Shown here: piece by piece, positions 1 to 64,000 of the stretch
Layout: each line of letters begins with the position of its first letter
Numbering within the stretch: position 1 is the stretch's first letter
Assembly: GCF_001956985.1 (NCBI RefSeq)
Contig: NZ_CP019082.1
Location: 3,472,001 to 3,536,000, forward strand
Origin: Paludisphaera borealis
Lineage (GTDB): Bacteria > Planctomycetota > Planctomycetia > Isosphaerales > Isosphaeraceae
Direction of reading: 5' to 3'
Length of the DNA: 64,000 nt
The notes under the pieces: generated by a model
What the model was told of the DNA's origin: nothing
Databases searched by the model: none
The model's input: only the letters and a program-made list of their open reading frames with translations
Made by a program: the position numbers and the translations under genes

Positions 1-180
1 GACGATCTTGAAGAGCGGGACGGCGGGAGGCTCCGTCTGCTGGGTGCCGGCGACCGGCGGCGCGTCGGCCGCGACTTGTGACTTGGGCTCGCCGGGCTGG
101 TCCGCCGAGGAAGCCGAAACCGCGAACTGAACCACGAGAGCCGTCGAGAGCAGCGGCAACGCCTTCAGAATCCGATTCAT
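1..180 (-). CDS. N-terminal part of a secreted protein (truncated by window edge)
   Basis: The first 60 codons of a minus-strand gene are visible. ATG lies at 178-180, preceded by a strong AGGAGG ribosome binding site. The translation begins MNRILKALPLLSTALVVQFA and continues with SASSADQPGEP, a clear signal peptide with a probable cleavage site near the SAS/SSA residues. A Pro/Gln/Glu-rich stretch follows. The body of the protein is outside the window, so no function can be given. It is divergent from the sigma factor gene at 379 and the two share about 200 bp of upstream DNA. Confidence 0.7.
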   Translation of the reverse strand, partial: MNRILKALPLLSTALVVQFAVSASSADQPGEPKSQVAADAPPVAGTQQTEPPAVPLFKIV

Positions 181-378
181 CGTGCCTCCTCCTGATTGAT
201 CGACCTGGCTGACGGGCCTCAAGTTGACGAGCGCCGGTGATCCTGTCAAGCCGGACGGGACGCCTCCCGCGCCGACTGCTCCACGGAATTTCCCAAGAAA
301 GGCGGACCATTCCCCGCGCTCGCCTGCATTATCCTCGTGTAAGGGGCGAGGCGTCGCGAAGGCGAGGGGGGCGGGACG

Positions 379-2961
379 ATGGGAAGGGCGAGAGTTCAGC
401 GCGACGTGGTCGTCCAGCAGGTCTGCACGCTGTTCACGCTGGGGACGATCGACGGGATGACCGACGGGCGGCTGCTCGAACGGTTCACGACGTTCGCCGA
501 CGAGTCGGCCGAGGCGGCGTTCTCGGCCCTGGTCGAGCGGCACGGGCCGATGGTCTTGCGCGTCTGCCGGTCGGTCCTGCGCGATCGGCACGACGCCGAG
601 GACGCCTTCCAGGCCACGTTCCTGGTCATGGTCCGCCGCGCGCGGTCGCTCTGGGTGCGCGACTCACTGGGCCCATGGCTCTACCAGGTGGCCCACCGCA
701 CCGCCACGCGGGCCCGGACGGTCGAAACCCAGCGGCGGCGCCGAGAGCGCAAGGCGGCCTTCGGGCTCGTCGCGGAGGTCGAGGAGCGGCCCCCGGACGA
801 TCTCGACGAAGCGTTACATGAAGAGGTCGCCCGACTCCCCGAGCGGTATCGCGCGGCGGTCGTCCTCTGCCTGCTCGAAGGCCTGCCCCACGAGCAGGCG
901 GCGCGTCGGCTGGGATGGCCGGTCGGGACCGTCCAGAGCCGCCTGGCCCGGGGCCGCGAGCGACTCAAGCGGAGCCTGACCCGGCGCGGCCTGGCCCCAT
1001 CGGTCGCCATCGCCGCCGCATCGGCCCTGCCGCCGAAGCTCGCCGAAGCCACGTTGCAATCCGCCCTGCGGTACGCCGCGACCGGCTCGCAAGCCGCCGC
1101 GATCTCGTCGTCGATCCTCGTTCTGACCGAAGGAGTCCTCCGCATGATGACGCTGGCGAAACTCAAGACCGGCCTGCTCGCATTCGCGACCGTCGGCTGC
1201 CTCGGCCTCGCAACCGCCGTCGTCCCCCGTTCGATCGGGGCTCACGGGGAGGAACCGCCGCACTTCCAAAATCCGTCGGCCGTGAGGGAGAAAGCCAAGC
1301 CGCCGGAGCCCGAAGCCTCGGTCAAGGGGATTCCCACCCCGATCGATTCGACCGTCCTGATCCGGCTCGAGCACGAAGCGACGGTGGGCTACGTCCGAGG
1401 CACGATCATCCAGAGCACGCCGACGGAGGCCATTATCTTGACGAGCAGCCATGCTTTCCCCTCGGATGCCAGGCGCAAAGAGATCGAGTCGACATCGATC
1501 AAGGTCACCTATCGCGGGCGAACGAGAGACCTCGTAGGCGCCGGCCCCTCCGCCAGGCTGACAGCGACGGCCTACCCACTCGGGCAATCCGATGCTGAGT
1601 TGATCGACTGCGACACGGCGCGCGGCGTCGCGCTGGTCCGAATCCGTCCCGGAGAGGTGCTTCCCGTTTCGCCGATCGTGCCGCCGAGTTGGGAGCCCAA
1701 GTCCGGCACGAGAATGACCACGATCTGGGGTGATTCGGGAGAGTTTTCCGGAAAGTTCGCGGAGTGCTCCGTCCTCGGCATGACCAAAGGACTGCAGGGC
1801 AATTCCATCTACGAGGCGATCGAGTGCGACCTGGCGCCGATCCAGGGATGCTCTGGAGTCGGTTTGTTTACCAAGGGGCCGGACGGAAAAACGAATCTCC
1901 TGGGGGGCGTCTGCAATTTCGCTGAGCCAGGCAGAAAGCGTGGCCTCTACGCCTCTCCAAAGATGATCTATCCCATCCTCGACAAGAACGGCCTCTCGTC
2001 CTTGTATCAGGCCGAAACCCCGAACGCGAAACCCAGCGGCGAGCAGGCCCCCCTGACCGCGGAGGAGGAACCCAAACCGCCGGCCCCGGACGCCCCCGCC
2101 AGAGTGATTTCGTATCCAACCGAGTCGACCATTCAGATTCAGATCGAGGGTGAAAAGACAATCACGGCCTCGGGAACGGTCATTTCGAGTACTCCCAAAG
2201 AAACGATCATCCTGACGAGCGCTCGGATCTTCCCGCCCGGTGCCGCGAAGATTTCGGTCAACTTTACGGCGGCCATTAGGATGGACATTTCAAACTGGGT
2301 CTCCACCATCCAAACAGTCGGAGAGCTGATCGACAGCGATTTGACGCGCAACGTCGCGTTGGTCCGAATCGTTCCCGGCCGTGTGCTTCCAGCGTCGCCG
2401 ATCGTGCCGAGAAACTGGAAGCCCAAGCCCGGCATGAACGTGGCCACGATGCGGGGCTTCGGGGGAAGTGTGAGCGGAATATTCGTGCAAGGCCCGATTC
2501 TCGGCCTGGTCAAAGGGGAGAGCGACAATGCCGGCTACGAGGCGATCGAATGCAACCTGCTCCCAAAGCAGGCGTCGGTGGGGAGCGGGCTGTTCACGCA
2601 AGAGCCTCTCGACAACACCTACTTCCTGGCCGGCGTCTGCAATTTCACCGACCCGCAGAAGAACACCGGCCTCTACGCCTCACCGGAGATGATCTACCAC
2701 ATCCTCAATAAGAACGGCCTCTCGTCCTTGTACCAGACCGAAGACCCGAACCTGAACTCCGCCCCCGAGCCCGGCTTCCCGCTCCAGCGAATTGGGCCGA
2801 ACGCCGGGGCGCCCACATCGGAGCAGCCCTCCGCGCAGGAGTCGGCCGCTCCGGTCTCGGGGTCTGCCGGCGCGGACCGTGTGCGCAAGGTCGAACAGCG
2901 CGTCGATGCGATCGACGGCAAGCTCGACGAGATTATCCGGCTGCTCAAGAAGCCCCATTGA
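379..2961 (+). CDS. ECF sigma-70 factor fused to two trypsin-like domains
   Basis: This 860-residue protein starts as a planctomycete-type ECF sigma factor. Sigma region 2 lies around residues 48-115 (HGPMVLRVCRSVL, DAEDAFQATFL). Region 4 lies around 147-205 (LPERYRAAVVLCLLEGLPHE, then GWPVGTVQSRLARGRERL). A single membrane segment at about 262-282 follows, then an extracytoplasmic part with two tandem homologous trypsin-like domains (about 325-545 and 578-787). The first keeps a His358/Asp412/Ser492 triad (TSSHAF, DTARGVALVRI, GCSGVGLF). In the second, His is Arg616 and Ser is Val733, so it looks inactive. The C-terminus (about 838-860) is a short charged helix. ECF factors with C-terminal membrane anchors and sensor domains are known in planctomycetes; the tandem protease-fold sensor is read from the sequence. 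Whether the first domain cleaves anything is unknown. The start is supported by a GA/G-rich region just upstream. Confidence 0.85.
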   Translation: MGRARVQRDVVVQQVCTLFTLGTIDGMTDGRLLERFTTFADESAEAAFSALVERHGPMVLRVCRSVLRDRHDAEDAFQATFLVMVRRARSLWVRDSLGPWLYQVAHRTATRARTVETQRRRRERKAAFGLVAEVEERPPDDLDEALHEEVARLPERYRAAVVLCLLEGLPHEQAARRLGWPVGTVQSRLARGRERLKRSLTRRGLAPSVAIAAASALPPKLAEATLQSALRYAATGSQAAAISSSILVLTEGVLRMMTLAKLKTGLLAFATVGCLGLATAVVPRSIGAHGEEPPHFQNPSAVREKAKPPEPEASVKGIPTPIDSTVLIRLEHEATVGYVRGTIIQSTPTEAIILTSSHAFPSDARRKEIESTSIKVTYRGRTRDLVGAGPSARLTATAYPLGQSDAELIDCDTARGVALVRIRPGEVLPVSPIVPPSWEPKSGTRMTTIWGDSGEFSGKFAECSVLGMTKGLQGNSIYEAIECDLAPIQGCSGVGLFTKGPDGKTNLLGGVCNFAEPGRKRGLYASPKMIYPILDKNGLSSLYQAETPNAKPSGEQAPLTAEEEPKPPAPDAPARVISYPTESTIQIQIEGEKTITASGTVISSTPKETIILTSARIFPPGAAKISVNFTAAIRMDISNWVSTIQTVGELIDSDLTRNVALVRIVPGRVLPASPIVPRNWKPKPGMNVATMRGFGGSVSGIFVQGPILGLVKGESDNAGYEAIECNLLPKQASVGSGLFTQEPLDNTYFLAGVCNFTDPQKNTGLYASPEMIYHILNKNGLSSLYQTEDPNLNSAPEPGFPLQRIGPNAGAPTSEQPSAQESAAPVSGSAGADRVRKVEQRVDAIDGKLDEIIRLLKKPH

Positions 2962-3010
2962 GGTCGGAACGCCCGGCGAGGCTTTGCGATCGGCTCCGGT
3001 CGTCTGGAAC

Positions 3011-3086
3011 ATCCACTCGCTGGCGCTTCGAGCTTGTATCAGGGCTTTCGACTCGAAATACAAGCTCGAAGCGCCAGCGAGTGGAT
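3011..3086. repeat. 29-bp perfect inverted repeat (REP-like, family A)
   Basis: Arms at 3011-3039 and 3058-3086 are perfect reverse complements separated by an 18-nt loop. The core arm word is ACAAGCTCGAAGCGCCAGCG. A diverged copy with the same core lies at 35447-35522, so this is a dispersed palindromic family and not only a terminator. It sits between the convergent sigma-factor and pyrophosphatase genes, where it could also stop transcription, although no T-run follows. Confidence 0.8.
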
Positions 3087-3134
3087 TGGCTTTGCGAGCC
3101 TCTTCCGCGACTCAACCGCCGGGGCAGGGGGGCG

Positions 3135-3686
3135 TCAGTGGTGGTCCTGGAAGCCCTTGCGGCGGAGGGCGCTGTAGCGTTGGAGCGAGTCTTCGATGAC
3201 GGGCTTGGCGGCGTCGGACGACTGGATCTCGTCGACCTCGACCGACTTGCCTTCGAGGAACTTGTAGTCCTGGAAGAACCGCCGGAGCATCATCAGCCGG
3301 TGGGGGGGGAGTTCGGCGGCCTCGCGGAAGCTGTTGAACTCGGGGTCGCCGACGGCCACGGCCAGGATCTTGTGGTCCTGCTTGCCGCCGTCGAGCATCG
3401 TCATCAGCCCGATCGCCCGCGCGGTGACCAGCGTCATCGGCGCGACGGCCTCCTGGCAGAGGACCAACACGTCGAGCGGGTCGTCGTCCTCGGCGTAGGT
3501 CTGGGGGATGAACCCGTAATTGGCCGGGTAATAAACGGCCGAATACAAGACGCGGTCGAGCCGCAGCAGGCCCGTTCGCTTGTCCAGCTCGTACTTGACG
3601 CTCGACCCCATCGGGATCTCGATCAGGGCGTTGAATTCCAGCGGCAGGTGCTCGCCGGGGGTCACGTCGTGCCAGGGATGCAGCAT
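3135..3686 (-). CDS. ppa: Inorganic pyrophosphatase, family I
   Basis: Soluble family I pyrophosphatase hydrolyses pyrophosphate to two phosphates in the cytoplasm and pulls biosynthetic reactions forward. The 183-residue product has the family signature [11 protein letters not shown] (the DxDPxD metal-binding motif), plus [17 protein letters not shown] upstream of it and KDHK/DPSHG-type phosphate-site residues further on (KQDHKILAV). The length matches the usual 175-185 residues. The chosen ATG at 3684-3686 gives [12 protein letters not shown], the normal family N-terminus; an in-frame extension upstream looks non-coding. It converges with the sigma factor gene across the 29-bp inverted repeat. 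Confidence 0.93.
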
Positions 3687-3997
3687 GGGGCGAATCCAGA
3701 CAAAGGAGGGCTGGTGGCTAAGCAAAGAAGCAGCGGTTCGTCCTACGTCGCCGGACTCCGCGCGTGACGGTCGCGACGCTCCATCGGCGTCTCCGAGCAA
3801 GCCAGATTATACCACGGCCGCGACGATCAGGGGGCCTGCGCGGCCGGATTCGGCGGACGGCCTTGTATCCCGGCCGCCGACATGATCCAATCCCACCTGC
3901 ACCCGTCTCGGGGAGCGCCGGGAGAGATCTCGCAAGGCCGTCGCGAACGCCGCGACGGCGTCTTCCCCTCCCCATCTCTCTATGAGAAAGCGCGATC

Positions 3998-4456
3998 ATG
4001 ACGCTGACAAAGTGGATGAAGCACTCTCTGCTCGCCGCGGTCTTCACGGCTCTGGCGACGTCCGCCGGCCTTTCGGGCGCGACCGCCTCGGCCGACGAAG
4101 CGACGCTGTCTCCCGCCCTCAAGGCGGTTCAAGGCGTCTGGGTGTCGGGCGACGACGCCACGGTCGACGCCAAGTGGACCGTCGAGAACGACAAGATCAC
4201 GGCGTCCGTCAACGGCGTGGACTACATCGGCAAGCTCAAGCTCGACAAAGACGCCAAGCCGCACCCGGCCTGGACGATCGAACTCACGGACGGCCCCGGC
4301 GAGGCCAAGGGTAAGGAAGCCAAGGGCGTCTACAAGCTCGACGGCGAGAAGCTCGTCGTCAACATCTCCGTCCCCGGCGGCGACCGCCCCAAGGACTTCG
4401 ACCCCGCCGAAGACGCGGTCTACCTGTTCGAGCTGAAGAAGGAAAAGAAGGGCTGA
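3998..4456 (+). CDS. Secreted TIGR03067-type protein
   Basis: This 152-residue protein has an N-terminal signal peptide (hydrophobic LLAAVFTALATSAGLSG, with ASADE near the cleavage site). A single beta-rich domain follows: LKAVQGVWVSGDD, then GVYKLDGEKLVVNISVPGG and RPKDF. The pattern of a (L/V)QGxW opening followed by GxYxLDGxxL and a PGGxRPxxF block is characteristic of the planctomycete-expanded TIGR03067 family of lipocalin-like proteins. Its molecular function is unknown. The gene stands alone between ppa (divergent) and a minus-strand membrane protein gene (convergent). Confidence 0.8.
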   Translation: MTLTKWMKHSLLAAVFTALATSAGLSGATASADEATLSPALKAVQGVWVSGDDATVDAKWTVENDKITASVNGVDYIGKLKLDKDAKPHPAWTIELTDGPGEAKGKEAKGVYKLDGEKLVVNISVPGGDRPKDFDPAEDAVYLFELKKEKKG

Positions 4457-4498
4457 GGACGGGCGAACTCCCCCGTTCCGATTCGCGAGGGCCGAAGC

Positions 4499-6133
4499 CT
4501 ACCGGCCCTCGCGACGCCGATACACCCGCGCGTCTCCTCGCCGGACGACCAGCTCGTACCACCGCTCGGTGATCGCGTCGAGCCCCGGATCGTCGCGCCA
4601 GGCGATCACCCGGTCGATCGCGTCGCGATACGTCTCCAACACCCGCGCCCACCGCTCCTCGGCCTCGTCCGACCCGCCCCGAAGCGCGATCTGCTCCAGC
4701 TCGAACGAATCGGGCCGGGCCAGCTCGGGCCGAAACTGCACCGGGAAGTAGTAGTACCGCGTCTCGTAATTGCTCCAGAGGACGGCACCCTCGGAAATCC
4801 CCAGCCAACTGTCGGCGTGCAACGCCGCGTTGGGGCGGAACCGGGTCTTCAGGTCCGAAATCAGCGTCGCCACCCGCTGGCCGCGTCCGACCGACGGACC
4901 GATCGCGACCATCTGCGCCACCTTCCGCTGCGAGTCGAGCGCATAGTCCCAGACGACGACCGTCTGAAGGACCAGAGCGACGACGATCGCCCCGGCCGCC
5001 GCGCGCTGGGTCCACGACTTCGCCGCACGGTCGAATGTCGGAACCAGGGCGACCAGACCGAGCAACGCCAGACGCTGGGGGAGATAGTCGCCGTGCCCCG
5101 GCCCGAGCGAGTCGGGACCGAACACCCCGCCGAGAACCAGGATCGCCGCTAGCGCCTGCCAGGCCCGGCGCTCGCAGGTCCCCCGCCAGGCCGTCGCCAG
5201 GCCGAGCAGACCGGCCAGGCCCAGCCAGACGGCCGGCGAAAACACCGCGTACAGCGGCCCGACTCGGTCCGTGAACGGCAAGCCGTCCTTGATCGCCACC
5301 GAGATCGGGTCGACCCAGCCCAGCCGCCGCACCCAGCCCGAGATCGACAAGAACTCGCCCGGCGCGGGGAACTTCGGGTGCATCGGCCCGCCCTGCCGCG
5401 AGAGCTTCAGGTACACCACCCCGAGCCCCCCCAGCGGTGCCAGGCTCAGTCCGGTCCGCCACAGCCGCGCCCACCGCGAGCCCCCAGGCAGGACGATCGC
5501 CAGGAACATCATCGCGCAGACGGTGAGGCCGAGACTCACCAGGTGGCCGAAGTATCCCAGGACCAGCAGGGCCGAAACCCCCGTCATCCGGCCCGCGCGG
5601 AGGTCGTCGCGGCTCTTCCACCAGACGCCCAGCGTGATCGGGAACAAGCACGCGCCGAACTGAAAACTCGTGAACCCCATCAGCCACGAGAAGCTGAGCG
5701 CCAGCAGGGCCGAAAACGCGCAAGCCGCGAACGAACCGCGCCCGCCGACGACCCGCGCGCGGAGCCAGACCGTCGCGACCGCGAAGCCCAGAAGCGATGC
5801 GCTCATCACGATCCGGTCAGCCGCCCACGGCGAGACCACCCGGAGCAACCCGATCAGCGCCAGGTGCCCCGCCCAGTTCGGCAGCGGCCTCCAGTGGACT
5901 TCGTAATAGGGGCTGAAGGCCGAGTCGCCGGCCGTCGACGCGGCGATGATCCAGGCGTTGTAGAGATGCGTCAGGCCGTCCTGCGTCACGAACCACGGCA
6001 CGATCCAGATGGCCGCCAGCACCGGCGTGAGGAGCATCGCCGTGACGAGAATCTCGCGCAGCGGCCGACAGGGCTCGGAGGTGTCCGAACGGGATTCCTG
6101 GCCTTCGTCGTTCCGGTCGCTTCCGTGCGTCAC
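4499..6133 (-). CDS. Polytopic membrane protein, possibly GT-C-like
   Basis: The roughly 544-residue product has about ten hydrophobic segments (for example LVTAMLLTPVLAAIWIVPWF near the N-terminus). A conserved-looking loop, YEVHWRPLPNWAGHLAL, follows the first of them, and a soluble C-terminal tail of about 170 residues ends ELVVRRGDARVYRRREGR. The layout of first TM segment, large polar loop and many TM helices resembles GT-C glycosyltransferases or O-antigen/lipid-sugar membrane enzymes, but I see no diagnostic catalytic motif, so this is only a suggestion. I chose GTG at 6131-6133 because GGAG lies just upstream. A longer frame reaches a TTG at 6208 without a ribosome binding site. Confidence 0.6.
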   Translation of the reverse strand: MTHGSDRNDEGQESRSDTSEPCRPLREILVTAMLLTPVLAAIWIVPWFVTQDGLTHLYNAWIIAASTAGDSAFSPYYEVHWRPLPNWAGHLALIGLLRVVSPWAADRIVMSASLLGFAVATVWLRARVVGGRGSFAACAFSALLALSFSWLMGFTSFQFGACLFPITLGVWWKSRDDLRAGRMTGVSALLVLGYFGHLVSLGLTVCAMMFLAIVLPGGSRWARLWRTGLSLAPLGGLGVVYLKLSRQGGPMHPKFPAPGEFLSISGWVRRLGWVDPISVAIKDGLPFTDRVGPLYAVFSPAVWLGLAGLLGLATAWRGTCERRAWQALAAILVLGGVFGPDSLGPGHGDYLPQRLALLGLVALVPTFDRAAKSWTQRAAAGAIVVALVLQTVVVWDYALDSQRKVAQMVAIGPSVGRGQRVATLISDLKTRFRPNAALHADSWLGISEGAVLWSNYETRYYYFPVQFRPELARPDSFELEQIALRGGSDEAEERWARVLETYRDAIDRVIAWRDDPGLDAITERWYELVVRRGDARVYRRREGR

Positions 6134-6718
6134 GAGCGTTCGGTCTCCTACTTCGTCCCGGAGTCGGGACGTCGCAGGATCATAGTCGAAAGGCGGAGGG
6201 ATGAACAAGCGCTCGGGGGGCGAAGGAGCACCGCCGAGGAGGGCGTCGGCCCGGGCCTCCCGGCATCGTCGAGCTCACGGCGTCGCCGTCGTGAGAATCG
6301 CCGAAATCGAGAGACCCGGATACGGGCGCCTTTGAAAACCGGACTGACGATCGATAGTGTTTCCCCGGCTGCGTCCTGCCGCCAGCGGTAAGTTGAAGCT
6401 CGAGGTGTAATCGCAGCCGCTGCGGTGCGGCAAGGTCCTAAAAATCATGATCAGCCCGCTCCCGACACGAATGCCGGGAAACCGACGGCCGGCCCTCCCC
6501 GAAGGGTAAGCCGGCTGTTAGCTGAACTATAACGCATGGATCGCCGGGCGTCGGAAAATCCGAGGAGCCCCAGGCCCCCCGGCCGTCCTAAGCGTCCGCC
6601 GCCCGGTTTCCATGACGTGATCGGCACTCGCCTGGACCGATTGCCACGTCCTGTTATCCTCCTGCGCGCTTCCGTTCGATTTCCAACCACTTCGAAATCG
6701 CGACAGGGGAGGAATGAA
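6134..6718. other. Divergent intergenic region, no gene seen
   Basis: About 585 bp separate the minus-strand membrane protein gene from the first TPR gene. No convincing open frame with a ribosome binding site is visible. A GCCGGC...GCCGGC hairpin lies around 6487-6514, shortly before AT-richer sequence (TTAGCTGAACTATAACGCATGG) that may contain promoter elements for the TPR gene. The region otherwise looks unremarkable. Confidence 0.4.
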
Positions 6719-8731
6719 ATGACGACGCGACGACTCGCCCCACTCCACTTCGCCCGACCGAGGGTGCTCCTACTCGCCGCACTGGCGCTGCTCGGCGCGC
6801 CCCGGGAGATGTTCGCCCAGCAAGTCGAAGGGACGTCCCTGGTGGGAAAGAAGGTCATCACCAGGAAGGGCACCGTCCTGAAGGTCGATGACAAGGTCGT
6901 GTACGACGAGGGGCGGGGCGAGCGATTGAAGCTGGGGCTCGACCAGAGGAAGCCCCATACTTACAAGGTGAGAAAGGCGCGCGAGGGCGAGGTCTGGCTT
7001 TCTACGGGCGACGTGACCGCCCAAGGCTGGACGCCGATCTCCAACATCATTCTCCTCGACGAGGCCATCGCGTATATCGATGAAGCGACCCGCGAAAAGC
7101 CCGAAAGCCCTGAGGCTTGTTTCGATCGAGCTCTCATCTGGCAAGCGCTGGGCAAGACCGACAAGGCGCTCGATCAATGCAATGCGGCGATTCGACTCAT
7201 CCCACGCGACGATCGCAAGTTCGCTTACCTCTTTCGCGGCCTACTCCGGGCAGAGGAAGGGCGCTATGAGGACGCCGTCGAGGACTGCACCGAGGCCATC
7301 CAGCTCGATCCTCGATACGTCGAGGCGTACGTGAATCGCGGTGCCATCCGGATTCGCTCGGGCAGCTACGATAACGCCCTCGAAGACTTCAACAAGGCGA
7401 TAGAGATCGACCCGAGATCCGCCCGCGCCTACTACAATCGAGGCGTCGTCTGGACGAAGCGGAAGGAGTACGACCTAGCGTTCGCGGACTACGATCAAGC
7501 CGTGCAACTCGACCCCGCCTATGCGCTCGCCCGTTGCGGTCGGGGAGGCGCCTGGGCGAGAAGGGGGGAATACGACCGCGCCCTCCCGGATCTGGACGAG
7601 GCGATCCGGCTCGATCCCGATCTCGCGAATGCCTATAAGTACCGCGGTGTGATCTGGTACGACAAACAGAAATTCAGCAAGGCGGCAGACGACTTCGGAA
7701 AGGCCATCGAGCTTGATCCGAGTCGGGCCGACTTCTTCACCTGGCGCTCCTCCGCGTGGTTTGGAATGAATGAGTATGGGAAGGCTGTCGAGGACGGTAC
7801 CCGAGCGATCCAGATCAACCCGAACGACGCCAGCATGTATTACGGCCGAGCGACGATCTGGAACCTCCTCGGAGAACACGGCAAAGCGATCGCCGACCTG
7901 ACTCGGGCAATCGAGATCAATCCCGACCTCAAGAGCTCTCGCCTCTGCCGCGGGATCACCCGGATCGCCATGGATGACCTCGCGGCGGCCGCAGGCGATT
8001 TCGGCCACGTGATCGGAGACGATCCGGGCAGTCCCTCGGCGTTCTACTACCGCGCGGTCGCCGCATTCGAGCAGGGGTACTTCGACCTGGCGATCGAGGA
8101 CGTGGACAAGGCGATGGCCTTCGGACGGTCGCACGCCGCAACCTACCGCCTCCGAGGCGATGCGTGGTACGCCAAGTGGGATTACGAGAAGGCGATCGCG
8201 AATCTCGACTACGCCGCCGGCCAGGACCCTCTCGACCACGAGGCGCTCGACGGCCTCGCCTGGATCCTGGCCACGGCGACGGATGAGCGAGTCCGAGACG
8301 GCGGACGGGCCGTGGAATCGGCGACGCGCGCCTGCCAGCTCACCGATTGGAAGACCCCCGAACACCTGGCCACACTGGCCGCCTCGTTCGCCGAAGTCCG
8401 CGACTTCGAGAACGCCGTGAAACGCCAGCAAGCGGCGATCGACTTGACCGAGGATCCACCAACCCAAGAACTACGCCGCGAGCGACTGGCCCTCTACGCC
8501 GCCAAACAGCCGTTCCACGTGGACCCCGGCCCCCGCGGCGCCCGCGACGTGATGAGCCCGGGCGAACGCCGAGCCTCGCTCACCGCCTTCGTGAACAGAG
8601 CCATCCTGAGCGAACACGATCGAGCGAGGCGCGAGGCAGCCTCGAGCGAGATCATCCGCCGGGCTGATCGCGAAAACACCGCGACCAAAGCCCCGTGGGT
8701 CGATCGCGCAGCAGCCCTGTTCAAGCCTTGA
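6719..8731 (+). CDS. Secreted TPR-repeat protein (paralogue 1)
   Basis: This 670-residue protein starts at ATG 6719, chosen because ACAGGGGAGGAATGAA gives a strong ribosome binding site and the N-terminus MTTRRLAPLHF leads into a hydrophobic signal sequence ending near MFAQQ. Residues about 25-110 form a small beta domain (LVGKKVITRKGTVL, then VWLSTGDVTAQGWTPISNII), possibly SH3-like. About eleven TPR units of 34 residues follow, recognisable by A..DYNKAIEIDP-type motifs (EDFNKAIEIDPRSARAYYNR). A C-terminal capping region contains LAWILATATDERVRDGGRAVE. Such proteins act as protein-interaction scaffolds; the partner is unknown. The next gene (8898) is a full-length paralogue with the same three-part architecture. 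Confidence 0.8.
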   Translation: MTTRRLAPLHFARPRVLLLAALALLGAPREMFAQQVEGTSLVGKKVITRKGTVLKVDDKVVYDEGRGERLKLGLDQRKPHTYKVRKAREGEVWLSTGDVTAQGWTPISNIILLDEAIAYIDEATREKPESPEACFDRALIWQALGKTDKALDQCNAAIRLIPRDDRKFAYLFRGLLRAEEGRYEDAVEDCTEAIQLDPRYVEAYVNRGAIRIRSGSYDNALEDFNKAIEIDPRSARAYYNRGVVWTKRKEYDLAFADYDQAVQLDPAYALARCGRGGAWARRGEYDRALPDLDEAIRLDPDLANAYKYRGVIWYDKQKFSKAADDFGKAIELDPSRADFFTWRSSAWFGMNEYGKAVEDGTRAIQINPNDASMYYGRATIWNLLGEHGKAIADLTRAIEINPDLKSSRLCRGITRIAMDDLAAAAGDFGHVIGDDPGSPSAFYYRAVAAFEQGYFDLAIEDVDKAMAFGRSHAATYRLRGDAWYAKWDYEKAIANLDYAAGQDPLDHEALDGLAWILATATDERVRDGGRAVESATRACQLTDWKTPEHLATLAASFAEVRDFENAVKRQQAAIDLTEDPPTQELRRERLALYAAKQPFHVDPGPRGARDVMSPGERRASLTAFVNRAILSEHDRARREAASSEIIRRADRENTATKAPWVDRAAALFKP

Positions 8732-8897
8732 GCCGGACGTCGCCGCCTCGCAGAGGCCATCGGTATTTCAAGAATCTTTCGATCCGACTTTGGCGATCGC
8801 CCGCTCAGGCTGATACGATCATGCGTGGAGCACTGGCGCGCGGGGTGAGGGCCGCCAGGCATGTCGTCGGCAAAACCCGGATCGATGGAGAATCCCG

Positions 8898-10790
8898 ATG
8901 GTCTACCGTTGGAGAATCCGCGCGGGGAACGAGCGGCGTCGCCGTCGCACCAAGCCATCGACGAGGTTTCAATCCGCCTCGCTGCTCGCCTGGCTGACAC
9001 TCGCTTCGGCCCTCGGCGCCGGCCCTCCCGGCGCGACCGCCCCGCCGAAGGCCGACGGCGACTGGCTGGGCCAGCGGGTGGTCATCGAGCCGGGAACCAT
9101 CCTCCAGGACGGCCGAGCCGCCGCCAGCGACACGACGTTCCGGTTCTTCAAGGTCGTCCATGCGCGCGCCTTCCAGGTCTGGCTCGTCTCCGAAAGCCGG
9201 AGGTCCGAGGGCTGGGCGCCGATTTCCCGCGTCATCGCCGCCGACCGCGCCGAAGCACACTTCACAGCCAAGATCCTGGCCGCCCCGAATGATGCCTGGA
9301 ACCGGATCTGGCGCGCCAGCATTCGGTACGACAAAAAGGAATACGATCAAGCCCTCGAAGACTGCGATCAGGCGATCCGCATCGATCCCACCTCGGCGAT
9401 CGCTTACACAATTCGGGGCGACGTCAAGCTGTCGAAGGACGCCAAGAACGTCGACGCGGCGATGGAAGACTACAATCACGCGCTGCGACTGGATCCGCTC
9501 TATGGCTTCGCGTACCGCCGCCGGGGCGAGGCCTGGAATCTCAAGAAAGAATACGACAAGGCGATCGCCGATTTCGACCAGGCGATCCACTTCAACCCCG
9601 ACGACTCCTATGCCTACAGCGGTCGCGGGCACGTCTGGAATCTCAAGAAAGAATACGACAAGGCGATCGCCGACTACAGCGGGGCCCTCATCCTCAACCC
9701 AAACGATGGCTTTCATCACATCTGCCGGGGCGGTGCGCATCAAGACAAAGGAGATGTTGAGAAAGCGTTCGAAGATTACGATCAGGCCATCCGAATCAAT
9801 CCGCAGGATGCATTCGCCTATCGGGTTCGCGGTCTGTTGCGACTGCTCCAGAAAGACTATGACAGAGCCGTTGAGGACTATACGCAGGCGATCCGAATCG
9901 AGCCGCGCGACGCAACACTCTTCAGCAGCCGCGGCTTGACAAGGAAGCGGGCCGGAGACTACGACAAGGCGCTCGAAGACTACGACGCGGCGATCAAACT
10001 CGCCCCCCGCGATGCGACTCTGTACAGCGACCGTGGCGACGTTTGGAGCGAGAAGAAACATTACGACAAGGCGCTCGACGACTACAACGCGGCGATCCAA
10101 ATCGATCCGCGCGACGCAACCTTCTACTGTGAACGAGGCCACGTCTGGCGGGAGACGGAGAATGACGACAAGGCGCTCGACGACTTCGCCCAGGCCATAC
10201 GAATCGCCCCTGACGACAAGTTCGCTTATTTGTCCCGCGCTGTGATCTGGAAACAAAAGGGTGAGCACGACGCCGCCCTTGCCGACCTCAAGCAGGTGAT
10301 TCGCATCGACCCGAGCGACGCCTTCGCGTACGGCCTCCGCGGACGCGTGCAGAGCTCTCGGGGTCGTTACGAGGAGGCCCTGGCGGACCTCGCCGCGGCC
10401 GTGAAGATCGAGCCACAGGAAAGGTACTCGCTCAACGCCGAAGCCTGGATCTGGGCCGCGGCCCCCGAACCCAAGGTCCGTGACGGCCGCCGCGCGGTCG
10501 AAGCCGCCAGCAGGTTATGCGCGATCACGGGATGGAACGACCCCGATGACCTCGAGATCCTGGCCGCGTCCTATGCCGAGTCGGCCGACTTCCCGGCCGC
10601 CGTGAAATGGCAGCGAAGAGCTATCGAGATCGCCCCCAAGGACGACCCCGGCGACGACCTCCGTCAGCATCGCCTGAAACTCTACGACGCTGGGAAGGCG
10701 TACCGCACGGCCCCCGAGCAGGAGTTCCTTCCCCCTCCCGAGCACGTGGCCATCTTCACCGCCACCACACATCCGCCCAACCAGGCCTAA
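8898..10790 (+). CDS. Secreted TPR-repeat protein (paralogue 2)
   Basis: The 630-residue protein mirrors its upstream neighbour: an Arg-rich N-terminus with a hydrophobic signal segment (LLAWLTLASALGAG), the same small beta domain (LGQRVVIEPGTILQDG, VWLVSESRRSEGWAPISRVI), about eleven TPRs, and the same cap (AWIWAAAPEPKVRDGRRAVE). Two adjacent TPRs share an exact 39-nt DNA repeat (9533-9571 and 9635-9673) spaced by 102 bp, exactly one 34-residue unit, which indicates a recent internal duplication. The start codon is preceded by only a weak GGAG. The gap to the upstream gene is 166 bp, so co-transcription is possible. Function is unknown beyond protein-protein interaction. Confidence 0.8.
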   Translation: MVYRWRIRAGNERRRRRTKPSTRFQSASLLAWLTLASALGAGPPGATAPPKADGDWLGQRVVIEPGTILQDGRAAASDTTFRFFKVVHARAFQVWLVSESRRSEGWAPISRVIAADRAEAHFTAKILAAPNDAWNRIWRASIRYDKKEYDQALEDCDQAIRIDPTSAIAYTIRGDVKLSKDAKNVDAAMEDYNHALRLDPLYGFAYRRRGEAWNLKKEYDKAIADFDQAIHFNPDDSYAYSGRGHVWNLKKEYDKAIADYSGALILNPNDGFHHICRGGAHQDKGDVEKAFEDYDQAIRINPQDAFAYRVRGLLRLLQKDYDRAVEDYTQAIRIEPRDATLFSSRGLTRKRAGDYDKALEDYDAAIKLAPRDATLYSDRGDVWSEKKHYDKALDDYNAAIQIDPRDATFYCERGHVWRETENDDKALDDFAQAIRIAPDDKFAYLSRAVIWKQKGEHDAALADLKQVIRIDPSDAFAYGLRGRVQSSRGRYEEALADLAAAVKIEPQERYSLNAEAWIWAAAPEPKVRDGRRAVEAASRLCAITGWNDPDDLEILAASYAESADFPAAVKWQRRAIEIAPKDDPGDDLRQHRLKLYDAGKAYRTAPEQEFLPPPEHVAIFTATTHPPNQA

Positions 10791-10972
10791 AGTCAGGCGT
10801 GAGGGCCGAGGCAAGACCAAACCAACGAATAACAACCGGAGAAATGGTGGGCCGCCGTCGTTTTTCCGGCTTCCCCCTTGCCGAAGGCGGGAGGTACTCG
10901 CTACCATAATCGAACGCGCCGACCGGGGCAGGCCGAGTCGTACAAAAAAAGTATGAGCGAATGAAAAACGAC

Positions 10973-11000
10973 TTGAAGTCGCCCGGCCGAACGATATAGT
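10973..11000 (+). promoter_or_regulatory. Sigma70-type promoter for the tRNA-tuf operon
   Basis: TTGAAG (10973-10978) and TATAGT (10995-11000) are separated by 16 bp and end 23 bp before the first tRNA. The -10 box matches the consensus at five of six positions. The preceding DNA is unusually A-rich (TACAAAAAAAGTATGAGCGAATG), like an UP element. This would drive the four tRNAs and probably tuf. Confidence 0.6.
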
Positions 11001-11023
11001 AGGAAGTTTCACGGCCCAAGGCT

Positions 11024-11096
11024 GCTGGCGTAGCTCAACTGGCAGAGCAACGGTTTTGTAAACCGTAGGTTGTGAGTTCGACTCTCACCGCCAGCT
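11024..11096 (+). tRNA. tRNA-Thr(UGU)
   Basis: A cloverleaf with a seven-pair acceptor stem (GCTGGCG/CGCCAGC), anticodon stem ACGGT/ACCGT and loop TTTGTAA gives anticodon TGT. The T-arm is GTGAG-TTCGACT-CTCAC. CCA is not encoded. Confidence 0.95.
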
Positions 11097-11188
11097 CTAC
11101 CACATGATTAAGGACGTCAAGACGCCAAACGCCGGAACTCGCCGAGGATCGGAAACGACCGCGACGAGCCGACGGCGACGACCCAACC

Positions 11189-11270
<82 letters not shown>

Positions 11271-11430
11271 CATTCGTCTCGTTTGAGAAATCGTGAACAT
11301 GCACCGGCCCTGGCGGGTCGGTGAGGAGAGGGAGGGCGACGACAAGGACGGCGAGGATCGAGCGAGCGAAGGAAGTCCGGCCGGCGACGGTCGGAACAGA
11401 GGCGGCTCCAGCCGGGAACGGGACGTGCAC

Positions 11431-11501
11431 GCGGGTGTAGCTCAATGGTAGAGTCCCTGCCTTCCAAGCAGGCCGTGTGGGTTCGATTCCCATCACCCGC
11501 T
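11431..11501 (+). tRNA. tRNA-Gly(UCC)
   Basis: The acceptor stem is GCGGGTG/CACCCGC, the anticodon loop CTTCCAA gives anticodon TCC, and the T-arm contains GGTTCGATTCC. CCA is not encoded. Confidence 0.95.
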
Positions 11502-11577
11502 CTGGCCCGGCGTCACCCAGCCGCCCGCAACGCAAAGCAACGACCGACCTCGAAAGAAGAAACAACCGCAAAACTAC

Positions 11578-11650
<73 letters not shown>

Positions 11651-11815
11651 CTTGGGTCGGTTGCCCAAAGTTCGGGCGTGAAGGAAGACGTGCGCAGCGG
11701 CTGGCCCCGGCCGCTGGCAGAGCCGTCCGAAGCGGACCTGGCTGGCGGGTGGGGCTCGATTACAGATCTCCCGCCGAGAACTTGACTACAGGAATGCCGA
11801 AAAGGCGCTGAACAC

Positions 11816-13027
11816 ATGGCCAAGGAAACATTCAGCAGAACCAAGCCGCACGTCAACGTGGGCACGATCGGGCACATTGACCACGGCAAGACCACGCTGA
11901 CCGCGGCCCTGCTGGCGGTCCTGTCGGCGCGTGGCCAGGCCAAGAGCAAGTCGTACTCCGACATCGCCAAGGGCGGAACGGTCCGCGACGCCACCAAAAC
12001 GGTGACCATCGCGGTCTCGCACGTCGAGTACGAGAGCGAAAAGCGCCACTACGCCCACATCGACTGCCCGGGTCACGCCGATTATATCAAGAATATGATC
12101 ACCGGCGCGGCTCAGATGGACGGCGCGATTCTGGTGGTCTCCGCGGCCGACGGCCCGATGCCCCAGACCCGCGAGCACATCCTCCTGGCCCGTCAGGTCG
12201 GCGTCCCGGCGCTGGTCGTCTTCCTCAACAAGATCGACCTGGTCGACGACGAGGAACTGCTGGAGCTGGTCGAGCTTGAGCTTCGCGAGATGCTCTCTCA
12301 CTACAAGTTCCCCGGCGACGAGATCCCGATCGTCCGCGGCAGCAGCCGCCCGGCACTCGAGAACCCCAGCGACCCGACCGCGGCCAAGCCGATCCTCGAC
12401 CTCGTCAAGGCGATGGACGAGTACATCCCCGACCCGGTCCGCGAGATCGACAAGCCGTTCCTGATGCCGATCGAAGACGTGTTCTCGATCAAGGGACGCG
12501 GCACCGTGGGCACCGGTCGCGTCGAGCGCGGCCGCGTCAAGGTCGGTGACTCGATCGAGATCATCGGCTTCGGCGTCAAGAAGCCGACCACCGTGACCGG
12601 CGTCGAGATGTTCCAGAAGACCCTCGACGAGGGCGTCGCCGGCGACAACGTCGGCGTTCTGCTCCGCGGCGTGGAAAAGGACGACCTGGAACGGGGCCAG
12701 GTGCTCTGCAAGCCGGGCTCGATCACACCCCACACCAAGTTCGAGGCGGAAGTTTACGTCTTGAGCAAGGAAGAAGGCGGACGCCACACCCCGTTCTTCA
12801 AGGGCTACCGTCCCCAGTTCTACATCCGCACCACCGACGTCACCGGCTCGATCCTCAACCTGCTGTCGGAAGACGGCAGCGAGGCCGAGATGTGCATGCC
12901 GGGCGACAACATCAAGATGACCGTCGAACTCGGCAGCCCGATCGCCATGGAAGACGCCCTCCGCTTCGCCATCCGTGAAGGCGGCAAGACGGTCGGCGCC
13001 GGCGTCGTGACCAAGATCCTCGAGTGA
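11816..13027 (+). CDS. tuf: Translation elongation factor Tu
   Basis: EF-Tu is the GTPase that delivers aminoacyl-tRNA to the ribosome. The 403-residue product has the P-loop GHIDHGKT, switch II DCPGH, NKID and the full domain 2 and 3 sequences ([24 protein letters not shown]). The switch I/G2 region departs from the usual ARGITI: it reads [18 protein letters not shown], so Arg-Gly are replaced by Lys-Thr while the Mg-coordinating Thr is kept. It is about ten residues longer than the E. coli protein. It lies 165 bp after the last tRNA and probably shares their promoter. The upstream ribosome binding site (AAAGGCG) is weak. Confidence 0.97.
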
Positions 13028-13038
13028 CCGCGCTCCCC

Positions 13039-13079
13039 AGCCGCGAACCGTCGGCGACTTCGCCCGATGGTCCGCGGCT
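13039..13079 (+). terminator. Hairpin after tuf
   Basis: An imperfect stem formed by AGCCGCG...CGCGGCT with inner ACC/GGT and TCGG/CCGA pairs lies 12 nt after the tuf stop codon. Only a short T-containing tail (CGTTTCGTCT) follows, so termination may be partial. The rest of the 355-bp gap to rpmG shows no gene. Confidence 0.45.
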
Positions 13080-13382
13080 CGTTTCGTCTCGGGTTTCGAT
13101 CCGGGACGACCGCCGCGTCGGTCGTCCACGACGTTCGCAACCTAAAGTCCTTCAGTAGCGTCGAGCCGGCGGCCGGCCACGGGCCGTCGGCGTCTTTGAT
13201 TCCGCGATATCCGAAGATCGTCGCCCCCAAGGCGCGGTCCCCGCCTCCGCCTGATGGCCGGAAGCCGGGAGGTCGCACCGCAAGTGTTCTGGAACGTCCG
13301 GCCGCCTCCCGGCCCAGCCCGATCGGACCGAACGTGGTCTCCGAATCGGCGGCGGGAGCGACGGAACCGAGGTATTATTGCA

Positions 13383-13535
13383 ATGCGTGAATACGTCTGG
13401 CTCGAGTGCACCGCCTGCGGCGAACGCAACTACCGCGTCCAGAAAGAGACCCGCGGCGCGAATCGGCTGGAGCTGAAGAAGTACTGCCGACGAGAGCGCC
13501 TGCATACGTCTCACAAAGAGTCGCGGAAGAAGTGA
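13383..13535 (+). CDS. rpmG: 50S ribosomal protein L33
   Basis: The 50-residue product MREYVWLECTACGERNYRVQ... with RLELKKYCRRERLHTSHKES matches L33, a small protein of the large ribosomal subunit. The first zinc pair is intact (CTAC), but the second pair keeps only its first Cys (KKYCRRERL, where C+ forms have CxxC), so only three of four ligands remain. ATG at 13383 gives the canonical length; an upstream in-frame extension is Arg/Pro-rich and not conserved-looking. Its place between tuf and tRNA-Trp/secE is typical in bacteria. Confidence 0.93.
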   Translation: MREYVWLECTACGERNYRVQKETRGANRLELKKYCRRERLHTSHKESRKK

Positions 13536-13720
13536 CCCGACCCGGAATCGCCGATCGGCCGCCGGCCGGCGATTTCAGGTCCCGACCGGCCAAAACCGCG
13601 ACGGCCGACTCTGGTCGCGAGAATGGACGGCGCGACCGTCCTATCAAATGCGACGGCGGATCGACTGGTTGGGCTTTTTCCCCACGGAGAGGGCTCGCCG
13701 GCGATCAGCCGACGAATCAC

Positions 13721-13793
13721 ACGAGCGTAGCTCAATTGGCAGAGCACCGGTTTCCAAAACCGGCGGTTGGGGGTTCGATTCCCTCCGCTCGTG
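13721..13793 (+). tRNA. tRNA-Trp(CCA)
   Basis: The acceptor stem is ACGAGCG/CGCTCGT with discriminator G. The anticodon loop TTCCAAA gives anticodon CCA. It lies between rpmG and secE, a common bacterial arrangement. Confidence 0.95.
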
Positions 13794-13989
13794 CTTCGAC
13801 GCCCGCGCAACCCGCGGGCGTTGCGTCGGGTCGGTTCCAGCGACGCCGGACGGGGCCTGCGGGCCCAGGCAGGAGAATCATCGAGGCAACCGCGAGCCGA
13901 GGTTCGACCACTCGAACCCTCGCCTCCGGGACTTTGATTCACGATTCTTTCGAGATCGCGGTTTCCCCATTCCGAATGGAACGGTCGCC

Positions 13990-14514
13990 ATGGGCAAAGT
14001 GAAAGACGAAGTCTCGGGGCAAAAGCCGACGAAGCCCCTCAAAGGGAAGCCGAGCGGGGGGGCCGTCAGCGCTATTTCCCAGTTCTTCCTGAATCTTTTG
14101 AACACCGCTCTCTACAAGCCGATGCAGGGCTGGCACGCCCGCTTGTACACAGGGGTGGCCCTCGGCGTGATCGTCGCGGCCGGCGTCTGGCGGCTCTATG
14201 AAGCCTCCCTCGACTATACGCCGCTCTGGCGGCTGGGCATCCCCGCGACCGTGGCTCTGGTGCTGGGCTGGACCGTCTTCCGGATCGTCCACTACCCGCC
14301 GTTCGCCGAGTTCCTCATCGCCACCGAAGCCGAGATGAACAAGGTCTCGTGGACGTCCAAGGAAGACCTCTACCGATCGACGGTCGTCGTCCTGGTCGCG
14401 GTCCTCGTCATGGCGGTCTACCTGTTCGTCGTCGACTGGTTCTGGCTGTTCATCCTGCGAAACATCGGCGTGCTCCAGTTCAGCGGCGGAGGAGGGTTCG
14501 GTTCGACGTCGTAA
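13990..14514 (+). CDS. secE: Preprotein translocase subunit SecE
   Basis: SecE clamps SecY in the SecYEG protein-conducting channel of the inner membrane. The 174-residue form is longer than the minimal single-TM SecE. After a charged N-terminus there are two additional membrane segments (LYTGVALGVIVAAGVWRLY and LGIPATVALVLGWTVFRIV), then the conserved amphipathic region EAEMNKVSWTSKEDLYRST and the final membrane helix VLVAVLVMAVYLFVVDWFWL. This three-helix form resembles E. coli SecE. ATG at 13990 (MGKVKDEV) is chosen because the upstream frame runs through the tRNA. It is followed by nusG, as expected. Confidence 0.93.
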   Translation: MGKVKDEVSGQKPTKPLKGKPSGGAVSAISQFFLNLLNTALYKPMQGWHARLYTGVALGVIVAAGVWRLYEASLDYTPLWRLGIPATVALVLGWTVFRIVHYPPFAEFLIATEAEMNKVSWTSKEDLYRSTVVVLVAVLVMAVYLFVVDWFWLFILRNIGVLQFSGGGGFGSTS

Positions 14515-14798
14515 ACACGACGCGGCCCCGACCCTTGGGAGGTCGCCCGGCGCACCTCCCACTCACCGCTCCGACGCCCGGAGCCGACCTGTCGCCGGAT
14601 GGAAGCCCTGGAGATTTTCGTTTTGGGCTTCCGTACGCCAGGGTCGGCTCGGTAGACTAGTCCGATTCCCCGCCTCCTGCTTCAGGTTCGACTTTCCCAA
14701 GGCAGGCTGCACCCCGCTCTCGAGCCGGAGTCTTCTTCGCTGAAGCGACGCGCGGCGCGAGATTCGTTCCCGTAGAGAGAATCGCCGTACAACGTTCC

Positions 14799-15620
14799 AT
14801 GAGTGACCTGACGCAAGAGTTTGACGATTCGCCCCCGGGTTCCGACGCGTCCGACTCCGTTTCGACGGATGGCGGTCTTGCGCCGGTCGACCAGGTCGTG
14901 CACGTGGAAGAGGAGACGCCCGACGGCGGCAGCGGCAAGTCGGCCGCCCGCGCGTCGAAGGCGGCTGCTCACAAACCGGAGCCCGAACCGCCCGCGGTCG
15001 ACTCCGGCGTCGAGCCCCCCGAACCGCCCGCGGTCGACGACCCGGACGACGACGAGCCCCCGCCGGAACTGGTCTGGTACGTCCTCAAGGTGCAAAGCTC
15101 GCGGGAAGACACGATCGCCGCGGCGCTCCAGCGCCGGGTCAAGATCCAGGCGCTCGAGCGGTTCTTCGGCAAGAACCCCGACGGCAGCCCCCGGATCGTC
15201 GTCCCCACCGAGAAGATCACCGAGATCCGCAACAACAAAAAGCGGATCGTCGAGCGCAAGACGTACCCCGGCTACATCATGGTTCACATGGAGTTGAACG
15301 AGAAGACCTGGTTCCTGGTCCGCGAGACCCCGGGCGTGGGAGACTTCGTGGGGGCGCACGGCACCCCCACCAAGATGACCGACGCCGAAGTAAACCAGAT
15401 GCTTCATCAAGAAGAAGAGAAGACGACCGCCGAGAGCCCGAAGGTCCGCATCGACGTCGAACGGGGCGATCGGGTCAAGATCAAGGACGGCCCCTTCGAG
15501 AACTTCGAAGGGACCGTCGAAGAGGTCATCGAGGGCCGCGGCCTGGTGAAGGTGATGCTGATCATCTTCAACCGGCCCACCCCGGTCGACCTCGAATACT
15601 GGCAGCTCGAGCGGATCTGA
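14799..15620 (+). CDS. nusG: Transcription antitermination factor NusG with long acidic N-terminal extension
   Basis: NusG binds RNA polymerase and links it to Rho, NusE or the ribosome. The 273-residue protein has a standard NGN domain from about residue 91 (LVWYVLKVQSSRED, KTYPGYIMVHMEL, ETPGVGDFVG) and a KOW domain from about 215 (ERGDRVKIKDGPFENFEGTV). It is preceded by about 90 disordered residues rich in Asp, Glu, Pro and Ala (for example DDPDDDEPPPE). E. coli NusG has 181 residues, so the extension is substantial. It also has a short insertion in NGN (FFGKNPDGSPRIVVPTEK). It lies between secE and rplK. Confidence 0.93.
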   Translation: MSDLTQEFDDSPPGSDASDSVSTDGGLAPVDQVVHVEEETPDGGSGKSAARASKAAAHKPEPEPPAVDSGVEPPEPPAVDDPDDDEPPPELVWYVLKVQSSREDTIAAALQRRVKIQALERFFGKNPDGSPRIVVPTEKITEIRNNKKRIVERKTYPGYIMVHMELNEKTWFLVRETPGVGDFVGAHGTPTKMTDAEVNQMLHQEEEKTTAESPKVRIDVERGDRVKIKDGPFENFEGTVEEVIEGRGLVKVMLIIFNRPTPVDLEYWQLERI

Positions 15621-15839
15621 TTCGAGCGGGTCGTCTTCGGTCGATCGACGCGGGCCGCGAGCCCGCGTCGGCTTCGTCGCGAGGTGCGAGCCGCCGGACC
15701 GGAATGGGTCAGTCGGCCGGCGCGACGCCCGCTCCGAAGTTGAAAGCACGCAGCCGCCGCTCGAATCGAAACGACGAATCGACACGCACCCGCAGTCGAA
15801 CGAACCAAGCAAAGGTTTCAAGGGAAGCGAGAATCCGCG

Positions 15840-16265
15840 ATGGCCAAGGTGATGACGGCGAAGGTCAAGCTCCAGTGTCCCGGGGGACAGGCGACCCCCG
15901 CGCCTCCGGTCGGGCCCGCGCTCGGTCAGCACGGCGTGAACATCGGTCAGTTCGTGATGCAATTCAACGAACGGACCAAGGACATGAAGGGGACCACGAT
16001 CCCCATCGAAATCACGATCTATTCGGACCGCACGTTCGAATTCATCACCAAGAGCCCGCCGGCCGCCGTGCTGCTGAAGCAGGCTGCGGGGATCGCCGCG
16101 GGTTCCGCCGTGCCCAACAAGACCAAGGTCGGCACGGTGACCGCCGAGCAGGTGAAGAAGATCGCCGAGACCAAGTTCGCCGATCTCAACGCCCGCGACA
16201 TCGACCACGCGTGCCGCGTTATCGCCGGCACGGCCCGGAGCATGGGCGTCGAAATCAAGGGTTGA
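15840..16265 (+). CDS. rplK: 50S ribosomal protein L11
   Basis: L11 binds the GTPase-associated centre of 23S rRNA and is needed for the RelA response. The 141-residue product has the Pro-rich signature [19 protein letters not shown] at the start and the rRNA-binding C-terminal domain ([12 protein letters not shown]). Length is exactly typical. A purine-rich AAGGGAAGCGAGAA segment precedes the ATG. Confidence 0.97.
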
Positions 16266-16474
16266 TCGCGCCGACCGCCGCCCGTTCGGTCGGGTCGGCA
16301 GGCCGTGAGGCGAGCCTCGCAGTTGCAGGATGATCAAGACGTTGAGGTTGGTTCACATCTCGGCGCGAGCCGAGTTGAGACCACCGGCCGGAACCAGGCG
16401 CGACCGCCCGCCGACGGCCCGAGAGTTTCCCATACTAAGGCGGCAGCCCGTCCAAGGGCGAAAGGGGTGACGAC

Positions 16475-17155
16475 TTGCCATATCATTCGAAGCGCTTTCG
16501 CGCGTTGAGCTCCAAGGTGAAGATCGCGGTCCCGGTGCCGTTGCCGGAAGCCGTGAAGCTCCTGAAGGGGTTCAACACGACGAAATTCAATCAGACGGTC
16601 GAGGTTTCGACCCACCTGGGCATCGACCCCCGGCAGAGCGATCAGAACGTGCGCGGGTCGGTGGCCTTGCCGCACGGCATCGGCAAGAACGTCCGGGTGG
16701 CGGTGTTCGCCCAGGGCGACAACGCCGAGAAGGCGCGGAACGCCGGTGCCGACATCGTTGGCGCCGACGACCTGGCCCAGCAGATCAAGGGGGGCGTGAT
16801 GGATTTCGACGTCGCCCTGGCCACGCCTGACATGATGGGCGTCGTCGGTCCGCTCGGTCGCGTGCTCGGCCCTCGCGGCCTGATGCCGTCGCCTCGCTCG
16901 GGCACCGTGACGACCGACATCGTCTCGGCGGTCAAGGAGTTCAAGGCGGGTAAGATCGAGTTCCGCAACGACAAGGGGGGCAACGTCGCGGTTCCCGTCG
17001 GCAAGATCAACTTCACGGAAGATCAGCTGATCGAGAACATCACCGCGTTCCTCGCCTTCTTGCGGACGCTCAAGCCGGCCTCCTCCAAGGGGACGTACAT
17101 CCAGACGGTCACCATCTCGGCCACCATGAGCCCCGGCGTCCGGGTTTCCGCGTGA
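16475..17155 (+). CDS. rplA: 50S ribosomal protein L1
   Basis: L1 forms the L1 stalk near the ribosomal E site and represses its own mRNA in many bacteria. The 226-residue protein begins [15 protein letters not shown] and contains the family signature ([20 protein letters not shown]). I assign a TTG start at 16475 because it is preceded by AAAGGGGTGA at good spacing and no in-frame ATG or GTG lies just upstream. It follows rplK after about 210 bp. Minor-codon initiation of a ribosomal protein gene is unusual and could help keep L1 output matched to its partners. Confidence 0.95.
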
Positions 17156-17228
17156 GCCGGCTCGCGTCGCGCTCGCCCGGGGTCGATACCACCCGAATTT
17201 CGTCGAATCGGAAACCACGGTCCAAGTC

Positions 17229-17828
17229 ATGAGTAAATACGTAAAAGAACTGATGATGGATCAGCTTCGGACGGACCTGGCCGACAGCCGGTCGATGCTG
17301 ATCCTCGACTTCAAGGGACTGGACGCCGTCAGCGAGCACCAGTTCCGCAGCGACTTGCGAAAGAAGTCGATCCGCGTCCGGACGTTGAAGAACACGTTGG
17401 CGCGTCGGATCTTCACCGAGATCGGCGTCGACGGGCTTTCGAGGTACCTCGAAGGGCCTTCGGTCCTGGTCTGGGGAGGGGCGGGCGTCGCCGAGCTGGC
17501 CAAGGAGATTTCCGGCCAGGTCAAGAAGCTCAAGAAGCCCGCGATCAAGGGGGGCGCCGTCGACGGCGTGGTGATCGGCCCCGAGCAGGTCGAGGACATC
17601 ACCAAGCTCCCCAGCCGCGAGGCGTTGATCGGACGCGTCGCCGCGATGGCCATCGCCCCCGCGCAGCGGGTGATCGCCCTGGCCAACGCCCCGATCGGCA
17701 GCCTGGCGAGCCAGCTTCAAACGATTTCCGAGGGGGCCTCGGCCGATGGGGACGGGGGCGAAGAGCCCGCCGCCACGCCTGAAGCCGAGGGCGAAGCGCC
17801 CGCCGCGACGACCGAAGCGGGGTCCTGA
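17229..17828 (+). CDS. rplJ: 50S ribosomal protein L10
   Basis: L10 anchors the L7/L12 dimers to the ribosome. The 199-residue protein has the typical N-terminal domain (VKELMMDQLRTDLADSRSML, VRTLKNTLARRI) and the helix that binds L7/L12. The last 35 residues or so are an Ala/Glu/Thr-rich tail beyond the usual 165-175 residues. It lies between rplA and rplL, as in other bacteria. Confidence 0.96.
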   Translation: MSKYVKELMMDQLRTDLADSRSMLILDFKGLDAVSEHQFRSDLRKKSIRVRTLKNTLARRIFTEIGVDGLSRYLEGPSVLVWGGAGVAELAKEISGQVKKLKKPAIKGGAVDGVVIGPEQVEDITKLPSREALIGRVAAMAIAPAQRVIALANAPIGSLASQLQTISEGASADGDGGEEPAATPEAEGEAPAATTEAGS

Positions 17829-18013
17829 GCCGGCTTCGGCTCGACTCCGACGCAGCAATTCATGTGGCGGTGCGGTCGCGGGTTCCACTCGCAACCGACG
17901 ACCGCCGCGAGTAAACGATTTTTCAGCCAATTTGTCCGGGTGCGTCAGCGACGACGTACGCCGCCGCTTGAGCCGCGTTTTCCACGATCGAGCTAGAAAG
18001 GATCCGTTCCGCC

Positions 18014-18418
18014 ATGTCCACCGCTGAAGCCCCCTCGTTCGCCGACAACATCAAGACCCTCGGCGAGTCGATCGTCAGCCTGACCGTCCTCGAAGCCAAG
18101 GCCCTGGGCGACTACCTTGAGGTGGTCCACGGGATCAAGCCGGCCGCCGCCGCCGTGGCCGCCGCTCCGGCCGCCGCCGCCGCCCCGACCGAGGCCGCCG
18201 CGCCGCAGACCGAGTTCGACGTCAGCCTCGAAGCCATCGGCGCCAACAAGATCAACGTCATCAAGATCGTCCGCGCCGCCACCGGCCTGGGCCTCAAGGA
18301 AGCCAAGGATCTCGTCGAGGCGGCTCCCAAGGCCATCAAGACCGGTATCGCCAAGGACGACGCCGAGAAGCTCAAGAAGGAGCTCGAGGAAGCCGGCGCC
18401 ACGGTCAAGATCAAGTAA
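18014..18418 (+). CDS. rplL: 50S ribosomal protein L7/L12
   Basis: L7/L12 forms the flexible stalk that recruits translation factors. The 134-residue protein has the N-terminal dimerisation region, an Ala/Pro hinge ([15 protein letters not shown]) and the C-terminal domain ([33 protein letters not shown]). The ribosome binding site AGAAAGGA is upstream. The order rplJ-rplL-rpoB is conserved. Confidence 0.97.
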
Positions 18419-19127
18419 ATCCGCGAGCGAATCCGCTCCAGCCGGCCGCCGGACCGCTCGGTTCGGCGTCTCGGTTTTTGAAACGCAACAGCCAGCGAGG
18501 GAGGTCCTCGGCGTCTCGACATTCGAGAGGCCGCGTCTCCCTCGCCCGCTTCGTTTCGCGGGGATGCGGGCGACGTCGTCATCGTCGTCCGCCCCAGGCG
18601 TCCCCGTCGTCGTCCCTCCTTGCTCTGCTCTGCTCGGTCCGCGATCACGACGCGAACGCGGCGGTCTCTGGCCCGGATCACGATGCGTTCACGACGACCA
18701 GGACAGGCCGACGACCCCGTTTCGAGCGATCCTCGGGCTGACTTCGACGACGGCGCCCGGCCGCACGTTGGAGGTCGGCCTGACGCGCGGGCGGCGATTG
18801 GAACGCCTCCCGCCCCGGCCCTCATCGGAACCTCACAGATCGACCGCAATTTCGTGCACGTATCACCGGCTTCGTCGTTTCAGCTCGACCGCCCGGAGAC
18901 GCGATCGGCTCGGTTCGTCCGACCGACCGAGCCGACCCGGGCGTCCGCGATCACGGATTCTCCCGGTTTGGAATCGCCCGCGGACTGCCGCGGGCCGCTC
19001 CCTTTTGGGATGATGGAAATTCGACGCGACGGGCGGACTCGAAAGGAAGCGAGTTCCGCAACGACCCCCGGGACGACGCCCGTGACTCCGGCCCGTGCCC
19101 CTTTCTTCTCTTGAGGAGCGCGACCTT
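18419..19127. other. Long rplL-rpoB spacer
   Basis: The spacer of about 710 bp is long for this operon. Apart from the hairpin at 18447-18479 I see no gene: open frames through it lack ribosome binding sites and have Arg/Pro/Ser-rich compositions expected of random high-GC sequence. It could carry an rpoB promoter or processing site, but no clear consensus is visible. Confidence 0.5.
18447..18479 (+). terminator. Candidate terminator or attenuator between rplL and rpoB
   Basis: CGCCGGACC-GCTC-GGTTCGGCG forms a nine-pair stem with two G-T or A-T positions, followed six nucleotides later by TTTTT (18475-18479). Partial termination between rplL and rpoB is established in E. coli, so an attenuator here would fit. 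The gap between stem and T-run weakens the call. Confidence 0.45.
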
Positions 19128-22847
<3,720 letters not shown>

Positions 22848-22889
22848 TCCAACCCCAGACCTCGCCCCCGCGCTTCAACCATCCCCGAC

Positions 22890-22946
22890 GGCCTCCGCCT
22901 CGCGAACGTCCCTTACGGACGCCTCGAAGCGGAGGCCGCGGTTTTT
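22890..22946 (+). terminator. Intrinsic terminator after rpoB
   Basis: GGCCTCCGC (22890-22898) pairs perfectly with GCGGAGGCC (22929-22937), and the loop has an inner CGTCC/GGACG stem. A T5 run follows at 22942-22946. It lies 43 bp after the rpoB stop and between convergent genes, so it probably ends the rpoB transcript before rpoC. Confidence 0.7.
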
Positions 22947-22967
22947 CCCCCATCGTCCGAACGGCCG

Positions 22968-24071
22968 TCATGCCGCCGCGAACTCGATCGCCGGCTTGCT
23001 CGCGTCCGGTTCGACGAACCGCATCAACTCCTTCCCTTCCTTCGAGAGCTGCGCCTTCGCGGCGGCCGTCATCGGGCCGAACGGCGACAGGGTGAGCTTG
23101 GCCTTGGCCCCGGCCCCCGAGATCTTCCACGTGCCGGCGACGAACCCGTCGACCAGGAACGTCGGCAGGACCTGGAGGTTCTTGGTCGTGACCTTCGGCC
23201 GATGCGCGTCGTCAATGATCCGCGATCGGTCGGCGTGGCCGAGGATCACGTTGTCAAAGCCCGGAAGGAACCGCACGGGTACGGGCGTCTCGGCCGCCGG
23301 CCGGGGGGCGTCCGGCAGATCGAACAGCTCGCGCTTCCGCTCGTCGCGAAACGTCTGAAGCCTCGGCCGCAACGCATTGAGGACCTCGCGGGCGCCGCCG
23401 ACTCCCGACCACGCCTGGACGTCGACCGCCGCCGCCGGACCGAAGGCAGCAAGATAGCGCAAGACCAATTCCTCGGCCCTCGGTTCCGGCCCGGGTGCCC
23501 GGCCCAGCCAGGTCGCCGCATCATGAAACTCGGGGTCGCCGCCGAACCCCCATTTCGAGTCGTCGGGCGTCGAGACCAGGGGGACCCGCATCCGGACCGT
23601 GTAGCCCATCGCCCGCTCGTCGCCGCCGGGGAAGAGGTCGATCAAGGCGGCCCGCATCTTCGTGAACGTCCGAGGCTCCTCGACGAACAGACGACGGCCC
23701 GACCCCACGAGCACGGCGACGTCGACGCCCGAGGTTCGATCACGGAGCACCGCCTTGAGCGCCGCGTCGAACATCGGTTGAAAGGTCGACCGAAACGCCA
23801 GGTAGTCCGGGGCGCTCACCAGATGGAGCGTGCCTCGCAGGAGCGTGGCGCGGACGACCGCGCGGTCGCGCAGTAATCGCAGCAGATCGTCGCGCTGGAA
23901 TCCCTCGATCCGGGTCCAGAGGCCGATGAACGGCGGTGCCGCCTCTTGCGCCTGGAGCCCGAGCAGCCGTTCGAGAACCTCGGAAACCGACGCCGCCTGC
24001 CTCGAAAGCAGCATCTGACGCGCGAGCAGGGCCCGATTGAGAGCCTGTTTCGTCAAGACTTCCGTCGCCAT
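22968..24071 (-). CDS. Winged-helix DNA glycosylase-like protein (AlkZ/HTH_42 family)
   Basis: The 367-residue product fits the HTH_42 (AlkZ/YcaQ) superfamily of DNA glycosylases. It opens with LNRALLARQMLLSR, has LLGLQAQEAAPPFIGLWTRI early, then RATLLRGTLHLVSAPDYLAF and a late VDGFVAGTWKI segment. In AlkZ from Streptomyces two Gln of a QxQ motif act in unhooking interstrand cross-links; here QAQ sits at residues 40-42, so the catalytic pair appears present. Substrate is inferred, not shown. ATG at 24071 has GGAGAG upstream. The gene is antisense to and between rpoB and rpoC, a very unusual place. Its base composition resembles that of its neighbours. Confidence 0.8.
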   Translation of the reverse strand: MATEVLTKQALNRALLARQMLLSRQAASVSEVLERLLGLQAQEAAPPFIGLWTRIEGFQRDDLLRLLRDRAVVRATLLRGTLHLVSAPDYLAFRSTFQPMFDAALKAVLRDRTSGVDVAVLVGSGRRLFVEEPRTFTKMRAALIDLFPGGDERAMGYTVRMRVPLVSTPDDSKWGFGGDPEFHDAATWLGRAPGPEPRAEELVLRYLAAFGPAAAVDVQAWSGVGGAREVLNALRPRLQTFRDERKRELFDLPDAPRPAAETPVPVRFLPGFDNVILGHADRSRIIDDAHRPKVTTKNLQVLPTFLVDGFVAGTWKISGAGAKAKLTLSPFGPMTAAAKAQLSKEGKELMRFVEPDASKPAIEFAAA

Positions 24072-24247
24072 GATTCGCTCTCCAGTCGGAGGAAAAACGT
24101 CTCGAAAACCGTCTGAGTCCCGAACGAGGGTTTGCGTTGGGTGGGGAGGCGAACTTACCCTCCCTCCCCAAGTTCAATCCTCCATGCGATTTAGGTGATC
24201 GTGACACAAACCTGGGAGAATTCCGGGAATTCATGCAGAAATTTTAC

Positions 24248-24276
24248 TTGGAATTGGCCCTGTGATTGCTTAGGAT
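24248..24276 (+). promoter_or_regulatory. Candidate rpoC promoter
   Basis: TTGGAA (24248-24253) and TAGGAT (24271-24276) are separated by exactly 17 bp, each matching the consensus at four of six positions, within AT-rich DNA that contrasts with the surroundings. Transcription from here would give rpoC a leader of about 390 nt containing the mini-ORF and terminator described below. Confidence 0.45.
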
Positions 24277-24403
24277 CACAGGATGCGATTTTATCGCGAG
24301 TCGATTCCGACGCATTTGCTGGCTGCGCGCGCACGCTTCAAGGGTCGAGGAATCGCGAGGGCGCCGGAGTCTGACCGAAAAACCGGTCAGGGAGGAGTTC
24401 AAC

Positions 24404-24436
24404 TTGGCGACCTGGGTCTCAGGAAGACCTTCATAA
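24404..24436 (+). CDS. Possible ten-residue leader peptide upstream of rpoC
   Basis: A TTG-initiated frame of ten codons (MATWVSGRPS) follows a perfect GGAGGAG (24391-24397) at six-nucleotide spacing and ends in TAA immediately before the terminator stem that begins at 24437. A small hairpin CTGACCG/CGGTCAG (24371-24390) precedes the ribosome binding site. The geometry suits translation-coupled attenuation. A chance origin cannot be excluded for so short a frame with a TTG start. Confidence 0.35.
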   Translation: MATWVSGRPS

Positions 24437-24489
24437 CCGCGGGGTTCTCCGCTGGCAAAGGGAGAGCCCGTACGCGGACCTTTTTTTTT
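24437..24489 (+). terminator. Intrinsic terminator or attenuator in the rpoC leader
   Basis: Outer stem CCGCG (24437-24441) with CGCGG (24474-24478) and inner stem GGTTCTCC (24443-24450) with GGAGAGCC (24461-24468) are followed after ACC by nine T residues (24481-24489), the longest T-run noticed on the plus strand of the window. It lies about 185 bp before rpoC and on its strand. Confidence 0.7.
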
Positions 24490-24674
24490 GTTCTTGGCTG
24501 AGCAGAGAAGAGGGGACGGGCCGACCTTCGGTCCGCTTGCATTCCCCGACATGAGCTTGGGTTCCGTTGATCCGGACGGTCGTCAGCACGTTGAATCAAT
24601 CGAGAGCGACCGCCGCTTTCACCCACCAACCACCCCGCTTCAGACTACCCTGAGCCTGCGGAGGAGAGTGTCTC

Positions 24675-28934
<4,260 letters not shown>

Positions 28935-28977
28935 GCCAAGCTCGCGACCCCTCGCGACGCCCCTGATCAACCTTCGC

Positions 28978-29020
28978 ATCGGCCCGCGCTCTTCCAAGAG
29001 CCGCGGGCCGATCGCGTTTT
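28978..29020 (+). terminator. Intrinsic terminator after rpoC
   Basis: ATCGGCCCGCG (28978-28988) pairs perfectly with CGCGGGCCGAT (29002-29012), with an inner CTCTT/AGAG in the loop, followed by CGCGTTTT. It lies 44 bp after the rpoC stop. Confidence 0.7.
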
Positions 29021-29109
29021 CGAAGCCCGACGACCGTGATCCTCCGTGGACGGCCAGGGTAGAATGAACTGTCGCGATCTCACAGGTTTCCTGGAGGCTG
29101 AGAACGCCC

Positions 29110-29724
29110 ATGGCTACCGCAGTCGCCGCCCGAATCGGACCAACCGACCACGGCCGCTCGATGACCCTCGACGAGTTCATGGAGAGTGAAACAGACGAGG
29201 GGTGTCGCTATGAGCTGGCGCGTGGAGTGCTCGAAGTGACCGAGGTTCCCAACGATCCCCACGGCCAGGTCGTGTCCAACCTCTACCGGGCGCTCGCGCG
29301 GTTCGCCGAACGTTGCCCCGGAGTCGTCCGTCGCTTCGGCGGCGGCTCGGAATTCCGAATCTGGCTTCCCGGCATGGCGACCGGCCGAAACCCCGACCTG
29401 GGGGTCGTCCTGCAAGGCGCTCCCAAGGATCAGAGAGGCCGACGCGTCCCCGCCCTTGTCGGCGAGGTCGTTTCTACCCAAAGCGCGGTCCGCGACTACG
29501 AGGCCAAGCCCCTGGAGTACCTCGCATTCGGCGTTCTCGAGTACTGGATCATCGACCCGTCGAAGCGCCAGGTCACGATCCTCTACCGCGACGGCGACGT
29601 CTGGCGCGAGCAGGTCTTTCGCGACGATCACGCCCTCGTCAGCCTCGTCCTGCCTGATTTCGCGACGACCCCGGCGGAACTGTGGATCGACGTCGAGGAA
29701 GACGACCTTGGAGAAGCGCCATGA
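29110..29724 (+). CDS. Uma2-family putative endonuclease
   Basis: This 204-residue protein belongs to the Uma2 (DUF820) family, PD-(D/E)XK nuclease-fold proteins abundant in planctomycetes and cyanobacteria. The putative active site is NPDLGVVL (Asp96), LVGEVVST (Glu119) and DYEAK (Lys133), followed by the family block GVLEYWIIDPSKRQVTIL. All three residues are present, so activity is plausible, although the biological role of Uma2 proteins is not established. Its stop codon overlaps the start of the next Uma2 gene (ATGA), so the two are translationally coupled. Confidence 0.85.
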   Translation: MATAVAARIGPTDHGRSMTLDEFMESETDEGCRYELARGVLEVTEVPNDPHGQVVSNLYRALARFAERCPGVVRRFGGGSEFRIWLPGMATGRNPDLGVVLQGAPKDQRGRRVPALVGEVVSTQSAVRDYEAKPLEYLAFGVLEYWIIDPSKRQVTILYRDGDVWREQVFRDDHALVSLVLPDFATTPAELWIDVEEDDLGEAP

Positions 29725-30428
29725 CGGCCGCGATCCATCCCTCCGCAACCCGAGCGATCCCCGAACTCGAAAACGGCGACCGACTGACCCGCGCCGAGTT
29801 CGAGCGCCGGTACGACGCCATGCCCGGCCTCAAACGCGCCGAGTTGATCGAAGGGACCGTTTACATGCCCTCGCCCGTCCGTCACTCGCGCCACAGTCGT
29901 CCCCACTCCTATCTCATGGCCTGGCTGACCTGCTATGAAACGGTGACGCCCGGCCTCGAGGTCGGCGACAACGGGACCGTCCGGCTCGACCAGGACAACG
30001 AGCCCCAGCCCGACGCCTACCTTATGATCCTCCCTCGATGCGGCGGCCAGGCGCGGCTTTCCGACGACGATTACGTCGAGGGCGCCCCGGAGCTGACGGC
30101 CGCGATCGCGTCCAGCAGCGTCAGCTACGACCTCGGCGCCAAGCTCCACGCCTACCGTCGCAACGGCGTCCGCGAATACGTCGTCTGGCGCGTACTCGAT
30201 CAGCAGATCGACTGGCTGGTGCTCGTCGAGGGCCGCTACGAACCCCTCGCGCCCGACGCGGACGGCCTCCTCAAGAGCACCGGGTTCCCCGGCCTCTGGC
30301 TCGATCCGGCCGCCCTCCTGAACTACGACCTGACGCGCGTCCTCGCCGTCTTGCAGCAAGGGCTCGCAACCCCCGAACACGCCGCGTTCGTCGAGAAGCT
30401 GGCGCTGGCTGGTCGCCAAGCGCCATGA
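29721..30428 (+). CDS. Uma2-family protein, probable active-site variant
   Basis: The 235-residue protein is a second Uma2 member. It has FERRYDAMPGLKRAELIEG at the start, EPQPDAYLMI (Asp98), and the block YDLGAKLHAYRRNGVREYVVW (Lys141). Where active members carry Glu in PELxxEV, this protein reads PELTAAIASSS, placing Ala128 at the Glu position, so it may be catalytically dead or a partner of the upstream active-looking copy. Start and stop overlap the neighbours by ATGA on both sides. Confidence 0.82.
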   Translation: MTAAIHPSATRAIPELENGDRLTRAEFERRYDAMPGLKRAELIEGTVYMPSPVRHSRHSRPHSYLMAWLTCYETVTPGLEVGDNGTVRLDQDNEPQPDAYLMILPRCGGQARLSDDDYVEGAPELTAAIASSSVSYDLGAKLHAYRRNGVREYVVWRVLDQQIDWLVLVEGRYEPLAPDADGLLKSTGFPGLWLDPAALLNYDLTRVLAVLQQGLATPEHAAFVEKLALAGRQAP

Positions 30429-31075
30429 CGAGACCTCGCCACCAGACCACCGACCGCGTCCGGAACGCCTTGATCGTGCTGAACCGCGACCTCCGCGACT
30501 GCCGCGCGTGCCACATGGCGGGGCTGCTCGACGAGGTCGAATCGGTGCCGATCGCCCTCGACCCGGAGCCCGACGCGGCTGCGCCGCGCATCCTGCTCGT
30601 GGGCCAGGCCCCCGGCCTCCGTGCGACGATCACCGACCGGCCGTTCGCCGGGGCCGCCGGAGAGAAGCTCCGCGCCTGGTTCGAACAAGGGGGGATTCCC
30701 CGCGACGACTTCTGGCGCGCGATCCACTTCGCCGCCGTCACCCGGTGCTACCCCGGACGGCTCCCCGGAGCCAAGGGGGACCGCGTCCCGTCCCCCCGCG
30801 AACAGGCTCTCTGCCGCCCCTGGCTCGACGAGCTATTCGAGATCGTCCGCCCCCGGGTCGTCCTGCTCGTCGGGCTGCTCGCCATCCGCACCTTCCTCGG
30901 CCCCGTCAAATCACTGACCGCCGTCGTCGGCACCGCCACCGACCGCGACGGCGTCCTCTACATCCCGCTTCCCCACCCCTCCGGCGTCAGCCGCTGGCTC
31001 AACGAACCGGCCAACGTCGCCGCCGTCGCACAGGCCATGCGGATTCTCAAAAGCGAGACCGCCAAGCTCGATTGA
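30425..31075 (+). CDS. Uracil-DNA glycosylase superfamily protein (Fe-S type)
   Basis: The 216-residue protein resembles family 4/5 uracil-DNA glycosylases, which remove uracil from DNA and carry an iron-sulfur cluster. Four Cys are positioned as cluster ligands (Cys26 and Cys29 in DCRACH, Cys108 in TRCYPG, Cys130 in ALCRPW). Motif A is LLVGQAPG, and the C-terminal loop is LPHPSGVSRW. Motif A has Gln where family 4 usually has Glu. It is coupled to the preceding Uma2 gene through ATGA, forming a three-gene operon of nuclease-fold and repair proteins. Confidence 0.85.
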   Translation: MTRPRHQTTDRVRNALIVLNRDLRDCRACHMAGLLDEVESVPIALDPEPDAAAPRILLVGQAPGLRATITDRPFAGAAGEKLRAWFEQGGIPRDDFWRAIHFAAVTRCYPGRLPGAKGDRVPSPREQALCRPWLDELFEIVRPRVVLLVGLLAIRTFLGPVKSLTAVVGTATDRDGVLYIPLPHPSGVSRWLNEPANVAAVAQAMRILKSETAKLD

Positions 31076-31139
31076 GCAACCGACCAACCCGGGCGGAACC
31101 AGTCGCCGTCCGCCCGAGCCAACTTTTCCGGATCGCCTC

Positions 31140-31168
31140 TTGACAAGTGTCCGACCTACACCGACACT
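31140..31168 (+). promoter_or_regulatory. Promoter and GntR operator of the regulator-ABC operon
   Basis: A perfect TTGACA (31140-31145) overlaps a perfect inverted repeat AGTGTC (31146-31151) N11 GACACT (31163-31168). GACACT also sits at the -10 distance (17 bp). YtrA-type GntR regulators are known to bind AGTGTA-N13-TACACT, so this close relative is probably the autoregulatory operator. A second palindrome, ACTAGT, lies at 31171-31176. Confidence 0.5.
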
Positions 31169-31200
31169 GTACTAGTCAGCTATAACACTAGGAGGCTCGC

Positions 31201-31614
31201 ATGATCCTGATCGATCTGAGCGAGTCGGATGGTCGGCCGATTTACGGGCGGATCTCCGACAGGATCAAATTCGCGATCGCCGGCGACGTCTTGCGTCCGG
31301 GGGAGATGGCGCCGTCGGTCCGCGAATTGTCAAAGCAGTTGGTGGTGAACCCGAACACGGTGGCCCGGTCGTACCGGGACTTGCAGGCCGAGGGGCTGCT
31401 GGAGCCGGTGCGGGGGACGGGTTTGCAGGTGGCGGAAGGGGCGCCCGAGAAGTGTCGGTCGGCCCGGAGCGTCTACGTCCGGACCCGGCTTCGCGGGGCG
31501 ATCGACGAGGCGCGGGGGACGGGGCTCGACCCCGCCGAGATCGAGACGATTTTGCATGAGGAATGGGCCAAGGCACGTGACGCGGCCAGTCAGCCGAACG
31601 GGAGGGGGGCGTGA
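31201..31614 (+). CDS. GntR-family regulator, YtrA type
   Basis: The 137-residue protein has a GntR winged helix (RPIYGRISDRIKFAIAGDVL, APSVRELSKQLVVNPNTVAR, GLLEPVRGTGLQV) and only a short C-terminal helical tail without a ligand-binding domain, which is the YtrA subfamily layout. Such repressors sit in front of ABC transporter genes and control them. AGGAGG at 31190-31195 gives strong initiation. The stop overlaps the ABC ATPase start, so the genes are one operon. The inverted repeat upstream suggests autorepression. Confidence 0.88.
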   Translation: MILIDLSESDGRPIYGRISDRIKFAIAGDVLRPGEMAPSVRELSKQLVVNPNTVARSYRDLQAEGLLEPVRGTGLQVAEGAPEKCRSARSVYVRTRLRGAIDEARGTGLDPAEIETILHEEWAKARDAASQPNGRGA

Positions 31615-32582
31615 TGACGACGACCGACGCGAACGCGACGATCTCCATTGAGAAAGTGAGCAAGCATTATCGCGATCAGACGGCCCTCGACGGGCTCTCG
31701 CTGACGGTTCCCGAAGGTTCGGTCTTCGGCCTCCTGGGCGAGAACGGCGCGGGGAAGACGACGACCTTGCAGATCCTGTTGGGCCTGATCGCGGCCGACG
31801 GCGGCTACGCTCGCGTGCTCGGTCTCGACCCGGCCAAGGACGGGCTCGAAATCCGCCGCCGGGTCGGATACGTGCCCGAGCTGCCGGCGCTCTACGACTG
31901 GATGACGGTTTCCGAGATGGGCTGGTTCGCCGCCGGATTCCACCCCGAGGCGGTCACCGGAACCGCGCCGTACCAGACTCGCTACGCCGACCTGGCGCAG
32001 GGGTTCGGTCTGCCCCCCAAGCGGAAGATCAAGGCGCTCTCGAAGGGGATGCGGGCGAAGGTGTCGCTGTCGTTGGCGCTCGCCGCCAATCCGAAGCTCT
32101 TGATCCTCGACGAGCCGACGTCGGGCCTCGACACGATGGTCCGCCGCGAGTTCCTCGAAAGCATGGTCGACCTGGCCGCCGACGGCCGGACGGTCTTGCT
32201 TTCCAGCCACCAGATCGCCGAGGTCGAGCGCGTCGCCAGCCACGTGGCGCTCTTGCACCAGGGGAAGCTGATCCTGGCCGAGCCGCTCGACGAGCTGCGG
32301 GCGCATACGTTTCTGCTGGCGGTCAACTTCCAGACCCGCGACCACGACCCGGCGCCGCCGGCGAGCCTGCCGCTGGAGCTGATCGACGCGGCCGACGCCC
32401 CGCGCCAGGCGCACTGGCTGGTGCGCGCCCGCGACCGCGCGGCCTGCGACACGGTCCGCCACCTGCCGGGGGTCGAGTCGTTGCAGATCGAGTCGCCCGG
32501 CCTCGAAGAAATCTACATCGGCTACATGCGCGGCCGACGCCCCGCGCCGGCGCCGCCCACCAGTGCGATCCACGTCGCCTGA
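31614..32582 (+). CDS. ABC transporter ATP-binding protein
   Basis: The 322-residue ATPase has Walker A GENGAGKTT, the Q-loop near RRVGYVPELPALYDWM, the signature LSKGMRAKVSLSLALA, Walker B LLILDEPTSGLD and the H-loop SSHQI. It is of the DrrA/CcmA-like exporter type, with an extra C-terminal segment of about 90 residues. I chose ATG at 31614, which overlaps the regulator stop; a GTG three bases earlier is in frame. It pairs with the permease encoded 30 bp downstream. Substrate is unknown; YtrA-controlled transporters often respond to cell-wall antibiotics, but nothing here proves that. Confidence 0.9.
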   Translation: MTTTDANATISIEKVSKHYRDQTALDGLSLTVPEGSVFGLLGENGAGKTTTLQILLGLIAADGGYARVLGLDPAKDGLEIRRRVGYVPELPALYDWMTVSEMGWFAAGFHPEAVTGTAPYQTRYADLAQGFGLPPKRKIKALSKGMRAKVSLSLALAANPKLLILDEPTSGLDTMVRREFLESMVDLAADGRTVLLSSHQIAEVERVASHVALLHQGKLILAEPLDELRAHTFLLAVNFQTRDHDPAPPASLPLELIDAADAPRQAHWLVRARDRAACDTVRHLPGVESLQIESPGLEEIYIGYMRGRRPAPAPPTSAIHVA

Positions 32583-32612
32583 CTCGTCCCCTTGATCCGA
32601 AAGGAGGATCAC

Positions 32613-35426
32613 ATGATCGCGCGATTGTGGTGGAAGGAAGCCCGGCAGGTCTGGCCGGTGTGGGCGCTCCTCGCCGCGGCGGGGCTGGGGTTGCAGGCGC
32701 TCGTCGGGTGGTACTGGGGCGATGCGGCGGGGCCGGGCGGGTACGTCCATATCGCGCTCGTCCTCACGATGATGTACCTCTTCTTGATTGCCGCGGCGGT
32801 CTTCGCGGGCGAGCGGGAGAACCGGACGCTGGGGCTGCTCGACGCAATCCCGGCCGAGCGCTGGCGGGTCTGGACGGCCAAGGCGTCGTTCGCTCTCGCG
32901 ACTACGGCGGCGCTGGGGCTCTTGCTCTGGCTTGGGGCTCGCATCTTTGGTGTGTCATCCTCGGAGTGGTTGACGGGAGGCGGCGTGACGCTCGTCTGGG
33001 GCCTGGCCGCCCTGGGATGGGGGCTGCTCTGGTCGGCGCTGCTGGGCAACGCGCTGTTCGCCGCGGTGCTGGCGATGACCAGCCTGAGCGTCAGCCTCCT
33101 GGGACTGGTGAACCTGAACCTCGGGCCGACCACGCTCGAATCCACGCCGGCGCTGCTGATCCTGGCCTTGCTCACGACCGCGGCCTCGGCTCTAGCTTTC
33201 CAACTGGGCGGGCCGCCGCGCTGGGCGCCCCGACGGCGGGTCCGACCGGTCCGGCTCGCGGCGGTCGCGGCGACGCCGGAGATGGTCGACGTCGAGCCGC
33301 GCCGGCTCTCCCGGTTCTGGCCGTACGCCGTGACGAGGCTCGTCTGGGAGACGCTCCGCGAGGCGCGGTCGGCGCTCTGGGTCCTCGTCGCCGTCGGCGT
33401 GGTCGCGCCGCTGGGTATCGTGATGAGCAGCACCCGCAACGAAGTGACGGCCTGGGTCTGGCTCAGCATGAGCGTGACGGCGATCGTGACCGGCGTGAGC
33501 GCCTTCAACGGCGAGAATCGGGGCCGGACGAACCGGTTCCTGCTCCAGCACGGCGCGAGGCCGGGAGTGGTCTGGACCGTCAAGGTGCTGATCTGGTGGT
33601 CGGTCGCGGCCCTGACCTGGTGGATCGCCAGCTTCCCCCTCGCACGGCCGGCCGCATCGCCCCATGAGCCTTGGCTGACTTACGATAGTTTGGTCCTCTG
33701 GGCGGCCAGCGGGCTGACGATCGGATTCGCGGCGTCCGTCCTCTGCGGGATGGTATTCCGGCGCGGGATCACGGCCGGGCTGATCGCGCTCATCGTGTGC
33801 ATCCTTCTCTACATGCCGATCGGGGCCCTCGTCGCCGCCGGGGCCTTCTATCCCTGGCATCTGGTCTATATCCCGATCCCGCTGCTGGCCGTGAGCTGGG
33901 CCTGGAGCGGCGACTGGCTTCTCGATCGGCCGGGCGTGGCGAAGTGGGCAAGGCTCGGGCTGTACTCGGCCGTCGTGGCGACCGGGCTCACGTCGGCGTA
34001 CATCGCGAATCGCGTCTGGGCAGTGCCGACGCTCCCGCCGGCGCAGGCGGAGCGGACCTTCCAGTTCGCGCGGATCGCCGCGCCGGTCCACGACGACGAT
34101 AACGCGGCCCCGCTCTATCGCGAGGCCGCCCGGCTGTTCGGCATGTCGCCTGCGCCGACCACGATCTCCGGATCGAGACCTTGGGGCGACTTCCAGGGCC
34201 TTCTTTTCGGCGATTGGGACGCGAGCGATCCCAAGCTGGCCGAATGGCTGGGCCGGATCGAGCCCGCGCTGGCGATGCTGCGGAAAGGGGCGCGGATGCC
34301 GGCGTGCCAGTACGACGACCTCCGCAAGGTGACGCTGTTCACCCTGGTGAGCGAGCCGCCGACGTACACGTTCCTGGACCCGCCGGTCCTCTCCGCCCGC
34401 GTGCGGCTCGCCCGGGGCGACCTGAAGGGCGCCTGGACCGAGATCGAGACGCTGCAGCGCATGGCCCGGCAGTATTCGCACTCGTCCTCGCCGTGGTCGT
34501 ACCTCGCGATCGAGCCCGCAGCGATCGGCCTGGCGATGCAATGGGCGGCCGACCCGCGCCAGACGACCGAAACCCTCGAAGCAGCCCGCACGGCCTGGAA
34601 GAACCTCCCCGAGATTGCCAGCAAGGCCGATCGGGCCCGCATCGCCGCGCTAATCTTTCAGAACACGTTGGCGACGCCGCGCGCCGATCTCGCTGACAAT
34701 CTCTTCTTCCAGGGGGCCGAAGGCCGAAAGAAAGCCGACCCGTTCACCCGACTGCAATACGACATCCAGACGACCCCGTGGGAGATCGAGCGGGCCCGGA
34801 AGGTCTTCGACCTGCTGGCGGCCGCTTCGATTCAGGAGTTGGGCAGAAACCCTAACTCCACTCCGGCCGCGTCCCGCTTCTCGCCGCCCTATCAATGGCC
34901 GGCGCTGAACATCGAGGACGGCGGTAAGCCCAGTACGATCCTCCCCGAGGAGCTGTACTTTCTGGCCATATCCACCCGCCTGACCAATCAGGCTCAGTGG
35001 AACTGGTCCGACACGTCACGGGACCACAACAACGACGTCGCCCGCCGCGCGCTGGACCTGGTCTTCCGCCTTCGGCTCTGGCAAACCCGGCACGACGGCG
35101 CGCTGCCCCGCGCGCTCAACGAATTGCCCACGCCCGAGGGCGAGCCCGACGGGTGGCCGCTGGACCCTTACGCCAACAAGCCCTTCGGCTACCTTCCGTC
35201 GCAGGGACAACAGTTGCTCCCGCTCGGCTCGTACGGGCCGATCACCAACCTCGATCGCGACCGCGAGGGGAAGCGGCTGCGGCCGACGGACGGCTGCATG
35301 CTGCTCTACAGCGTCGGCCCGGACGTCGTCGATGATCGGGCCACGAAGGACCTCGATTGGTACAGCAAGGGCGACATCATCTTCCCGCTGAAGGACGGCG
35401 TCAAACCGCCCTCCGAAGCCAAGTAG
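32613..35426 (+). CDS. ABC permease with large C-terminal soluble domain
   Basis: The 937-residue protein starts with WWKEARQVWPVWALLAAAGLG, typical of ABC-2 permeases, and has about twelve hydrophobic segments in its first 490 residues (for example VHIALVLTMMYLFLIAAAVF and LIALIVCILLYMPIGALVAA). Residues about 490-937 form a soluble region beginning QAERTFQFARIAAPVHDDDN. It includes VDDRATKDLDWYSKGDIIFP near the end and looks like the peptide-hydrolase-like or pilin-like tails of planctomycete ABC permeases, of unknown role. AAGGAGG at 32601-32607 supports ATG 32613. It ends the operon; a REP-like palindrome follows. Confidence 0.8.
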   Translation: MIARLWWKEARQVWPVWALLAAAGLGLQALVGWYWGDAAGPGGYVHIALVLTMMYLFLIAAAVFAGERENRTLGLLDAIPAERWRVWTAKASFALATTAALGLLLWLGARIFGVSSSEWLTGGGVTLVWGLAALGWGLLWSALLGNALFAAVLAMTSLSVSLLGLVNLNLGPTTLESTPALLILALLTTAASALAFQLGGPPRWAPRRRVRPVRLAAVAATPEMVDVEPRRLSRFWPYAVTRLVWETLREARSALWVLVAVGVVAPLGIVMSSTRNEVTAWVWLSMSVTAIVTGVSAFNGENRGRTNRFLLQHGARPGVVWTVKVLIWWSVAALTWWIASFPLARPAASPHEPWLTYDSLVLWAASGLTIGFAASVLCGMVFRRGITAGLIALIVCILLYMPIGALVAAGAFYPWHLVYIPIPLLAVSWAWSGDWLLDRPGVAKWARLGLYSAVVATGLTSAYIANRVWAVPTLPPAQAERTFQFARIAAPVHDDDNAAPLYREAARLFGMSPAPTTISGSRPWGDFQGLLFGDWDASDPKLAEWLGRIEPALAMLRKGARMPACQYDDLRKVTLFTLVSEPPTYTFLDPPVLSARVRLARGDLKGAWTEIETLQRMARQYSHSSSPWSYLAIEPAAIGLAMQWAADPRQTTETLEAARTAWKNLPEIASKADRARIAALIFQNTLATPRADLADNLFFQGAEGRKKADPFTRLQYDIQTTPWEIERARKVFDLLAAASIQELGRNPNSTPAASRFSPPYQWPALNIEDGGKPSTILPEELYFLAISTRLTNQAQWNWSDTSRDHNNDVARRALDLVFRLRLWQTRHDGALPRALNELPTPEGEPDGWPLDPYANKPFGYLPSQGQQLLPLGSYGPITNLDRDREGKRLRPTDGCMLLYSVGPDVVDDRATKDLDWYSKGDIIFPLKDGVKPPSEAK

Positions 35427-35446
35427 GCAGTCGGCCGAGTCCGAGT

Positions 35447-35522
35447 ACAAGCCCGAAGCGCAAACGAGTGCATTTCCGGTCGGACGTTCCGATCCATGCA
35501 CTCGCTGGCGCTTCGGGCTTGT
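35447..35522. repeat. REP-like inverted repeat, family A, second copy
   Basis: Arms at 35447-35472 and 35497-35522 (26 bp, two mismatches, 24-nt loop) share the core ACAAGCCCGAAGCGC with the element at 3011-3086. It lies between convergent genes, as does the first copy. Confidence 0.75.
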
Positions 35523-35572
35523 CTCTTCGCCCTCGCGGCGACACACGGCCAATTCACTTGGAGGCTTGCCGT

Positions 35573-37495
35573 TCAGGACAGAATCAACGGCGACCGCTTG
35601 TCGGCGGCTTCGTCCATGAAGCCCTGGATGCGGCCGACGAGTTCCTCGGCGTCGGGGGTGACGCCTTCGAGGATCAGGGCGTTCGACCAGAGCTGAAGGC
35701 CGCACTGCTTGATGAACGCGTCGTGGTCGGTGTTGGCGGTCAGGTTGCAGAGGCGGCGGATCAAGGGGGACGCCGGGTTGACTTCGAGGATGCGCGACAT
35801 CTCGGGGACGTCCTTGTTGGCCATCTTGAGAATGCGCTGCATCTGCATGGTGAAGCCGCCGTCGGAGTTGACCAGGCAGCACGGGCTGTCGGTCAACCGG
35901 TGCGACTCGCGGACCTCGCGGACGCGGTCGCCGATCGCCTGGCGGAACAATTCGAGCACCCGGGCGAAGCCGGCCTCGGCCTTCTTCTCGTCGGCTTCCT
36001 TCGGCTTGTCGGACTCGGCGTCGGCCGCGGCCTCGGGCAGTTCGAGGTCGTCCGAATCGATCGACGTCAGAAGCTTGCCGGCGTGCGTCCCGAGCGCGTT
36101 CATCACGAACTCGTCGATGGGCTCGATCAGGTAGAGGACTTCGAGGTTCCGCTTGCGGAAGATCTCAAGGTTCGGATTCTTCTTGATCGCGGCCAGGTCG
36201 GGGCCACCGAGGAAGTAGATCCGCTTCTGGCCCTCCGGCGCCCGGGCGAGGTAGTCGTCGAGCGAGACGTTGAGCGTCGCGTCGGTGTTGTGCGACGAGG
36301 CGAACCGGATCAGCTTCGACAGCCGCTCGCGGTTGATCGGATCGACGATCGCGCCTTCCTTGATCAAGACGCCGAACTGGTCGACGAACGTCTGGAAGAC
36401 CTCGGGCTGGTCCTTGGCGAGCTGGTCGAGGCGATCGAAGACCGACTTCAACAGCGACGCCCGGATGCGGCGGATCACCGAGTTGTCTTGCAGCGTCTCG
36501 CGCGAGACGTTCAGCGGCAGGTCTTCAGAATCCACCAAACCGAACAGGAACCGCAGGTAGTCGGGCAGCAGCTCGCGGCAGTCGTTCTGCACCAGAACCC
36601 GCTTGGCGCACAGACTGACGCCGTGCTCGAGCCGGGGGAAGCCGAAGCGTTCCAGGTTCGTCGGCGGGCAGAACAGGACCGCGTGGAACTGGATCGGCGA
36701 ATCGACCGAGACGTGCAGATGCCAGAGCGGCTTTTCGTCGCCGTGGTGGCTGAGGTGCTGGTAGAACCGCTGGTACTGCTCGTCGGTCACCTGCCGCTTG
36801 GGCTCGACCCAGATCGGCTTCTGGTCGTTGATCACCTCGTCGCCCGGCCCCAGCTTGATCGGGTGCGGGACGAAGCTGGAGTACCGCTTGACGATCTCCT
36901 TGATGCGTTCGGGCGTGGCGAAATCCTTGGCGTCGTCCTTCAGGTGAAGCACGATTTCAGCGCCTCGGGGCAGGGGGCCCTCGACGGGCTCGACCGTGAA
37001 CCGGCCGGTCCCTTCCGACTCCCACTCCCAGCCTTTTTCTTCGCGATAGCTGCGGGTGCGGACCTCGACCTTGTCGGCGATCATGAAGGCCGAGTAGAAG
37101 CCGACGCCGAACTGGCCGATCAGCGACAGGTCGGCCTTGTCCTTCGACTCGCTCGACAGGTTCTTGAGGAACTCGCCCGAGCCGCTGTGGGCGATCGTCC
37201 CCAGATTCGTCACCAGCTCGTCGCGCGTCATGCCGACGCCGCTGTCGCGGATCACGAGCTGGTTCTCGGCCGCGCGCGGCTCGATCACGATTTCGAGCGG
37301 ACCGGCCTCGCGCTGAGATTCGTCGGTCAGCGCGACGAACCGCATCTTGTCGAGCGCGTCGGAGGCGTTCGAGATCAGCTCGCGGAGCGCGATGTCGCGG
37401 CTCTGATACAGCGAGTGCGAGAGCAAGTGCAGGAGCTGCTTGATCTCCGCCTGAAACGCGAATTCCTGCCGTTCTTGCGTGTGTTCGGCTGTCAT
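35573..37495 (-). CDS. htpG: Molecular chaperone HtpG (Hsp90)
   Basis: The 640-residue ATP-dependent chaperone has the GHKL ATPase motifs (ELISNASDALDKMRF, DSGVGMT, GTIAHSGSGEFL, IGQFGVGFYSAFMIAD), a middle domain (LCAKRVLVQNDCRELLPDYLRF, DLPLNVSRETLQ) and the C-terminal dimerisation domain (LVNSDGGFTMQMQRI). ATG at 37495 gives MTAEHTQERQEFAFQAE, the standard start. It is downstream of the RND pump gene on the same strand but separated by about 210 bp. Confidence 0.96.
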   Translation of the reverse strand: MTAEHTQERQEFAFQAEIKQLLHLLSHSLYQSRDIALRELISNASDALDKMRFVALTDESQREAGPLEIVIEPRAAENQLVIRDSGVGMTRDELVTNLGTIAHSGSGEFLKNLSSESKDKADLSLIGQFGVGFYSAFMIADKVEVRTRSYREEKGWEWESEGTGRFTVEPVEGPLPRGAEIVLHLKDDAKDFATPERIKEIVKRYSSFVPHPIKLGPGDEVINDQKPIWVEPKRQVTDEQYQRFYQHLSHHGDEKPLWHLHVSVDSPIQFHAVLFCPPTNLERFGFPRLEHGVSLCAKRVLVQNDCRELLPDYLRFLFGLVDSEDLPLNVSRETLQDNSVIRRIRASLLKSVFDRLDQLAKDQPEVFQTFVDQFGVLIKEGAIVDPINRERLSKLIRFASSHNTDATLNVSLDDYLARAPEGQKRIYFLGGPDLAAIKKNPNLEIFRKRNLEVLYLIEPIDEFVMNALGTHAGKLLTSIDSDDLELPEAAADAESDKPKEADEKKAEAGFARVLELFRQAIGDRVREVRESHRLTDSPCCLVNSDGGFTMQMQRILKMANKDVPEMSRILEVNPASPLIRRLCNLTANTDHDAFIKQCGLQLWSNALILEGVTPDAEELVGRIQGFMDEAADKRSPLILS

Positions 37496-37704
37496 ATCGG
37501 CAATACCCCGAGACGTGACGTCGCCGGCGGACGTGCCGACGACGTTGGAAGGATTCACGCCAGGGCCAGGGATGCAACCGACATACCAGACCAACGCCCG
37601 ACCACAACTCGCCACCCATTCTTGACTTACGAACCACCCCCGAGGCCGCCGGCTCGTTCCGGCATGCCATCGGAGGCGATCGGCTGACAAAATGGCACGC
37701 CGAC

Positions 37705-40700
37705 TCACGCGGCGGCGCCCGGCGTCCCGGCTTCGGCGCGGGCGTCGCGGATCACGAGCGAGTAGAGCGACGGCACGACGAACAGGGTCGTCACCAGCCC
37801 GGCGATGATGCCGCCGATGACCGACCGTCCCAGCGGCCCGTTGGCCTCGCTCCCCCGGCCCAGGGCCAGGGCCATCGGGATCAGCGCGAAGAGGGCGGCC
37901 AGAGCGGTCATCACGACCGGGCGGACGCGGATCGACGCCGCCTTGCGAATCGCCTGGTCGGGCGTCAGCCCCTCCTGCGTCCGCAGGTTCTGAGCGAAGT
38001 CGACCAGCAGCACCGTGTTCGAGACCACGATGCCGACCATGAAGATCACGCCCAACAGCGACTGGACGTTGATCGCCGAGTTCGTCAGGTAGAGCATGAC
38101 CACCACCCCGATCAGGCCCAGAGGCACGGCGAAGAGGATCACCAAGGGGGTCATGTACGACTTGAACAGGGCGGCCATCAGGAAGTAGATGAGCATCGTC
38201 GCCAGCACCAGCCCGAAGCCCAAGCTGCGGAACGTCTCCTGCATCCGCGAGTATTCGCCGCTCAGCTCGATCATCGCCCCCTTGACGAGTTGACGGTCGG
38301 CACCCTGGTCGGCGGGGTCGTACGGCAGCCACGAGTCGCCGCCCTGGGAGACGCCGAACTCGTTGAGGACCTGCGTGACGTCGCCGGCCACGTGGCCGAG
38401 GTCGCGGCCGTAAACGCCCATCGTCAGATCGATGGTCGACTGGAGGTTGTTGTGGGTGATCTCCGTCGGCACGAAGCCCCGGCGAAGCGTCGCGATGTTC
38501 CTCAGCGGGATCGGCTGGTCTTGCTTCGGGCTCGTGATCGGGACGTCGAGCAGCGTCTCCACCGAGTCGATGTCCTCCTCGAAGTACTGGACCCCGACGA
38601 AGTACTGGTTCTTGCTGACCGGATCGATCCAGAAGTTCTTCTTGTGGAACTGGATGCTGGAGTTCATGGCCGCGACGACGTCCTTCATCACCTCGGCCAG
38701 GTTCAGGCCCAGGTCGGCGGCCTTGGCGCGGTCGACGTCGATGATGTACCGCGGATAGTCGAGCCGCTGGATGATCCGGGCGTCGACCACGCCGGGGACG
38801 CTGGTCACCTTGCGCTGGATCGCCTCGGCGATCGTTCGGCTCTGGGCCGTGTCCTTGCCGGTGATCCGCACGTTAATCGGCGACGATTTGCCTTCGTTCA
38901 TCGCGGAACGGATCATGCCGCCGGCGTCGAAGGCGAACTCCAGGTCGGAGAACGACGGGTCGGCGGCGAACCCCTCGCGAAGCGTGTGGACGTACTCTTG
39001 CGCCGAGTGATGCCGGTGCTCGGCGAGCTGGACCTTGACGACGGCGTCCATCGGCCCGGCGTTGGGAGTGTAGGCGGCGGACAGGTCGGCGACCACGCCC
39101 AGCTCGGAGATGATCAGTTGCACGTCGTCGCCGATCTTCTCGCGGACAAACTTCTCGACCTCGGCGATCCGCGTCTCGGTCTTCTCGATCCGCGTGCCGC
39201 TGGCGGCTCGGGCGTAGATTTCAAAGGCCCCGGCGTCGACCTCCGGGAAGAACTCGCGGCGAAGCTGGCTCCCCAGGATCATCACCGTCGCCACCAGGGT
39301 CGCCAGCGAGCCGAACACGACCAGCGACCGGCGGCTCATGGCGCGGTCGAGCTGGCGGGTGTACCACCGGACTCCGGCCTCGATCATCGCCTCGCAACGA
39401 CCGAAAACGGCCGCAATCAGGCTCCTCCGGGCGGCGGGGCGACTTTCGGAATCCTCCGATGCTTCCCCGCCGTCGTGAGCGGACGTGTGCGCGTGAGGCC
39501 GCAGCCAGCGAGCGGAGCGGGACGGAACGAAGGTCTGCGAGAGCAGGAAGGCCGCGATCATCGCGAACGCCACCGAGGCGGCCATCGGCCGATAGAGGAA
39601 CTCGCCCAGTCCGGGCATCAGGGCCAACGGAGCGAGCACCAGGAGCGTGCAAAGGCTAGCCACGAGGGCCGGCAAGGCGACCTCGCTCGCCCCCAGGTAG
39701 GCCGCCTCCTCGGGCGACGCACCGAGCCCCAGATGGCGGTGCGTGTTTTCCAGGCAGATGATCGCGCTGTCGACCAGCGGGCCGATCGCCAGCGCCAGCC
39801 CGGCCAGCGTCATCACGTTGATCGTGTTGCCCGTGGCGTTCAGACCGATGATCGCCGCGAGGATCGCGACCGGAATCGTCAGGAACGCGATCACCGTCAT
39901 CCGCCACTCGCCCAGGAAAACCAGGATCACCAGCGAGCAGAGGACCGCCCCGAGCACCCCTTCTTCCGCAAGGCTCTCGATCGACTGACGGACGTAGACC
40001 GACTGGTCCATCACCAGCTTCAGATCGATCCCGCCGCGGCTCAGGCGGGCTTTCATCGTTTCGAGCGACGCCCGCAGATTGTCGACCACGCTCAGCGTGC
40101 TGGCCCCGGCCTGCCGGAACACCGGCACGTACACCTGGCGCTTGCCGTTGACCCGCACGACGTTCGTCTGGATGAAATTGGAGTCCTTGGGAGTCGCCAC
40201 GTCGCCCAGGTAGGCGGCGTTGCCGCTCTCGTTGCGGAGTGGGATCTGCGACATGTTGCCCACCACGTCGAACATCGAGTTCGAGTCGATGGCGTAGTCG
40301 GTGTCGCCGAACTTGGCGCTGCCGGTCGGCAGGAAGACGTTGTACTCGTCGACCGCCCGCATCACGTCCTGAGGAGAAAGATGGCGGGCCTGAAGCTTGA
40401 CCCGGTCGAGATACAACATGACCGCGCGAACCTTGCCGCCGTACACCAGCGGAGCGATCGCTCCAGGCTGCGACATGACCTGAGGCCGGACCTCGTACCG
40501 CCCCGTGTCGAACAGGGCCGCCTCGCCCTGGGTTTCGCTGTCCAGGGCCAGCAGGCAGACGGGCGTGGTGCTCGTCGGATCGTACGGCAGGACGACCGGC
40601 GGCAGCGTGCCCGGCGGCATCGTCGGATACTCCCAGCCCGCCAGCGAGTTGGTCTCGGTGAGGGCGCCGCTGGGGTTGACGTTGCTGCGGAAGTAATTGC

Positions 40701-40977
40701 GGACGACGCTGACGCCGACGATCGAACGCGACTCCAGCCTTCGCCCTCCCGTCGCCTGCACGACCCCGCGTTCGAGCCGCGCGGTGATGTTCTTCTCGAT
40801 GCTCGCGGCCGGCATGCCCCCATAGAAGACCAGGGTCTGAACCGCCGGGCTCTTGAAGACCGGAAGGATGTCGATGGGGATCATGTAGGCGGATAGCGCG
40901 CCCATGACGACGACCGCCAGCGACATGACCGTCACGGCGATCGGGTTCTTGAGAGCGGCCCGGATCAAACCATTCAT
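37705..40977 (-). CDS. RND-family efflux pump, inner-membrane component
   Basis: The 1090-residue proton-driven exporter has the 12-TM, two-porter-loop architecture of AcrB/CusA relatives. It begins IRAALKNPIAVTVMSLAVVV, and the TM4 region reads LALAIGPLVDSAIICLENTHR. In AcrB two adjacent Asp of TM4 relay protons; here the second is Ser. The TM10 region (FMVGIVVSNTVLLVDFAQN) lacks the AcrB Lys. Porter sequences such as QLRREFFPEVDAGAFEIYARA fit multidrug or metal exporters; substrate is not predictable. The adaptor gene lies directly upstream and the TolC-like gene is divergent. Confidence 0.92.
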   Translation of the reverse strand: MNGLIRAALKNPIAVTVMSLAVVVMGALSAYMIPIDILPVFKSPAVQTLVFYGGMPAASIEKNITARLERGVVQATGGRRLESRSIVGVSVVRNYFRSNVNPSGALTETNSLAGWEYPTMPPGTLPPVVLPYDPTSTTPVCLLALDSETQGEAALFDTGRYEVRPQVMSQPGAIAPLVYGGKVRAVMLYLDRVKLQARHLSPQDVMRAVDEYNVFLPTGSAKFGDTDYAIDSNSMFDVVGNMSQIPLRNESGNAAYLGDVATPKDSNFIQTNVVRVNGKRQVYVPVFRQAGASTLSVVDNLRASLETMKARLSRGGIDLKLVMDQSVYVRQSIESLAEEGVLGAVLCSLVILVFLGEWRMTVIAFLTIPVAILAAIIGLNATGNTINVMTLAGLALAIGPLVDSAIICLENTHRHLGLGASPEEAAYLGASEVALPALVASLCTLLVLAPLALMPGLGEFLYRPMAASVAFAMIAAFLLSQTFVPSRSARWLRPHAHTSAHDGGEASEDSESRPAARRSLIAAVFGRCEAMIEAGVRWYTRQLDRAMSRRSLVVFGSLATLVATVMILGSQLRREFFPEVDAGAFEIYARAASGTRIEKTETRIAEVEKFVREKIGDDVQLIISELGVVADLSAAYTPNAGPMDAVVKVQLAEHRHHSAQEYVHTLREGFAADPSFSDLEFAFDAGGMIRSAMNEGKSSPINVRITGKDTAQSRTIAEAIQRKVTSVPGVVDARIIQRLDYPRYIIDVDRAKAADLGLNLAEVMKDVVAAMNSSIQFHKKNFWIDPVSKNQYFVGVQYFEEDIDSVETLLDVPITSPKQDQPIPLRNIATLRRGFVPTEITHNNLQSTIDLTMGVYGRDLGHVAGDVTQVLNEFGVSQGGDSWLPYDPADQGADRQLVKGAMIELSGEYSRMQETFRSLGFGLVLATMLIYFLMAALFKSYMTPLVILFAVPLGLIGVVVMLYLTNSAINVQSLLGVIFMVGIVVSNTVLLVDFAQNLRTQEGLTPDQAIRKAASIRVRPVVMTALAALFALIPMALALGRGSEANGPLGRSVIGGIIAGLVTTLFVVPSLYSLVIRDARAEAGTPGAAA

Positions 40978-41119
40978 GTGCGAAGCATCTCCGGAAAGCG
41001 AAAGTGATCGTCGGCGCGGCGATGACTCCTTGAACTCCGCGATTCGCCGCGGCCGTCAAGGATGTACCGAACAGAGGAGCGGACGGAACGGGATGAAGGT
41101 CGACCGCCATCCCGGCGGG

Positions 41120-42532
41120 TCATCCGGCGTTGTCCGTCACGACGGCCGCGCCGGGCTCCAATACAGTCTTGGAACGGAGAACGACCTCGTCCTTCAATCC
41201 GATCCCGGAAACCACTTCGACCCGTTTCCCGTCATCGGCGCCGAGCTGGACGGTCAGCCGGTCGACCTTGCCGTCGCGGACGATCTGGATCAATCCTTGC
41301 CCCTTGCCGGGGCGGTCGAGGACGCAGGCGGCCGGAACCGTGAGCCGCTCCGAGGGGGGCTCGAGCGCGATGCTCGCGCGGCCGTACATCCCTTCGCGAA
41401 GCAGGCCGTCGGGGTTGGGCAGGTCGACCTCGACGCGCATCGTCCGCGTCGTGTGGTCCTCCGACTCGCCGACCCGGGAGATGGTCCCCCGGAACGGCCG
41501 CCCTTCCAGGCCGTCGATGTTGACGACCACCGGGTCGCCGGCCGTGGCCAGGACCACGTCGCGATCCGGAACCCGGACGACCACGCGCATCAGGTTGGTC
41601 CGGCTCACCGTGAGCAAGGGAAGGGCCGCGCTGCCGGACGCATCACGGATGAACGACCCGGCGTGGTAGTTGCGCCTCGTGACCACGCCGTCGAAGGGGG
41701 CGACGATCTTCGCATACCCCAGGTCGACCTTGGCCTTGGCGAGTCGCGATTCCGCCACCGCGACGGCGGATTCGGCGGCGGCCACGTCGGCCCGCGCCCC
41801 CTCGATGTTGGCGGCGGCTTCCACGACCTTGGATTTGGCGGTCAGGATCGCCAGCCGGCCGGTCTTCTCGGCGGCGACGGCCGCCTCCATGTCGCGGCGC
41901 TGCTCGTCGACCAGCCTGATATCCACGGCCTTTTGATCGCTCAGGTCTTTCACCCGCGCGTACTGACTCTCGGCGAGCCTGCGGTTGGCGACGAACCGAT
42001 CGATGTCGCCCACCGCCTGCGCGACGGCCGCTCGCGTGGTCTCATGGGCGGCTTCCATCGCCTTGACCTTGGCCTCCGCCTGGCGCGCCTGGCTCTTGGC
42101 CTGCTCCAGAAGCGCCTCGGCCTCGGCCGCCGCGCTCGTCTCTCTCGGCACGTCGATCTCGGCCAGAATCTCCCCCTTCTTGATGCGAGAGCCGATGTCG
42201 ACGTTCTGGATCTTCAGGTAACCCGACACCATCGCGAACAGGTCGACCGTCTCGAACGAGTGGACCGAGCCCGGCTGGACCGTCGTCCGCTCGATCCCCC
42301 CCTTCCGAGGATGGACGACCTCGACGCGCGGGCGCTGGTCGCTCGACGCCGACGCCGACGCCGGCTTCGATGCGGCGCTTCCCGAAAACGACGCCCCCAC
42401 GCCCGCGATCTGCCTACCTCCCACCACCGCCGCCAGGCCCCCCAGCCCAGCGGCGATCCACCATCGCCGGCTCCGTCGCGGACGCCCCACGCGTGCCGGG
42501 GCGGAGGCGATTGTTTCACTTGGGTTCGACAC
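41120..42532 (-). CDS. RND efflux periplasmic adaptor (HlyD/MFP family)
   Basis: The 470-residue membrane-fusion protein has an N-terminal membrane segment (WWIAAGLGGLAAVVGG), a biotinyl-lipoyl-like half motif (VSGYLKIQNVDIGSRIKKGEILAEIDVP), a long coiled-coil hairpin (about residues 125-265, with AEALLEQAKSQARQAEAKV), the second lipoyl half (KIVAPFDGVVTRRNYHAGSF) and a beta-barrel domain. It bridges the pump to the outer-membrane channel. The start is GTG at 42532. It precedes the pump gene by about 140 bp on the same strand. Confidence 0.92.
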   Translation of the reverse strand: MSNPSETIASAPARVGRPRRSRRWWIAAGLGGLAAVVGGRQIAGVGASFSGSAASKPASASASSDQRPRVEVVHPRKGGIERTTVQPGSVHSFETVDLFAMVSGYLKIQNVDIGSRIKKGEILAEIDVPRETSAAAEAEALLEQAKSQARQAEAKVKAMEAAHETTRAAVAQAVGDIDRFVANRRLAESQYARVKDLSDQKAVDIRLVDEQRRDMEAAVAAEKTGRLAILTAKSKVVEAAANIEGARADVAAAESAVAVAESRLAKAKVDLGYAKIVAPFDGVVTRRNYHAGSFIRDASGSAALPLLTVSRTNLMRVVVRVPDRDVVLATAGDPVVVNIDGLEGRPFRGTISRVGESEDHTTRTMRVEVDLPNPDGLLREGMYGRASIALEPPSERLTVPAACVLDRPGKGQGLIQIVRDGKVDRLTVQLGADDGKRVEVVSGIGLKDEVVLRSKTVLEPGAAVVTDNAG

Positions 42533-43180
42533 GATTCACCGCCTATACAAAAAGGGAACCGGAGCGAACCGGCCCGTCCTGAATGATCGCCCGTCGGGGA
42601 CGCCGCGGAGCCTTCTCTAAATCTTCACATTCATAGTACCAGGCCAGGATCGCTGAACATTAGCTGAAGATTAAGTCCTGTTAACCCACGAAGGCGGGGC
42701 AGGCAGAAGACCGATCAGGGTGGTGTGAGCCTTTGAGGACGCGAAGACGTTCGAGGAGGGGACGACCGGCCTCGACAGCCCAGCCGGTCGTCGGGTCGGG
42801 AGTGAGGACGACGAGCCAACGCGCCACGCACGCCCCCCCGAGAAAGATTGCCGGTTCTCCTGAACAAACCAGATCCACAGATTACCCCAGCCAGCCCATG
42901 CCGCTCAGGTTGAATCGACTGACTCGCTTGCTTGACACCGGTCGAATGAGCCTTGTAAGAGCGCTCGAACCCAAGGGGCGAGGCGTGGAGGCGCGGCTTA
43001 ATGCAGGATACGCACGAGAATATCATGAAGAATTCGTGAAGACGAAGCCCAGGCGGGACTTTCGTGGCGTCGAGCACCGGCGTCTTGATTGACGGAATGC
43101 ACAAGGCGACTCCGACGATCGGTCTTCAGGCAGGACGCCTTCGCGAAGACGTGCGGTCGCTTCCAGGATGGAGGATTCTC
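42533..43180. other. Divergent regulatory region of the efflux system
   Basis: About 650 bp separate the minus-strand adaptor gene from the plus-strand TolC-like gene. It is less GC-rich around 42600-42690. I see no protein gene with a ribosome binding site. A candidate plus-strand promoter lies at 42932-42959. Confidence 0.5.
42932..42959 (+). promoter_or_regulatory. Candidate promoter for the TolC-like gene
   Basis: A perfect TTGACA (42932-42937) is followed after 16 bp by TGTAAG (42954-42959), which matches the -10 consensus at four of six positions. It would leave a leader of roughly 215 nt. Confidence 0.4.
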
Positions 43181-44803
43181 ATGAGACGAGACTCTGGAAT
43201 CAGAGGGCTCGCGCGGGCTGGACTGGCCCTGATGGTGGCGTTGCGAGCGTCGGCCGCCGGCGCGGCGGCTCCCGATGGACCAACTCACGCGGCCGACCGA
43301 ACCACGACGGCCGTCTCTCGATCCACGACGACCGGCTTGGAGCCCCTCCCAACTTCTCCCGCCGATGCGACTACGGTGCGATCTCCGAATCCCGGACGAT
43401 CGACGTCTCCCGATTCCATGATCGAGGAGGCCGCCAAGAAGCAGTCGGCGACGCTCCGGATCGATCTTCCCCCCGGCCGGGTGCTCCAGCCGATCGACCT
43501 GGTCAGCACGCTTCGGCTGGCGGGGGCGCGCAATGTGGACATCGCCATCGCCAGGCAGCAGATCAACCAGGCGCTGGCCGATCTGGGAAAAGCCCGGGCG
43601 CTCTGGCTGCCGTCCATCTTCTTCGGCCCGACCTTCTATCGCGCCGACGGGCAGGTCCAGACGGTCACGGGGCAGGTGCAGAACGTCAACCGTAATTCGC
43701 TGTACATCGGCGGGCTGATGTCGACGGCCAATGGATTCGCGGCGCCGTCGCCGGGTACGGGCTATCCGGCCGTGAACGGAATGTCGTCGGTCTTGCGGTT
43801 CTCGGATGCGATCTACGAGCCGATGGCAGCGCGACGGGACGCCGAGGCGACCCGGGCGAACCTATCGGCGCAGATCAACGACGCCCTGCTGGAGACCGCC
43901 GAGGCCTATTTCACCCTCCAGGAGGCGAGCGGCAAACTGGCGATCGCCCGCGAGGCGGCCGCCAACGCGGAGCTTCTCTCGGAAATCACCGGCGCCTACG
44001 CCGAGTCCGGCCAGGGGAAGACCGCCGACCACCACCGGGCGCTCGCCGAGCTGAATCACCAGCGGAAGTCGGTCCGGTTGCTCGTCGGCCAGTTGCAGGT
44101 CGCCTCGACCGACCTGGTTCGCCTGCTTTTGCTCGATCCCAAGCTGATCATCGCCCCGGTCGAGCCGGCCGAAGCCATCATCCACCTGATCCCGGACGAC
44201 GAGCCCATTGAGGCCTTGTTGTCCCAGGCGCTTGTTGGACGGCCGGAACTGGCTCAGTATCGCGAGCTGCTCAACGCGGCCGCCGTTCGGCTGAAGCAGG
44301 CTCGGCTCCGGCCGCTGATCCCCAGCCTCGGCCTGACAGTCTCGGGGGGCGGTTTCGGCGGCGGCAACAATTCGTTCTTCGGCAACTTCGGCATGCGGGG
44401 CGACTCGGCGGCCAGCCTGTTCTGGGAGCTGCACAACCTGGGGTTCGGCGACTGGGCCATCATGCGCCGCAAGTCCGCCGACCGCGAGGTCGCGAATCTC
44501 CAGTTGATCAAGATGGTCAACCAGGTTACGGCCGACGTAGCCGCGTCGTACGAGACCCGAAGCGCGGCGATCCTCCAGATCGAGGAATCGAAAAACACGG
44601 TCGTCGAGGCCGTTGAGTCGTTCAAGCTCAACGTGATCGACATCCGCCAAGGCGCCAACCTTCCCCGAGCGACCCGGCCGATCGAAGTCCTCCAGCCGAT
44701 CCAGGCGCTGGTCCAGGCCCGAACCGATTACCTGGATTCCGTCCTGACGTACAACCGCGCCCAATTCCGGCTCAAGCGGGCGATCGGTCTCCGTCCCGAT
44801 TAA
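43181..44803 (+). CDS. TolC-like outer-membrane efflux protein
   Basis: The 540-residue protein has a signal peptide (RAGLALMVALRASAAGAAAP), a Ser/Thr-rich linker, and two repeated outer-membrane efflux domains of long helices and strands (INQALADLGKARALWLPSIF; LLETAEAYFTLQEASGKLAI; LRPLIPSLGLTVSGGGFGGG; YLDSVLTYNRAQFRLKRAIG). These are typical of the trimeric channel that completes RND systems. ATG at 43181 has GGATGGAGGATT upstream. It is divergent from the adaptor and pump genes and very likely works with them. Confidence 0.9.
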   Translation: MRRDSGIRGLARAGLALMVALRASAAGAAAPDGPTHAADRTTTAVSRSTTTGLEPLPTSPADATTVRSPNPGRSTSPDSMIEEAAKKQSATLRIDLPPGRVLQPIDLVSTLRLAGARNVDIAIARQQINQALADLGKARALWLPSIFFGPTFYRADGQVQTVTGQVQNVNRNSLYIGGLMSTANGFAAPSPGTGYPAVNGMSSVLRFSDAIYEPMAARRDAEATRANLSAQINDALLETAEAYFTLQEASGKLAIAREAAANAELLSEITGAYAESGQGKTADHHRALAELNHQRKSVRLLVGQLQVASTDLVRLLLLDPKLIIAPVEPAEAIIHLIPDDEPIEALLSQALVGRPELAQYRELLNAAAVRLKQARLRPLIPSLGLTVSGGGFGGGNNSFFGNFGMRGDSAASLFWELHNLGFGDWAIMRRKSADREVANLQLIKMVNQVTADVAASYETRSAAILQIEESKNTVVEAVESFKLNVIDIRQGANLPRATRPIEVLQPIQALVQARTDYLDSVLTYNRAQFRLKRAIGLRPD

Positions 44804-44931
44804 TTAATCGGCGTAACCGAATCTCCCCGCCGCTACGAGGACGGGGACTTCGTCCAGGGCTTGATCGTGTCGCCCGGTGCGACCGAGCCGGGCGGCGCGG
44901 TCGACGGATGGGGAGGAAGGGAGAGATTCAG

Positions 44932-45005
44932 GGTGGCTGACGGGATTCGAACCCGCGATATCCAGATCCACAATCTGGTGCCTTAACCGCTAGGCCACAG
45001 CCACC
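44932..45005 (-). tRNA. tRNA-His(GUG)
   Basis: On the minus strand the acceptor is GTGGCTG/CAGCCAC with an encoded extra G at position -1 facing discriminator C, the hallmark of tRNA-His. The anticodon loop TTGTGGA gives anticodon GTG, and the T-arm is GCGGG-TTCGAAT-CCCGT. Confidence 0.95.
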
Positions 45006-45138
45006 ATCGCTCAGTGCTCTAGAGACACCATAAACTCAGGGCCGGGTTCGCGTCAAGCCGACGAATTGCAGAAGCTCAGAGTTCCATCGCCGGGCTCCGA
45101 TCTAGGGGAGGCGATTGGTCGTCGCGATGGAGAATCGG

Positions 45139-45242
45139 CGGGCGCTGGGAAGTCGGCTGCGCAGGGGCTCGGGAAAATCGCTTTACGCTCTCGTTCGGGC
45201 GCTGGGAAGTCGGCTGCGCAGGGGCTCGGGAAAATCGCTTTA
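45139..45242. repeat. Tandem 57-bp direct repeat, two copies
   Basis: Positions 45139-45185 and 45196-45242 are identical over 47 nt and spaced by 57 nt. The shared sequence begins CGGGCGCTGGGAAGTCGGCT. It lies between tRNA-His and the oxidoreductase gene; the 390-bp interval otherwise holds nothing recognisable. Confidence 0.8.
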
Positions 45243-45394
45243 AGCTCTTGACTAGCCGTCATAAACTCTTGACGCTGGCGTGTCGTGGTGCTGGTATGAG
45301 GCGGACGTCCGGGGCAGGTTCCCAGCGTCGGGTTCGCGTGAGTGGACGGGTTCTCTGGCAGACCCTTTCGAGGCAAGACGGGGCGACGAAGAAC

Positions 45395-46399
45395 ATGGCG
45401 ACTTCCGTGCTGCGGATCGGGATTGCCGGCTGCGGCCAGGCTGCGCGGATTCACGTGGATCGGCTGCTCGATCAGCCGGACCTCGAGATCGTCGGCTGCG
45501 CCGATTCTCACCGCGAGTCGGCCGAGAAGCTGGCCGGTCGGATCGCCGAAAAGTCGAGCAAGCCGCCCGCCGTCTTCAGCGACTACCGCGAGCTGCTGGA
45601 ACTGCCTCTGGACGCCCTGGCCGTCTTCACGCCGCACCTGTTCCACTACCGGCTGACCATGGACGCTCTCCAGGCGGGTTGCCACGTCTTCGTCGAGAAG
45701 CCGCTGTCGACGAACTCGCAGGAGGCCGCCGACATCGTCAGCCTCGCCCGCGGCCGCCAGCGCAAGGTGGGCGTCGGGCACCAGTACCGCCTTCGCCCCA
45801 GTCTGATCGAGGCTCGCAAGCGGTTGGCGGCCGACGCCATCGGCCCGCTTCGCCTGGTCACGGCCGTGATGGCCCAGCCCTGGCTGGCCAAGCAGCAAGG
45901 GCAGGGGGCCGAAAGCTCATGGCGGTTCGATCCCAAGATCGCCGGCGGCGGGCTCCTGTCCGACGCCGGCGACCACCTGATCGACGCCTTGCTGTGGACG
46001 TCGGGCCGCGCCGCGCATGAGGTCTTCGCGGTGCAGAGCAAGCTCCCCACGGGCCTCGACGTCGTGACCGCCGCGACGATCCGCCTGGCGGGGGACGCTC
46101 CTGCGACCCTGGCCCTCTCGGGCGTCTCGCGCGGCAGCCTATTCGAGCTGACTTTCTTCGGCGAGCGAGGACGGATCCGCGCCACCGACGTCGTCTTCGA
46201 GATCGACGACGGCGAGGGGGCCGCCGCCAGGCAGGTCGACCTCCCCGCCGCCGGGGAATCGATCGACGGCAACTTCCTGGCCGCGCTGCGAGGCGAAGCC
46301 CCGCTCTCATGCCCGGCCGACGAAGCGCTCGACACGGTGCGTCTGAGCGAGGCGATCGCCCGATCGGCGGCCGCCGGGCAAGTCGTCCAGGTGGTCTGA
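45395..46399 (+). CDS. Gfo/Idh/MocA-family oxidoreductase
   Basis: The 334-residue NAD(P)-dependent dehydrogenase family member has a Rossmann start (LRIGIAGCGQAARIHVDRL), the EKPLS motif (HVFVEKPLSTNSQEA), and the DAGDHLIDALLW segment with the His-Asp pair common in sugar dehydrogenases of this family. The substrate, probably a sugar or inositol derivative, cannot be assigned. ATG at 45395 is chosen because the Rossmann motif starts right after it; the ribosome binding site is weak. The planctomycete signature of many Gfo/Idh proteins with Tat signals is absent here, so it is cytoplasmic. Confidence 0.88.
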   Translation: MATSVLRIGIAGCGQAARIHVDRLLDQPDLEIVGCADSHRESAEKLAGRIAEKSSKPPAVFSDYRELLELPLDALAVFTPHLFHYRLTMDALQAGCHVFVEKPLSTNSQEAADIVSLARGRQRKVGVGHQYRLRPSLIEARKRLAADAIGPLRLVTAVMAQPWLAKQQGQGAESSWRFDPKIAGGGLLSDAGDHLIDALLWTSGRAAHEVFAVQSKLPTGLDVVTAATIRLAGDAPATLALSGVSRGSLFELTFFGERGRIRATDVVFEIDDGEGAAARQVDLPAAGESIDGNFLAALRGEAPLSCPADEALDTVRLSEAIARSAAAGQVVQVV

Positions 46400-46792
46400 T
46401 CGTCTCGTTTTGGTCCACTCGATCCGGGCTCGCGTGCGGCCCAAGGTCCGGTTGCAGGGATTTTCCGGAGTCTGACTTGAACCAGCCCCCGCAACAGCGT
46501 ACGACTCTTTTCAAGGCGCTGGGCGGGTCTTGCCGAACAAACCGGAGTACGCCTTCGGGGTCGCCCTTCAGGACGGCGGAACACCGCCCGGAAACCGACC
46601 CGCGGGCTCTCGCATCGAGGTGGTCAACCTCGGCGATTTCGATACTTGACAACGATACGTGACGTTGACTAGGACTGAGCCTCTACCCCCCATTGACTCC
46701 ATCGATCAACCGAAGGAACGAAGCGACGTTTCGAGACTCCTCGTTTCGAGCGAACGCTCCTTCCGGCATCCCCTGGCCTGAGGACCGGATTC
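46400..46792. other. Intergenic region with a candidate promoter
   Basis: No protein gene is supported in this interval of about 390 bp. A perfect TTGACA at 46646-46651 with TAGGAC 18 bp downstream (46670-46675) may be the promoter of the acidic protein gene at 46793, although the -10 match is poor. Confidence 0.35.
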
Positions 46793-47146
46793 ATGTTCGA
46801 ACTTGCGACGACGATTGCGACCCTGGAAGCTCCGACGACTCCTGAGGAATCCTGGGACGGCTGGAAGACCTCGACATCCCTCCTCGACGCGCGTCATCCC
46901 GGCGAGGAAGAAGAGGAATTCGAGGAAGAGGACGACATCGACTCGGAAGAAGAAGAGTTCGACGACGAGTTCGAGGAAGAAGACGACATCGACGACGACT
47001 TCGACGACGATGAGGAGGACGAAGTGGACGACGAAATCGACGAAGAGATCGACGACATCGACATTGAGGAAGACGACGAATTCGACGATGACGACGACGA
47101 CGAGTTCGACGACCTCGACGACGAAGAGGAAGAAGACATCGACTGA
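46793..47146 (+). CDS. Extremely acidic Asp/Glu-repeat protein
   Basis: The 117-residue product has a short ordinary N-terminus (MFELATTIATLEAPTTPEES) and then about 80 residues that are almost entirely Asp and Glu, with single Ile, Phe, Val or Leu spaced every few residues (for example EFEEEDDIDSEEEEFDDEF). There is no Lys or Arg after about residue 35. I cannot assign a function. Such tails can bind basic proteins, chelate cations or mimic DNA. Two strong hairpins follow the stop codon, which supports a real transcription unit. Low-complexity DNA makes a chance frame conceivable. Confidence 0.6.
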   Translation: MFELATTIATLEAPTTPEESWDGWKTSTSLLDARHPGEEEEEFEEEDDIDSEEEEFDDEFEEEDDIDDDFDDDEEDEVDDEIDEEIDDIDIEEDDEFDDDDDDEFDDLDDEEEEDID

Positions 47147-47163
47147 TTGATTCGAGGTCCACA

Positions 47164-47233
47164 ACGCGATCCAGGGTGCTGGATCGCGTCATGGCGGTCC
47201 TGGCGGGGGCGTGATCCGACTCATCACGCCCCC
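47164..47233 (+). terminator. Two strong tandem hairpins after the acidic gene
   Basis: ACGCGATCCAG-GGTG-CTGGATCGCGT (47164-47189, 11 perfect pairs) is followed by GGGGGCGTGAT (47205-47215) pairing perfectly with ATCACGCCCCC (47223-47233). Neither has a T-run, so they may act as RNA stabilisers or Rho-type end points instead of intrinsic terminators. Confidence 0.45.
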
Positions 47234-47461
47234 GTGCGTTTCCCGACGGCCCGGACCGCGAGACCAATCGATCCAGGTGGTCGTTGCTCGCCATTGGCTA
47301 CCCCTCTGGAAGTTGACGGCCCTGATCGGCCTCGTCGCGGTCGGACTGGCGTGCGTTCGCTACAATACGTTCTGGTCTTTGAGCGCCCTTCGACCAGACC
47401 AAAGAATAAATGCAAGCACTCGCCCAAGCCAGGCGAAATCGAAATCCTCCTCGCCTCCATC

Positions 47462-47481
47462 AAGGCCGTTTCGGCTTTTTT
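47462..47481 (+). terminator. Small intrinsic terminator
   Basis: AAGGCCG-TTT-CGGCTTT pairs over seven positions (one G-T) and ends in a T6 run. It lies between the acidic protein gene and the small TPR gene; the surrounding 520-bp gap has no other supported gene. Confidence 0.5.
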
Positions 47482-47667
47482 CAACTCAACTTAATGTCTT
47501 GTTACGTAACGACCTGAGAATTCTTCAGGATGCTTCGGGGAATGCGTCTTGTCGCCCGAGTTTCGTTCCGGCTATCCTTAAAGGTCTTGCCAGGTCGGCC
47601 TCCTCGTTCCGTGTTCTCGTTGGACGAGTCGAGACTCCGCCTGGATGGCATGAAGGGAGCAGTTGCG

Positions 47668-48108
47668 ATGGGCGAACCGAACGATTGGACGGGAGATTAT
47701 TCTGCGGATCGCCCGTCTCGCGACACTTCCACGCGTCGGCTGCGCGAACAATCCCAGCGCGACTTCGAAATCGAGTTCCTGGCTGGGATTCTCGAGCGCG
47801 ACCCTTATTTCGTCGACGCCCTCCGGGTTCACGCCACCAACCTGGCGGCCAAGGGCCAATATTCCCGCGCCTTGCAACTCGACCGCCGCCTCGTCCGGCT
47901 CCTGCCCGAAGACGCAATCGCCTGGTACAACCTAGCTTGTAGCTACGCCTTGCTGGGGATGATCGATCCCGCCTTCGCCGGCCTGCAACGGGCCCTCGAA
48001 CTTGGCTATCGCTGTCAGGAGCGGCTGCGACACGACGCCGACCTGAAGACGCTGCGTCAGGACCCTCGGTTCTACCGCCTGATCCGGCGGTTCGAATTCA
48101 TCTTCTGA
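47668..48108 (+). CDS. Small TPR-domain protein
   Basis: The 146-residue protein contains two to three TPR helices (FLAGILERDPYFVDALRVHA, RALQLDRRLVRLLPEDAIAW, YNLACSYALLGMIDPAFAGL) and the C-terminal block LRQDPRFYRLIRRFEF common in planctomycete TPR proteins. No signal peptide is seen, so it is probably cytoplasmic. ATG at 47668 is preferred because AAGGGAG sits nine bases upstream; earlier in-frame ATG codons exist at 47530 and 47650. Partner unknown. Confidence 0.75.
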   Translation: MGEPNDWTGDYSADRPSRDTSTRRLREQSQRDFEIEFLAGILERDPYFVDALRVHATNLAAKGQYSRALQLDRRLVRLLPEDAIAWYNLACSYALLGMIDPAFAGLQRALELGYRCQERLRHDADLKTLRQDPRFYRLIRRFEFIF

Positions 48109-48234
48109 TTGGACCTTCGACTGACGAGCCGGTCTCCCGCGATCCGCACCCGAGAATCGTCGGGGTTCGTCGATTCCCGGCCGGTGGGCGACGCCCGCCC
48201 TCCCTTTGATTGATTCCAGCCCACGGAAAGCGCG

Positions 48235-49065
48235 ATGACCCATCACGACTGGGAGCAGGTTCAACAGGCCACGCGGACGGTGCGGTCGGCATGGCGGGGG
48301 AGTCCCAAGATCGGCCTCGTGCTGGGCACCGGCCTGGGCGCGCTGGCCGGGGAGATCGAGTCGGCCGTCGCCATCCCGTATCCCGAGATCCCCCACTTCC
48401 CGCGCGCGACGGTCGAGAGCCACAAGGGCCAGCTCGTCTGCGGCGAACTGGCCGGCGGTTCGGTGGTCGCGATGGAGGGCCGGTTCCACCTCTACGAAGG
48501 CTACACGCCCGCCCAGGTGACGTTCCCGATCCGGGTGATGAAGGAGCTGGGCTGCGAGCTGCTGATCGTCTCCAACGCCTGCGGCGGGCTGAACCCGCAG
48601 TTTGCGAAGGGTGATCTGATGGTGATCGAGGACCACATCAACCTCCTCGGCGCCAACCCCCTGATTGGTCCCAACGACGATCGCCTCGGCCCCCGGTTCC
48701 CCGACATGATCGAGCCCTACGACCGGGCGCTCCAGGACCTGGCGCTGCGGGTCGCGCTCGAGGCGAACATCGTGGCGCATCGCGGGGTCTACGTGGCGGT
48801 GACCGGCCCCAACCTGGAGACCCGGGCCGAGTACCGGTTCCTCCGCGGCATCGGCGCCGACGTCGTCGGCATGTCGACGATCCCCGAGGTGGTGACCGCC
48901 GTTCACGCCGGGATCAAGGTGCTGGGCTTCTCGATCGTCACCGACATGTGCCTGCCCGACGCCCTGAAGCCGGTTCGCATCGAAGAGATCATCGCCGTCG
49001 CCAACCAGGCCGAGGCCAAGCTCAGGACCATCGTCCGGGGCGTGCTGGAACGCTGGCGGGCCTGA
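48235..49065 (+). CDS. Purine nucleoside phosphorylase homologue (trimeric PNP/MTAP type)
   Basis: PNP splits purine nucleosides with phosphate in purine salvage. The 276-residue product has the phosphate loop LVLGTGLGALAGE, SHKGQLVCG, the RFHLYEGY motif, SNACGGLN and the base-binding Glu195 (GPNLETRAEY). At the purine-specificity site, where PNP has Thr-Asn-Lys (human Asn243), this protein has Thr236-Asp237-Met (SIVTDMCLPDAL). In human PNP the Asn-to-Asp change is known to admit 6-aminopurines, so adenosine-type substrates are possible. It lies just upstream of ileS, separated by a dispersed palindrome. Confidence 0.88.
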   Translation: MTHHDWEQVQQATRTVRSAWRGSPKIGLVLGTGLGALAGEIESAVAIPYPEIPHFPRATVESHKGQLVCGELAGGSVVAMEGRFHLYEGYTPAQVTFPIRVMKELGCELLIVSNACGGLNPQFAKGDLMVIEDHINLLGANPLIGPNDDRLGPRFPDMIEPYDRALQDLALRVALEANIVAHRGVYVAVTGPNLETRAEYRFLRGIGADVVGMSTIPEVVTAVHAGIKVLGFSIVTDMCLPDALKPVRIEEIIAVANQAEAKLRTIVRGVLERWRA

Positions 49066-49122
49066 GCGGCGGCGGCTTCGCTCCGAAATACAATCGCTGC
49101 AAAAAGACGCCGCAAGAGTCAA

Positions 49123-49205
49123 GGGTGCCACGGGTTCCGTCCTCGGAACCCGTGAAGGCCAGGCCCGGCGGCGCACGGGTTCCGAGGACGGAACCCGTGG
49201 CACCC
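49123..49205. repeat. 32-bp perfect inverted repeat (family B)
   Basis: Arms 49123-49154 and 49174-49205 are exact reverse complements with a 19-nt loop. Each arm is itself partly palindromic (CGGGTTCC-GTCCTC-GGAACCCG), so cruciform or double-hairpin folding is possible. It lies between the phosphorylase gene and ileS. Confidence 0.8.
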
Positions 49206-49296
49206 CAAAAAGTAACGTGAATCGGCCCTGATTTTCATAGGGTCGGGTGTCCCAAACTGGCGACATGACGATTGGCCCCAGGAAGATTCGAGCACG

Positions 49297-52145
49297 ATGT
49301 CCACCAACGCCAAGCCCTACAAAGAGACTCTGAACCTGCCGTCGACCGAGTTCGACATGAAGGCGAACCTGACCGTCCGCGAGCCGAAGATCCAGGCTCT
49401 CTGGCAGGAGCAGGACCTCTACGGGCAGATTCGCCAGGCCCGGGCCAAGAGCCCGCGCCGGGTGCTCCACGACGGACCGCCGTACGCCAACGGCGAGATC
49501 CACATGGGCACCGCGCTCAATAAGATGCTCAAGGACTTCGTCGTCCGCTCGCTCACGATGCGCGGGTTCGACAGCCCGTACATCCCCGGCTGGGACTGCC
49601 ACGGCCTGCCGATCGAGCACAAGGTCGTCAAGGATCTCGGCTCCAAGGCCGCGACCCTGAGCCAGGCCGAGATCCGGTCGCTCTGCCAGACCGAGGCGCT
49701 GAAGTGGGTCGACGTCCAGCGCAAGCAGTTCCGCCGCCTCGGCGTGATGGGCGACTGGGAGAACCCCTACCTGACCCTCGATCCCCGCTACGAGGCCGGC
49801 ATCCTCGACGTCCTGGCCGACCTGCTCGACGGCGGCTACGTCTTCCGCCAGCTCAAGCCGATCCACTGGTGCATCTCGGACCGCACGGCGCTGGCCGAGG
49901 CCGAGCTGGAATACCACGACGAGACCACGCCGAGCGTCTACGTGAACTTCGCGATGGTCTCGGGCGTCCCCGCCGCCTGGACCGAGGCCGACGGCTCGAC
50001 CGACGCCGACTGGCGGGCGATGATCTGGACCACCACCCCTGGACCCTGCCGGCCAACGTCGCCATCGCCGCCCACGCCGACCTCAACTACGCGGGAGTGC
50101 GGTACAACGACCCCGACACCGGCATGACGGTCCGCGTCATCCTGGCCGCCGACCTCGTCGCCAAGGTCATGGGCCTGCGGAAGATCGCCGACTTCACCGA
50201 GGTCGGCCGCTGCAAGGGGAGGGCACTTGAACACGCCCAGTATCGGCACCCGTTCATCGACCGGATCTCGCCGATCGTGCTGGCGAACTACGTCAGCGTC
50301 GAGGACGGCACCGGCCTGGTCCACACCGCGCCCGGGCACGGCGGCGAGGACTACCAGACCGGCCGGGCCTACCAGCTTCCGGTCCTCAGCCCCGTCGACC
50401 CCGCGGGCAAGTTCACGGCCGAGGCCCCCGAGTGGCTCGTGGGCCAGCAGGTGTTCGCCGCCAATCCCAAGGTGGTCGAGCATCTGAGGCAGTCGGGCGC
50501 CCTCTACTTCGAGCAGCCGCTGACGCACAGCTACCCCCACTGCTGGCGCTGCAAGAAGCCGGTGATCTTCCGGGCGACCGAGCAATGGTTCGTCGGCGTC
50601 GACCGCAACGACCTGCGCGGTCGGACCCTCGAAGCGATCCGCAACGACGTCAACTGGCTGCCGTCGTGGGGCCAGTCGCGGATCGAGGCGATGGTGTCGC
50701 TCCGGCCCGACTGGTGCATCAGCCGGCAGCGGTCGTGGGGCGTGCCGATCCCCGCCCTCGGCTGCACGAGCTGCCACACCCAGTTGCTCACCGCCGACAC
50801 GGTCCGTCATTTCCGCGACCTCTTCCGGGCCGAGGGCGCCGACGCCTGGTTCACCAAGTCGGCCGAGGAGATCGCGCCGCCGGGGGCGTCGTGTCCCAGT
50901 TGCGGCGGCACGAGCTTCCGCAAGGAGGGGGACATCCTCGACGTCTGGTTCGAGAGCGGGTCGAGCCACCGCGCGGTGCTCGCCGGCGACTTCGAGCTGG
51001 GCTTCCCCGCGTTCATGTACCTGGAAGGCTCTGACCAGCATCGCGGCTGGTTCCAGTCGTCGATCCTGACCTCCGTGGGGACCCGGGGTAAGGCCCCGTT
51101 CGAGACCGTCCTGACCCACGGGTTCGTGGTCGACGACAAGGGCGCGAAGATGGCGAAATCGGGCGGCAACGCCGTGGCCGCCGTCAAGGCGACCGAGCAA
51201 TACGGCGCCGACGTCCTCCGCCTGATGTTCGCGAGCATGGACTTCGCCGACGACATCCGGATCAGCGAACGGGCGATCAAGGAGACATCCGAATCGTACC
51301 GAAAAATCCGCAACACCTTCCGCTACCTCCTCGGCAACCTCGAAGACTATGAGACCCTCGACCCGTCGAGCGTCGACGTCTCGACCCTGCACGAGCTGGA
51401 CCTCTGGGCGCTGGGACAGCTCAACAACGTAGTCCGCGACGTGGTCGCGGCCTACGAGCGGTTCGAGTTCTACCGGGTCTATCAGCGGATCTACCAGTTC
51501 TTCTCGGTCGAGCTTTCGAGCTTCTATCTGGACGTCCTCAAGGACCGCCTCTACGCCGAAGCGCCCGCCGGCCCCGACCGCGTCGCCGCTCAGTTCGTCC
51601 TGTCGCGGCTGCACGACGTCCTGGTCCGGCTGCTGGCCCCGATCATCCCGCACACCGGCGAGGAACTGTGGGGCTACCTCCCCGCCGGGCAGGGCTATCC
51701 GGCCAGCGTCCACCTGGCGAAGTTCCCCGAGCCCGACCCGCGCTGGGACGACGCCGACCGCGACGCACGGTGGACGACGCTCCTCGAAGCCCGCGACGCC
51801 GTCCTCAAGTCGCTGGAAGCTCTCCGCAAGGACAAGACGATCGGCAGCGCCCAGGAAGCTTCGGTGGTGATCTCGGCCGCCGAGGCCGATCTGCCGCTCC
51901 TGGAAGCGCATCGCGACCTCCTGGCCACGCTCTGCATCGTGTCGGAACTCGACGTCAAAGCCGCCTCGACGCCGGCCCCAGGGGGCGAGCGGTTCCAGGT
52001 TGCGGCCGTCCGGTCGCCGCACGGCAAGTGCGAGCGGTGCTGGAACTACCGGTCGACGGTCGGCCAGAACACCGAGCACCCGACGCTCTGCGAGCGGTGC
52101 GCCCGGGTGATCACGGCCCAGGCCGAGAAAGGCCCGGCCAAATGA
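49297..52145 (+). CDS. ileS: Isoleucyl-tRNA synthetase with apparent one-base frameshift
   Basis: IleRS charges tRNA-Ile and edits valine. Two overlapping frames together encode a full-length enzyme of about 949 residues. Frame 1 carries the class I signature PYANGEIHMGTALNK (HxGT variant of HIGH) up to MIWTTTP near 50040. The next frame resumes with WTLPANVAIAAHADL and carries the editing domain, KMAKS (KMSKS variant) and the C-terminal zinc site (CERCWNY, CERCARV). The universal TTPWTLPAN motif is split exactly at ACCACCACCCCTGG, which needs one more C. Either the sequence lost a base in the C-run or the gene is truly frameshifted; the stop overlaps purN by ATGA. Confidence 0.88.
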
Positions 52146-52795
52146 CCGACACAGGCCGCAAGTCGCCGATCCGCCTGGCCGTCTGCGCGTCGGGCGGCGG
52201 CACGTCGCTGCAAAACCTGCTCGACCGGATCGCCGCCGGCCAGCTCGACGCCGAGGTCGTGCAGGTCGTGGCCAGCCGGCCGAACATCGGCGCGATCGCC
52301 AGGGCCGAGAAGGCTGGCATTCCGGTCGCCGTCGCGGTGTCGGCGAAACACGCGCCGGCCGAATACACCGCCGCCGTCTTCGACCCGATCCGGGCGAACA
52401 AGGCCGACCTGGTCCTGTTCGCCGGCTTCCTCGCCCTGGTCGACATCCCCGCCGACTACGAAGGACGGGTGATGAACATCCATCCCGCCCTGATCCCGTC
52501 GTTCTGCGGCAAGGGGTATTACGGCCAGCGGGTGCATCAGGCGGCCATCGACTACGGCGTCAAGGTGAGCGGCTGCACGGTCCACTTCGCCGACGACACC
52601 TACGACACCGGCCCGATCATCCTCCAGCGCTCCGTCCCGGTCCTCGAAACCGACGACGCCCACGCGCTGGCCGCCCGGGTCTTCGAGGCCGAATGCCAGG
52701 CCCTCCCCGAAGCCGTCGCCCTCTTCGCCGCCGGCCGCCTCAAGATCGAAGGCCGGCGCGTCCGCATCCTCCCTCCCGGCGACCCCCGACCCTGA
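52142..52795 (+). CDS. purN: Phosphoribosylglycinamide formyltransferase
   Basis: PurN transfers a formyl group from 10-formyltetrahydrofolate to GAR in purine synthesis. The 217-residue protein has the substrate loop CASGGGTSLQNLLD, the catalytic region MNIHPALIPSF (Asn and His of NIHP) and the conserved Asp in HFADDTYDTGPIILQ. ATG at 52142 overlaps the ileS stop, so the two are translationally coupled. The upstream neighbour (nucleoside phosphorylase) also concerns purines. Confidence 0.94.
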   Translation: MTDTGRKSPIRLAVCASGGGTSLQNLLDRIAAGQLDAEVVQVVASRPNIGAIARAEKAGIPVAVAVSAKHAPAEYTAAVFDPIRANKADLVLFAGFLALVDIPADYEGRVMNIHPALIPSFCGKGYYGQRVHQAAIDYGVKVSGCTVHFADDTYDTGPIILQRSVPVLETDDAHALAARVFEAECQALPEAVALFAAGRLKIEGRRVRILPPGDPRP

Positions 52796-52810
52796 CGATC
52801 GTGAGCCGCC

Positions 52811-53224
52811 GGAAATTGGCTTCGATCGCGCGGAAAAGTGGGTCGTCACGACTGCCCCGCCGAGCCAATGCCGACGCCCGGAGGCTTACGCCCCGGCCGT
52901 CGGGAATTGGCTTCGATCGCGCGGAAAACTCGGGCGGCCGACGCCCTCTCGTCCCGTAGGGTGGGCGCCGCCCACCATCCGAACCCGTTGTAACATCGAC
53001 AGTTATCGACGGTGGGCAATGCCCACCCTACGAAGAGTCTCCCCGAGCCCATTGGCTTCGATCACGCGCGAAACACGGGTTTCCAAAGGCGCTCTGGGCC
53101 AGGGACGAAGCGGAACGACTCGCGTTCCCGGCTCGCCGGAAATTGGCTTCGATCGCGCGGAAATACGGGTTTCCAGGACGATGACGAAGCCGGGCGGCTC
53201 GACGGAATTTGGCTTCGATCGCGC
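52811..53224. repeat. Five interspersed copies of a 20-25 bp repeat
   Basis: The word ATTGGCTTCGATCGCGCGGA occurs at about 52815, 52906 and 53142, with diverged copies at 53051 (ATCACGCGCG) and 53208 (TTTGGCTTCGATCGCGCGC). Start-to-start spacing is about 91, 145, 91 and 66 bp, so spacers are of unequal length. Two copies (53051 and 53142) also share the following ACGGGTTTCCA. All copies have the same orientation. Confidence 0.75.
52955..53032. repeat. Imperfect inverted repeat (family C)
   Basis: CGTAGGGTGGGC (52955-52966) pairs with GCCCACCCTACG (53021-53032), and each arm contains a second GCCCACC/GGTGGGC half, giving about 22-bp arms with three mismatches. This resembles the GTAGGGTGGGCATTGCCCACC palindromes found scattered in several bacterial genomes. 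It is nested inside the five-copy repeat region after purN. Confidence 0.7.
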
Positions 53225-53365
53225 GCTTTTTCGCCGTGTTGCTCGCCGCCTCGGTCTCTATCCAACGGGCGCATTGAGAAGGAGCGAATGGGGAATCCGA
53301 GAATCCCCCATCCTTACTATGCGCCGAAGTCGCCTGAATGAGAAAACCGATCGCGAAGTCCCGCC

Positions 53366-55687
53366 TCACTTCCCGAACGCCTCGATTTCGCCGCAGGACG
53401 AGAAGGCTTGATCGGGGTTGTCGCCCGAGGCCGGCGTGCCGATGATGCGGATGGCGCGGGCGGTGACGGGCTCTTTCATGCGCAGCTCGAACGCCTGGCC
53501 CGGTTTGAGGTCGGGCGCTTTGGCCGAGGTCGCGGCCGGGTAGTCGGCCAGCTCGCCGACGGTCTCCCAGGGGCCGTCCTTCTCGCGACGGACTTGCACC
53601 CGGGGCTTGCCGTGGCTGGCGTCGAACCAGCCGCCGTCGTGGAACGACTGGCCGTGGCGGTAGACGACGCGGGCGATCGTCGCGGGCTCGCGGAGCGACA
53701 GGGCGTACCAGTCTTCCGTCGCCTTGCGACCGTTGAAGGTCACGACGAAGTTCTCGGGATCGCCGTCGTTGATCGCCCCACCGACGTTGCCGTCGCGCGA
53801 GGCGCTTTCCTCCGCGTCGGCCAGGAGCGACTCATTTTTCGCCAGCGCGACGCCGGGGGCCCGGAGCCAGACGCGATAAACCTCGCCGGTCGAGCCGGCG
53901 TCGGCGAACGGGACGAACACGGCCGGCCTGGGATCGCCCGAATCGCGTCCGACCGCCGGCCCGCGGAACGCGAGATTGGGTCCCGGAAGCAACTCCAGGC
54001 GCTCGTTCTCCACCAACCCCACGGTTCGGGCCGGGACGCCGCCGGGGTTCCGGGCCTCGTCGTAAGCCAGAACGAACGGCCCCCAGGTCATCGCGGCTCG
54101 CCCCGGATTCGAGATGCCGCCGGGAACGAGCCTGGAATTCAGTTCGAAATGGATATCCGTCACCGTGTCGGGTTGCCAGGCGTCCGAGACGACCACGACC
54201 GAGCCGTCCGGTAGGATGTTCAGCGACGCTGACGAGCCCTTGGACGAGACCGTCAAGCGCGAACTCCAAGAAGGCTTCCGAATCCGGATCGCGAGCCGAG
54301 CCGGCTTGGCCGATCGCACGGCGAGCGTCGATCGCCCCTCGCGCGGAAACCCGCTCTTTTGCTCGACCACGATCTCCTGACCGTCGCGCGTCAGGGTCGC
54401 GCGCGACGTCTCAAGGGTGTTGACGAGGACCGCGTCGTAGTCCTCCCAGCGCGTCTCCAGATAGGCCGACTGCACGGCGAGGGCCATCCCGCGCGGGCCG
54501 CTGGAGTGACAGCAGGTGATCCCCGCGTCGTACGGCTTGCGGCCTTCGAGGGCCGTGTAGTAGCACCAGTCGTCTCCGTCCGGGTGCTGGGCGGCGGTTA
54601 GATGGTTGTAGAACGCGCGGTCGAGTTCGTCGCCGTAGCGATTCTCACCTGTCAGCCGGAGCAACTGAAGCGAGAGCTGAATCCAGGTCGTCGTCACGCA
54701 GGTCTCGCCGACGTGGGCGCTCACCCGGTTCGGCAGGACGTGGTCGGCGTGGAAGTGCTCGCCGTCGCTCGCCGAGCCGGTGAGATACAGCCGGTTGGCG
54801 ACGACGTCCTCCCAGGCATGGATCACCGGGTCGAGATAGCTCCGGTCGCCCGTGGCCCGTGCCAGCTCGCAAAGGCCGACGAGGTTCGAGAGCATCTCAT
54901 ACGCCTTGCCGTTGCCGGTCTCGTTCACCCCTTTTCCGGCCGCGAGCGAGGCCAGCACCTTGGGTCCGTTCGGCTCGTCCCACGACTTGACGATGTAGCG
55001 GGCGAAGTCGAGGTAACGGGCCTCGCCCGTGAACCGGTAGAGCAGAACGATCGGCTCCAGAACGCTCGTCGACGCCATGCCGACCTGCGTCCCTGCCGCA
55101 AGGATGCTCCGCTTGGCGGGAAACGTCGACGCCAGGAGATTGGCCATCCGACGGCAGGCGTCGAGCGCGGGTTGGCTGCCGGTGTACTGGTGGTAGGTCA
55201 GCAGGCCGATCAGGTTGTACTTGTGCGACCAGACGTCCCAGTCGGCCTCCTGGTAAAGCCCGAACCGTTTCTCGGGAACGTAGGTGCCGAGGTAGCCGTC
55301 GGGCTCCTGGCAGGCGACCAGCTCGGCGACGACCTTATCGAGCTTGTCCTTCAAGGCCGGGTCGCCGTTGTTGACCCAGGCCAACGTCGCCGCGTGCAGC
55401 CACTTGCCGATGTGCTCGCCGATCCAAGGGTGGCTCCCCGGCTTCTTGCGATAGCCCGCCAGCAGCGGCTCGACGTCGACGTTGAGAAGGCGTTTGGTGG
55501 CGTTGGCCTTCACCCGCGCGCCGAGCCAGCCGTCGAGCTGGATGCGCGCCGGCGAGACCACCTGGGCCACATCGGCGAGCTTCGCCGGAACCCGGAACGG
55601 AACCGGCTCGATCGGCGCCGACCGGGCGGAGGTCGCCAACCAAAGAACCATCAGGCCGGAAAGGAGAGATCGCGTCGCGGGTTTCAT
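53366..55687 (-). CDS. Secreted GH127-family glycosidase (beta-L-arabinofuranosidase-like)
   Basis: The 773-residue protein has a signal peptide (SLLSGLMVLWLATSARSA) and a GH127/DUF1680 (alpha/alpha)6 domain (LDGWLGARVKANATKRLLNV, PWIGEHIGKWLHA, HKYNLIGLL). The zinc-linked catalytic site of HypBA1-type enzymes is present: Glu328 and Cys330 in HVGETC, Cys392-Cys393 in TCCHSSGPRG. A C-terminal domain of about 130 residues (ENFVVTFNGRKATEDWYAL to SSCGEIEAFG) resembles an F5/8 carbohydrate-binding module. It probably removes L-arabinofuranose from plant polymers outside the cytoplasm. ATG at 55687 is preferred over a TTG two codons upstream. Confidence 0.9.
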   Translation of the reverse strand: MKPATRSLLSGLMVLWLATSARSAPIEPVPFRVPAKLADVAQVVSPARIQLDGWLGARVKANATKRLLNVDVEPLLAGYRKKPGSHPWIGEHIGKWLHAATLAWVNNGDPALKDKLDKVVAELVACQEPDGYLGTYVPEKRFGLYQEADWDVWSHKYNLIGLLTYHQYTGSQPALDACRRMANLLASTFPAKRSILAAGTQVGMASTSVLEPIVLLYRFTGEARYLDFARYIVKSWDEPNGPKVLASLAAGKGVNETGNGKAYEMLSNLVGLCELARATGDRSYLDPVIHAWEDVVANRLYLTGSASDGEHFHADHVLPNRVSAHVGETCVTTTWIQLSLQLLRLTGENRYGDELDRAFYNHLTAAQHPDGDDWCYYTALEGRKPYDAGITCCHSSGPRGMALAVQSAYLETRWEDYDAVLVNTLETSRATLTRDGQEIVVEQKSGFPREGRSTLAVRSAKPARLAIRIRKPSWSSRLTVSSKGSSASLNILPDGSVVVVSDAWQPDTVTDIHFELNSRLVPGGISNPGRAAMTWGPFVLAYDEARNPGGVPARTVGLVENERLELLPGPNLAFRGPAVGRDSGDPRPAVFVPFADAGSTGEVYRVWLRAPGVALAKNESLLADAEESASRDGNVGGAINDGDPENFVVTFNGRKATEDWYALSLREPATIARVVYRHGQSFHDGGWFDASHGKPRVQVRREKDGPWETVGELADYPAATSAKAPDLKPGQAFELRMKEPVTARAIRIIGTPASGDNPDQAFSSCGEIEAFGK

Positions 55688-55726
55688 GCTCAAGTCGCCT
55701 TCGCTTGGGAGAGGAAAAGTGTGCGC

Positions 55727-56419
55727 TCAGAGGAGCAGTGAATCCAACCGGCCGAGGCCGACGGGCTCGCGGCTGGCGAACGGCTCGGCGTGCCCGACGC
55801 CCACCATGTGCCCCCAGAATCGGGTGCGGTCGCAGACCGAATCGATCACGCCGGGCCGGCCCGCGGGCTGGTTGTCGACGAGCTGCGACCGGTAGCAGCG
55901 CATCGCCGCGACCTTGGCGTCGATCTCGTCGGAGACGTCCAGAACCAGGCTGGGCCGCTCGACGATCCGCAGGTGGACGCTGAAGTAGTACAAGATCCGG
56001 GCGGGGTGGAACGGCTCGCCGGGGATGTCGGACTTCGACAGCTTGCTCCAGAACCGGGCGTCCTCGACGAGCTTGGTCGCCGCGAGGTGGTCGGGGTGGG
56101 CGTCTTCCCAGTAAGGGGCGAAGATCAACCGAGGCCGCACCTGCCGGAAGACCGCCGCGAGCGCCCGGCGGTTGGCCAGGGTGGGTTCGAGGCTGCGATT
56201 CGGCAGCCCCAGGTTCTTCCGCCAGGGGTTTCCCAGGTGCGCATTGGCGGCGGCGGTCTCGGCGGCCCGGCGCTCAAGGCTTCCCAGGGGCGTCGGCTCG
56301 CCGCTGGTGAGGTCGAGGACGCCGACCTTCCAGCCCTGTTTGGAGAGGCGGACGATCGTTCCACCCACGCCGAGTTCGGCGTCGTCGGGATGAGGCGCAA
56401 CGACCAAGGCGTCAAGCAT
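55727..56419 (-). CDS. LmbE/PIG-L deacetylase, BshB1-like
   Basis: The 230-residue protein has the zinc site of the LmbE family: LVVAPHPDDAELGVGGTI near the N-terminus and WEDAHPDHLAA in the middle. The block LDLTSGEPTPLGSLERRAAE and NLGLPNRSL match BshB1, which deacetylates GlcNAc-malate in bacillithiol synthesis. I see no other bacillithiol gene in the window, so the pathway is inferred. ATG at 56419 gives MLDALVVAPHPDD, the usual start. It lies 39 bp upstream of the GH127 gene on the same strand; co-transcription is possible but functionally unrelated. Confidence 0.82.
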   Translation of the reverse strand: MLDALVVAPHPDDAELGVGGTIVRLSKQGWKVGVLDLTSGEPTPLGSLERRAAETAAANAHLGNPWRKNLGLPNRSLEPTLANRRALAAVFRQVRPRLIFAPYWEDAHPDHLAATKLVEDARFWSKLSKSDIPGEPFHPARILYYFSVHLRIVERPSLVLDVSDEIDAKVAAMRCYRSQLVDNQPAGRPGVIDSVCDRTRFWGHMVGVGHAEPFASREPVGLGRLDSLLL

Positions 56420-56653
56420 GGAAGCGACCCGTCTGGTTGGTTGAATGCTCGTGCGCGACGAGCCGCCAGGGGCTCGGCTCACCGTTCGATCCAACCAAAA
56501 TACCGGGTTCGAGGCCGATACAGAAGGAGCCGGACTCGGCCGGCCGTCGACGGCGTCGGCGAGTCGGTGGAGAAGGGGGGAGGAATCCAGCGAGCGGGGA
56601 CGAATCCGCCCCGCTCGCCGGGCGAGCTCACTTCGAGCCGAGAGGAGTCGGCG

Positions 56654-57157
56654 TCAGGATTTCTTGGCGGCCGGCTTCTTCGCCGGAGCCTTGGCGGCGG
56701 GAGCGCTCTTGGCCTTGACTTTCGTCTTCGGGGCGGCGGCCTCCACCTTGGCAGCGGCCGGCGCGGCCTTGGCCTTGGGGGCGGGAGCGGCTTTCTTGAC
56801 CGCGGCCTTGGCCTTCGGAGCGGCCGAGGTCTTCAATGCGGCCGTGGCCTTGGGCGCGGCCTTGGCTTTAGGCGCCGCTGCCTTGGTCTTGGCCGCGGCC
56901 TTGGGCGCGGTCGCCTTGGGTTTGGCCTTCGCCGCCGGCTTGCCGCCGGGCAGCGCGGCGGTCACGGCGTGGATCGCGTCAGCGCCGAGGTCTCGGGCCG
57001 TCTCCGCGCCGGCGGCGATCGCTCCTCCCGCGGCCTGAAGCGTCTCGCCGGCCTTGCTCGGAAGGCGTTTCACGGCCTTCGTCGTTGCGACGGCCGCATC
57101 GACGACCGTCTCTTTCACGCTCTCCAACACACCCTTGCTTTTCTTGGTTCGACTCAT
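56654..57157 (-). CDS. Histone H1-like Lys/Ala/Pro-rich protein
   Basis: The 167-residue protein has an N-terminal helical part (MSRTKKSKGVLESVKETVVD, then AVATTKAVKRLPSKAGETL) and a C-terminal tail of about 95 residues made of KAAAPKAKAAPK-type repeats. It is strongly basic and resembles eukaryotic H1 tails and the H1-like nucleoid proteins of other bacteria, so it probably binds DNA. GAGAGG lies upstream of ATG 57157. It contrasts with the extremely acidic protein at 46793. Confidence 0.8.
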   Translation of the reverse strand: MSRTKKSKGVLESVKETVVDAAVATTKAVKRLPSKAGETLQAAGGAIAAGAETARDLGADAIHAVTAALPGGKPAAKAKPKATAPKAAAKTKAAAPKAKAAPKATAALKTSAAPKAKAAVKKAAPAPKAKAAPAAAKVEAAAPKTKVKAKSAPAAKAPAKKPAAKKS

Positions 57158-57656
57158 CGCGACCTCTCGAAGTGGGACTCGGGACAGAGCAACCGCACCC
57201 TCCCTGCGCATCACGCCCTCCGCGAACGCAATTCGCGAAACAAGTGGAGGGCTCGCGTCCCTTCTCGTCGTCAGCCGAAGAGCGACCTCGCCGCGCGGCC
57301 GTCGACTCAGCAAATCAAATGAGCAAATCTCAGTTCAGCAAATCGAGTGCCGAATCAGGACGTCCGACAACCTTGCATTCGTGGGCGCCGCGTCAGCCGA
57401 CGTGCGCGTGGAAACAAAGTCGCTTGGGGAATTGTAGCTCACGAACAGCCTCCGTGAGATCCTCTCTTGATGATTCGCACCGATTTTGAAACGTCCATCG
57501 AGTGGCCGAGCGGCAAGACGTGCGACGTGCGTTGAGTTGAACGAGGGGAAGGGGGAACAAGAGGCCGATCGCCGCGCTTCGCGCTCTCCCTCGCGTGAGG
57601 GAAAGCAGGCGAAGCGCGGCGATGGGATGCGGAGTCGAGTGCGATCGAGGAGCCGA
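57158..57656. other. Spacer between the DAHP synthase and H1-like genes
   Basis: About 500 bp on the minus strand downstream of the DAHP synthase gene. It contains the long hairpin at 57568-57623 and a six-pair hairpin CTCACG/CGTGAG near 57439-57459, but no supported gene. Confidence 0.5.
57568..57623 (-). terminator. Long hairpin downstream of DAHP synthase
   Basis: ATCGCCGCGCTTCGC (57568-57582) and GCGAAGCGCGGCGAT (57609-57623) are exact complements, with an inner CCCTC/GAGGG stem in the loop. It lies about 35 bp after the stop codon on the minus strand. There is no clean T-run, so the terminator call rests on stem strength and position. Confidence 0.5.
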
Positions 57657-58670
57657 TCACATCGTCCGGTCGACGGCCTCGGCGATACGGCGGCACTGGG
57701 CCATGAGCTGGCCGAAGGCGGCGGGGGTGATGGTCTGGGCGCCGTCGCTGGCGGCGTGTTCAGGGTCCTCGTGAACCTCGATGATCAGGCCGTCGGCGCC
57801 CGCGGCGACCGACGCCTTCGACATCGGCGCGACCAGCTTCGCCTTGCCCGTTCCGTGGGACGGGTCGACCACGACCGGCAGGTGGCTCTTGTCGTTGAGG
57901 TAGGGGACCGTGGCCAAAGGCAGCGTGAACCGGGTGTGCTCTTCGTAAGTGCGGATGCCGCGCTCGCAGAGGATCACGTTGGGATTGCCGCGATCGAGGA
58001 TGTACTCGGCGGCGAGGAGGAACTCGTCGATCGTCGCGCTCATCCCGCGCTTCAGGAGGGTCGGCTTGCCCGAGTCGCCGACGGCCTGGAGCAACTGGTA
58101 GTTCTGCATGTTGCGGGCGCCGATCTGGAGGACGTCGGCGTACTCGGCGACCATCGGTACGTGCTCGGGCGCCATGACCTCGGTCACGATCGCCAGGCCG
58201 GTCTCGGCCCGGGCCGCCGCCAGCATCTGGAGGCCCTTCTCCTTGTGCCCCTGGAAGCTGTACGGGCTGGTGCGCGGCTTGAACGCGCCGCCGCGCAGCG
58301 CGGTCGCGCCCAGCTCCTTGAGCTTGCGGGCGATGCTGACGATCTGCTCCTCGCTCTCGACCGAGCACGGGCCGGCGATCACCGCGACCTTCTTGCCGCC
58401 GACCTCGAAGCCGAGCGCCTTGACCACGGTCCGCTCGCGCTTCAGCTCGGACGAGGCCCGCTTGTACGGCGCCATGATCGGCAAGACCTTCTCGACCCCC
58501 TCGCCGGGCTCAAGAGCCTCGGTCAGCCCGGCGCGTTCCTCGCCGAGCGCCGCGATGACTGTTTGATGCTGCCCGGTAATGACCTGCGGGGTCATCCCCA
58601 GCGAAGTGATGTGTTGTCGCATGTGTTCGATCTGCGCCCCGGTCGCGTCCGGCTTCATAACCACGATCAC
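57657..58670 (-). CDS. aroF: 3-deoxy-7-phosphoheptulonate synthase (AroF/DAHP synthase)
   Basis: The enzyme condenses phosphoenolpyruvate and erythrose 4-phosphate in the first step of the shikimate pathway. The 337-residue product has a ferredoxin-like regulatory N-terminal domain ([20 protein letters not shown]) and the barrel with [70 protein letters not shown] and [11 protein letters not shown]. This is the Thermotoga/Bacillus type. The GTG start at 58670 follows GGGAGGG. A terminator-containing leader precedes it, suggesting attenuation control. Confidence 0.95.
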
Positions 58671-58787
58671 GATCGACGCCCTCCCTTGAATAAAGTCATG
58701 GGACCGGCCTCATGGAGGCCAGCCACAATTCAGGATCTAGCCAGGGTCTGCGACCCCGGTCCGTTTCGAGCTTAGGCTTGAGCCAAC

Positions 58788-58824
58788 AAAAAAAGCCCCG
58801 GTGCCTGATAACAGGTCCCGGGGC
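58788..58824 (-). terminator. Intrinsic terminator or attenuator upstream of aroF
   Basis: GCCCCGG (58795-58801) pairs with CCGGGGC (58818-58824), with an inner CCTG/CAGG stem, and seven A residues on plus (58788-58794) give a U7 tail on the minus strand. It sits about 120 bp before the aroF start, reading in the same direction. The loop side GACCTGTT can alternatively pair with AACAGGTC about 75 nt upstream. Confidence 0.7.
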
Positions 58825-58941
58825 CTTTCGGTGTATGCTTGAATGTCGAGAGGGGTTCTAAGCGAGACCTCCGCACTCCGCCCGGCGACCTGTTGTGAGC
58901 CCGGTAAACACCCAGGCCCACCAGCCCTGATACGAGGCCGG

Positions 58942-58971
58942 ATAATAAGTCGCGAACACGGTGCGAGCCAA
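58942..58971 (-). promoter_or_regulatory. Candidate promoter for the aroF leader
   Basis: On the minus strand TTGGCT (58966-58971) and TATTAT (58942-58947) are separated by 18 bp; the -10 box matches five of six consensus positions. Transcription would start near 58935 and give a leader of about 265 nt with the terminator in its middle. Confidence 0.45.
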
Positions 58972-59129
58972 GCGAAAAACCCTTGCAAACGCGGTCGTCA
59001 GACCAATTCTCAAGCGGAAAAAAAGGCGAATTCGGCCAGGCCCGGAACTTGCGATCCGAGCCTGGTCGAACCAAACCTATGAAGGTTCCAAGAATGCGGC
59101 TTGCCCGACGGGCAACCCGTCGGCTGCCG

Positions 59130-59162
59130 TTAGGCCAGCCGCCCCTGGTTATGACTACACAC
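59130..59162 (-). CDS. Possible ten-residue leader peptide with perfect 12-nt Shine-Dalgarno
   Basis: On the minus strand AAAGGAGGTGAT (59166-59177), the full complement of a 16S rRNA 3' end, precedes a GTG at 59160-59162 by three nucleotides after the match (a normal distance from GGAGG). The frame encodes ten residues (MCSHNQGRLA) and ends in TAA. A hairpin CGGCTG/CAGCCG overlaps its stop and an eight-pair hairpin CCGACGGG-CAA-CCCGTCGG (59105-59123) follows. The strength of the ribosome binding site suggests a translated mini-ORF. No gene with a known link lies immediately downstream; aroF starts 460 nt further on. I do not recognise the peptide. Confidence 0.4.
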   Translation of the reverse strand: MCSHNQGRLA

Positions 59163-59678
59163 GCAATCACCTCCTTTCGATCTAGCCACCCCGCCGCCGC
59201 GAGAGTCCAGCCTCGCGCGACAACAGGCTCTAGTCCGTCGTGCCACGGTCGCACGACCCGAAAGTCGACCGAGCGTGTGTTCAGGCTCGGAACGACAACG
59301 TAACTGTATCCACCGAGGCCGTGCGGATCAACAGGCAAGATCCAAATACGCCGACGCGAAGCGACGGCCCCGCCCCCGAGTCTTATGACGACCTCACTCG
59401 GCACGATCGTCGACCGGACACCGCCACGGCCGGCGATTTCAACTTCCCCAACAAACTCCAACCCGACGACGCGACGAACGGAGGTTGGTCACTGTTCTAT
59501 CCAGATCGCCCAAACATCGTTCAGAACCAGGTTCAACCCGTTTCCCGGTCTCGTCCGGAGCGAGTCACTTCGACGAGAGCAGGGAACGAAACCGGTTCAT
59601 GTAGGAGGGGCCCGTGTGGGGCGGATCAGCCTCTCCCACTTTCCAGACTTCTTGCCCGTCCAGCTCCGCAGCTAGTGT

Positions 59679-59704
59679 CGCCGGACAGAAGTAATGCAAG
59701 GAAT
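59679..59704. mobile_element. Solo copy of an insertion-sequence-like end
   Basis: These 26 nt (core GCCGGACAGAAGTAATGCAA) are identical to 63133-63158, which lies just upstream of the IS630-type transposase gene. A solo end without its transposase suggests a relic of a deleted element copy or a shared target sequence. Confidence 0.6.
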
Positions 59705-59836
59705 TCAAGGAGCGTGTTCAGCGAACCAGCGGCGGATGTTGCTCTCGCGGTCGCCGACGTGGACGCACCGGGACGGGTCGCCCGGTAGCTCCGTGGACTG
59801 CCTCGGGTCCTCCAGCCAGCGGTAGCTCTTCCTCAT
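59705..59836 (-). pseudogene. IS4-family transposase fragment
   Basis: A 43-codon frame on the minus strand reads SYRWLEDPRQSTELPGDPSR followed by CVHVGDRESNIRRWFAEHAP. VHVGDRESDI with YRWL(E) upstream is typical of the Tn5/IS4 group around the second catalytic Asp. Both the N-terminal and C-terminal parts of the enzyme are missing. The fragment ends exactly at the insertion-sequence-like end at 59704, so that element probably cut it. Confidence 0.6.
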
Positions 59837-60041
59837 ATTGCGAGAGTGGAAGGCCTTTATTTCCTCTAAGCGGACGGACATGCTTCTGCTACACTTTCAG
59901 CTCGTCGTTCACGACCGCGGGGAGTGGCGCGGGATCGGCTCGGCGTGCCGTGGGGCCCTTCGGGCTGATCGTGTCGAAAGCCTCGGCTCGCGGTGCATTC
60001 GGGGTCAGGCGCGGTGATCTCGCGAATTCAGGGAGGTCTTC

Positions 60042-61769
60042 ATGAGAGCCCGAATCGTGTCCTTGATGACCGTCTGCGCGGTTGTCGCGGGAGGGTTTCC
60101 GGCGGAGGGCAATGAGCCCGACCGGGTCGCATCACACTCATTCCTAGCCGAAGGGCGGGACGGGCTGGTCGCGGGGATCACCGGCAAGCGAGCCGTGCAC
60201 TCGGGAATCGAAATCCTGAAGCGGGGTGGCGGCGCGGTCGACGCGGCGATGGCGACCGCCATGACTCAGGTCGTCGAGGCGGCCGGGGAATTCGTCAGTT
60301 TTGCCGGCATGCTCAGCATGGTCTACTACGACGCATCAAGGAAAGAATATTACTATCTGAATGCCGGGTACAACACGCCGATCGAGGAGACCGACCCGCT
60401 CTCAATTCCCGGGATGGACCCGCGGACCGGGGGCGGGACGCCCAGCGGAAGGACCGCGCTGGTCCCTGGGTTCATGGCCGGCGTGCAGGCGGCCCACGAT
60501 CGGTTCGGCAAGCTGCCGATGGCACAGGTCGTCGAGCCGGCTATCGCGCTGGCCGACGAAGGGTTCGAGGTCGCCCCGCATCTCGCCGGCTCGATCGAGT
60601 ACCGCAAGGGCGTGCTGGGCCGCCTGCCCGAGACGAAGCGAGTCTTCACCAAGGAGGGCGGCGCGTTCTACGGGCAGGGCGATCGCTTCCGCCAGCCGGA
60701 GCTGGCCGCGACGCTCCGGCGCGTGGCCGAGCGGGGCGCGGCCGACATGTACACCGGCGCCTGGGCCGACCGATTCGTCGCCGCCGTCCGGAAGGAGGGG
60801 GGGAAGATCACGCTGGAAGACATGAAATCCTATCGAGCCACGTGGGAAGATCCGCTCCAAACCACCTTCCGTGGCCGGCAGGTCTATGCGCCGGGGCTCT
60901 CCTCACGGGGTGGGGTCGACACGGTCGAGGCGCTCAACCTGCTGGAACTCGCCGACCTCGGGCGATCCGGCCAGCCGTCGCGGTCGTCGGAGAGCCTGTT
61001 CTGGCTGATGCAGATCGCCAACAACCAGTTACTCAGCTACGGCCCGGAGGAGGCCGCGAAGCGATACCCAGGGCGGGATTTCGCGCCACGGACGCGGGCC
61101 ACGAAGGAGCACGCCCGCTGGCTCTGGGAGCGGATGCGGCAAGGTGAGTGGCTCTATGCCGTCAGGCCGGCCGCCGGGGCCGGGACGAACGCCCGCCCCG
61201 GCCATTCGTCGGGGGTCGTGGCCGTGGATCGTTGGGACAACGTCGCGGCCGTGACCCACTCGATCAATACCGTGGCCTGGGGCAACACGGGGATCTTCGT
61301 CGCGGGCGTGTCAATCCCCGATTCCGCCTCGTTCCAGCAGGACGCCATCAAGCAGGCCGGCCCGGGCCGCCGGCTGCCGGAGGGGATGAATCCGCTGATC
61401 GTCGCCCGGGACGGACGGCCCGTCCTGGCCAGCACGGCCATCGGCGGGGGGGTACACCAGCGCAACTTGCAGGTGATCGCCGGCGTGCTGGAGTTCGACC
61501 TCGACGCGCAGGCCGCGGTCGACGCGCCCGCATTCCTGCTCCCCGACTGGTCCGCCTCTCCGAAAACTGTCGCCCAGGTACGGACCGGAGCGTTCGATCC
61601 CAAGGTTCTCGAAGGCGTCAGAACCCTCGGCCAGGAGGTCAAGGAACTAGGGCGGCAGGAGAGTGACATGTTCGTCGGCTACTGGGCCGGCATCGCCATC
61701 GACCCGCAAAGCCGACGCCTCCGCGGGGCCGGCACCGGCGAGCTACCCAGCCATGCCGAAGGGTATTAA
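60042..61769 (+). CDS. Gamma-glutamyltransferase-family protein lacking the TTH nucleophile motif
   Basis: GGT-family enzymes are Ntn-hydrolases that self-cleave before a catalytic Thr. The 575-residue secreted protein (signal peptide MRARIVSLMTVCAVVAGGFP, good GGAGG site) has the family start GKRAVHSGIEILKRGGGAVD and DAAMATAMTQ, then VPGFMAGVQAAHDRFGKLP. Where the nucleophile motif TTHxSVVD should be, it reads ARPGHSSGVVAVDRWDN (residues 384-400): no Thr-Thr-His. A Ser (389 or 390) could serve, or the protein may not process itself. The following sequence (AAVTHSINTVAWGNTGIFV, SIPDSASFQQ) marks a distinct subfamily. Activity is therefore uncertain. Confidence 0.8.
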   Translation: MRARIVSLMTVCAVVAGGFPAEGNEPDRVASHSFLAEGRDGLVAGITGKRAVHSGIEILKRGGGAVDAAMATAMTQVVEAAGEFVSFAGMLSMVYYDASRKEYYYLNAGYNTPIEETDPLSIPGMDPRTGGGTPSGRTALVPGFMAGVQAAHDRFGKLPMAQVVEPAIALADEGFEVAPHLAGSIEYRKGVLGRLPETKRVFTKEGGAFYGQGDRFRQPELAATLRRVAERGAADMYTGAWADRFVAAVRKEGGKITLEDMKSYRATWEDPLQTTFRGRQVYAPGLSSRGGVDTVEALNLLELADLGRSGQPSRSSESLFWLMQIANNQLLSYGPEEAAKRYPGRDFAPRTRATKEHARWLWERMRQGEWLYAVRPAAGAGTNARPGHSSGVVAVDRWDNVAAVTHSINTVAWGNTGIFVAGVSIPDSASFQQDAIKQAGPGRRLPEGMNPLIVARDGRPVLASTAIGGGVHQRNLQVIAGVLEFDLDAQAAVDAPAFLLPDWSASPKTVAQVRTGAFDPKVLEGVRTLGQEVKELGRQESDMFVGYWAGIAIDPQSRRLRGAGTGELPSHAEGY

Positions 61770-62173
61770 GCTCGAGCCCGCCGAGATGGCGGAGTCCGTC
61801 CGGCGTGGGTCGCTGCCGGGATCGCAGGGGCGCGGGCCAGCTGCGCCGGATGATCGGCTCATCGTGCCGGCGCCCTCTCGGGTCGAGCCGAGACCAACGC
61901 GTCCCGACCGTTCGGGTCGAGCCGAGACCAACGCGTCCCGACCGTGCCGCCGCACGATCTCTGGCTCGCGAACCACGAAAGTCGAGAAGGATCGAGTCCA
62001 CCTGCTTAGCTGCCTCCGATCGCGGTCCGGCGGTGAGGCGATGGAGGCCCTCGAGATCTCGTTTCGGACGGGAGGACCGTACCCCTTCCCGGGGCGCCGA
62101 TCCGTTGACTCGGATTCCGGCCGAAGCCGTGGGGTTGAACTGATGGATCTCTTCAGTCAGGAGGGTCGCTACC
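61770..62173. other. Intergenic region with direct repeat
   Basis: About 400 bp between the GGT-like and ChaN-like genes. No convincing gene is present. It contains the two-copy 33-bp direct repeat listed separately and, near the end, the AGGAGGG ribosome binding site of the next gene. Confidence 0.45.
61878..61944. repeat. 33-bp direct repeat, two copies
   Basis: 61878-61910 and 61912-61944 are identical, separated by one base. The shared unit contains GTCGAGCCGAGACCAACGCG and ends GTCCCGACCG. Confidence 0.85.
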
Positions 62174-63148
62174 ATGAGCGGCGATAGAGTGGGCGTTCGC
62201 CATCCGGCTATCGTTCTCGCCTGTCTGTTGGGCTGCCTCGCGATCCGGGGCAGCTCATACGCAGGCGACCTCGAACCGTACCCGTTGCCGCCCGAAGCGA
62301 GGTCCGCCATCGAGCATCTGGCGGCGCGCTGCGACGTCCTGATCCTCGGCGAAATCCACGGCACCCGGGAGGTACCGGGGCTCGTCGCGGGTCTGCTGGC
62401 AGCCCTGAATAAACAAGGTTATCGGGCCCTGGCGATCGAGGTGCCCAACGACGCTCAAGCCCCCTTGTTGGCGTGGGCGCGCGGGGAGACCAAGAGGGTC
62501 CCGGATTTCTTCGCGAACCCCAACGGAGATGGTCGTGGGAACGTCCAGCTCCTGGAACTGGTCCGCACCGCGGTCTCGCCGCCATTCCGGTGGCAGGTCG
62601 TCTGCTTCGACGAGAGCGAGGCGATCCTTGAAAAGAGGTATGCGGCCCTGGTCCAGAAGAGACGGACTGGGGATGCGGATTCCCCTCAATTGCAGGCCGA
62701 CGATGAGATCTCCCTGTGGCGGGAGGGCGACGCTGCGATGGCGGCGAACCTGCTGAGGGAGGCCAAGTCGCTCAAGTCGACGGACAGGATTCTGACGATC
62801 TGCGGAAACGTCCACGCCCGCACCGAGCGCGACGCGAAGGACCCGATGCTCTCCAAATTGTGGCCCTCATTCGCGGGGATGGTGAAGCAGGGGCAACCCG
62901 AATGGCGCGTGAGTTCCGTGGACATCGGATTCTCGAGTGGGGCGTATTTCAACGAGGGAGAAGTCAAGACGATCCGGGGACGGCCCATCGAGCATGCCGA
63001 AGTCCGATCGGCGGGTCAGACCGGCTGGGATCTCGTGCTGAGCCTGCCTAAAGCGAGCCCGGCAAGGTTTCTTTCCCCGAACCCCAGCTCGCCCGACGGC
63101 CCTGCCGCGAGGTCGCAAACGGCTGCCCCTGGCGCCGGACAGAAGTAA
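62174..63148 (+). CDS. ChaN/Tiki-superfamily secreted protein, 3' end inside an IS-like end
   Basis: The 324-residue protein has a signal peptide (IVLACLLGCLAIRGSSYAG) and the ChaN fold motifs: LILGEIHGTREVPGL near residue 55 (Glu-His pair) and ICGNVHARTE late. ChaN-type proteins bind iron or haem, and the wider superfamily includes Tiki proteases and erythromycin esterase; the role here is unknown. The last residues (GAGQK and the TAA stop) are encoded by the 26-nt IS-like end (63133-63158), so the native 3' end was probably replaced by an insertion. AGGAGGG precedes the ATG. Confidence 0.75.
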   Translation: MSGDRVGVRHPAIVLACLLGCLAIRGSSYAGDLEPYPLPPEARSAIEHLAARCDVLILGEIHGTREVPGLVAGLLAALNKQGYRALAIEVPNDAQAPLLAWARGETKRVPDFFANPNGDGRGNVQLLELVRTAVSPPFRWQVVCFDESEAILEKRYAALVQKRRTGDADSPQLQADDEISLWREGDAAMAANLLREAKSLKSTDRILTICGNVHARTERDAKDPMLSKLWPSFAGMVKQGQPEWRVSSVDIGFSSGAYFNEGEVKTIRGRPIEHAEVRSAGQTGWDLVLSLPKASPARFLSPNPSSPDGPAARSQTAAPGAGQK

Positions 63149-64000
63149 TGCAAGGAATGCGGGGCCACCGAGTACGCTGGGATCCACCACAACCCGGCGA
63201 GACGAGGTGGCCCGATGCGCGGACGACGACCCCGACGGCTCTCGATCGAACCGGGCGACCTGCCGATCCTCCAGCGGGTCGCCCGGAGTGACTCATTGCC
63301 CTGGTATCAGGTCCGGCGGGCCCGGATCGTCCTGGCCAACGCCCAGGGCGTGCCGACCAGCACGGTCGCCTTGCAGATGCAGTGCGACGAGGCCACAGTC
63401 TGGAGGACCTGCCGGCGCTACGAGCACGGCGGCCTGACCGGACTGCTGGCCCCACCGGCCCGACCCGGCAGCCCCGGGCGGATTTCCCCCCTCCAGCGGG
63501 CGCAGATCGTCCGGCTCGCCTGCATGGAGCCCGTGGCCAAGGGCCTGCACATCACCCACTGGTCGAGTGAGGACCTGGCCCGCCAGGCGGTCACCGACGG
63601 CGTCGTCCCGAGCATCTCGCCCCGCACCATCCGGCGGATCCTCGACCGGGTCGATCTCCAGCCGCATCGGACCCGCTACTGGAGGACGTCCCGGCTGGAT
63701 GAGGAGTTCAAGGACCGGGCCGAGAAGGTCTTCTGGTGCTACGCCAACGCCGAGCGGTTGGCCGAGCGGGGCATCTGGGTCGTCTGCCTCGACGAGATGC
63801 CCAACAAGCAGGCGCTGGAGCGCTGCCAGATCCGCCGGGCGATCCCCGGCTCGATCGAGCAGCAGGAATTCGAGTACACCCGGCATGGGACGGTCAACAT
63901 CCTGACCTTCCTGGTGGTCCCCACCGGGCGGATGGAGGCGGCCATCCTGGAGACCAACGGCGCCGAGCACCTCATCCCGGCGCTGGAGGCGTTCCGGCGG
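63133..64000 (+). mobile_element. IS630-type insertion sequence (left part, runs off window)
   Basis: The element appears to begin in the 26-nt segment at 63133-63158 that is repeated at 59679-59704, and contains a transposase gene from 63215. The right end is outside the window. The exact left boundary and TA duplication cannot be fixed from one end. Confidence 0.65.
63215..64000 (+). CDS. IS630-family transposase (partial, C-terminus outside window)
   Basis: Translation from ATG 63215 is open for 262 codons to the window edge. It has an N-terminal helix-turn-helix region (VRRARIVLANAQGVPTSTVA, DEATVWRTCRRYEHGGLTGL), a second HTH (SPRTIRRILDRVDLQPHRTR) and the start of the DDE catalytic core with the first Asp in WVVCLDEMPNKQAL. 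This is the IS630/Tc1-mariner layout (winged HTH pair then DDE). The second Asp and Glu would lie beyond the window, so completeness cannot be judged. No ribosome binding site is obvious. Confidence 0.85.
   Translation, partial: MRGRRPRRLSIEPGDLPILQRVARSDSLPWYQVRRARIVLANAQGVPTSTVALQMQCDEATVWRTCRRYEHGGLTGLLAPPARPGSPGRISPLQRAQIVRLACMEPVAKGLHITHWSSEDLARQAVTDGVVPSISPRTIRRILDRVDLQPHRTRYWRTSRLDEEFKDRAEKVFWCYANAERLAERGIWVVCLDEMPNKQALERCQIRRAIPGSIEQQEFEYTRHGTVNILTFLVVPTGRMEAAILETNGAEHLIPALEAFRR

Follow-up and report, generated by a model that had tools for sequence, protein, structure and literature searches.

What is the role of a reading frame of only ten codons that stands, on the minus strand of the Paludisphaera borealis genome, behind a perfect 12-nt Shine-Dalgarno (SD) sequence and upstream of aroF, the gene for DAHP synthase? 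The question arises from a stretch of 64,000 nucleotides (positions 3,472,001 to 3,536,000 of contig NZ_CP019082.1), referred to here as the window, in which an earlier note had pointed out the SD, the GTG-initiated frame and two hairpins behind it, and had suggested a conserved leader peptide or regulatory mini-ORF. The SD (59177-59166) and the frame (59162-59130) are indeed present, as are two hairpins 3′ of the SD, one at 59142-59096, which takes in the last part of the ORF, and one at 59067-59034. Read in codons, the frame is GTG TGT AGT CAT AAC CAG GGG CGG CTG GCC TAA, at normal spacing after the SD. A scan of the window against Rfam at gathering scores returned only tRNAs. The features of the locus are, from 5′ to 3′ on the transcribed strand:

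59303 to 59331, minus strand: promoter-like sequence identified by eye, with a -35 box TTGATC (59331-59326), a 17-nt spacer and a -10 box TACAGT (59308-59303)
59264 to 59297, minus strand: P1, the most 5′ hairpin of the transcript among loci of the window's family (both-side changes in 5 of 6 pairs over 23 family loci, by RNAalifold)
59237 to 59257, minus strand: P2, hairpin with the CG-core loop ACCG; both-side changes in 7 of 7 pairs and 95.2% of cells paired over 51 class loci
59182 to 59233, minus strand: P3, long hairpin with an apical loop CTGG opposite CCAG of the mini-ORF (pseudoknot; pair counts and permutation test)
59166 to 59177, minus strand: SD, AAAGGAGGTGAT (12-mer search of the genome, and counts of ORF and SD matches over 84 loci)
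59130 to 59162, minus strand: mini-ORF with GTG start, peptide MCSHNQGRLA and TAA stop (all 84 loci read have a short ORF here)
59096 to 59142, minus strand: hairpin A, whose outer stem GCGGCT/AGCCGC takes in the ORF's 3′ end (both-side changes in 6 of 7 outer-stem pairs)
59018 to 59067, minus strand: hairpin B (59067-59034) and a T-run (59024-59018), a possible imperfect terminator (the hairpin covaries in the family alignment)
58788 to 58971, minus strand: by our reading a separate aroF attenuator, made of a frame rich in Trp, Tyr and Phe (58971-58858) and a terminator (58825-58788)

Within its own genome the exact 12-mer of the SD, AAAGGAGGTGAT, has four copies (none for a reversed-pattern control over the whole genome), one of them at the mini-ORF locus; we read the other three as the complement of 16S 3′ ends, so that the locus would hold the sole exact 12-mer outside the rRNA genes. 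Its 13-nt form, AAAGGAGGTGATC, is present in 14 of the 24 loci from the window's family, and over the 84 loci read in detail (24 from the family, 40 from elsewhere in the class and 20 from outside the class) it is matched at all 13 positions in 28, at 12 in 34, the P. borealis locus among these, and at 11 in 17. Every one of the 84 loci has a start codon at a distance of 10-16 nt from the first G of GGAGG, and the frame that begins there is 8-17 codons long, 10-14 in 82 of the loci and 10-11 in the family; where several starts were possible, the script chose the one nearest to 12 nt. The same short-ORF test at random places in the same loci succeeded in 1145 of 15169 trials (7.5%), a comparison that does not amount to a probability because the 84 loci are related.

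A 171-base query found the element in 24 of 25 genomes of the family (the P. borealis genome included); of 15 class genomes belonging to other families, one gave a weak match. R1, a covariance model built from 23 family loci, matched 174 of 397 class genomes, from which the 40 class loci outside the family were fetched, chosen for diversity; all 40 were re-found. A second model, R2, built from 51 class loci and including P2, matched 306 of the 397 genomes, once in 304 and twice in two; among the better class assemblies, 267 of 339 matched. In a sample of the phylum, R2 matched 92 of 392 genomes, each once, which by our count of the list comprise 36 of 40 inside the class and 56 of 352 outside it. 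The 20 outside-class loci read have SD, ORF and a P2-like hairpin, the last judged by eye because the script chose other hairpins in several of them. The Planctomycetales loci L119 and L122 match R1 at 169 and 165 bits. As a negative control, R2 was run on 30 alphaproteobacterial whole genomes, none of which gave a match at E ≤ 0.001 (best 0.011). R2 has no match in 91 of the 397 class genomes, some incomplete and some nearly complete (for example in families f7 and f9), and, as nearly complete genomes are among them, the RNA gene is common and not universal, although model searches over more than 40 genomes used strict filters that make absences soft. The earlier note had named restriction to this one genome, or a position inside an unrelated transposon end, as what would overturn its proposal; conservation across the class and in part of the phylum speaks against the first, and no sign of a transposon was noticed at the locus. 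The presence of the element in 24 of 25 family genomes, together with an ORF at the same spacing in all 84 loci where random places give 7.5%, argues that this conservation is not due to chance.

The unit has a conserved fold. P1, P2, P3, SD, ORF and hairpin A align in the 24 family loci (structure computed on 23), and class loci outside the family hold a compact unit of P2, P3, SD, ORF and hairpin A. When 41 proposed pairs were tested over 51 class loci on a MAFFT alignment that was not fitted to structure, 81.5% of the cells held standard pairs and both-side changes occurred in 34 of the 41 pairs (196 cells); none of 500 shuffles scored as high, and sliding the partners by 1-3 columns gave only 24-47% pairing. 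P2 is the strongest stem. Both parts of hairpin A are well supported (87.1% and 92.8% paired), with both-side changes also in 4 of 6 pairs of its terminal hairpin, formed around CCGACGGG; hairpin A, like P2, covaries. Within P3, one stem is well supported (89.7% paired, with 4 of 4 pairs changed on both sides), whereas pairing is intermediate in the upper part (57-76%) and weak in the outermost stem (47%). The P2 loop, ACCG in the window, is AACG or GACG in many far loci and resembles the loop of hairpin A (CCGACGGG), most clearly outside the class; one may speculate that the two loops bind one common partner. An alternative hairpin, CCGACGG/CCGTCGG, considered as a would-be second switch, showed no covariation when tested. 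At locus L018 (G009:C250), hairpin A contains an insert, and its terminal portion recurs as a second, partial copy some 180 nt downstream.

The fold reaches into the reading frame in two ways. In the pseudoknot, the P3 loop CUGG lies opposite CCAG of the ORF, and the pairs of this main register hardly vary (88-91% paired). Over all 51 rows, pairing of each loop with its own ORF scores 12.7 and cross-pairing 12.1, nearly equal because the family rows are almost invariant. The support comes from divergent lineages, in which other bases keep the complementarity (CTGGTTA/TAACCAG, TTGGTC/GACCAA, CTGGA/TCCAG, CTGGCG/CGCCAG, GCTACA/TGTAGC, GGCTG/CAGCC); in a permutation test on the 33 non-family rows, the score was 443 against a mean of 395.7 (sd 13), a value reached in none of 2000 permutations, relatedness being uncorrected. 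At the other end of the ORF, the stop codon sits inside hairpin A, in the internal loop, and its first base falls between the outer stem and the terminal hairpin in 50 of 51 aligned rows.

Is the frame, then, translated, and if so is the peptide its purpose? Starts are interchanged among the 84 loci (GTG in 59, ATG in 18, TTG in 7), as are stops (TAA in 41, TGA in 24, TAG in 19), and these exchanges, with the in-frame changes of length, argue for translation, so that the conserved mini-ORF is, as far as comparison of the loci can tell, very probably translated. One use of such a frame would be that of an ordinary mRNA for a functional decapeptide, with the RNA structure merely tuning its translation, and the retention of frame, start and stop in all 84 loci, along with a recurrent Cys or Ser near the start of the peptide and Arg near its end (MCS..NQRRL, ..QRGG., ..RRP..), speaks for this. 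Yet the peptides diverge between families, as in MCSDNQRRLA, MEYVCTSRRGGSA and MGSPNRRPSS, too far for the peptide to be an obvious product, and the apparently most conserved codons are those that sit in the pseudoknot and the outer stem; we regard a decapeptide messenger as rather unlikely, if worth keeping in mind.

The long SD itself invites another explanation, in which the RNA is a ribosome sponge or sensor that captures 30S subunits or masks anti-SD ends, the peptide being incidental, and in which a 3′ copy of the anti-SD shuts the SD in some lineages. The uniqueness of the exact 12-mer outside the rRNA genes would fit such a role, as would complementarity of the SD to sequence in the 3′ portion of its own RNA, such as GGTGATCCT/AGGATCACC at L095 and GGTGATCGA/TCGATCACC at L100. 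In a test of all 84 loci, 10 (counting two near copies) show this complementarity at p ≤ 0.03 where about 2.5 would be expected, but it stays at chance level in most and is convincing in a minority only. Moreover, nothing in a sponge would call for a stop codon with a set position in the structure, which is what 50 of 51 rows display, and we consider a sponge quite improbable; the 3′ stretch complementary to the SD would at most be a lineage-specific extra. As a separate observation, the sequence GATCACC, which belongs to the 16S anti-SD and is complementary to the RNA's own SD, follows the stop by about 40 nt in loci L079, L090, L091, L095, L099 and L100; by itself it is significant against shuffles in L090, L095 and L100 only.

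The genomic setting suggests, at first sight, a quite different role, since aroF lies downstream of the RNA in all 24 family loci, starting 162-630 nt after the SD. A cis-acting aroF leader, in which translation of the mini-ORF controls read-through into the DAHP synthase gene, alone or together with an aromatic leader peptide, was accordingly our first reading. It drew further support from five class loci outside the family, all in family f3, that also have aroF downstream, and from the weakness of the terminator within the family. A hairpin with a T-run within about 155 nt of the stop was found in only 9 of 24 family loci, and at the window's own locus (L005) this test failed, hairpin B and the T-run being 9 nt apart, so that read-through into aroF is possible there. 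Beyond the family, however, a terminator follows the RNA in 34 of 40 class loci and in 19 of 20 outside the class, that is, in 53 of 60 (controls 3-8%). At the 5′ end, most family loci show, by eye, TTGA.. and TA...T about 17 nt apart (commonly TTGATC-17-TATAGT), and similar boxes were seen by eye in several far loci; they may serve as the promoter. The RNA would be some 200-300 nt long by our estimate.

Neighbouring genes point the same way. The 35 remaining class loci of the diversity-chosen 40 have no aroF match within the stretch fetched, mostly about 2.5 kb downstream. Since mechanical picks of the downstream ORF were wrong in at least three loci (L064, L096 and L097, where aroF is the gene), only the neighbours checked with Pfam were used, at 20 of the 40 class loci; all 20 match a Pfam family (oxidoreductase, glycosyltransferase, DUF1559, CbiQ, ribonucleotide reductase and others), and 14 run toward the RNA in the opposite direction while six run away from it in the same direction. 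The downstream genes, which the earlier note had proposed to inspect in other species, thus differ outside the window's family, and the idea of a leader peptide for the following gene finds no support in the varied neighbours, the opposite orientation of 14 of 20 and the RNA's own terminator in 53 of 60 loci beyond the family.

What remains to be accounted for is aroF itself, which appears to have its own control. Between the RNA and aroF, a second frame (58971-58858, containing ..VFATYYPASYQGWWAWVFTG.., with no clear start codon or SD) is rich in Trp, Tyr and Phe codons; a 16-codon aromatic run was significant against shuffles (p ≤ 0.05) in 19 of 28 loci tested and not in the other nine. A further locus, L027 (G010), was too short for this test, aroF beginning only 162 nt after the SD there, which leaves no room for an aromatic attenuator. 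The sequence CAGGTCGCCGGG (58892-58881) recurs in many family loci and, by our reading, could pair with the left arm of the 58825-58788 terminator as a possible antiterminator. Frame and terminator together look like a classical aroF attenuator, and we read it as separate from the mini-ORF RNA because at the f3 loci L061 and L064, where it is also present, the RNA appears to us to terminate before it; the aromatic codons, once considered part of the mini-ORF RNA, were dropped from it. MCSHNQGRLA has none of the aromatic-pathway codons looked for in it. The earlier note found a simple link to aroF unsupported for lack of aromatic codons; the unit nevertheless lies 5′ of aroF in all 24 family loci. 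Since only five of 40 class loci beyond the family have aroF downstream, and since aroF appears to have an aromatic attenuator of its own, the mini-ORF RNA is probably a mini-mRNA that stands by itself and no leader of aroF, and we hold control of aroF by the mini-ORF to be unlikely.

Our preferred answer, to which we assign a probability of roughly 0.55, is that the locus is a usually single-copy, stand-alone RNA gene whose transcript is a mini-mRNA, with a fold that is switched by ribosomes translating the mini-ORF and with the RNA itself as the regulatory output. Comparison among genomes argues for the unit structure, the ORF, the hairpins, the pseudoknot and the copy number; the use of the promoter, translation in the cell and the switching of the fold are what we infer. 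In the proposed mechanism, the long SD (mostly 11-13 complementary bases) would load 30S subunits onto the GTG, ATG or TTG start, about ten codons would be translated, and termination would take place at the stop within hairpin A's internal loop, immediately before the terminal CCGACGGG hairpin. With no ribosome present, the P3 loop would pair with the central codons of the ORF, and hairpin A would be closed; a ribosome would have to melt the pseudoknot first and hairpin A's outer stem next, and translation would in this way switch the RNA between two shapes. The switched RNA, and not a downstream gene, would be the regulatory output, acting perhaps via the P2 and hairpin A loops, and the peptide would mainly be a timing device. 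A change of fold by a ribosome on the mini-ORF seems the simplest reading of what is usually a single copy, mostly a terminator of its own, a long SD, a paired ORF and a fixed stop considered together.

More tentatively, and as a possibility that we would not favour as it stands, the RNA may represent a new class of ribosome-operated housekeeping RNA, in which a ten-codon ORF with a hairpin-built stop is a conformational switch that reports translation capacity to a partner, possibly a protein binding the CG-core loops of P2 and hairpin A. If the proposal is right, an ancient RNA gene lies below every Rfam 15 gathering score (in the window and in 20 class loci scanned, the latter giving only a tRNA) and yet occurs in most genomes of the class, and what preserves an ORF of ten codons can be that it is translated and that this alters the shape of the RNA, not the peptide made. 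The element would then offer a usually single-copy object for testing the idea of translation for shape, and a caution against taking any short conserved ORF in front of a gene for that gene's leader.

Parts of this arrangement have parallels. Dual-function small RNAs, such as SgrS/SgrT and RNAIII, are regulatory RNAs that also encode a small protein, and the element resembles them as a small structured RNA that would also be an mRNA; their ORFs, however, encode longer functional proteins, whereas here some ten codons are themselves part of the pseudoknot and a stem. The ribosomal protein leaders of S15 and S4 are ribosome-entrapment pseudoknots, in which, as here, a pseudoknot encloses the SD and the start so that the 30S subunit must deal with it; unlike those leaders, the mini-ORF RNA has no ribosomal protein gene among its 20 Pfam-checked neighbours. 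In Staphylococcus aureus, extended SD motifs and small leader ORFs are reported (PMC13009471), and regulation by means of a longer SD pairing and a short ORF that is translated would be common to both cases; the S. aureus uORF described there acts on a downstream gene, whereas the planctomycete unit mostly ends in its own terminator.

The nearest known RNA family is CC2171 (RF01867), a Caulobacter sRNA, and one may ask whether the mini-ORF RNA is a diverged member of this alphaproteobacterial family. CC2171 is the best Rfam match of the window region (25.2 bits, E 0.0043) and matches 9 of 19 outside-class loci at E < 1, always at the element (best 31.5 bits, E 0.0026); conversely, several CC2171 loci are picked up by R2 at the corresponding place, with 22.9 bits at best (E 0.0008 in 0.19 Mb). 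Both RNAs start a short peptide right after AAAGGAGGTGATC, the sequence of a long SD followed at once by a short ORF being a feature of RF01867 that the mini-ORF RNA shares, and, by our reading of nine printed loci, CC2171 has the same 13-nt SD, a short ORF directly behind it and a terminator-like hairpin. These scores are nevertheless far below the gathering score of 75, a genome search with CC2171 gave no match at E ≤ 0.001 in 21 relatives although Caulobacter itself gave a signal, R2 matched none of the 30 alphaproteobacterial genomes mentioned above, and R1 scored at most 13.7 bits on 13 CC2171 loci. In the nine printed loci, no P2 or P3 was seen 5′ of the SD, and the ORF, MSH(C).., is longer, 20-26 aa in 73 of 78 loci (the non-planctomycete loci of L101-L180, scanned with a pattern that forced SD, start and MSH); of the other five, two are cut by contig ends. 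Homology, tried both ways, thus gave weak matches at the right place and none over an accepted threshold in either direction, and the common SD and start could explain the scores, which makes kinship with CC2171 very improbable in our view. The "sRNA" CC2171 itself looks, from its perfect SD, its MSH(C).. ORF and its terminator-like hairpin, like a mini-mRNA. CC2171 appears in a table of Mesorhizobium sRNAs (PMC5596092) and among families with improved structure (PMC11701678), and two Caulobacter ncRNAs predicted earlier, unnamed in the passages cited, are reported to be in fact translated (PMC4117421). Among the matches listed for the open-licence PMC literature on CC2171, on planctomycete small or structured RNAs and on planctomycete aromatic attenuators, the element was not recognised.

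Two general bacterial RNAs were also considered and set aside. The tmRNA (RF00023) of the genome lies elsewhere, at G000:C1:43852-44218, and scores above the cut-off, and the only candidate for 6S RNA (RF00013) is likewise elsewhere, at G000:C1:1937061-1937222 on the minus strand. That candidate scores 37.2 bits against a cut-off of 46.4 and candidates also stay below it in five other genomes of the genus that were searched; the 6S RNA of the genus seems to have diverged.
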